Below are positions 1 to 36,864 of a DNA stretch of 36,864 bases, piece by piece. The DNA is from Candidatus Bathycorpusculum soli. Its GTDB lineage: Archaea > Thermoproteota > Bathyarchaeia > Bathyarchaeales > Bathycorpusculaceae. The DNA lies in contig JAITMO010000041.1 of assembly GCA_031277345.1 (NCBI GenBank), positions 1 through 36,864 of the forward strand. Reading direction: 5' to 3'. Positions within the stretch are counted from its first letter, which is position 1, and each line of letters begins with the position of its first letter. The translations under genes and the position numbers were made by a program. Under the pieces are notes generated by a model. That model was given only the letters and a program-made list of their open reading frames with translations, ran no database searches and was not told the origin of the DNA.

Positions 1-164
1 TGGGTTTGTTTGTTTTTCGTGTTTTATTTCATCTGCCTGTTTGTTGTTTGTTGTTATTGTTATGTTGTGTTATTTTTATAAAGTTATGTGTGTATATGAC
101 GCATATAAGGTTGGATGCAGGTTAGATAAGAGTGTGGTTATGCAAGGTAAACTGGTGGTTTTTC

Positions 165-458
165 GTGTTTACAAGAATAGTAAGTGGGGCAGGGACTAGT
201 TCGACTTTTATTAACAGGTTTGTTCAGACATTTTACGGTCAGAATACTGCTAGTCATAAGGGTGGGTATAGGTATCATGGGCATGGTTTGATGGAGGATA
301 TTGCTCATATAAAGTTCATATGCGGGGTCATAATTATAAGAGGGTCTGATTTGGAGAGGACGTTAACTTTTTTAAAGAAGTACAATGCTAAGATCTATAC
401 CAGAGACATTACGTTAACGCCTGAAGATGAAAAAACCTTAACCAAAGAAGACACATAA
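165..458 (+). CDS. Conserved archaeal hypothetical protein (about 97 aa); GTG start at 165 proposed, ORF track extends to 132
   Basis: ORF 132..458; motif TFINRFVQTFYGQ...YRYHGHGLMEDIAHIKFICGVIIIRG...FLKKYNAKIYTRDITLTPEDEKTL resembles a small conserved archaeal family of unknown function (from memory). Confidence 0.6.
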   Translation: MFTRIVSGAGTSSTFINRFVQTFYGQNTASHKGGYRYHGHGLMEDIAHIKFICGVIIIRGSDLERTLTFLKKYNAKIYTRDITLTPEDEKTLTKEDT

Positions 459-938
459 TTTTGTCCCAAAGCCGGTGTCACAGAAAAAACTATAAGAAAA
501 ATTGTTCACACATTAGCAGTCAATGCACAAATTGCAAAAAAAATACCAAACAGTTGGATGTATAGTGTAAGAACACATAGTCTAAGAAAATTCTTCCGAA
601 GCCAACTAAGCACAGCAAAAATTGATCCTGAAATAGTTGAATACATGATGGAACATACAATAAACACATACACAGACATACAAAGCTTAGGCATAAAAAC
701 CCTAAGAAACAGCTACGCAGCAGCTGGACTATCAGTCAGACCAAAAACACAAGTAAACCGCATTGAACAACTTAGAGAAATCATAAGAGCATGGGGAGAA
801 AACCCTGAAGAACTATTATCAAAAGACGCTTTAAGAAGAGGCAACATCACTGAAACACAAGAACAATATAAAAATCATCAATTGTCGATACTTGCAGATC
901 AACTTAAGCAGATTATAAGAAAAGAATTAGCAAAATAA
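459..938 (+). pseudogene. Tyrosine recombinase/integrase, C-terminal remnant
   Basis: Reading continues in frame from 459 (FCPKAGVTEKTIRKIVHTLAVNAQIAKKIPNSWMYSVRTHSLRKFFRSQL...YMMEHTINTYTDI): HxLRKFF box and final Tyr region of phage-type integrases; N-terminal and core-binding parts absent. Confidence 0.75.
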
Positions 939-972
939 GTCAAACTATGGTACTTTTTCACGCATATGAAAA

Positions 973-1047
973 CGGGTCGTGAGGGATTTGAACCCTCGAC
1001 TTCCAGCTTAGAAGGCTGGCGCTCTATCCGTGCTGAGCTAACAACCC
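973..1047 (-). tRNA. tRNA-Arg (anticodon TCT)
   Basis: Reverse complement GGGTTGT TA GCTC AGCACGGATA GAGC G CCAGC CTTCTAA GCTGG AAGTC GAGGG TTCAAAT CCCTC ACGACCC G folds as a full cloverleaf; anticodon loop CTTCTAA. Confidence 0.95.
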
Positions 1048-1233
1048 ATTGTTGATGATAGATATAGTATTTCACGTTTTAAGCCTTACTGTAATTTACT
1101 GTAAAGTGACGTGGAGTTGTTTATTGTCTAAGAGCACTGTGTAATATTCCAGTTTTTATTGACATTTTTTTGGGTGGTGTTTTTGTGTTTTTTATAGATA
1201 TGTTATTATTTTTCATTTTAGGGTTTATTTTCA

Positions 1234-2262
1234 ATGTCGCGTGTTAAGGCTATTTCATTGTTTTCGGGTGGGTTGGATAGTATTCTTGCTACTCAACTTA
1301 TTGTTAATCAGGGTGTAGAGGTTATTGCGTTTAATGTGAAAACTCCGTTTGGTATTCCCAGAAAAACTGGGGAAAGTGAGGCGGAGGCTGCAATCAAGTA
1401 TTTGAAGGTGCCTTTAGAAGTTGTTTCGGCTGATAAAGAGTATATTCGTATGCTTAGAAAGCCAAAGTTTGGGTATGGTAAAAATATTAATCCGTGTATT
1501 GATTGTAAAATTTTTATTTTAAAACAAGCAGTCAAATACGCTAAAAAGGTTGGTGCGGATTTTTTGTTTACAGGTGAGGTATTAGGGGAGCGTCCTATGT
1601 CTCAGCATGGTCCAGCGCTTAGAACTATTGAAAACGCTGCAGGATTAAAGGGTAAACTATTGCGACCACTTTCAGCAAAACTTTTACCGGAAACTGTGGC
1701 AGAAAAGAAAGGTCTTGTTGACCGAAACAAATTGTTGGCTATTTCGGGGCGTTCTCGTAAACCTCAATTTCAATTAGCCAAAGAATTAGGCATCGCAGAG
1801 TACCCCTCACCTGCAGGGGGGTGTCTTTTAACTTGTGAAGAATACTCAAAAAAGTTATCAGACCTATTTGAACACAAAAAAAACATAACAAGCTCTGATG
1901 TGGCATTACTACGATCTGGTAGACATTTCAGAGTAGAGAAAAACAAGATTATAGTAGGACGAAATGAAACAGAAAACAAAACACTAAAAACACTTAAAGA
2001 TAAAAATGAATACCATTTTGAACTACCAAATATTGTAGGACCAATAACTATTCTACAGGGCGCTAAAACTAAAAAGGCAATTCAAACCGCAGCGCAATTA
2101 ACAGCTTGTTACTCAGATGCTAAAACAAAAACAGTTAAAGTAAACTATGGCAAAACCACATTAGACAAAACAATAACCGTTACAATACTTAGCAGATCAG
2201 AAGCCGACAAACTCCGAGTTAAAGAAAAAGCAAACAATTCACTCAATATCAATAAAAAATAA
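1234..2262 (+). CDS. PP-loop ATPase, tRNA thiouridylase-like (ThiI/MnmA-like)
   Basis: SGGLDS PP-loop; GEVLGERPMSQHGPALRTIE; RPLSAKLLPET; GRSRKPQFQLAKELGI..YPSPAGGCLLT conserved blocks. Confidence 0.8.
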   Translation: MSRVKAISLFSGGLDSILATQLIVNQGVEVIAFNVKTPFGIPRKTGESEAEAAIKYLKVPLEVVSADKEYIRMLRKPKFGYGKNINPCIDCKIFILKQAVKYAKKVGADFLFTGEVLGERPMSQHGPALRTIENAAGLKGKLLRPLSAKLLPETVAEKKGLVDRNKLLAISGRSRKPQFQLAKELGIAEYPSPAGGCLLTCEEYSKKLSDLFEHKKNITSSDVALLRSGRHFRVEKNKIIVGRNETENKTLKTLKDKNEYHFELPNIVGPITILQGAKTKKAIQTAAQLTACYSDAKTKTVKVNYGKTTLDKTITVTILSRSEADKLRVKEKANNSLNINKK

Positions 2263-2496
2263 GATCTACCCTCAGAGCAAGACAGCTTTGTTCTAAAAAA
2301 TTTGGGAGTCTGGTTTACCCTTATTTTACGAACCAAAACACTTTTACTATAGACAGCCTCCGAAAAATTCTCAAATATGGTTTGAAATGCAATTATACAC
2401 CACTTTAAGAACGAGATGGTGTTTCCAGAGGCGCCTATAAATTAACACTTGCCCCATCAAAGGATAACAGATAGCAAACTAAAAATAGTTAAAGGG

Positions 2497-4284
2497 TTAG
2501 ATTATTTTTTCTAGGTCTTTTATAAAGTTTTCAAAAACTTTTAAGCCGCCATTCCAAAAGTCGGGTGTTTTTGGGTTTAATTGCAGGGTTTGTCCAATTT
2601 CTAATGGTGATAGGCTACTACCTGCAGAGAGGGCTTGTTTGAATTTTGGCACAAATAACTTACCTTCTGTTAAGTATCGTTCGTATAACGAATATACAAA
2701 CATTTGAGCGTAGACGTATGGGTAATTGTAGAAGCGGTAATTTGCCATATAATAGTGGGGTTTCATGGTCCATTCGGCTTCCATTTCGGGAAACCATATA
2801 ACTGTATCACCAAAAATACGATCTCGGGCGGTAGTCCAGTGGTTACAAATGGTTGTGTAATCCAAAAACTTGTCCTGTTCAATTGAATTGTAGAGGGCTT
2901 GTTCAAACCATACTCTTGCAGTAACTTGGAAAGTCGTCATACCTGCTTCATCTAAAATCAAACATAATACTGCTCTACGTTCAACATCTGATTTTGCCTC
3001 AGCTAAAAGCAAATCTGCTAAGAGTAACTCGCCAAAAATAGATGCTGTCTCAGCCACAATAGAGGGTACATTAACGTTTAAAGGCGTTTGACTACGCGAC
3101 ATATACCAATCATGCGTTGCATGACCCAATTCATGTGCCAAAGTAAAAACGTCACTTAAAGTGCCATTAAAACTTTGCAGAATATAAGCAGACTTTCCAT
3201 TATAATAATTAGCACAAAAAGCACCATTTCGTTTTCCAAAACGCGGTGCAGCATCAATACGACGTTTAGCAAACATTTCCCTAACCGCCACAGCATAATC
3301 AAAATCAAACCGACTGTAAGCACGAACAATCAAATCTCTAGCCTGATCAAAAGTGAATTTAAGCTCCGACACACCCTGCAGAGGCGCAATTATATCATGA
3401 TTCCCTAAAGAAGTCAAACCCAAAAACTTGGCTTTAAGTTTGAGATACCGACGATAAGTCTTAACACCCCTCTCAATACTAACAAGCAAATTATCAATAA
3501 TCGACTGCTCAGTATCATTGTTAATTAAGCTAGACTCCATAGGAGACAGGTATTTTCGATGTTTAGAAACCGCTACCCAGTCATTACAAATATTTCGAAG
3601 CGCAGACGAAAAAATCTCACCATCCTCACCCAACAAACCGTAAATGGAGCGATTAGCAGATTCACGAGTAGCCCTATCAAAATGACTCAATAAACCATTT
3701 GCTTCCCCATAGCTGAGACGTTTTTTCTCACCTAAAACTGAAACCTCAAAAGTACGAGTATTTAACCACTTACTCTGCAACTCCTCCCAAGCATTAACTC
3801 CAAACTGATCTTTCTCAATAATCAACTGCTCCTCAACCTCAGACAACTGATGCTCAACACGCCTATAGACTCGCTCCAAAAAATGACGATAATTAACCAA
3901 AACAGGATCACAAATAAACTCAGGCTTACACTTTAATAAAGCACCTAACTCTAAACGATAAAAAGCAAGCCTCTTACCAAACCTAACCCCCAACTTGTCA
4001 ATTTTATCATTTAACACCTGAGCCTCAAGCGAAGTCATATCAGCAGCAAACACCAAACTCGAATAAAGACCAACATCACCAAACTGTCGACTAAACTTCT
4101 CAACTGCCTCCAAACAATTAAGCAACTCTACAGGAGTTAAATCAGAAATTTTACCACGATACCTCGCCTCAAAATCATCCACCAAAGAAGTAGCCTCGAC
4201 TATAGCCTGACTAATTTTAGAATCATTTACACCACAAAAAAGATCAGACAAATTCCAAACAACCGGATAACACTCACTCAACAT
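2497..4284 (-). CDS. M3 family oligoendopeptidase F-like metallopeptidase (start probably at 4284, MLSECYPVVWNLSDLF)
   Basis: Zinc motif HELGHATHDWY; PoeF-type N-terminus WNLSDLF; ORF extends to 4359. Confidence 0.88.
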   Translation of the reverse strand: MLSECYPVVWNLSDLFCGVNDSKISQAIVEATSLVDDFEARYRGKISDLTPVELLNCLEAVEKFSRQFGDVGLYSSLVFAADMTSLEAQVLNDKIDKLGVRFGKRLAFYRLELGALLKCKPEFICDPVLVNYRHFLERVYRRVEHQLSEVEEQLIIEKDQFGVNAWEELQSKWLNTRTFEVSVLGEKKRLSYGEANGLLSHFDRATRESANRSIYGLLGEDGEIFSSALRNICNDWVAVSKHRKYLSPMESSLINNDTEQSIIDNLLVSIERGVKTYRRYLKLKAKFLGLTSLGNHDIIAPLQGVSELKFTFDQARDLIVRAYSRFDFDYAVAVREMFAKRRIDAAPRFGKRNGAFCANYYNGKSAYILQSFNGTLSDVFTLAHELGHATHDWYMSRSQTPLNVNVPSIVAETASIFGELLLADLLLAEAKSDVERRAVLCLILDEAGMTTFQVTARVWFEQALYNSIEQDKFLDYTTICNHWTTARDRIFGDTVIWFPEMEAEWTMKPHYYMANYRFYNYPYVYAQMFVYSLYERYLTEGKLFVPKFKQALSAGSSLSPLEIGQTLQLNPKTPDFWNGGLKVFENFIKDLEKII

Positions 4285-4417
4285 TAAACGCCTCACACAG
4301 TAACATACCAAACATACGCTTAAACATTTTTTCTCTCCGCATCCCTTAACCATTACCATTAATTAAACCATAAAGTTTAAGGGCAGAAGCTTTGTTTAAG
4401 ATTCAAGTATTCTAACT

Positions 4418-4984
4418 TTGAGGGTTCACAGTTTGAGCACTAACGTCTTAACAATTGAAGAACGAAAAGCAGAAGTTCTCATTCGACTAAGAAAATATAA
4501 ACAAATAGAAAAACAGCCTTACGAAGGCGCATACGCATACATAGTAGATATACCACAAGACAAAGAACGTGCCATCGTATGGTGTATTCTAGGCGAAGCC
4601 ACCGTCGGCATAGCCGCCATGAACACACTCTACAAAATCATGAAAGAAAAAGAACTTGAACGCGCCATCGTCATAACAGAAGGACGATACACACACGCAG
4701 TCAAACTAGGCGCAAAGAAAAAGAACGTAGAACTCTTACCAAAATCTTTTCCAGTATTCAACATATTCGAGCACGGACTAGTCCCATTTCACGAAATACT
4801 AAACGAAAAAGAAAAAACCCAACTACTCACACAATACAAAGTACAACCATACCAAATGCCACAAATAAAATCAGGCGATCCAGCAGTTAAAGTAATCGGT
4901 GCAAAACCAGGTGACGTACTCAAAATCACAAGAAAAAGCACAACCGCCGGCGAACACACAACATACAGATACGTAGTAGAATAA
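4418..4984 (+). CDS. rpoH: DNA-directed RNA polymerase subunit H (Rpb5-like) with N-terminal domain; TTG start at 4418 or 4433
   Basis: C-terminus [70 protein letters not shown] matches the RpoH/Rpb5 C-terminal domain; about 100 aa N-terminal extension. Confidence 0.92.
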
Positions 4985-5028
4985 ACAAATAAACTCTGTC
5001 TATTCACAAATTCTTTTCTTCACTCTAT

Positions 5029-5334
5029 TTAAGACTCTTTTGCTTCAACAGACAATTCATCTAAAATCACTAATGCTTCTCCAAGAGACATATTAAGCCT
5101 ATGAGCAAGCTCTTGAGGAGTTACATCAGGTGTCTCTAAAAGCACACACCCCTTTGTATAAGCCTTATGAGAAACAAACATTACTGAAGAATGGGCAGTC
5201 TCCACAACCAACTGCCAAAGACTCTCTTTACTATAACTATCCAAATCCAAAGAGCAACAACCTATTATAAAACAAACAAACAAACATATACACATTACCA
5301 CACCCACCACAAAATACACAACATCAATCAACAA
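5029..5334 (-). CDS. Small hypothetical protein, N-terminal hydrophobic segment plus HTH-like C-terminus
   Basis: 101-aa ORF; hydrophobic N-terminus, then TPQELAHRLNMSLGEALVILDEL resembling a helix-turn-helix. Confidence 0.45.
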   Translation of the reverse strand: MLIDVVYFVVGVVMCICLFVCFIIGCCSLDLDSYSKESLWQLVVETAHSSVMFVSHKAYTKGCVLLETPDVTPQELAHRLNMSLGEALVILDELSVEAKES

Positions 5335-5396
5335 AAAAAGAAAACATAGAAAAGATAGTACAAATAGTCCATTTAAAAAATAAGAAAAAGAAAAAA

Positions 5397-8300
5397 TTAA
5401 GCCAAAGTTACAAGGCCATCTTTGAGAGATAGTTTTCGGTCGCGCACCAGTCGATTTAAGATATCGTTAAAGCATTCTTTAACCGCATCTACAGAATATC
5501 TTAAACCAAAAATTTTAGCCGTTTCAGTTAACAAAGATATATCACTTATACCTGAAGTATACTTAACAATAAGCATCAGGGCAGCCTCTACTTCTTCAGG
5601 AGGAATATACTCTAATTTACGTTTAGTCTCAGGGATACCCTTGACTGGTTTACGAATTTGCACCTCTTTCAAAGGAAGAGCCCATAAAAAGCCACCTTTA
5701 ATAGTAACTTTTTGCGCCTTAAGCAAAACATTAAGAGACTCCTGAACAGCATGAGTAATTTTTGGCGTTACAGCATGTAAGCCCCAACCATCTGCAAGAC
5801 GTTCAACCGCGTAATCAAAATGAATAGGCCCTTCCCGTTCCACCAAGGATCCAAGGAAACGAGTTTGAATATCTCTATTACTAGGATAATGAAACTCGTT
5901 ACTCTGCCTTGAAATGTAAGTATTTTTGTTGTTGAACGCTTTAAGATAGGGATTAAACGCTATCCGAAGAGGAAAAACCTTGTATGAGACCCCAATTTTT
6001 TCTAAGGACATAAACGAGACTTTATGCATCTCAGTCTCCACAACACCCGCCTCTTCCTCCTCGCCTAAATCAACAGATGGCTTAAGAGATTCTTCATCTA
6101 ACTGCACTTTTTGGGCTTGCTCAAGAGCCTCCTTTAATCGTTTAACTTCAGAATCACGACGTGCAACCCAAGAAGGTGCCCAAACACGATGAACACGCCA
6201 ACCTAAACCTCTAAGAACTTGCTCACGAAGACGATCACGATCACGCGCACTATTGCTTGAACAATAAGTTGGCCCATCACATTCAACACCTAAAAGATAA
6301 CAGCCAGGAGTAACAGGGTCAACAACACCTATATCAATTTTGTAGCCACTACAACCCACTTGAGGTATAACCTTATAACCCAACTTTTGAATCTCAAAAG
6401 CAATATCTTCATCAAGAGAAGACTCAAAAGTTCCAGACGAGTTAAGTGCAACACTAAAAAGCTCTGGCCCTTTCTCAGCGTACTCAAGATAATTCCGCAA
6501 AGTCTGAACACCTAAAGCTTTCACATCAGAGCTAATATCAGCAGACTTTATTGACGAAACAATAACCACCTTTTCACGCGCACGAGTTACAGCAACATTC
6601 AAACGACGCTCGCCACCAGGCTTATTTATAGGTCCAAAATTCATAGTCATCTGACCAGTATGATCATAACCATAACCAACACTAAAGAAAATAACATCAC
6701 GTTCATCACCTTGAACATTCTCAAGATTCTTAACAAAGAAGCCTTCAAGACGGTCTTCCTTAAAGAATTTGTCAAACTCTGGATTTTCTTGCAAACGTCG
6801 ATAAATAGCCTCCTCAATAGCCTCCATCTGAGGTACACTAAAAGTAACTATACCAAGAGTCTTCTTAGGATAATTAGTAAAATGCTCAAACACCAAAGTT
6901 GCAACTTCTTCAGCTTCAACTTGATTATCTCTATTACCACCTCTATCATAAAGACCATTTTGAACATAAACCATCTTTACACCCAAACTATCATGCTTAG
7001 CCTTAGCCGCTGGAAAAGTAATAAGATTACCATCATAGAACTGATTATTAGAGAAAGCAATCAAATCCTCATGCTTACTACGATAATGCCACCTTAACGT
7101 TTTCACAGGCAAACCAATACCTAAACACTCATCAAGTATGCTATCAAAAACTTCAAAGTCTTCATCATTTATTTGACTCCAATCAATATTATCAACGATA
7201 GACTTTTGGAAGAAACTCGTAGGAGGCAACTGTTTATTGTCACCTGCAACAACAAGAGTTTTACCACGATAAATGGAACAAATTGCATCCTCAGGCACAA
7301 TTTGAGAAGCCTCATCAAACAAGACAATGTCAAAATGAGACGCTTCAGGCGCAAGAAATTGACTCACGCTAATAGGACTCATAAGCATACAAGGCTTTAA
7401 TTTAACCAGCAACGTAGGAATTCTCTGCAATAAAGTGCGTATAGGCATTAAATTACGCTTCTTAGCAGCCTCTTTCATAAGAATAGATGTTTCAGAATCC
7501 CCTGCCTGAACCAAAATATTCTGAGGCTTTCGACTATTCGCAGATTCAATAACCATACTAGAAGCTAAACGAATCAACTTCTTATCAAGAGCCTTAAAGT
7601 CATCGATTAACTGCTCATGATTCTCGCGCCGAAAACGACCTAAACGAGAATCCTCTGTATAGAGATTATTTATCCACTCCTGATAAGCACCCCTACGAAA
7701 AGAATCAATCAATTGACTATCCGACGTTTTCTGCTCAACAAGTCGCTCAAAGAAACCACCTAACCCACGAAGCGCAAACCGGTTCCGAAGATCTTTAAAA
7801 TCAATCCAAATCTGCAACTCATCAACCCGCTCACGCAAAATCTTCAACCGCTCATAAACAACAGAGAGAGGCAAATCACGAAGAGCCTGATTCTGATACC
7901 TAAGCTCCTTCTCAAAGCGCGACTCAAAAATAGCAATAGACTGAAGAGCAGTCTCATAACACCTAATCAACTTTACATCTGAAGGCGTATTAGAAACACC
8001 GGTAGCAGCAAGAAGAGCAAAAGCATCAGGAACAACAACATCACCAAAAACTCCCTGCACTTTTTTAACCCACTCAAGCACATAAATAATCTCAGTCCAA
8101 TTCGTTTCAAGCTCACAGAAACGAGAGCCAAACTTTATTTGAAGCTGAGACTTCTCACCAGTTACAGCAGCCTCCTTTCTACGTACAGCCTCAACATTTA
8201 CAAGATCCTCAAGAAGATGTTTATAGGTTTTAGGCACAACCAAAGCAGTAGAAAGAGTCTCTTTTGTCAAAATACTCAAAGGCGCAAACTGCTTCTCAAC

Positions 8301-11033
8301 ATCAATCACCCACTCTTCAAGCCTATGCAAATCAATTTGATCCAACGCTACACTAGAAAAAGGCAAGCTTTCGGGAATCAACTCAGAAACCTCTGCAGCC
8401 TGTTGCTCCCACTTAACAATAGACTCCTCAAGTTCATAACCTAAATGCTTAATCATAGGAGAAGGCCCAGAGGCACTTGTAACCAATTTTACAAAAGTCT
8501 CAGAAGGAACATTAATGCCTGATGCCAGTTTAATTTCTTTAATTATGTTAAGTGCCTTCTCTACTCGGAGGAAATCCGTATCATACCCTTGATAGAAACG
8601 ACCCAATAAACCTTTAACAGTCTCAGCCTGAGCATCGATTTCGGCGCCAAGAGTTTTTACTTTACGAGCATCAATAAGGTCCTCCAAGATGGTTGAAGGA
8701 ACCTTACCATTTATACTAACACGAGCGAGTTGCTTTTGATCGTTACGGAAGTTTGAGCTAAACATTCGAGACAAGTTAGACTGATAACTTCCATTATAAC
8801 GAGCGACAAGCTCATCAAGATTTAGATTATAAAGACCAACAGTATAAGACTTGCTTAAACGTTCCTTTAGCAGGTTATGCTGTTGATAAAGTTCTTTTGC
8901 TTTTAATACAGTATTATATACCTGTTGGAAAACTATAGAATCAAACCATTGTGGCTCAGGCTTAACATCAGCAAAACAGAACAAAGCTAACTTGGAAAGA
9001 TACTTGACATTTTGTAAATTCAAACTATCAATAGATAAACCAAGAAGACCTGCAAGAGAATGCGCCTGCTCACGCCACTTCTTAATAGCCTGCTGAGTAC
9101 TTCGAATATACGTCAAAAGCTTTTCCTGCTTAACCAAAAAATCTGACTCTAACAGATTTATTCCTGGAAACAACTTTTCAAGAATAAGCAAATTCTTTTG
9201 CAATTCAACAGACCTATCAAAAGCAAGATTAAACACAGATCTATTATAACGCTCCAACAAACTAGACCTTGTAGTTTTAATCCATTGACACATCTCACTA
9301 TAGGTTTTTGCCTCAGCTATTAGAGCATCAACATTTCTATTAAGCAACCAAGATGCTTCAGGTTTAGGACTTGCATGTAACAGCGACCCTATATTAATTA
9401 ACCATTTTACTTTATCAAGACTTACAGGGGAGCTTAAGCCTAACTGACGAGAAAAGTTCATGCTCTCTGACTGTAAATCTTCAACAGTATGAGCAAGAAC
9501 CTCAATTGAAGTTAACACCTCAGAGCGAACTTCAAGATTATAAAGACTCGCACGATAACCCGCCCAGGGAAAATCAGGTTCATCAACCACTTGCCAAACT
9601 TTACTTAACTCAGAAGTTAAACCTTCAAGCTCACTTAACTTTTGAGGAGTTAGAGTACTAACATCAGTTAAACCAACAGCAACATACGGAACACGTTCAA
9701 GACCAGCAATTATACTCAAAGCATCATACGCACTCTTTTGCATATAAGGACGCTTTTCATGCAACGCCGTAACATAACCATTTAAACTATCGCGATAAGC
9801 TTTCATCGTCTCAAATTCATGTGCCGAAGGCAATTTACAAGGCACCAAAGTCTCATCAAGACTACGCTTAAGCTCAGCAACAACCTCCTGCTTGTTAGCC
9901 TTACTACTATGAAGCTCTAAACAAAAATGAGCCAACCCTACCTCGCTAAGACGCTTATAAACTACATCAAGAGCAGCCATTTTGTCACTTACAAAAAGCA
10001 CCGACTTACCATGGGCAATACATTCAGCAATTATATTTGCAATCGTCTGACTCTTACCAGTACCAGGCGGCCCCTGCATTACAAAACTTTGACCACGCAA
10101 AGCATACTCAATACTAACCCGTTGACTACTATCAGCATCCAAAGCCTGATACGTTGACTCAGGCAACTGAATCTTATCAACATCCTTCTCATCAGGAAGA
10201 CCATCAAGAACAAGCTTTTCATCCTTTATACCAACAATCGCCCGCACTATAGGATGCTGCGTGATAAGCTCCTCATTTGACTCAAAATCCTTGTAAATAA
10301 CCAACTTGTGAAAAGAAAACAAACCTACATTCACAACAGAGTCAACAGTCCAACCTAACTCTGCAACAACTTTTGCTACTGCATCAAAATAATTTACAAG
10401 CGTATCTACTTCCACATCTTCAGGAAACAAAGGCAAATCAATCTTAAACTCAGTCTTCAACTTTACCTGCAACGCAGGATTTACAACAGTTTCTTCTTCA
10501 ACAGGAGGCACAAAAATTTCAAACGGCTTACGCACCGTTTCCCGCGCCAACTCTAAAGGCACCAAAAGCAAAGGAGAGGACACATTCTCCTTAGTATCAC
10601 CATCAACCCAATTCAAACGACCAAACGCCATATAGAGAACCCTAACACCCCGTTCCTGATAATCAAGCAAAGAACGTTTCTGCAAACTCTTAAGAGTAGA
10701 CTCAAGCTCCACACGGTCCAAACCCTTACTAACAAGCTGGTTTGAACGAGGCTTTTTAGGCTCAACAACCGTAGACTTAGTCACAACCACTGAGTCATCA
10801 AACGATTCATCAATTTGACTTTCCTCTTCTACAGGAGGCACCCAAAATTCTAGACGTTTCTTGCGTATAACCAAATCCTTAAAAACTGTCGTCGCATCCG
10901 GTGTAGTTACCGACACATTTCCACGCTTAGACGCATGAAAATAAAGCAGATTATTTCTTCGAGTTAAATCAATTAAACGCGACTTCCAATCATCAACACG
11001 CCGCACAGATGTAGAAGAATTCACTTGAGCCAT
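5397..11033 (-). CDS. Large DUF4011-type SF1 helicase with C-terminal Vsr/DUF559-like (REase_MTES_1575-like) nuclease and DUF3320-like tail
   Basis: N-terminus WKSRLIDLTRRNNLLYF (DUF4011-like); Walker A MQGPPGTGKSQTIANIIAE; DEASQI Walker B; VVAGDNKQLPP; NVQGDERDVIFFSVGYG; RRLNVAVTRAREKVVIVSS; nuclease DEDIAFEIQKLGYKVIPQVGCSGYKIDIGVV..LLGVECDGPTY..RDRDRLREQVLRGLGWRVHRVWAPSW. Start placed at ATG 11033 (MAQVNSST). Confidence 0.88.
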   Translation of the reverse strand: MAQVNSSTSVRRVDDWKSRLIDLTRRNNLLYFHASKRGNVSVTTPDATTVFKDLVIRKKRLEFWVPPVEEESQIDESFDDSVVVTKSTVVEPKKPRSNQLVSKGLDRVELESTLKSLQKRSLLDYQERGVRVLYMAFGRLNWVDGDTKENVSSPLLLVPLELARETVRKPFEIFVPPVEEETVVNPALQVKLKTEFKIDLPLFPEDVEVDTLVNYFDAVAKVVAELGWTVDSVVNVGLFSFHKLVIYKDFESNEELITQHPIVRAIVGIKDEKLVLDGLPDEKDVDKIQLPESTYQALDADSSQRVSIEYALRGQSFVMQGPPGTGKSQTIANIIAECIAHGKSVLFVSDKMAALDVVYKRLSEVGLAHFCLELHSSKANKQEVVAELKRSLDETLVPCKLPSAHEFETMKAYRDSLNGYVTALHEKRPYMQKSAYDALSIIAGLERVPYVAVGLTDVSTLTPQKLSELEGLTSELSKVWQVVDEPDFPWAGYRASLYNLEVRSEVLTSIEVLAHTVEDLQSESMNFSRQLGLSSPVSLDKVKWLINIGSLLHASPKPEASWLLNRNVDALIAEAKTYSEMCQWIKTTRSSLLERYNRSVFNLAFDRSVELQKNLLILEKLFPGINLLESDFLVKQEKLLTYIRSTQQAIKKWREQAHSLAGLLGLSIDSLNLQNVKYLSKLALFCFADVKPEPQWFDSIVFQQVYNTVLKAKELYQQHNLLKERLSKSYTVGLYNLNLDELVARYNGSYQSNLSRMFSSNFRNDQKQLARVSINGKVPSTILEDLIDARKVKTLGAEIDAQAETVKGLLGRFYQGYDTDFLRVEKALNIIKEIKLASGINVPSETFVKLVTSASGPSPMIKHLGYELEESIVKWEQQAAEVSELIPESLPFSSVALDQIDLHRLEEWVIDVEKQFAPLSILTKETLSTALVVPKTYKHLLEDLVNVEAVRRKEAAVTGEKSQLQIKFGSRFCELETNWTEIIYVLEWVKKVQGVFGDVVVPDAFALLAATGVSNTPSDVKLIRCYETALQSIAIFESRFEKELRYQNQALRDLPLSVVYERLKILRERVDELQIWIDFKDLRNRFALRGLGGFFERLVEQKTSDSQLIDSFRRGAYQEWINNLYTEDSRLGRFRRENHEQLIDDFKALDKKLIRLASSMVIESANSRKPQNILVQAGDSETSILMKEAAKKRNLMPIRTLLQRIPTLLVKLKPCMLMSPISVSQFLAPEASHFDIVLFDEASQIVPEDAICSIYRGKTLVVAGDNKQLPPTSFFQKSIVDNIDWSQINDEDFEVFDSILDECLGIGLPVKTLRWHYRSKHEDLIAFSNNQFYDGNLITFPAAKAKHDSLGVKMVYVQNGLYDRGGNRDNQVEAEEVATLVFEHFTNYPKKTLGIVTFSVPQMEAIEEAIYRRLQENPEFDKFFKEDRLEGFFVKNLENVQGDERDVIFFSVGYGYDHTGQMTMNFGPINKPGGERRLNVAVTRAREKVVIVSSIKSADISSDVKALGVQTLRNYLEYAEKGPELFSVALNSSGTFESSLDEDIAFEIQKLGYKVIPQVGCSGYKIDIGVVDPVTPGCYLLGVECDGPTYCSSNSARDRDRLREQVLRGLGWRVHRVWAPSWVARRDSEVKRLKEALEQAQKVQLDEESLKPSVDLGEEEEAGVVETEMHKVSFMSLEKIGVSYKVFPLRIAFNPYLKAFNNKNTYISRQSNEFHYPSNRDIQTRFLGSLVEREGPIHFDYAVERLADGWGLHAVTPKITHAVQESLNVLLKAQKVTIKGGFLWALPLKEVQIRKPVKGIPETKRKLEYIPPEEVEAALMLIVKYTSGISDISLLTETAKIFGLRYSVDAVKECFNDILNRLVRDRKLSLKDGLVTLA

Positions 11034-11224
11034 AATACCACACTTAAACAAATATTTAGCTAAATTATTATACATTACTTCTCCAAACTGATTGACTAAA
11101 CAACAATAAAACAAAAAACAGCGCTAAACAAACACCAAAAACCAACAGCACTCAAGCTACAAAGACGCACAACCTAAAATCACCAGTAAAACCATGCTAA
11201 ATATGAAAAAAGAAAAGAAAGAGG

Positions 11225-12505
11225 TTAGTCTTGTCTTAGCGCATCTACAGGCTTAAGTTTAGAAGCACGCCATGCAGGATACAATGCAAAGATTACACTT
11301 ATACCTACACCAAACGCTAACGAGCCAAATAAAACTATAGGAGTTAACACAGGCGTAATAGCAAGTCCACCTCCACCAGTACCAATAATAAGACCAGAGC
11401 CAAGTACCCAAACTACAGCTTTAGCTGTAATCCAACCACCAATTATACCAAGGATTGCACCAATAAAACCGATAATTACTGATTCTCCAAGAAAGATCAT
11501 GAGTACTGTCCGGCTTTTCATACCCAACGCCTTAAGAATACCAATTTCACGTGTACGCTCAATCAGCGAAACAATCATAATGTTCATAATACTAATGCCC
11601 GCAACTAGCAAAGAGATTGCTGCAATGCCAAATAGGAACAGTTGGATAGTAGTAAAAACCGTAGATAACAAACTTATTATTGCTGTTGAAGAGATTACCG
11701 AGACTTGATTACCAAAATGATCGCGGATTAAATCGGTAACACGTGCAATTGTGTCTTCATCACTATTTGTCAGCTTTACAATTATCATATCACAAACATC
11801 TGTTCCAAAGAAACTCTCAGCTGTTGACAACGGAATATAAACGCCACTATCAGAAGGTCCACCAAAACCAAACCCTCCAACAGCGCCCAAAACACCACTA
11901 ACTTGGGCGGTATAAGTTTTATTTTCAAACGGCCTTGCAGAAACATTAAGCCAAACCAAATTTATGCTATCGCCTGGAACGATAAATTGCGTGCCATTTT
12001 TATCAGGATCACTTACACTACTACCAATTACAATTGTATCATTTTTAGGATTAGTTGGAATTGTTCCAGATTCAGCATCAAAAGTACTGTAAATTCGCGC
12101 GTATGTTTCATAGTCAACACCGTAAACATGTACACTACTGTTTAGATAGTCTGATTCAACCATACCAACCTTTGAAATTACTGCAAGAACACTATCAATA
12201 TCTGGAGATAAATTCTGTATGTCAGAGGTGTCATTAAGATACAACTTAAATCCAGAATCATCTAAACTAATAGTTACACCACCCTCAGAACCACCTTGAC
12301 TACTACCAGGTGTAACGATTAAAGAATTAGTAGACAACCCTGAATTTAACTCGTCAGTAACTGCCACTTGGAACCCTTGAGTAATAGTTAACATAGCCAC
12401 TATAGCCAAAATACCAATCGTAATACCAAGAGTAGTTAAAGCAGCACGAAGTTTACGAAGCCTTATTGTACTAAAAGAGTAACCTAAAATATCAAACGTT
12501 TTCAT
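11225..12505 (-). CDS. ABC transporter permease, MacB/FtsX type
   Basis: N-terminal LRKLRAALTTLGITIGILAIVAML, periplasmic-type core, C-terminal SLIERTREIGILKALGMKSRTVLMIFLGES and YPAWRASKLKPVDALR. Confidence 0.92.
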   Translation of the reverse strand: MKTFDILGYSFSTIRLRKLRAALTTLGITIGILAIVAMLTITQGFQVAVTDELNSGLSTNSLIVTPGSSQGGSEGGVTISLDDSGFKLYLNDTSDIQNLSPDIDSVLAVISKVGMVESDYLNSSVHVYGVDYETYARIYSTFDAESGTIPTNPKNDTIVIGSSVSDPDKNGTQFIVPGDSINLVWLNVSARPFENKTYTAQVSGVLGAVGGFGFGGPSDSGVYIPLSTAESFFGTDVCDMIIVKLTNSDEDTIARVTDLIRDHFGNQVSVISSTAIISLLSTVFTTIQLFLFGIAAISLLVAGISIMNIMIVSLIERTREIGILKALGMKSRTVLMIFLGESVIIGFIGAILGIIGGWITAKAVVWVLGSGLIIGTGGGGLAITPVLTPIVLFGSLAFGVGISVIFALYPAWRASKLKPVDALRQD

Positions 12506-12506
12506 A

Positions 12507-13190
12507 TTAATTCACCATATCTGATTGTATTTCACCATCAAACATTTTGATAGTTCTTCTTGCGGTACGAGCCAATTCTTGATCATGAGTAACCATAATA
12601 ATGCTCACACCATTTTCCTTGTTAAGCCTATGAACTAAACTCATTATCTCATGAGCTGTTTTAGAGTCAACATTACCAGTTGGTTCATCAAGCAATAAAA
12701 ACCGCGGATTATTAGCCAAAGCACGAGCAATAGCAACACGCTGTTGCTGTCCACCACTAAGTTCAGTAGGCTTATGATTCATACGCTCCTTTAAACCAAC
12801 TATTTCAAGCAACTTTATTGCACGTTTACTACATCTTGCCTTATTCATGTCAGCTACAGACATTGGCAATTCAACATTTGCTTTTGCAGATAAACGTGGA
12901 ATTAGATTAAAAGATTGGAAAACAAAACCAATTTTTAAACGCAGCTCAGAAAGGCGTGCATCATTTAGTTTGCCGACATTTACACCATCAATAAGCATGG
13001 TACCAGAAGTTGGCTTATCAAGAGCACCAATAAGATTAAGCATTGTAGATTTACCACTGCCCGATGGCCCGAGAATCGAAATAAAGTCGCCAGCTTCCAC
13101 ACTAAAACTCACACCACACAGCGCTTCAACGGGAACTTTACCCATCATATACGTTTTTCTAAGATTAATAGCCTCAATTATTGCCGTCAT
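12507..13190 (-). CDS. ABC transporter ATP-binding protein, MacB/LolD type
   Basis: Walker [10 protein letters not shown], signature [15 protein letters not shown], Walker [12 protein letters not shown]; adjacent to the permease. Confidence 0.95.
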
Positions 13191-13496
13191 TTCACATCTC
13201 CTTATTTTTTATTACTTGTATTTTCTTAATTGTCTATTGTATAACACTATGCACAAACTGATTGAATATAAACAGTATCTAATAAGAGTATACACCATAG
13301 GTGTAACTAAATTTTTCAAAAAAAAACACTAACAACACCAACTACAACAAACAACACCTAAAACAAACGCCGATAGACCATAAACAACTAAACATAACAT
13401 ACATCATAATAAGACGACCATACACCTAATCAACACAACAACACAGACATACAATCAACTACAAAATACTAACAGAATATCAAAACATCATTTTCA

Positions 13497-14093
13497 TTAA
13501 ACACCATCATCATTATTGTAACAGGATTGTGTTTTTGTAGAGTTAACAAGATGTAAAAGGTGTACTCTTTGACGTTTTAATCCTGAATATTCAAAGAAAA
13601 ACTTTTCAAACGCAGCCCAAAGAAAAACCCAACTTGCGACAAGCAACACTTCATACAAAATTGTAAATATACTAAACAGATAACAAAACAAAAGAGTAAA
13701 AACACCCAACCCCATCAACAGCAGCGACAGATGTTTTATTCGCTTCTCCTCTTTACGAATAGTAACAAGGTCTTTTGCAACAAACAAACTTAACTTTTTA
13801 TGAAAAAAATTTGTACAATTTTTTGGGACAGTTATTTTGACATTGCGAACAAAATCAATAAACCGTGCTTGCTCTTTTAAGCTATTGTACCCTTTTGCAG
13901 TAAGCTCACCGGTTTCATCAAAAAAGTCAGCAGTTAATACAAGTGTATTATCATCCTGTGATGATATTTGGGCCAATAACTCATTTTCTAATTGAACAAG
14001 TTCCTTTATTGTATTCCTACTCATAACAATATCCCTATAACACTTTGTGGAACATAAAATAATATGGAAGTATCCCGCTGTTGTACGTGACAC
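13497..14093 (-). CDS. Hypothetical membrane protein (two TM segments)
   Basis: 198-aa ORF with hydrophobic hairpin LSLLLMGLGVFTLLFCYLFSIFTILYEVLLVASWVFLWAAFEK. Confidence 0.6.
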   Translation of the reverse strand: MSRTTAGYFHIILCSTKCYRDIVMSRNTIKELVQLENELLAQISSQDDNTLVLTADFFDETGELTAKGYNSLKEQARFIDFVRNVKITVPKNCTNFFHKKLSLFVAKDLVTIRKEEKRIKHLSLLLMGLGVFTLLFCYLFSIFTILYEVLLVASWVFLWAAFEKFFFEYSGLKRQRVHLLHLVNSTKTQSCYNNDDGV

Positions 14094-14135
14094 AATAAGT
14101 ATGTTGACTGTTTGAAGTAAAAACGATTTGCACGT

Positions 14136-14495
14136 TTATTCGCTTCCACTGGTTTTGTCATCATCTGCAAACAGGGTTTCTTCGTAGCTATAGATACGCT
14201 TCATGCGTTTTTCCCACCGTTTGAAGAATTTAAATTGAGACGTTGTCAGATAAATCGTGTAAATCAAAAACCCTGCTAAAGGCAACAACAAAACCAAAAG
14301 GACAAGATCAAAACCAAGAAAACGTGTTATACGTAAATAACCAGAAATAAACCCTATCAATAAAATTGAGCAAACAATAGTACTCAAAATTGTACCACGT
14401 TTAAAGCGTTTCCACTCTTTATTTATCTCAGAAAAGAATTCATGTGCAGCTTTAACAGGATGCTGTTGTTCTTCTTTTTCGTTCATATTTTTCAT
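14136..14495 (-). CDS. Hypothetical membrane protein (two TM segments)
   Basis: 119-aa ORF; GTILSTIVCSILLIGFISGYLRITRFLGFDLVLLVLLLPLAGFLIYTIYL. Confidence 0.6.
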   Translation of the reverse strand: MKNMNEKEEQQHPVKAAHEFFSEINKEWKRFKRGTILSTIVCSILLIGFISGYLRITRFLGFDLVLLVLLLPLAGFLIYTIYLTTSQFKFFKRWEKRMKRIYSYEETLFADDDKTSGSE

Positions 14496-14545
14496 CTCTG
14501 TATATTTTTCTGTAGTTATATAGGTAACGCACCATTGGTGAATAC

Positions 14546-14914
14546 CTAAAGTAATGAGGGCAATGAATCACGAAGGTTAATGTAGATTTTTCTGCCCTCT
14601 GCAGTTAATAAAAGCCTGTTTTGTGATTCTTCTTTAACAAATCCTTTATCTTTTAAATAAATTAAATGCTTTAAGAAGTCATCATATGATACATCGGTTG
14701 CTTTACGCCAAACATGTGTACGCAATTGAGTTTTATCACTAAAGAAAAGGAACTCTAATATTTCAAACCGTATCTGAACTGAACCTTTTCGTTTATTAGT
14801 AATCTCTTTACGCCTCACTAAACCTGATGATGTATTCACTAAGGAATTGTAAGAAAATAACTTGTATTTTTTACAGTGTATACCATGTAAGTGTTTGGAA
14901 CATTGCTCCAACAA
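14546..14914 (-). CDS. Winged-helix transcriptional regulator-like protein
   Basis: VQIRFEILEFLFF...TDVSYDDFLKHLIYLKDKGFVKEESQNRLLLTAEGRKI: typical archaeal wHTH arrangement; start uncertain. Confidence 0.6.
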   Translation of the reverse strand: MLEQCSKHLHGIHCKKYKLFSYNSLVNTSSGLVRRKEITNKRKGSVQIRFEILEFLFFSDKTQLRTHVWRKATDVSYDDFLKHLIYLKDKGFVKEESQNRLLLTAEGRKIYINLRDSLPSLL

Positions 14915-15157
14915 AGTTACAAGCTAATCAGTACAGTTCCTAATTGAATGTTAAAAAGCATGTTTATACGTATTTAAGAATTATCATTACAAGAGTAATG
15001 TGTCTTTTTCAAAACACATTTGCTTCGCTAAAAACGCGATTTTTTTGCGATTTAACCAGCTAAACATTAACCAAACCACAAACCTACGCACTAAAACTAC
15101 AAAAAGAGATAAAGAATGGTATTTGGTGACCAACCAAAAGGGGCAGTTAAACTTTTT

Positions 15158-15571
15158 TTAATTTATAATGTCTACTGGTTTTAGATGGTATTTAGGCCAT
15201 GGTGGCCAAGTTTGTGATTCATTACACGAGTCAAAATGGACTGTTAGGTGCATGCCAATTTTGAGTTGCTCGTGAGATATGTTTTGTATTACGCCTGGAA
15301 GTTTCAAGTTGTCGTCTAATTCTATGATACCTATTGTGTATGGAGCTAAATGGTGAAATTGTGGGGGTGCTATGTGAATTACTGTGTAGGTTAAGAGTTT
15401 GCCCTTATTTGAAATTGGTATCCATTCGAACTGTGTATTGTAGCAATTATCACATAATGGGCGTGGGGGTAGGTGAAGTTTACCGCATTTTAAACATTTG
15501 CCAGCCATTAATTTGTCTTGTGAGATAAGTTTATAGAATTGTTCAATACTGAAAGGTTCTTGAATGTTCAT
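15158..15571 (-). CDS. Zn-ribbon OB-fold protein (DUF35 / thiolase partner)
   Basis: CLKCGKLHLPPRPLCDNC rubredoxin-like ribbon followed by OB fold; TAATG 1-nt overlap with the thiolase. Confidence 0.88.
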   Translation of the reverse strand: MNIQEPFSIEQFYKLISQDKLMAGKCLKCGKLHLPPRPLCDNCYNTQFEWIPISNKGKLLTYTVIHIAPPQFHHLAPYTIGIIELDDNLKLPGVIQNISHEQLKIGMHLTVHFDSCNESQTWPPWPKYHLKPVDIIN

Positions 15572-16749
15572 TATTGTGTGCTCCTATATATGTGAACAAC
15601 GGCAGTTGCACCTGAGCCGCCAACGTTGTGGGTTAATCCAATTTTTGCATCTTTAACTTGGCATCGTTCAGCTTGGCCGGTAAGTTGTAGGTACATTTCG
15701 TATGCTTGTGCGGTACCTGTTGCGCCAACAGGGTGACCTTTAGCTTTTAAACCGCCACTTGTATTGACCGGGATACGGCCACCAAGGCGTGTCTGGTTGT
15801 CTTCTAGTAATTTGCCACTCTCGCCTGGTTTGCAGAAACCTAAGTCTTCATATGCAATAAGCTCAGCACTGGTAAAGCAGTCATGAACTTCGGCAAGATC
15901 GACGTCTATAGGTGAGAGCTGCGCCATTTCATAGGCAGTTTTTGCAGCGGTTTTTGTTGATGTTAATGAAGTTACAGTTTTACGTTCGTATAATCCAATA
16001 GAGTCGCTAGCTTGTCCACTACCAATAATGTGTACTGGGTTATCGGTGTATTTAAGGGCAAGTTCTGGTTTTGTTAAAATTACACAGCTTGCACCGTCAG
16101 TAACAAGGGAGCAATCATATAGTTTAAGAGGCCATGCAACATATCGGGACTGCATAACGGTTTCAAGGGTAATTTCTTTTTGCATATGTGCTTTAGGATT
16201 AAGGCTTGCATGATAGTGATTTTTGACTGCTGCCATCGCAAAATGTTCTTCTTGTGTACCATAATCATGCATATGTCTAGAAGCCATTAACGCAAACAAT
16301 CCTGGAAAAGTAATACCATGATACTGCTCAAATGGATAGTCAGAAGCCATTGCAAGGTATTCTGTAACTTCAGCAGTGGTACGATTGGTCATTTTTTCAA
16401 CGCCTCCAACTATCACAACGTCGGCAAGTCCAGATAATACTGCATATACACCAGTCCGCAAAGCTGCACCTGATGAGCCACAAGCAGCCTCACAGCGAGT
16501 AGCAGGAATACCAAGTAGTCCAGACCAATCCGCAAGAATAGCACCCATATGACCCTGATGTTCATACGCTTCACCCATATGTCCAATAAACATGGCCTTT
16601 ACATCACGCTTGGGCTCCAAACGAGGACACCGTGCAAATGCTTCTTGAATAGCTAAAGTAAAAATTTCTCGAGCAAGCAATCCTTCATGCTTCTGAAATT
16701 TTGACATACCAGCACTAATTATACTAACTAGAGGTTTTCCACTCAACAC
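15571..16749 (-). CDS. Thiolase / acetyl-CoA acetyltransferase-like (SCP-x type)
   Basis: RCEAACGSSGAALRTGV (active Cys region), EVHDCFTSAELIAYEDLGF, NTSGGLKAKGHPVGATGTAQAYE, GLTHNVGGSGA. Confidence 0.93.
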   Translation of the reverse strand: MLSGKPLVSIISAGMSKFQKHEGLLAREIFTLAIQEAFARCPRLEPKRDVKAMFIGHMGEAYEHQGHMGAILADWSGLLGIPATRCEAACGSSGAALRTGVYAVLSGLADVVIVGGVEKMTNRTTAEVTEYLAMASDYPFEQYHGITFPGLFALMASRHMHDYGTQEEHFAMAAVKNHYHASLNPKAHMQKEITLETVMQSRYVAWPLKLYDCSLVTDGASCVILTKPELALKYTDNPVHIIGSGQASDSIGLYERKTVTSLTSTKTAAKTAYEMAQLSPIDVDLAEVHDCFTSAELIAYEDLGFCKPGESGKLLEDNQTRLGGRIPVNTSGGLKAKGHPVGATGTAQAYEMYLQLTGQAERCQVKDAKIGLTHNVGGSGATAVVHIYRSTQ

Positions 16750-16842
16750 TAATCTATACCTACTATTAGTCTATAATAATTCATGCACAAATAAAAACTT
16801 ACAGCAAACAACAGTAAACAAACATTAAAGATAAACAAAAAA

Positions 16843-18936
16843 TTATCGTTCAAGCGTAATTTTACTAACTCCTGCCTCTTTTTCCAGAGAAATTACATGC
16901 TCAGCTTTGTCTGCAAAAACTTCACTATGGGTTACTGCGATTATTTGCTCTATAGCTTTGAATCGACTAATAGCCTCTGCTAAACGCTCAATGCTTCCAT
17001 CTTCGCTACCAAGGTTTTCAGTAGGTTCATCAAGCATTAGAAGACTCAAACCATGTCCAACCTTTGACTGCATAATTAACTGTCCCAAGCCTAATCTGTA
17101 AGCAAATGCCAACAAAGTACGCTCCCCCCCAGAAAGGTTACCTACTTCACGAGTTATACCAAGATCACTTTTTACATAAGGCGTATAGGTCTCATCAATT
17201 ATTATATTTAGCAAGGGGGTCTCGCCTCCAACTAGGCCATCAAGAACTTGCTGTATAAAATTACGTAGCGCCTTAACAAATTCTACACGAAGCTTAGGTT
17301 GAATGCTACGATATGCATCTCTAATGGCGTCAAGTACCTCGATTATGCGCTCAAGTTTTTCAACTTTTTCAACCTTCTCTTGAGCAGTATCAATGCGCAA
17401 TTTAATCTCATCAATACGTCGTAAAAGATCAGACTTGCGATTCACTTTAACACGTAAATCAGAATCTAAAACATAATACTGTTTAAATGTCTGCTCCCGG
17501 AAGACACGTGCTGCATCTAAGTCAGATAAATCAAAAGTAGCAATCTCGTTTTGAAGCATTAAATGTTGATTTTGCTGGTCAATTACTAGTTTCTGTTGAG
17601 TTTCAAGTTCGATAATTAGTTTTGCAAGATTGCCTTCTTCTTCACTAACACGAGCAGCAAGGTCAGTTTCACGAGTTAAACACATTTGTAAACCGGAGTA
17701 GGCTTCGGAAGCGATAGTTTTTGCCTTCTGTAAATCAGCGATTTCAAGACGCAATCGATTAATAATTTTTTGGCGTTCAGCATTTTCTTGTTCAATACGC
17801 AAAAGAAGATCCGTCTTATATTGACCAGTCAAAGACTGAACGCATAGAGGACATTTATCTTCTTGAGATAGTTGACTAATTCTTTTTTGGTCTGTTTGAA
17901 TGCCCTTAGATGCAACCTCCTGCTCCCCACGTAAACTACTAATTTTATCATCAAAAGATGCTAAAAAAGACCCTAATTGATCAAACGGTTGATCTATGGG
18001 CAGTCCAGTTTGTTCCAATTTAGCTAAAAGTAAGCTTTTTTGAGAGTTCATAGAAAGTTGTCGTTGGCACAAATTATCAATAAGAATTTTTTTATCTTCA
18101 ACTCTTTGATTAAGAGAAGCAACATTATTAGTGCTGCTTTGTAAACTTGTATGCATCTGTGTCTCTTTACGTTTAAGCTCTTCAACTTTAAGTTTTTTTT
18201 CTTCAAGCAGTTTAAGTTTCTGCTCAGCCGCTTCAAGATTACGTTTCGCAGTAGCTAATTTTTCAGTTAAAGATTCAAGATCAATCTCTAAGAGAGTAAA
18301 ATCTTCGCTAACACGATTATAATCATTACTTAAGGCTTCGATATTATTGACATCAGAATCTTTTAGGTAAACATTTTTTTCAATTTCATAATCACGTCGA
18401 TATGTAGCTATATTATTCCATGCCACATCATAATCCGAAACGCCAAACAACTCATCAAGACGCCTTTGCCTATCACGAGGTGCTACGTCAAGCAACTCTT
18501 TAAGATGTTCCTGACGAAACCAAACAATCTCACGATAAAGATCACGATCCAAACCCGTTATAGCCTTAATCTGCTCTGCCACAGCATCATTTTTAACACT
18601 AGCAAGTAACGTATCTTCCTCATACAAGCAAAGCTCATCAGAATTCTGAAGTATACTTTTACCGCCTCCTCTGCGATGCAAACCACGAATTATCTTGTAA
18701 GTTTTACCATTCTGAGAAAACTGCACAGATACCTTGCCAGCATCAGCACCCTCGCGAAGCAAATAGTCAAAACCTCTAGTAACAGAACCGCCAAATAACG
18801 CAAAATCAACCGCATACATAACACTAGATTTTCCACAACCCACTCCGCCTACAACACAATTAAACCCACTTGTAAAAGGTACAGTCGACTTTACATGACT
18901 ACGAATATTTTCCAACTGAACAACTTCAATTTTCAC
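16843..18936 (-). CDS. rad50: DNA double-strand break repair ATPase Rad50
   Basis: IRSHVKSTVPFTSGFNCVVGGVGCGKSSVMYAV; zinc hook CPLC; signature NLSGGERTLLAFAYRLGLG; LLMLDEPTENLG. Confidence 0.92.
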   Translation of the reverse strand: MKIEVVQLENIRSHVKSTVPFTSGFNCVVGGVGCGKSSVMYAVDFALFGGSVTRGFDYLLREGADAGKVSVQFSQNGKTYKIIRGLHRRGGGKSILQNSDELCLYEEDTLLASVKNDAVAEQIKAITGLDRDLYREIVWFRQEHLKELLDVAPRDRQRRLDELFGVSDYDVAWNNIATYRRDYEIEKNVYLKDSDVNNIEALSNDYNRVSEDFTLLEIDLESLTEKLATAKRNLEAAEQKLKLLEEKKLKVEELKRKETQMHTSLQSSTNNVASLNQRVEDKKILIDNLCQRQLSMNSQKSLLLAKLEQTGLPIDQPFDQLGSFLASFDDKISSLRGEQEVASKGIQTDQKRISQLSQEDKCPLCVQSLTGQYKTDLLLRIEQENAERQKIINRLRLEIADLQKAKTIASEAYSGLQMCLTRETDLAARVSEEEGNLAKLIIELETQQKLVIDQQNQHLMLQNEIATFDLSDLDAARVFREQTFKQYYVLDSDLRVKVNRKSDLLRRIDEIKLRIDTAQEKVEKVEKLERIIEVLDAIRDAYRSIQPKLRVEFVKALRNFIQQVLDGLVGGETPLLNIIIDETYTPYVKSDLGITREVGNLSGGERTLLAFAYRLGLGQLIMQSKVGHGLSLLMLDEPTENLGSEDGSIERLAEAISRFKAIEQIIAVTHSEVFADKAEHVISLEKEAGVSKITLER

Positions 18937-20141
18937 TTTGACAATTCCTCCTCAACAATCGACTTAACCTTATCATCCCGCTTACAAACCAAGGGCTCAA
19001 TCAAAGCCAATGCCAACCGCGCAAACCTATCAGCCTCCTTCGCACTATACCGTTCACCAAAAATCTGCATAAAATACTCAAAAGACTTTGTTCGCAAATC
19101 CTTAAAATTATCCTCAAAAATATTCTGCACCACCTCATCTAAAACCGCAGACTCCTTAAGCAACACCACTGGATGAACCAACAAAGCTTTTTCACCAGCT
19201 GCACAAATTTGAGATATATCAATTTCCGTACGACACGCCTCCGCAGGCAAAGTACCCCTCAACACAGGAACAACCACAACACCAGCCACATCAACATCTT
19301 TAACCATCTGAGACGCCAACTCTGTTATCTTAACAGGAGACATACCAGAGAAATCAACTTCATCTAAAACAATAAACTGACGCGACAAAGAAAGTTCCAT
19401 TTGTTCAACATGAAAAACACCCTCTTCATTTACCTGCACATAACTAAACCCCTTAGGATACCTAGCCTCATCATAACCACCAGTCTCAGTACAGCCGCTA
19501 TAAACTAGAGAACCATCTTTAAATTTAGCACTAAACCGCTCATGCAAATGCCCAGCCGCATAATAATCAAACCCTGACGGTAACGCATCAGATATTAAGT
19601 CAGCCTCAATATAAGGAGGTTTACTAGGCAAATCCACCGTTCCATGTAAAACAAAAATATTACAAACATCTTTCATAGGTTTTGGCGGTTTTTCCATCAT
19701 AAACTTGGGCAAAGCCTCCATAGTCTTATGGCGACTATGGAAATTTGGTATGCCATAAACATAACAACAATCGGACTTAATCCAACAAGCACCCTCATGA
19801 CGTGGAAGATAAAAAATTAAACCAGCACTATCAAGTGGATAAAGAATCGTCCCAGTAATAGTATTAGGCGCAGAATCATGAGAACCATCAACTGTTAGCA
19901 CAGGAATCTTTGCATCTTTTAAACGCTTAAAACTACGAATAGCATGCTCAAGAGTAACATTTGAAGGTCTAGGCTGATGAAATAAATCACCTGCAATAAT
20001 CATAAAATCAGGCTTAAGCACAAGCGTCCTATCCACAAGTTCAGCAAAAGCGTCATCAAAATCCTGCCGACGCACCTCAAGCCCATACTGGGAATAGCCC
20101 AAATGCAAATCGGAAACATGAACAAAACTGAAAGCCCGCAA
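18933..20141 (-). CDS. mre11: DNA double-strand break repair nuclease Mre11
   Basis: FVHVSDLHLGYSQYGLEVRRQDFDDAF, IIAGDLFHQPRPS, VDGSHD, YYAAGHLHER; 4-nt overlap with rad50. Confidence 0.92.
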   Translation of the reverse strand: MRAFSFVHVSDLHLGYSQYGLEVRRQDFDDAFAELVDRTLVLKPDFMIIAGDLFHQPRPSNVTLEHAIRSFKRLKDAKIPVLTVDGSHDSAPNTITGTILYPLDSAGLIFYLPRHEGACWIKSDCCYVYGIPNFHSRHKTMEALPKFMMEKPPKPMKDVCNIFVLHGTVDLPSKPPYIEADLISDALPSGFDYYAAGHLHERFSAKFKDGSLVYSGCTETGGYDEARYPKGFSYVQVNEEGVFHVEQMELSLSRQFIVLDEVDFSGMSPVKITELASQMVKDVDVAGVVVVPVLRGTLPAEACRTEIDISQICAAGEKALLVHPVVLLKESAVLDEVVQNIFEDNFKDLRTKSFEYFMQIFGERYSAKEADRFARLALALIEPLVCKRDDKVKSIVEEELSK

Positions 20142-20301
20142 AGTTTAACCCCAAATTAATTAACTAAATAGGAATGTAACCTTGCAAGCTTTAAGCATTT
20201 AGCAAACACAACAACAAAACCAAGACACACCAAAACAAATACGCTAAACTTGGGGAAAAATATTAAATCATTAAAACACAAATTCAACTATAGGGAAAAC
20301 A

Positions 20302-21123
20302 ATGAACTGTCAAATATGTGGAATCGAAGTCACCATACCCCATACCTGCCATTACTGTGGCGGACAATTCTGTAGCCAACATCGCCTACCAGAAAACCAC
20401 ACGTGTCCACAAATCAACATCGCACGCACACAACAACAATATACCACAAATACAACAAAAACACAAACAAATAACAACTATACATACAACTTTAACTTTA
20501 ACCCACAACAATCAACCAAAAAACGCCAAAATATTTACTCAAGTCCAAAAGAACTAAAACATATTGGAATTGCAGCCCTACTTGTAATCGGCATTGGCGT
20601 CTCAATAGGCATTTATTCTGGCTGGACAATAGGTATGATGGCTATTTTTGCTGTTTGCATGATGGCATCATTTTTAGCCCATGAAATCGCACACAAAATT
20701 ACAGCACAAAAACATGGATTATGGGCAGAATTCCGCTTAACCCTATGGGGGACGCTATTAACATTTGCCTCAGTGTTCTTACCATTTAAATACATAGGAC
20801 CAGGGGCAATGATGATAAGAGGCACAACAAATAAGAAAAGTATACTAGAAATTTCTATTGCAGGGCCAATTACAAACATTATATTTTCGCCGATTTCCTT
20901 TGCAATAGCACATATTTTACCAATAATAGGTCTGCCAATTCATTTAGCAGCAGTATTTATGTTTGTAGGGTACATCAACGCGTTTATAGCAATTTTTAAT
21001 TTGATACCAATCGGAATATTGGATGGTTACAAAATATTTAGTGTAGACAAAAAAATTTGGGCGACAGTATTTATTCCAAGCTTAATATTAATAATCTATG
21101 GATACATTATATTATTTATGTAA
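20302..21123 (+). CDS. AN1-type zinc finger fused to M50 (site-2 protease) membrane metallopeptidase
   Basis: CQICGIEVTIPHTCHYCGGQFCSQHRLPENHTC (AN1) then HEIAHK zinc motif and NLIPIGILDGYKIF (second S2P motif), multiple TM segments. Confidence 0.88.
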   Translation: MNCQICGIEVTIPHTCHYCGGQFCSQHRLPENHTCPQINIARTQQQYTTNTTKTQTNNNYTYNFNFNPQQSTKKRQNIYSSPKELKHIGIAALLVIGIGVSIGIYSGWTIGMMAIFAVCMMASFLAHEIAHKITAQKHGLWAEFRLTLWGTLLTFASVFLPFKYIGPGAMMIRGTTNKKSILEISIAGPITNIIFSPISFAIAHILPIIGLPIHLAAVFMFVGYINAFIAIFNLIPIGILDGYKIFSVDKKIWATVFIPSLILIIYGYIILFM

Positions 21124-21215
21124 CCACCATATTTTTCAATAAATATTAAGAAGTATGTTTTTCGAGCAGTAACACTCTACAAAGACGTAAGTGGTGTTTT
21201 AGATGTTTTTAAGGG

Positions 21216-21935
21216 TTAATAAAAATCTGTTAACAATTTGTTTTCAGGTTTAAAATCCATAATGCCTAGCATATAAGAGGGGTGTTTTTCTAGTTCTATG
21301 TCACTACTATATTGTGTTTTTATTAGTCGTAAAATGATGCCTGTTTTTGTAGTTGTTATGTCGTGTAGTGTTTTGTTTCTTGTGGTGTTTTCGTGTGGGA
21401 GGTTTGTTGCAATTATGATTATATTGTGTTTTTTTGCAAAGTTTGAGAGATAGTTTATGATTTGGTTGTAGGCAGTTCTTGTTTCCTGTTCGTCTATAGT
21501 TTCGGTTAAGAAGGGGCACATTATGTCAGAGATTATTACGAGTTTTGCTTTAGATGTTTTGATGGTTTGTTCTAGTTTTTCAATTATCAGGGATTGAAGT
21601 CTGTAAGCAGTGTAGGCGCGGAATGTTTGGATGTGTTCTATTGTTTTTTGTGGGTCTAGTTGGTGGTGTTCAATAGTTTGTAAAATGTTAGACATTGAGG
21701 AGCTGTTTGCGGCATCAATAAAGATTGTGTTACTGTTTAATCCTCCTTGTTCTGTGGGTAAGTGTGCTCGGATGCAAAGTTGTGATAGTAAGGAGGTAAC
21801 GTTTTCTGATCCGTATAGTACGGCAAAGTCGCCTGTGTGGAATGCTGGAAAGAGTTCGTCTAAGGTAGGTATATTGAATGTTAATTGTAGTTTAGTTGTT
21901 GTTTGTGGTGTTGTTTGCAGTACTAGTTTTTGCAT
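21216..21935 (-). CDS. RecA/RadB/KaiC-like fold ATPase paralog with degenerate Walker A
   Basis: GIPTLDELFPAFHTGDFAVLYGSENVTSLLSQLCIRAHL-like start (FNIPTLDELF..GDFAVLYGSENVTSL), AKLVIISDIMCPFLTE, NIIIIATN; overall RadB/RadA core order. Confidence 0.6.
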   Translation of the reverse strand: MQKLVLQTTPQTTTKLQLTFNIPTLDELFPAFHTGDFAVLYGSENVTSLLSQLCIRAHLPTEQGGLNSNTIFIDAANSSSMSNILQTIEHHQLDPQKTIEHIQTFRAYTAYRLQSLIIEKLEQTIKTSKAKLVIISDIMCPFLTETIDEQETRTAYNQIINYLSNFAKKHNIIIIATNLPHENTTRNKTLHDITTTKTGIILRLIKTQYSSDIELEKHPSYMLGIMDFKPENKLLTDFY

Positions 21936-22163
21936 GTTTTTTCAAGTTTGTTACGGCTTTTTTGCTTATTTAAAGCATCGGAGAAGCGACTATCTGTAGC
22001 AGTGGAGGGGTTAGTGAAAGTAAAAGTGAAATATTGTTTGGTTAATCCAGTTGCTTTGCGTCAGTAGCAGTAGTGTGTTGTTTGATGTGTTGGCTGCTTG
22101 TTTTTATGTTGTAGAAGGGTAAATATAAAATTAGCAAGTATTACATATGTGTAGGCATTAGGC

Positions 22164-22940
22164 ATGAATAGTGTGGAAATGAAAAGTTTTGCTGAAGCAT
22201 TTTACAGTCGTCAAGTTGCAATGAAAGAGTTAGGGGCCGATGGCCAGCAAAAGTTGGCTAATACACGTGTTGCTGTTGTTGGTGTTGGTGGTTTAGGTTC
22301 TGTTTCCGCATTGTATCTTGCGTTAGCTGGTGTTGGTTATATACGGGTGATTGATAGAGATACAATTGAGTTACACAATTTGCATCGTCAAATTCTCTAC
22401 ACACCAAATGATTTGTGTTCTCTTAAAGCTAAAGTGGCAGCAAATCGTTTAATGCAGGTTAACCCGTTGGTTAAAGTTGAATCCATTTCAGAAAATATAA
22501 ACGTGGAAAATGTTAAGAGATTGCTTGCAGGGGTAGACTGTGTGGTTGACGGGTTAGATAACATGTTAACACGCTACATTGTAAACAGGGCATGTACCAA
22601 AACTAATGTGCCGTATGTTTTTGGAGCAGTCATGGGCATGGAGGGTAATTTATCGGTTTTTGTGCCTCCTGAAACAGGTTGTCTTGAATGTTTAATGCCA
22701 AACCTTTCAGATAACCAAATACAAACAGGCAACATACGAGGCATATTAGGAGCCACACCAGGAATTATAGGCAGTTTACAAGCCATGGAAACCATTAAAC
22801 TATTAACAGACACCGGCTCAACATTGAAAAACAAATTATTAATCTGCGACTTCAACGACATGGATTTCACCACAATTAACATAACCAAAAACCCACATTG
22901 CCCAACTTGTCAAAACAAAAAACCAAAAAATATCCAATAA
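22164..22940 (+). CDS. E1-like HesA/MoeB/ThiF family adenylyltransferase
   Basis: RVAVVGVGGLGSVSALYLALAGVGYIRVIDRDTIELHNLHRQILY, CVVDGLDNMLTRYIVNRAC, CLEC...CPTC zinc pair, RGILGATPGIIGSLQAMETIKLL. Confidence 0.92.
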   Translation: MNSVEMKSFAEAFYSRQVAMKELGADGQQKLANTRVAVVGVGGLGSVSALYLALAGVGYIRVIDRDTIELHNLHRQILYTPNDLCSLKAKVAANRLMQVNPLVKVESISENINVENVKRLLAGVDCVVDGLDNMLTRYIVNRACTKTNVPYVFGAVMGMEGNLSVFVPPETGCLECLMPNLSDNQIQTGNIRGILGATPGIIGSLQAMETIKLLTDTGSTLKNKLLICDFNDMDFTTINITKNPHCPTCQNKKPKNIQ

Positions 22941-23218
22941 ATTTTTGACAACTATTCATACTATTATGAAGCATACCAATAGTCGGTAAAAAATTTCGTA
23001 TTTTGAGTTTAAGGGACTGATTGAAAATAAACTTTACATGTATAACCGTAACTCTTCCATTTTACACTTATAACTACTATTTAATGCTCAAATTATACCT
23101 TATATCATTGTTAGACCATAAATTCCAAATATATTTACCCTTATATTTACCCTTACGAAAAACGTTCCAACAGCAATACAAACAACATACCAACAAATAA
23201 AACAACAACAAAAAACAA

Positions 23219-23812
23219 CCTGCCTACAACTCAAAAAAATAAACAACCACTACTACATCTACAAAATACACAACCAATACAACAAACAAACAAAAAAACC
23301 ACAATCATAATAGGAAAAATAACCCTAAACGGTCAATACCACCCCAAAAAACCAAAAACCAAAACCTCAACCACCAAAACCTACGAATACGGCAGCTCAG
23401 AACTTCTCCACCAACTCACAAAAGACCAACAACAAGCCACAGAAAACCTGCCCTACAAAAACGAACTCTTAGCCCTCACCATCATACGAGCCATTCACCC
23501 AACCCCCATACGCCTAGCCCAAACCACCTGGAACGACCTTCACCTCTCAAGAAAAATACAACCCAACCTCAACCCAAAAAAACATCACAAACACCCTAAC
23601 AACCATAGGCACACAAATAGAAGAAACCTACAACCTCTTCACCCAACTCACCCCAAAAGGCGAAATGCTCTGCTACGACCTAACCAGCATATTCTCCCAC
23701 AGCAAAAAACTCTTACTATCCGAACGTGGCTACAACCCCGACTGGGACAACACCAACCAAATAAAAATAGCCATGGCCTTTTTTCGGAATATACCTCTTT
23801 TGATGACTTAGT
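23219..23812 (+). pseudogene. IS1634/IS4-superfamily transposase remnant, frameshifted and truncated
   Basis: Conceptual translation KTYEYGSSELLHQLTK...LALTIIRAIHPTPIRLAQTTWNDLHLSRKIQPNLNPK / (frameshift in A7 near 23580) / NITNTLTTIGTQIEETYNLFTQLTPKGEMLCYDLTSIFSHSKKLLLSERGYNPDWDNTNQIKIAMAF. Confidence 0.75.
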
Positions 23813-23975
23813 GTGGGCATATATGAAGTGCATTTTGCGTAAGCTTAAGGCTAGAACTGAGGATGTTTGGGTTGATGCAGCAGTTCAGGCTCTTGATTGC
23901 GTTACACCTGAACTTGTTGTTTCTTGGTTTAAACACTGCAACTACTCATCACCCATACAGTTAACAAAAAGTTGA
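23784..23975 (+). pseudogene. IS630/Tc1-like transposase C-terminal remnant
   Basis: Frame from 23784: SEYTSFDDLVWAYMKCILRKLKARTEDVWVDAAVQALDCVTPELVVSWFKHCNYSSPIQ, resembling IS630 C-termini (..WxxxKxxLR..ALxxVTPE..xxWFKHCGY). Confidence 0.6.
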
Positions 23976-24033
23976 GCTATTATAATTGATACAATATACT
24001 ATTAATGGGTTACCATAGAAAAAAATAAAAGAA

Positions 24034-25089
24034 TTATTCTTTGTTTTGTTTTGATGGTCGTAGTGAACGTACGGTTGCGCCTGCTTTCCATAGTTCGCTG
24101 TTGCCCATGGCTTTCAGTTCGTCTGCAAGTTTTTGTTTATAGTTTGCTTCTTTACTGCGTTCTAGAACTATGCGTGATTCTTCGCCTGTTGCGGTGAGTT
24201 CATATAATGATTCAAAAACTGGTTTTGTTGCGCTTCGAAAACGCTCTTTCCAGCGTAATGCACCTATGCGTGCTGTTTCGCTACAATTGTTGTACATCCA
24301 GTCCATACCATTTTCATCGACTAGGCGGATGAGGCTTTGGGTGAGTTCTTCTACAGTTTCATTAAATGCTTCACTTGGACTGTGACCGTGTTCACGTAGA
24401 GTTGTGTATTGGGCTTCAATTATACCAGCTAAGGCACCCATTAGTGTTCCGCGTTCGCCTGTTAGGTCGCTATAGGTTTCTTTTTCAAAAGTTGTCGGAA
24501 AAAGATATCCACTGCCAATTGCAATGCCCATTGCTTTTGCACGTTCCTCTGCTCGGCCTGTGGTGTTTTGGAATATAGCAAAACTGCTATTAATACCGCT
24601 ACCATCTAAAAAGTTTCTACGCACGCTAGTACCACTACCTTTTGGTGCAACCAAAATAACGTCTATATCAGCGGGAGGAACAACACCTGTTTGTTCCTTA
24701 AAGACGACGCTAAATCCATGACTAACGTAGAGGGCATCGTCTGTCTTTAGAGACTTTTTAACATTAGGCCATTCTTCCTTTTGACCAGCATCAGTCAACA
24801 AGAACATTTTAATCGTTCCACGCTGAGCCGCCTCCTCAACAGAAAAAAGACTCTGACCAGGAACCCAACCATCCTTTACAGCTAGATCCCAAGTTTTAGA
24901 ACCCTGTCTTTGACCAACAATCACTTTTATTCCTTGATCACGCATGTTTAACGCTTGTGACCGTCCCTGAATACCATAACCCAAAGTCGCAATAACTTCA
25001 CTTTGCAAAATCTTTTGCGCTTGCTCAACAGTAAACTCTTTTCGAGTGACAACATTTTCCTTAATGCCACCAAAATCCAACTCAACCAT
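24034..25089 (-). CDS. ilvC: Ketol-acid reductoisomerase
   Basis: LGYGIQGRSQALNMRDQGIKVIVGQR, APKGSGTSVRRNF, SDLTGERGTLMGALAGIIEAQY, NCSETARIGALRW. Confidence 0.95.
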   Translation of the reverse strand: MVELDFGGIKENVVTRKEFTVEQAQKILQSEVIATLGYGIQGRSQALNMRDQGIKVIVGQRQGSKTWDLAVKDGWVPGQSLFSVEEAAQRGTIKMFLLTDAGQKEEWPNVKKSLKTDDALYVSHGFSVVFKEQTGVVPPADIDVILVAPKGSGTSVRRNFLDGSGINSSFAIFQNTTGRAEERAKAMGIAIGSGYLFPTTFEKETYSDLTGERGTLMGALAGIIEAQYTTLREHGHSPSEAFNETVEELTQSLIRLVDENGMDWMYNNCSETARIGALRWKERFRSATKPVFESLYELTATGEESRIVLERSKEANYKQKLADELKAMGNSELWKAGATVRSLRPSKQNKE

Positions 25090-25383
25090 AATAATACCTC
25101 GTTAAACTATTATTTTCTTTACTTTGAAGAAAGCGCAGTAAATAAAAATTACCCTTAAAAAATAAAACAAACACCACCCACGCCCCTTCAAGTGTATAAC
25201 CACAAACAATACAAATACAACAAAAAACTCTGCTATCATAAATTAACAATATCTAAACACTACTACTCACCAAAATAAGTCACAAACACCAGTCTAAAAC
25301 AGTAAACAAGCAACAACATAGTTTGTTGCCACAGTATATAATAAAAGTTTTAAGCTCATCACGCACTCTTATAGTGACCAACA

Positions 25384-25791
25384 ATGTCAAAAATCATCCG
25401 TGTAGGTGTAACATTTCCTCCTGAATTACTCAAAGATTTTGATGAAATCATAAATACCATGGGATACGAAAGTCGAAGTAAAGCAATCCAAGATGCCGTA
25501 AGACTATTTGTTTCTGAACGCAAATGGCTAAAAGAAGAAGAAACCAACCAAACCGGTGTAATTCTAATGGTCTACGATCACGAAGTGCGCAACTTGGAAA
25601 GTGGCCTAACAGAAGCCCAACACCACCATTCAAACTTGATTTCATCAACAATGCACATCCACCTAGGCAAAAGCGACTGCCTAGAAGTTATAGCAGTAAA
25701 AGGCAAAGGCTCAGAAATAAGACACCTTAGCAACGAATTAACAACCAGAAAAGGCGTAAAAATCCTTAAAGCAACAATAGTAAATGTCTAA
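25384..25791 (+). CDS. nikR: NikR-type nickel-responsive ribbon-helix-helix regulator
   Basis: RVGVTFPPELLKDFDEIINTMGYESRSKAIQDAVR (RHH) plus ACT-like metal site QHHH...MHIHLGKSDCLEVIAVKG. Confidence 0.92.
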   Translation: MSKIIRVGVTFPPELLKDFDEIINTMGYESRSKAIQDAVRLFVSERKWLKEEETNQTGVILMVYDHEVRNLESGLTEAQHHHSNLISSTMHIHLGKSDCLEVIAVKGKGSEIRHLSNELTTRKGVKILKATIVNV

Positions 25792-25809
25792 CCACTCTAA
25801 AACCACAAT

Positions 25810-26721
25810 TTAGACTTTTACGTCAAACATCCGCTCCAAAGCAGCACGAGCTTTTTTAGCAACCACATCAGGAACCGTTACAACATGTTTCTCTTCATTT
25901 AAAGAAACATAAACCCGCTCAAGCGTAGTTAACTTCATATTAGGACAAATCGCACCCTCATACGCCAAAATAAACTCTTTGTCAGAATTTTCCTTCCTAA
26001 GACGATGTAAAATACCATCCTCAGTACCAACAATAAACCGTTTAGAACAAGACGTTTTAACAAATTGACACATTTTTGAAGTACTACCAACAAAATCAGC
26101 CACCCTACGCACCTCACCACTACACTCAGGATGAACCATAACAACCGCGTCAGGATACCGCAACTTTAAAACCAAAATATCTTCAGGCTGAAACAACAGA
26201 TGCGTAGGGCAAAAACCCCACTCCGGAATAGGAACAACCGTTTTACCCGTCTGCTCTGCAATATATTCACCCAAATTACGATCTGGACCAAACAACACCG
26301 TATCAACATCAAAAGACTCAACCACCGCAACAGCATTAGCCGAAGTACAACACACATCACTAACAGCCTTCACAGCAGCCGAACTATTAACATAAACCAC
26401 CACAGGCACACCCGGATACAGAGATCTAGCACGCTTCACTTCATCAACCGTCAACATCTGAGCCATAGGACACCTAGCACCAACACAAGGCAAAAGAACC
26501 TTCTTTGCAGGATTCAAAATAGCAGCAGACTCAGCCATAAAATCCACCGCAGAAAAAACAATCATCTCAGCATCCTGCTCACCCATAGCTTTACGACTAA
26601 GCTCAATACTATCACCAACATAATCAGCAACGTCCTGCACCTCGGGACGCTCATAATTATGCGCAAGAATTACCGCCCTCTTCTGTCTTTTCAAATCAAG
26701 GATTCTCTGCACTAAATCCAT
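25810..26721 (-). CDS. nadA: Quinolinate synthase A
   Basis: AVILAHNYERPEVQDVADYVGDS, VYVNSSAAVKAVSDVCCTSANA, VMVHPECSGEV, FIVGTEDGILHRLRKE, CPNMKLTTLE; conserved cysteines. Confidence 0.96.
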   Translation of the reverse strand: MDLVQRILDLKRQKRAVILAHNYERPEVQDVADYVGDSIELSRKAMGEQDAEMIVFSAVDFMAESAAILNPAKKVLLPCVGARCPMAQMLTVDEVKRARSLYPGVPVVVYVNSSAAVKAVSDVCCTSANAVAVVESFDVDTVLFGPDRNLGEYIAEQTGKTVVPIPEWGFCPTHLLFQPEDILVLKLRYPDAVVMVHPECSGEVRRVADFVGSTSKMCQFVKTSCSKRFIVGTEDGILHRLRKENSDKEFILAYEGAICPNMKLTTLERVYVSLNEEKHVVTVPDVVAKKARAALERMFDVKV

Positions 26722-26897
26722 AAACCACGCCTTTACACTAAAATAACAAAAAACAAAAACTCACCTACAAATATAATCTTTACCCCCAACAAACACACTT
26801 TAAGAAAAACAACACACACCAACCCAACAAAACAACAAAAACAATACAAACAATATAAACACACAACAACACAAACAAGAACTAAGAGAGAAAAACA

Positions 26898-27638
26898 ATG
26901 CAGGTAAAAGCCATACTATTTGATATGTTTGACACATTAGCACTAATTGATAACAACCATGAATTCTACAACCACGCCATAAACCGCATGCACAAACACA
27001 TAATAACCAACCAAGGAATAAACAACATCACTCTCGAAACATTTCGCACAGCCTACATCAACACACGAAAAGAACTCTACACCATAGCAGACAAGAATCT
27101 CGAAGAACCACACTTTAACCAAAGAATCCAAAAAACCCTCAAAAACTTGGGTTACGACATAGACATCAAAAACTCAATAATCACAGGAGCCACAAAAGAA
27201 TTCTGTCAAGAATTCACAGATCACGTAAAAATCGACGAAAACACAAAACCCATTCTACAAAAACTATACAACAAATACAAACTTGGAATAATCTCCAACT
27301 TTGCAATTCCAGAAGGAGTATACAATCTACTAAAAACAAACAGCATAGAAAAACTATTCAGCATAGTTATAGTATCAGGTGAAGTTAACAAACGCAAACC
27401 CAGCCCAGAAATTTTTCAAATAGCTCTTAAAAAAATAGGGGTCACCGCCAAAGAAGCGGTTTTCGTTGGCGATACAGCAGATGCTGACATAGCAGGAGCC
27501 CACGCTACAGGAATGAAAGCAATATACATCAAACGACGCTTTGAACAAACACTTGAAAAATTCACACCAGACATAGTTATCGAAAAACTAACAGAACTAC
27601 CAATAGCAATTAACAACATCAATAAAGAACTAGACTAG
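26898..27638 (+). CDS. HAD-family hydrolase
   Basis: FDMFDTLALI motif I, ISNF motif II, KRKPSPEIF motif III, VFVGDTADADIAGAHATGM motif IV. Confidence 0.9.
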   Translation: MQVKAILFDMFDTLALIDNNHEFYNHAINRMHKHIITNQGINNITLETFRTAYINTRKELYTIADKNLEEPHFNQRIQKTLKNLGYDIDIKNSIITGATKEFCQEFTDHVKIDENTKPILQKLYNKYKLGIISNFAIPEGVYNLLKTNSIEKLFSIVIVSGEVNKRKPSPEIFQIALKKIGVTAKEAVFVGDTADADIAGAHATGMKAIYIKRRFEQTLEKFTPDIVIEKLTELPIAINNINKELD

Positions 27639-27688
27639 CAAGATACATAAACAAAAACATAATAATAATCACCAAAAAAGAGGAAAAA

Positions 27689-28174
27689 ATGTTCATTGGA
27701 CTAATTTCAGACACACACGACAATTTACCGCAAATAGAAAAAGTCGTAAACCAGCTAAATGCTACAGGCGTACAAATAGTTCTGCACGCCGGCGACTACT
27801 GTTCTCCCTTCACCATCACAAAGTTCAAAGCGCTAAACTGCAAACTCGTAGGTGTATTTGGCAACAACGACGGCGATACAGAGCAACTAAAAAAACGCTT
27901 TGATGAAACGCCAAACTGTGAAATACATGGCAGATTTGCCAAAATAGATATTGACAACTATAAAATTGCCCTGCTACATGGAGACGAGCCAGAAATACTA
28001 TTTGCATTAAGTTATAGTCAAAACTTCAACGCAATCATACATGGACACACACATAACAAAAGCATCGAACAAAAAGGAAACACGCTAATTGTTAATCCAG
28101 GAGAAGTTTGCGGATACATAACAGGCAAATCCACTTTTGCATTACTTGACACAGAAAAAACAAAGCACAAATAA
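27689..28174 (+). CDS. YfcE/MJ0936-type metallophosphoesterase
   Basis: GLISDTHDNLPQIEKVV, HAGDYCSP, VFGNNDGD, LLHGDEPE, IIHGHTHNK, NPGEVCGY. Confidence 0.93.
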   Translation: MFIGLISDTHDNLPQIEKVVNQLNATGVQIVLHAGDYCSPFTITKFKALNCKLVGVFGNNDGDTEQLKKRFDETPNCEIHGRFAKIDIDNYKIALLHGDEPEILFALSYSQNFNAIIHGHTHNKSIEQKGNTLIVNPGEVCGYITGKSTFALLDTEKTKHK

Positions 28175-28231
28175 TAGAAATCTAGACAAAAAACTTGTTA
28201 TTTAAAAAAAATTTGTGACAGTAAAACCATA

Positions 28232-28298
28232 CATAGGTCAACACGACAACACTTTATAACGTTGTGGAGATCAGTTTAGGCCTCACGCAAATATCGCT

Positions 28299-28313
<15 letters not shown>
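28232..28313 (-). other. 3' half of the 23S rRNA processing stem
   Basis: cataggtcaac (28232-28242), caacac (28247-28252), gtggaga (28264-28270), caaacactaccattg (28299-28313), each with a reverse-complement partner in 31333-31428 in the matching nested order. Confidence 0.8.
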
Positions 28314-31332
<3,019 letters not shown>

Positions 31333-31347
<15 letters not shown>

Positions 31348-31428
31348 TTTGGCGTTTGGTGAAAACCTAATTGTTTTCTCCACATATACTACATATTATT
31401 TTGTTGTGTTGCGCGTCGTTGACCTATG
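31333..31428 (-). other. 5' half of the 23S rRNA processing stem
   Basis: caatggtagtgtttg (31333-31347), tctccac (31377-31383), gtgttg (31406-31411), gttgacctatg (31418-31428) complementary to 28232-28313. Confidence 0.8.
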
Positions 31429-31728
31429 CATGGTGTCATTGTGAGCGTACACATGTTCGACTTATGTGGGCTCTTGTCACACCCTTCACTCCACATATAC
31501 ATTATACGGGAGTTGCATCTATTAATTCACAATTTATGGCCTACCCATAATTGCTGAATTGCATTAGAAGCGAATATCAGTAATATAAGGATATCGTTTA
31601 AGATTTACAGTTTCTTGGCAAAAATTTTATGCCCATTAAAGCATCAAAACTATAACGAAAAAAAATACTTCACCACAAACAGTGAAAAACTACTCCGCTA
31701 ACTCTAAAAGAAATAAAAATTTGATTTT

Positions 31729-33063
31729 TTATGTTTTAGCATATTTCAAGGCTTCTTCAACGCTTTGGAAGCCATATTTTACTTGACTAAAACCTTTTTT
31801 CAGAGCAATAACATCTACTTTAACTTGTTCAGGCGTACGTTTACCTTTAATTATATCCATCATTAAATCACAGAGATACTTAACATCACTTTCTTTCATA
31901 CCGTGGCGTGTTACAGCATGAAAACCAACACGTAAACCAGCAGGGTTTTCTTTGTCACTTTGGTCATCATACGGCAACAAGTTTTTGTTAAGGATAATGT
32001 TTGCGTCTTCTATTTCTTGAGCGATTTTATTACCACCACCAAAAGCTCTAATGTCAAGCGCGATTTGGTGTGATTCTGTGAAACCTTTGTGCTCTGCGAC
32101 TACTTTTATGCCGTTCTCATACAAGTATTGACCCGCGGCTTGAGCATTTTTGACGATTTGTGCAGACAATTCTTTACCGAAAATTTTCATTTCAAGACAA
32201 GCGATACCCAATGCAGGTAATCTTCCAAGGTGCGTACTTGAAGCTGTTAGAGGAAATACGGCGTGCTGTATTTTTCGTACAGCTTTTTCTTTAGCTACCG
32301 TATCAGGTATACCCATAATTACTCCACCTTGTGGCCCGGGGAATGTTTTGTGTGTGGATGCTGTTATAAAATCTGCACCTTCACGCAGTGGATCTTGGAA
32401 TTGTCCACCGGCAATTAGCCCTAGTACATGAGCTGCGTCATAGGCTATATATGCACCTACTTCATCGCAGACATCTCTAAGTTCTTTTATTGGATGTGGA
32501 AATAGAAATAAACTGCCACCAAAAGTGACGATCCCAGGTTTTGTTGCACGGATAACTTTGGCTGATTTGTCAGGGTCAATATTAAATTCTTTAATATCAT
32601 AGACATGGTTGGCATTTTGTAATCCTAGAATGCCTCCAGCTAGTCCGGTGTAATCATGACTTATGTGGGCACCACAGCTTAGCGGAGTTACAACCATTTT
32701 ATTATTTTTTGACGCAGATGTCAATCCTTTAAATGTTGCTGTGTTTGCATGAGTACCTGAAATTAATCGAATGTCTGCCCAAGTGGTGTTAAACAAGCTT
32801 TTTATGGCGTCGGTTGCATGATTTTCGATTTTGCTACTATATTTTTGTCCTTGGTAAAAGCGTTTGTTTGCGTGCCCTTGTTGATCGTTATCTCCTTCAG
32901 CGTATCTGGTGGCGAGATCATGAGACATGTCGAGCATTTGACAAACGGCGGGTGACTTAACACCTTCACTTGCAATCATGTTTATGCATTCATTGCTACG
33001 ATATTGTTCATGTTTTTTTGCTGTTTCTATTAAGTCTATGATTATATTAGACAGGTTGTTCAT
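31729..33063 (-). CDS. glyA: Serine hydroxymethyltransferase
   Basis: NMIASEGVKSPAV, RYAEGDNDQQGHANKRFYQGQKY, DAAHVLGLIAGGQF, ITASTHKTFPGPQGGVIMG (PLP Lys), HGMKESDV. Confidence 0.93.
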   Translation of the reverse strand: MNNLSNIIIDLIETAKKHEQYRSNECINMIASEGVKSPAVCQMLDMSHDLATRYAEGDNDQQGHANKRFYQGQKYSSKIENHATDAIKSLFNTTWADIRLISGTHANTATFKGLTSASKNNKMVVTPLSCGAHISHDYTGLAGGILGLQNANHVYDIKEFNIDPDKSAKVIRATKPGIVTFGGSLFLFPHPIKELRDVCDEVGAYIAYDAAHVLGLIAGGQFQDPLREGADFITASTHKTFPGPQGGVIMGIPDTVAKEKAVRKIQHAVFPLTASSTHLGRLPALGIACLEMKIFGKELSAQIVKNAQAAGQYLYENGIKVVAEHKGFTESHQIALDIRAFGGGNKIAQEIEDANIILNKNLLPYDDQSDKENPAGLRVGFHAVTRHGMKESDVKYLCDLMMDIIKGKRTPEQVKVDVIALKKGFSQVKYGFQSVEEALKYAKT

Positions 33064-33174
33064 TGTCTGGTTCTCACACTAACAACAAGGATTAGAGTTG
33101 GCAGTATTTAGCCGTTACTGGCGCATGTGTTTGAAAGTTCTGTGCGTAATGTTTTTTGTTGTTTAACACACTAT

Positions 33175-33194
33175 TTTTTAGGTTTACCTAAAAA
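33175..33194. promoter_or_regulatory. Putative DtxR/IdeR-type operator 1
   Basis: TTTTTAGGTTTACCTAAAAA, 8-bp perfect arms; resembles the DtxR core TTAGGTTAGCCTAA. Confidence 0.75.
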
Positions 33195-33203
33195 TTTATA
33201 TGT
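33193..33203 (+). promoter_or_regulatory. Putative archaeal TATA box between two operators
   Basis: aaatttatatg about 45-55 nt upstream of the TTG start at 33248. Confidence 0.5.
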
Positions 33204-33216
33204 TGTTTTACACATA

Positions 33217-33234
33217 TTTTAGACATACCTAAAA
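33217..33234. promoter_or_regulatory. Putative DtxR/IdeR-type operator 2
   Basis: TTTTAGACATACCTAAAA, same 18-nt frame as operator 1 (TTTTAGGTTTACCTAAAA). Confidence 0.7.
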
Positions 33235-33247
33235 ACAGGGTGATATA

Positions 33248-33967
33248 TTGCAAAGGTCAACTCAGGATTACTTGAAAGTCATGTACAGCCTATCCAAAAA
33301 TGCAGAAATGGTAAGCAACGCAAACATTTCTCAAAAACTCGATGTTTCTCCCGCCAGTGTAACAGAAATGCTAAAAAAATTAGCTGATGAAGGTTACATA
33401 AAATATTCCCCCTACCAAGGTAGCGTACTTACCGAAAAAGGCTTAAAAGAAGCACAAAGAGTAACACGAAAACATCGCCTACTTGAAAGTTTTCTATCAA
33501 ATGTGTTACGCATAGGAAACGATAAAGTACATCAGGAAGCCTGCCAAATGGAACATGCACTCTCAGATGAGGCTGAAGAATCTCTATGCCGATTCTTAAA
33601 ACACCCAGACACATGCCCTGACGACGGCAAAACAATACCTGCATGTGACTTACCTTTTTGCAATTGTGAAGAATGCATCCAACTACACCAGAAAGGCTTA
33701 GAACAAGTCGGAAAACGTGACAAAAATCTCATCTCAATACGAGATTTAAAAAATGGTACATTTGGCAAAGTTAGCTTCATCCGAGGTGAACACAAGGTTC
33801 TTCAACGTCTTTTAGACATGGGACTTACACCTGGAACAAAAATTCAAATTATCAAAGTAGCACCAATGACTGGACCAGTTAAAATTGCTGTTAGAGGCTC
33901 AAAACTGGCCTTAGGACAAGACATAGCTTGCAACGTATTTGTTGAAGTAGAAGAACACACAAAATAA
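33248..33967 (+). CDS. DtxR/MntR-family metalloregulator fused to a C-terminal FeoA (SH3-like) domain; TTG start
   Basis: wHTH TQDYLKVMYSLSK..VSNANISQKLDVSPASVTEMLKKLADEGYIKYSPYQGSVLTEKG; dimerization/metal region HRLLESFL..QEACQMEHALSDE; FeoA-like GEHKVLQRLLDMGLTPGTKIQIIKVAPMTGPVKIAVRGSKLALGQDIA. Confidence 0.92.
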   Translation: MQRSTQDYLKVMYSLSKNAEMVSNANISQKLDVSPASVTEMLKKLADEGYIKYSPYQGSVLTEKGLKEAQRVTRKHRLLESFLSNVLRIGNDKVHQEACQMEHALSDEAEESLCRFLKHPDTCPDDGKTIPACDLPFCNCEECIQLHQKGLEQVGKRDKNLISIRDLKNGTFGKVSFIRGEHKVLQRLLDMGLTPGTKIQIIKVAPMTGPVKIAVRGSKLALGQDIACNVFVEVEEHTK

Positions 33968-33982
33968 CAGGAAAAAAACAGA

Positions 33983-35965
33983 ATGACAAATGTAACTACT
34001 GACGTAAAAAACAAAACAACCTCACTTAAAGGGAAGAATACTCCACTTACATTTGCTCTTGCAGGAAACGCAAACGTAGGAAAAAGTGTAATTTTTAATC
34101 AGCTAACTGGATCAAATCAAATAATTGGAAATTGGCCAGGAAAAACTGTTGAACGAGCAGAAGGCACATTAAGCTTTGAAGGGCACGAAATTAAAATTAT
34201 CGACTTACCAGGCATCTATTCATTTTCAACGTTTTCTATGGAAGAACTCGTATCACGAGATTATGTTGCTTTAGAAAAACCAGACGCAGTTATTAACGTA
34301 GTTGATGCTTCAGTTTTGGAGCGAAACCTGTTTTTTACGTTACAACTTTTAGAAATGAATACACCACTTGTTCTAGTATTAAATCAGGTAGATGTTGCAA
34401 AAAATAAAGGAATTCTTATTGACAAAGACCATTTGTCCACAATATTAGGGACCCCAGTAGTTTTTACTACCGCTACTCGCGGTGAAGGTATCTATGAGGC
34501 TATAAAGGAAGCAGTAAAAGTTGCAACAAGCAAACCTAAATATACACCCATAAAATATCGAAAAGATCTTGAAGAACAAATTCAAAAACTACAACAACTC
34601 ATTGAAAAAGAGCAAATTGACTTGAAGTATCCATCTCGTTGGGTAGCTATCAAGTTACTTGAAGGCGATACTGAAATTACAAAGCTTGTCATTGAAAAAT
34701 CAAAAACCGTTATATTACAAGCAAAACTTGTGATTGCTGAATTTGAAAAAAACTGTCAAGAAAAATGTTTTTCTATAATTGCTTCTGCACGGTATGCACT
34801 TGCTAACTCTATTGTAGCATCATCTCTTCAACAAGATGAGGTTTGGCATCCATTAACGGATAAAATAGAATGGTTTACTACACACCGCATATTTGGATAC
34901 GTAACAGCTTTTGGCGTGATTGGTGGGTTGCTGCTTTGGACGTTTGTGGTAGGCAACACGTTATCTGGTTTAATTTCACAGGGTCTAAGCTTAATCAACC
35001 CTATTGATCCTGAATTATCTATGTCTGCACCAATCTTGAGCATTATTTTTAATGGTTTTTGGGGTGGACTTGATGCAGGTTTAACATTGATAATCCCCTT
35101 TGTTATACCATTCTATCTGTTATTAGCACTAATTGAAGACTCGGGGTTGTTGACTCGTGTTGCCTTCATGATGGATAGTGCAATGCATAGAATTGGGTTA
35201 CATGGTAAAGCGTTAATTCCAATAATTCTTGGTTACGGTTGTAGTGTTCCAGCTATTCATAGCTGTAAAATTATGGAGACTCGTCGAGAGCGTCTTCTTG
35301 CAGCTTTTGCTATAACGTTTGCCCCTTGTTCGGCTCGAACTATTGTTCTCTTTGGCATGGTGGGGTTGTTTGTAGGTGTACACTGGGCATTACTTTTGTA
35401 TGTTGTTAACATCTGCATAATTTTTGCTATGGGTAAAATTGCTATGAAAGCGGTTCCAGGAAAAACTACGGGGTTAATCATGGAGATGAGTAGTTTTAAA
35501 CGACCTTCCATAAAAGTTGTTTTAAAACAGACGTGGACTCGTACGAAATCCATAATTTATGTGGTTTTTCCAATATACATCATTGGCAGTGCACTTATCC
35601 AAATACTATACGTCTATGATATACTTACACCAATAAGTAATGCATTCTCGCCACTCACAGTTCTATGGTTAGGGTTACCAGCATTCGCAGGTGTACTACT
35701 ATTGCTTGGCACAATCCGTAAAGAGTTAATTATCGTTGGTGCAACGGCAATGCTTGGCACATCAAATCTGCTTGTAGGCTTCACTCCAATACAATTAGTA
35801 ATTATAGCCCTAGTAGCCATGCTCTACATTCCATGCGTCTCAACAATAGCCATACTTGCCAAAGAATTCAGCTGGAAAACAGCCATAATAATCTCACTGG
35901 CAAACATCAGTACCGCCTTAATAGTTGGTGGCCTAACTTTCCAACTCCTAAACCTTTTTGTTTAG
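33983..35965 (+). CDS. feoB: Ferrous iron transport protein B
   Basis: GTPase G1 GNANVGKSVIFNQLTG, G3 DLPGIYSF, G4 LNQVD; membrane gate motifs GYGCSVPAIHSCKIMETRRERLLAAFAITFAPCSARTIV and GTIRKELIIV. Confidence 0.95.
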   Translation: MTNVTTDVKNKTTSLKGKNTPLTFALAGNANVGKSVIFNQLTGSNQIIGNWPGKTVERAEGTLSFEGHEIKIIDLPGIYSFSTFSMEELVSRDYVALEKPDAVINVVDASVLERNLFFTLQLLEMNTPLVLVLNQVDVAKNKGILIDKDHLSTILGTPVVFTTATRGEGIYEAIKEAVKVATSKPKYTPIKYRKDLEEQIQKLQQLIEKEQIDLKYPSRWVAIKLLEGDTEITKLVIEKSKTVILQAKLVIAEFEKNCQEKCFSIIASARYALANSIVASSLQQDEVWHPLTDKIEWFTTHRIFGYVTAFGVIGGLLLWTFVVGNTLSGLISQGLSLINPIDPELSMSAPILSIIFNGFWGGLDAGLTLIIPFVIPFYLLLALIEDSGLLTRVAFMMDSAMHRIGLHGKALIPIILGYGCSVPAIHSCKIMETRRERLLAAFAITFAPCSARTIVLFGMVGLFVGVHWALLLYVVNICIIFAMGKIAMKAVPGKTTGLIMEMSSFKRPSIKVVLKQTWTRTKSIIYVVFPIYIIGSALIQILYVYDILTPISNAFSPLTVLWLGLPAFAGVLLLLGTIRKELIIVGATAMLGTSNLLVGFTPIQLVIIALVAMLYIPCVSTIAILAKEFSWKTAIIISLANISTALIVGGLTFQLLNLFV

Positions 35966-36018
35966 AAACAAAACAATTTTTTTTGAGTAATAAAAGAGCA
36001 CAACATAAAAAGTTATTT

Positions 36019-36621
36019 TCATTCTTCATGTTTTTGGTTTTTAGGAATAGCCCAGTAGTCAATTGTTGATCCTTTCACCCATTTGCCTCCTATGCTTTTT
36101 ACGGTATCGTTGATATCGTCCCATTCGGTTTTTAAGAATTGTATTGGTTTAACAATGACGTAGTCGCCTTCTGATGTGAATTTTAGTACTTTACGTTGTT
36201 CTTTAGTGAATTCGTCTTCAAAACCACAGGTGTCTACATTTGGTTCATGTTTAGATTCTAAGGTTTTAACTCCTATTTTTGGATCATTCAAAGAAGAACT
36301 ACTTGGTGTTGTTAAGGTTTGAATTAATGTTTTTTGTGGTGTTGGCTGTGCTTGCGTTACGTTTCTTTGTGTGAAATCTACTGGTGGTATTGGTGTTTGT
36401 TTGTGAGGCAATATTTTGTGTGTATAGTCTGGAATTGGCGTACCTTCAGGGATATTTTCAAATGTGTCACTTCTAATTATTGCAGTTAATTGTTTGGTAA
36501 ATGTGTTGTATTTTATGTTAACTAGTTCGGTGTCTGTTGGAAGATTGAGTTGTTGTGTTTTGTTACCTTGAAGAGTACGAATTAGCTCTTCAGGTGTAAG
36601 CTTCAGTATTTTTTGTTTCAT
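36019..36621 (-). CDS. Hypothetical protein
   Basis: 205-aa ORF (36019..36636); ATG at 36621 (MKQKILKLTPEELIRTL) is a plausible start; low-complexity Pro/Thr/Gln middle and conserved-looking C-terminus. Confidence 0.55.
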   Translation of the reverse strand: MKQKILKLTPEELIRTLQGNKTQQLNLPTDTELVNIKYNTFTKQLTAIIRSDTFENIPEGTPIPDYTHKILPHKQTPIPPVDFTQRNVTQAQPTPQKTLIQTLTTPSSSSLNDPKIGVKTLESKHEPNVDTCGFEDEFTKEQRKVLKFTSEGDYVIVKPIQFLKTEWDDINDTVKSIGGKWVKGSTIDYWAIPKNQKHEE

Positions 36622-36741
36622 TGGGTTTTTCCTCACTTTTGTTTACGTCTTAGAGTTTAAAAAGTGTTTTTGATTTCGCCTCGTCTTGTTCTATCCAATA
36701 AATGGGTTACACTTTCTATATAGCTATAGAGTTGGAGTTTG

Positions 36742-36864
36742 TTGAATCACGATGTTGAAAAGCTAAAAAAGTGGATAATTAACAGAAAGCTTGAAGGTCA
36801 ATCGGTTAGGTCGATTTGTGTTCAAGTAAAGATTAGTCGAAAAATGTTCTATTACTGGTGGAAC
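36742..36864 (+). CDS. Partial HTH domain, transposase-like N-terminus, runs off the window edge
   Basis: Open frame to the window end: LNHDVEKLKKWIINRKLEGQSVRSICVQVKISRKMFYYWWN, resembling HTH of IS481/IS3-like transposases. Confidence 0.5.
   Translation, partial: MNHDVEKLKKWIINRKLEGQSVRSICVQVKISRKMFYYWWN

Follow-up and report, generated by a model that had tools for sequence, protein, structure and literature searches.

A two-domain RpoH in Bathyarchaeia resembling eukaryotic RPB5, with a putative lower jaw at its N-terminus

Some Bathyarchaeia, relatives of Candidatus Bathycorpusculum among them, encode a long RpoH (Rpo5) with two domains, and we consider it probable that the protein is the genuine, and only, RpoH/Rpo5 of its RNA polymerase, with a putative lower jaw at its N-terminus. 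The gene lies on a 36,864-nucleotide stretch of DNA analysed in full (the window), where an earlier note had pointed to an open reading frame at positions 4,418–4,984 on the forward strand; the frame is real, and approximately 100–105 residues precede a C-terminal RpoH domain of about 75 aa. The eukaryotic counterpart, RPB5 (RPABC1), is shared by RNA polymerases I, II and III. Its N-terminal domain is stated to occur in eukarya only (PMC3906176), archaeal RpoH is stated to lack the N-terminal jaw domain (PMC6690254), and a keyword search of a 2026 survey of archaeal polymerase subunits, which includes Bathyarchaeota and treats Rpo6 and Rpo8, gave no mention of a two-domain Rpo5 (PMC13257274; our reading covers open-licence literature). 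An RPB5-like two-domain RpoH in Bathyarchaeia appears to be new; the open-licence literature that we found calls the jaw eukaryote-specific. Because Bathyarchaeia make a two-part RpoH built like the human version, the origin of the jaw is now open to study in living archaea; with such a protein as the sole RpoH of a large archaeal clade, it becomes testable whether the RPB5 jaw came down by inheritance or by transfer, or arose on two occasions from one nuclease fold, and sister lineages offer a natural comparison of jaw-bearing and jawless polymerases.

The N-terminal domain (4,439–4,756, forward strand) has a PD-(D/E)XK or Mrr-type fold from which the catalytic residues are lost, as indicated by the Pfam Mrr_cat family, profile matches, RPB5 sequences in the PDB and the predicted structure. 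In a phmmer comparison, the earlier by-eye alignment with human RPB5 was recovered in an identical register. The description of this region as a eukaryote-like Rpb5 N-terminal domain holds for fold, domain order and register, but not for Pfam, whose RPB5_N model is blind to the domain and whose strongest match is Mrr_cat. Mrr_cat (PF04471) matches the window protein at 4.6e-6, above cut-off, and all of 26 diverse RpoH N-domains (best 1e-11); RNA_pol_Rpb5_N (PF03871) is not among the families matched by these 26 domains, and this model, which covers only the first ~89 residues of RPB5, finds nothing over cut-off in the genomes of 41 relatives. When a profile of the N-domain alone was compared with 177,635 PDB sequences, only RPB5 was significant (Drosophila 1.3e-5, Arabidopsis 5.7e-4, human 0.002), the first non-RPB5 protein appeared at 0.6, and the RPB5 register places the domain just before the C-domain. 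Similarly, an HMM of the eukaryotic RPB5 N-domain ranked two-domain RpoH first (1.1e-5) among 5,065 ORFs of the fetched loci. The yeast and Arabidopsis RPB5 sequences agree with their PDB chains, and the human sequence with chain 28jc_E over the compared stretch; a pattern search of viral contigs for giant-virus RPB5 homologues, sought for a broader eukaryotic profile, gave no match.

AlphaFold2 run without templates gives a confident model of the full-length protein (pLDDT 91.1, pTM 0.79) and of the N-domain alone (pLDDT 94, pTM 0.87), with the order alpha-beta-beta-beta-alpha-beta-alpha-beta. The earlier note had allowed that the N-terminal fold might prove unrelated to RPB5, but by Foldseek the N-domain model has the fold of the RPB5 jaw and of restriction endonucleases. 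With the full-length model, the top 34 PDB matches are all two-domain RPB5 or a viral homologue, the best being 8uhd_E (E 7e-16, TM 0.81 over 197 columns). Single-domain archaeal Rpo5 crystal and cryo-EM structures follow below RPB5 (TM to target 0.84–0.92 against the window model), and MspJI comes first among proteins outside the polymerase. The N-domain alone matches MspJI (4.5e-4) about as well as RPB5 (7.1e-4), followed by AF1548, so the fold by itself cannot separate a jaw from a nuclease. The protein thus resembles RPB5 in having two domains in the same order, a C-terminal assembly domain and an N-terminal restriction endonuclease-like jaw, with the reservation that AlphaFold2 was trained on RPB5 structures, so that the pose it predicts for the two domains may partly echo them. 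The two also share an in-register VGI...T..AK stretch. They differ in that the bathyarchaeal N-domain is ~30 residues shorter and its C-domain is archaeal in sequence.

The domain resembles both the Mrr-type catalytic domain and standalone 120-aa archaeal relatives in fold, profile, and RGY, TVGV and FS/YT..A motifs. Unlike Mrr, it is fused to RpoH and lacks the catalytic D and (Q/E)xK; alignment with archaeal Mrr proteins shows both columns lost in the window protein and in the main clade. By its sequence, the N-domain is a former Mrr-type restriction endonuclease domain, predicted to be catalytically dead, and would have no nuclease activity. Two sets of divergent N-domains, L076 and L087 (family f2, genera g26/g28) and L086 and L090 (family f72), are more Mrr-like in sequence; some, in f2/g26 and f72, appear from the alignment to retain the first catalytic aspartate, and the f72 domain has an additional weak NucS_C similarity. 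These four domains look like intermediates between nuclease and jaw. The window's own genome also encodes a standalone Mrr-like protein of ~120 aa (contig 67, L145:1333-1695) with no Pfam match, and relatives of it occur in related Bathyarchaeia genomes (L163, L165, L169 and L174). It carries the signature W(N/K)RTVGVN...KFS.HAKAYANR, has partly degenerate catalytic residues and resembles the RpoH N-domain, for which proteins of this kind are a candidate source.

What such a domain might do is suggested by yeast RPB5, which is attached to the largest subunit by its C-terminal domain and whose jaw contacts duplex DNA 15–20 nt ahead of the fork through T117-P118-S119, with the proline in the minor groove (PMC6690254). 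In the window protein, the loop GRYTHAVK (4,682–4,705, forward strand) aligns with, and is presumably equivalent to, the yeast loop around these residues (NITPSAM). It is conserved as G-(R/K)-Y-T-x-(A/S)-(A/V)-(K/R) across relatives, with K at the end in nearly all of them; the threonine is shared with RPB5, there is an extra basic residue, and H, Q or Y usually takes the place of the minor-groove proline. We propose that the C-terminal domain would hold RpoH on the large subunit, as it does throughout the archaea, and that the N-domain most likely forms a lower jaw at the DNA channel's downstream end, where its GRYTxxxK loop would touch the duplex ahead of the enzyme, a contact suggested by the loop alignment. 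The domain would then act as a catalytically dead jaw that holds DNA. Archaeal polymerases function without a jaw, which counts against this role. A crystal study of Sulfolobus RNA polymerase, in which the jaw is called eukaryote-specific, places the Sulfolobales subunit Rpo13 near Rpo5 where the jaw partly sits in eukaryotes (PMC2675907). Occupying that place, Rpo13 is a possible functional analogue of the jaw, although it is an unrelated helix-turn-helix subunit.

A survey of RpoH length across TACK and Asgard genomes had been proposed, and we carried it out within Thermoproteota with a profile search over 398 genomes, counting as full two-domain matches those that span nearly all 178 model positions. 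Such matches were found in 56 of the 398 genomes, 55 belonging to the window's order and one (G201) to another family of the class. About 330 Thermoproteota genomes outside Bathyarchaeia have no two-domain RpoH, their best match (5.5e-36) covering the C-domain only. Among the genomes sampled the two-domain form is thus found only in Bathyarchaeia and is no general TACK trait, and because of this restriction its bearing on the origin of RPB5, raised in the earlier note, is a possibility. Within Bathyarchaeia, the two-domain form runs through the whole of the window's order and into several further families; families f1–f8, f67, f13, f16, f70, f72, f73 and f76 have it, and f9, f10, f12, f14, f15, f68, f69 and f71 the single-domain form. 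The two-domain state requires two changes on a 30-genome RpoB tree, one for a clade of 16 genomes and a separate one for f72, which is sister to single-domain f71 (97/98). All bathyarchaeal RpoH N-domains, f72 included, nevertheless lie together on one side of a single branch (97/91, and only 60/42 in a stricter tree), so transfer may have brought the gene to f72, or the two-domain form may have been lost from f71.

The two forms also differ in gene order. At single-domain loci, rpoB lies directly 3' of rpoH in all 21 inspected by eye, and a strict RpoB motif finds it at 29 of 38, the misses being due to variants of the motif, to a contig that ends there (L077) and to a broken copy (L134), besides five loci outside the individual inspection (L018, L020, L022, L026 and L034). 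The RpoB motif finds rpoB at none of the 105 two-domain loci within the stretch of sequence examined, and no rpoH frame precedes rpoB within the covered stretch in the 18 two-domain genomes examined, of which G001, G142 and G406 have little upstream sequence covered. Genes that have gained the jaw have also left the rpoB operon, which provides a clean genomic marker: one-domain genes remain in the rpoB operon and two-domain genes lie outside it.

How the N-domain relates to the RPB5 jaw can be explained in two ways. We give an even chance to the two having been acquired separately, with Bathyarchaeia and the eukaryotic stem each fusing a domain of the PD-(D/E)XK superfamily to the RpoH N-terminus. 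The strongest profile partner of the RpoH N-domain is Mrr, with an hhalign probability of 97.8% and an E-value of 7e-13, one of a set of single comparisons between small profiles that depend on profile depth. The same genomes also encode close Mrr-like proteins that stand alone, the two-domain form is restricted in distribution and on the RpoB tree needs two changes even inside Bathyarchaeia, and the fold search with the domain alone does not favour RPB5 over MspJI. The PD-(D/E)XK fold perhaps suits DNA contact at the jaw site, and could have been taken up there more than once. Separate acquisition is less easily reconciled with the fact that RPB5-N scores higher against RpoH-N than against archaeal Mrr or the standalone relatives, or with the placement of all the bathyarchaeal N-domains on one side of a branch.

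The other explanation, a serious possibility that falls short of an even chance, is that the RPB5 jaw and the bathyarchaeal N-domain go back to a single event that joined an Mrr-like domain to RpoH; the fused gene would either have been present in the common archaeal-eukaryotic ancestor and lost from most archaea, or have moved between Bathyarchaeia and the eukaryotic stem by gene transfer. Consistent with this, domain order and register are identical, and an RPB5-N HMM scores a mean of 15.5 bits on RpoH-N, 2.9 on Mrr, and has no match to the standalone proteins. The corresponding hhalign probabilities with RPB5-N are 93–94% for RpoH-N, 38–80% for Mrr and 1–3% for the standalone proteins. N-domain trees, unrooted and with Mrr drawn from Thermoproteota only, separate RpoH-N and RPB5-N together from Mrr and from the standalone proteins, with support of 90/79 and 93/87. 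The trees lean towards a common origin, but support is below 95 and the alternatives, RPB5-N with Mrr (AU p 0.20) or with the standalone proteins (AU p 0.07), are not rejected; a tree of the C-domain (RPB5_C, 76 columns) gave no resolved grouping. None of the other Thermoproteota sampled has the domain, so common descent would call for numerous losses or for a transfer. More tentatively still, a single Mrr-like fusion behind both would make the eukaryotic jaw an archaeal invention, inherited or transferred, that survives in a living archaeal lineage.

Whichever way the N-domain arose, the C-terminal assembly domain (4,757–4,975, forward strand) identifies the protein as RpoH. It scores 102.8 bits both with PF01191 (cut-off 23.5) and with the NCBIfam RpoH equivalog PRK09570 (cut-off 83), and is 42–60% identical to canonical archaeal RpoH/Rpo5 such as those of Sulfolobus and Pyrococcus, which the protein also resembles in being the sole copy in the genome; it departs from them in its extra N-terminal jaw and in a gene that is not before rpoB. 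The gene's location away from rpoB, and the fact that some relatives have the two-domain gene in two or three copies, among them copies with altered C-domains, could be taken to mean that the long gene is a divergent paralog outside the polymerase, with a canonical short rpoH elsewhere. We regard this as very unlikely. A separate short rpoH next to rpoB, which the earlier note had named as evidence against its proposal, was looked for and is absent: PF01191 matches only once in the window's own genome (G000, 91% complete, with the window on contig 215), and rpoB, on contig C163, has no rpoH in front of it. Relatives assembled as single contigs likewise have only the two-domain gene, as in G073 (97% complete), with one PF01191 match, and the C-domain is above the equivalog cut-off. 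Within the limits of a 91% complete assembly the paralog explanation is refuted, and the two-domain RpoH is probably incorporated into RNA polymerase.

More than one two-domain RpoH gene, two or three, is present in G419 (three: L109, L110 and L111), G442, G474, G508, G501, G557, G569 and G035, and their C-domains have diverged; G001 has an additional, degenerate rpoH copy (L134). Alternative polymerase forms within one archaeon are possible in such genomes, for which plant Pol V, with its own RPB5 paralog, is a comparison.

The stop codon and frame of the gene are as originally proposed, and the start is not: position 4,418 is an upstream in-frame TTG, and the true start is a TTG at 4,433, giving a coding sequence of 4,433–4,984 with the stop included. 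This TTG is common to the relatives in a codon comparison, and is the first possible start in several of them. A Shine-Dalgarno-like GAGGG (4,420–4,424, forward strand) lies 8 nt 5' of it and overlaps the TTG at 4,418, and a GAGG/AGGT-type site is found just 5' of the aligned TTG in 51 of the 54 relatives scored. Because of the conserved TTG and the GAGG-type site 8 nt upstream, we take the protein to be 183 aa; it is 87–96% identical to RpoH of Candidatus Bathycorpusculum relatives. The non-ATG start and the archaeal rule of a single-domain RpoH might suggest that the extension is an artefact of read-through into upstream sequence or of an assembly fusion, but this can be set aside, since domain, start codon and Shine-Dalgarno site are kept in dozens of independently assembled genomes and the N-domain is modelled as a compact fold with high confidence.

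The neighbours of rpoH are, as noted earlier, an oligopeptidase (of the M3 type) and a DUF4011/AAA/REase helicase, with rpoB on another contig. The helicase gene (5,397–11,114, reverse strand) encodes a 1905-aa DUF4011 superfamily 1 helicase with an MTES_1575 REase domain, a type often met in defence loci. Near the left end of the window, positions 132–938 hold two short frames, the second of which shows weak C-terminal similarity to phage integrase (E 0.0085, short of the curated cut-off) and is possibly a decayed recombinase.
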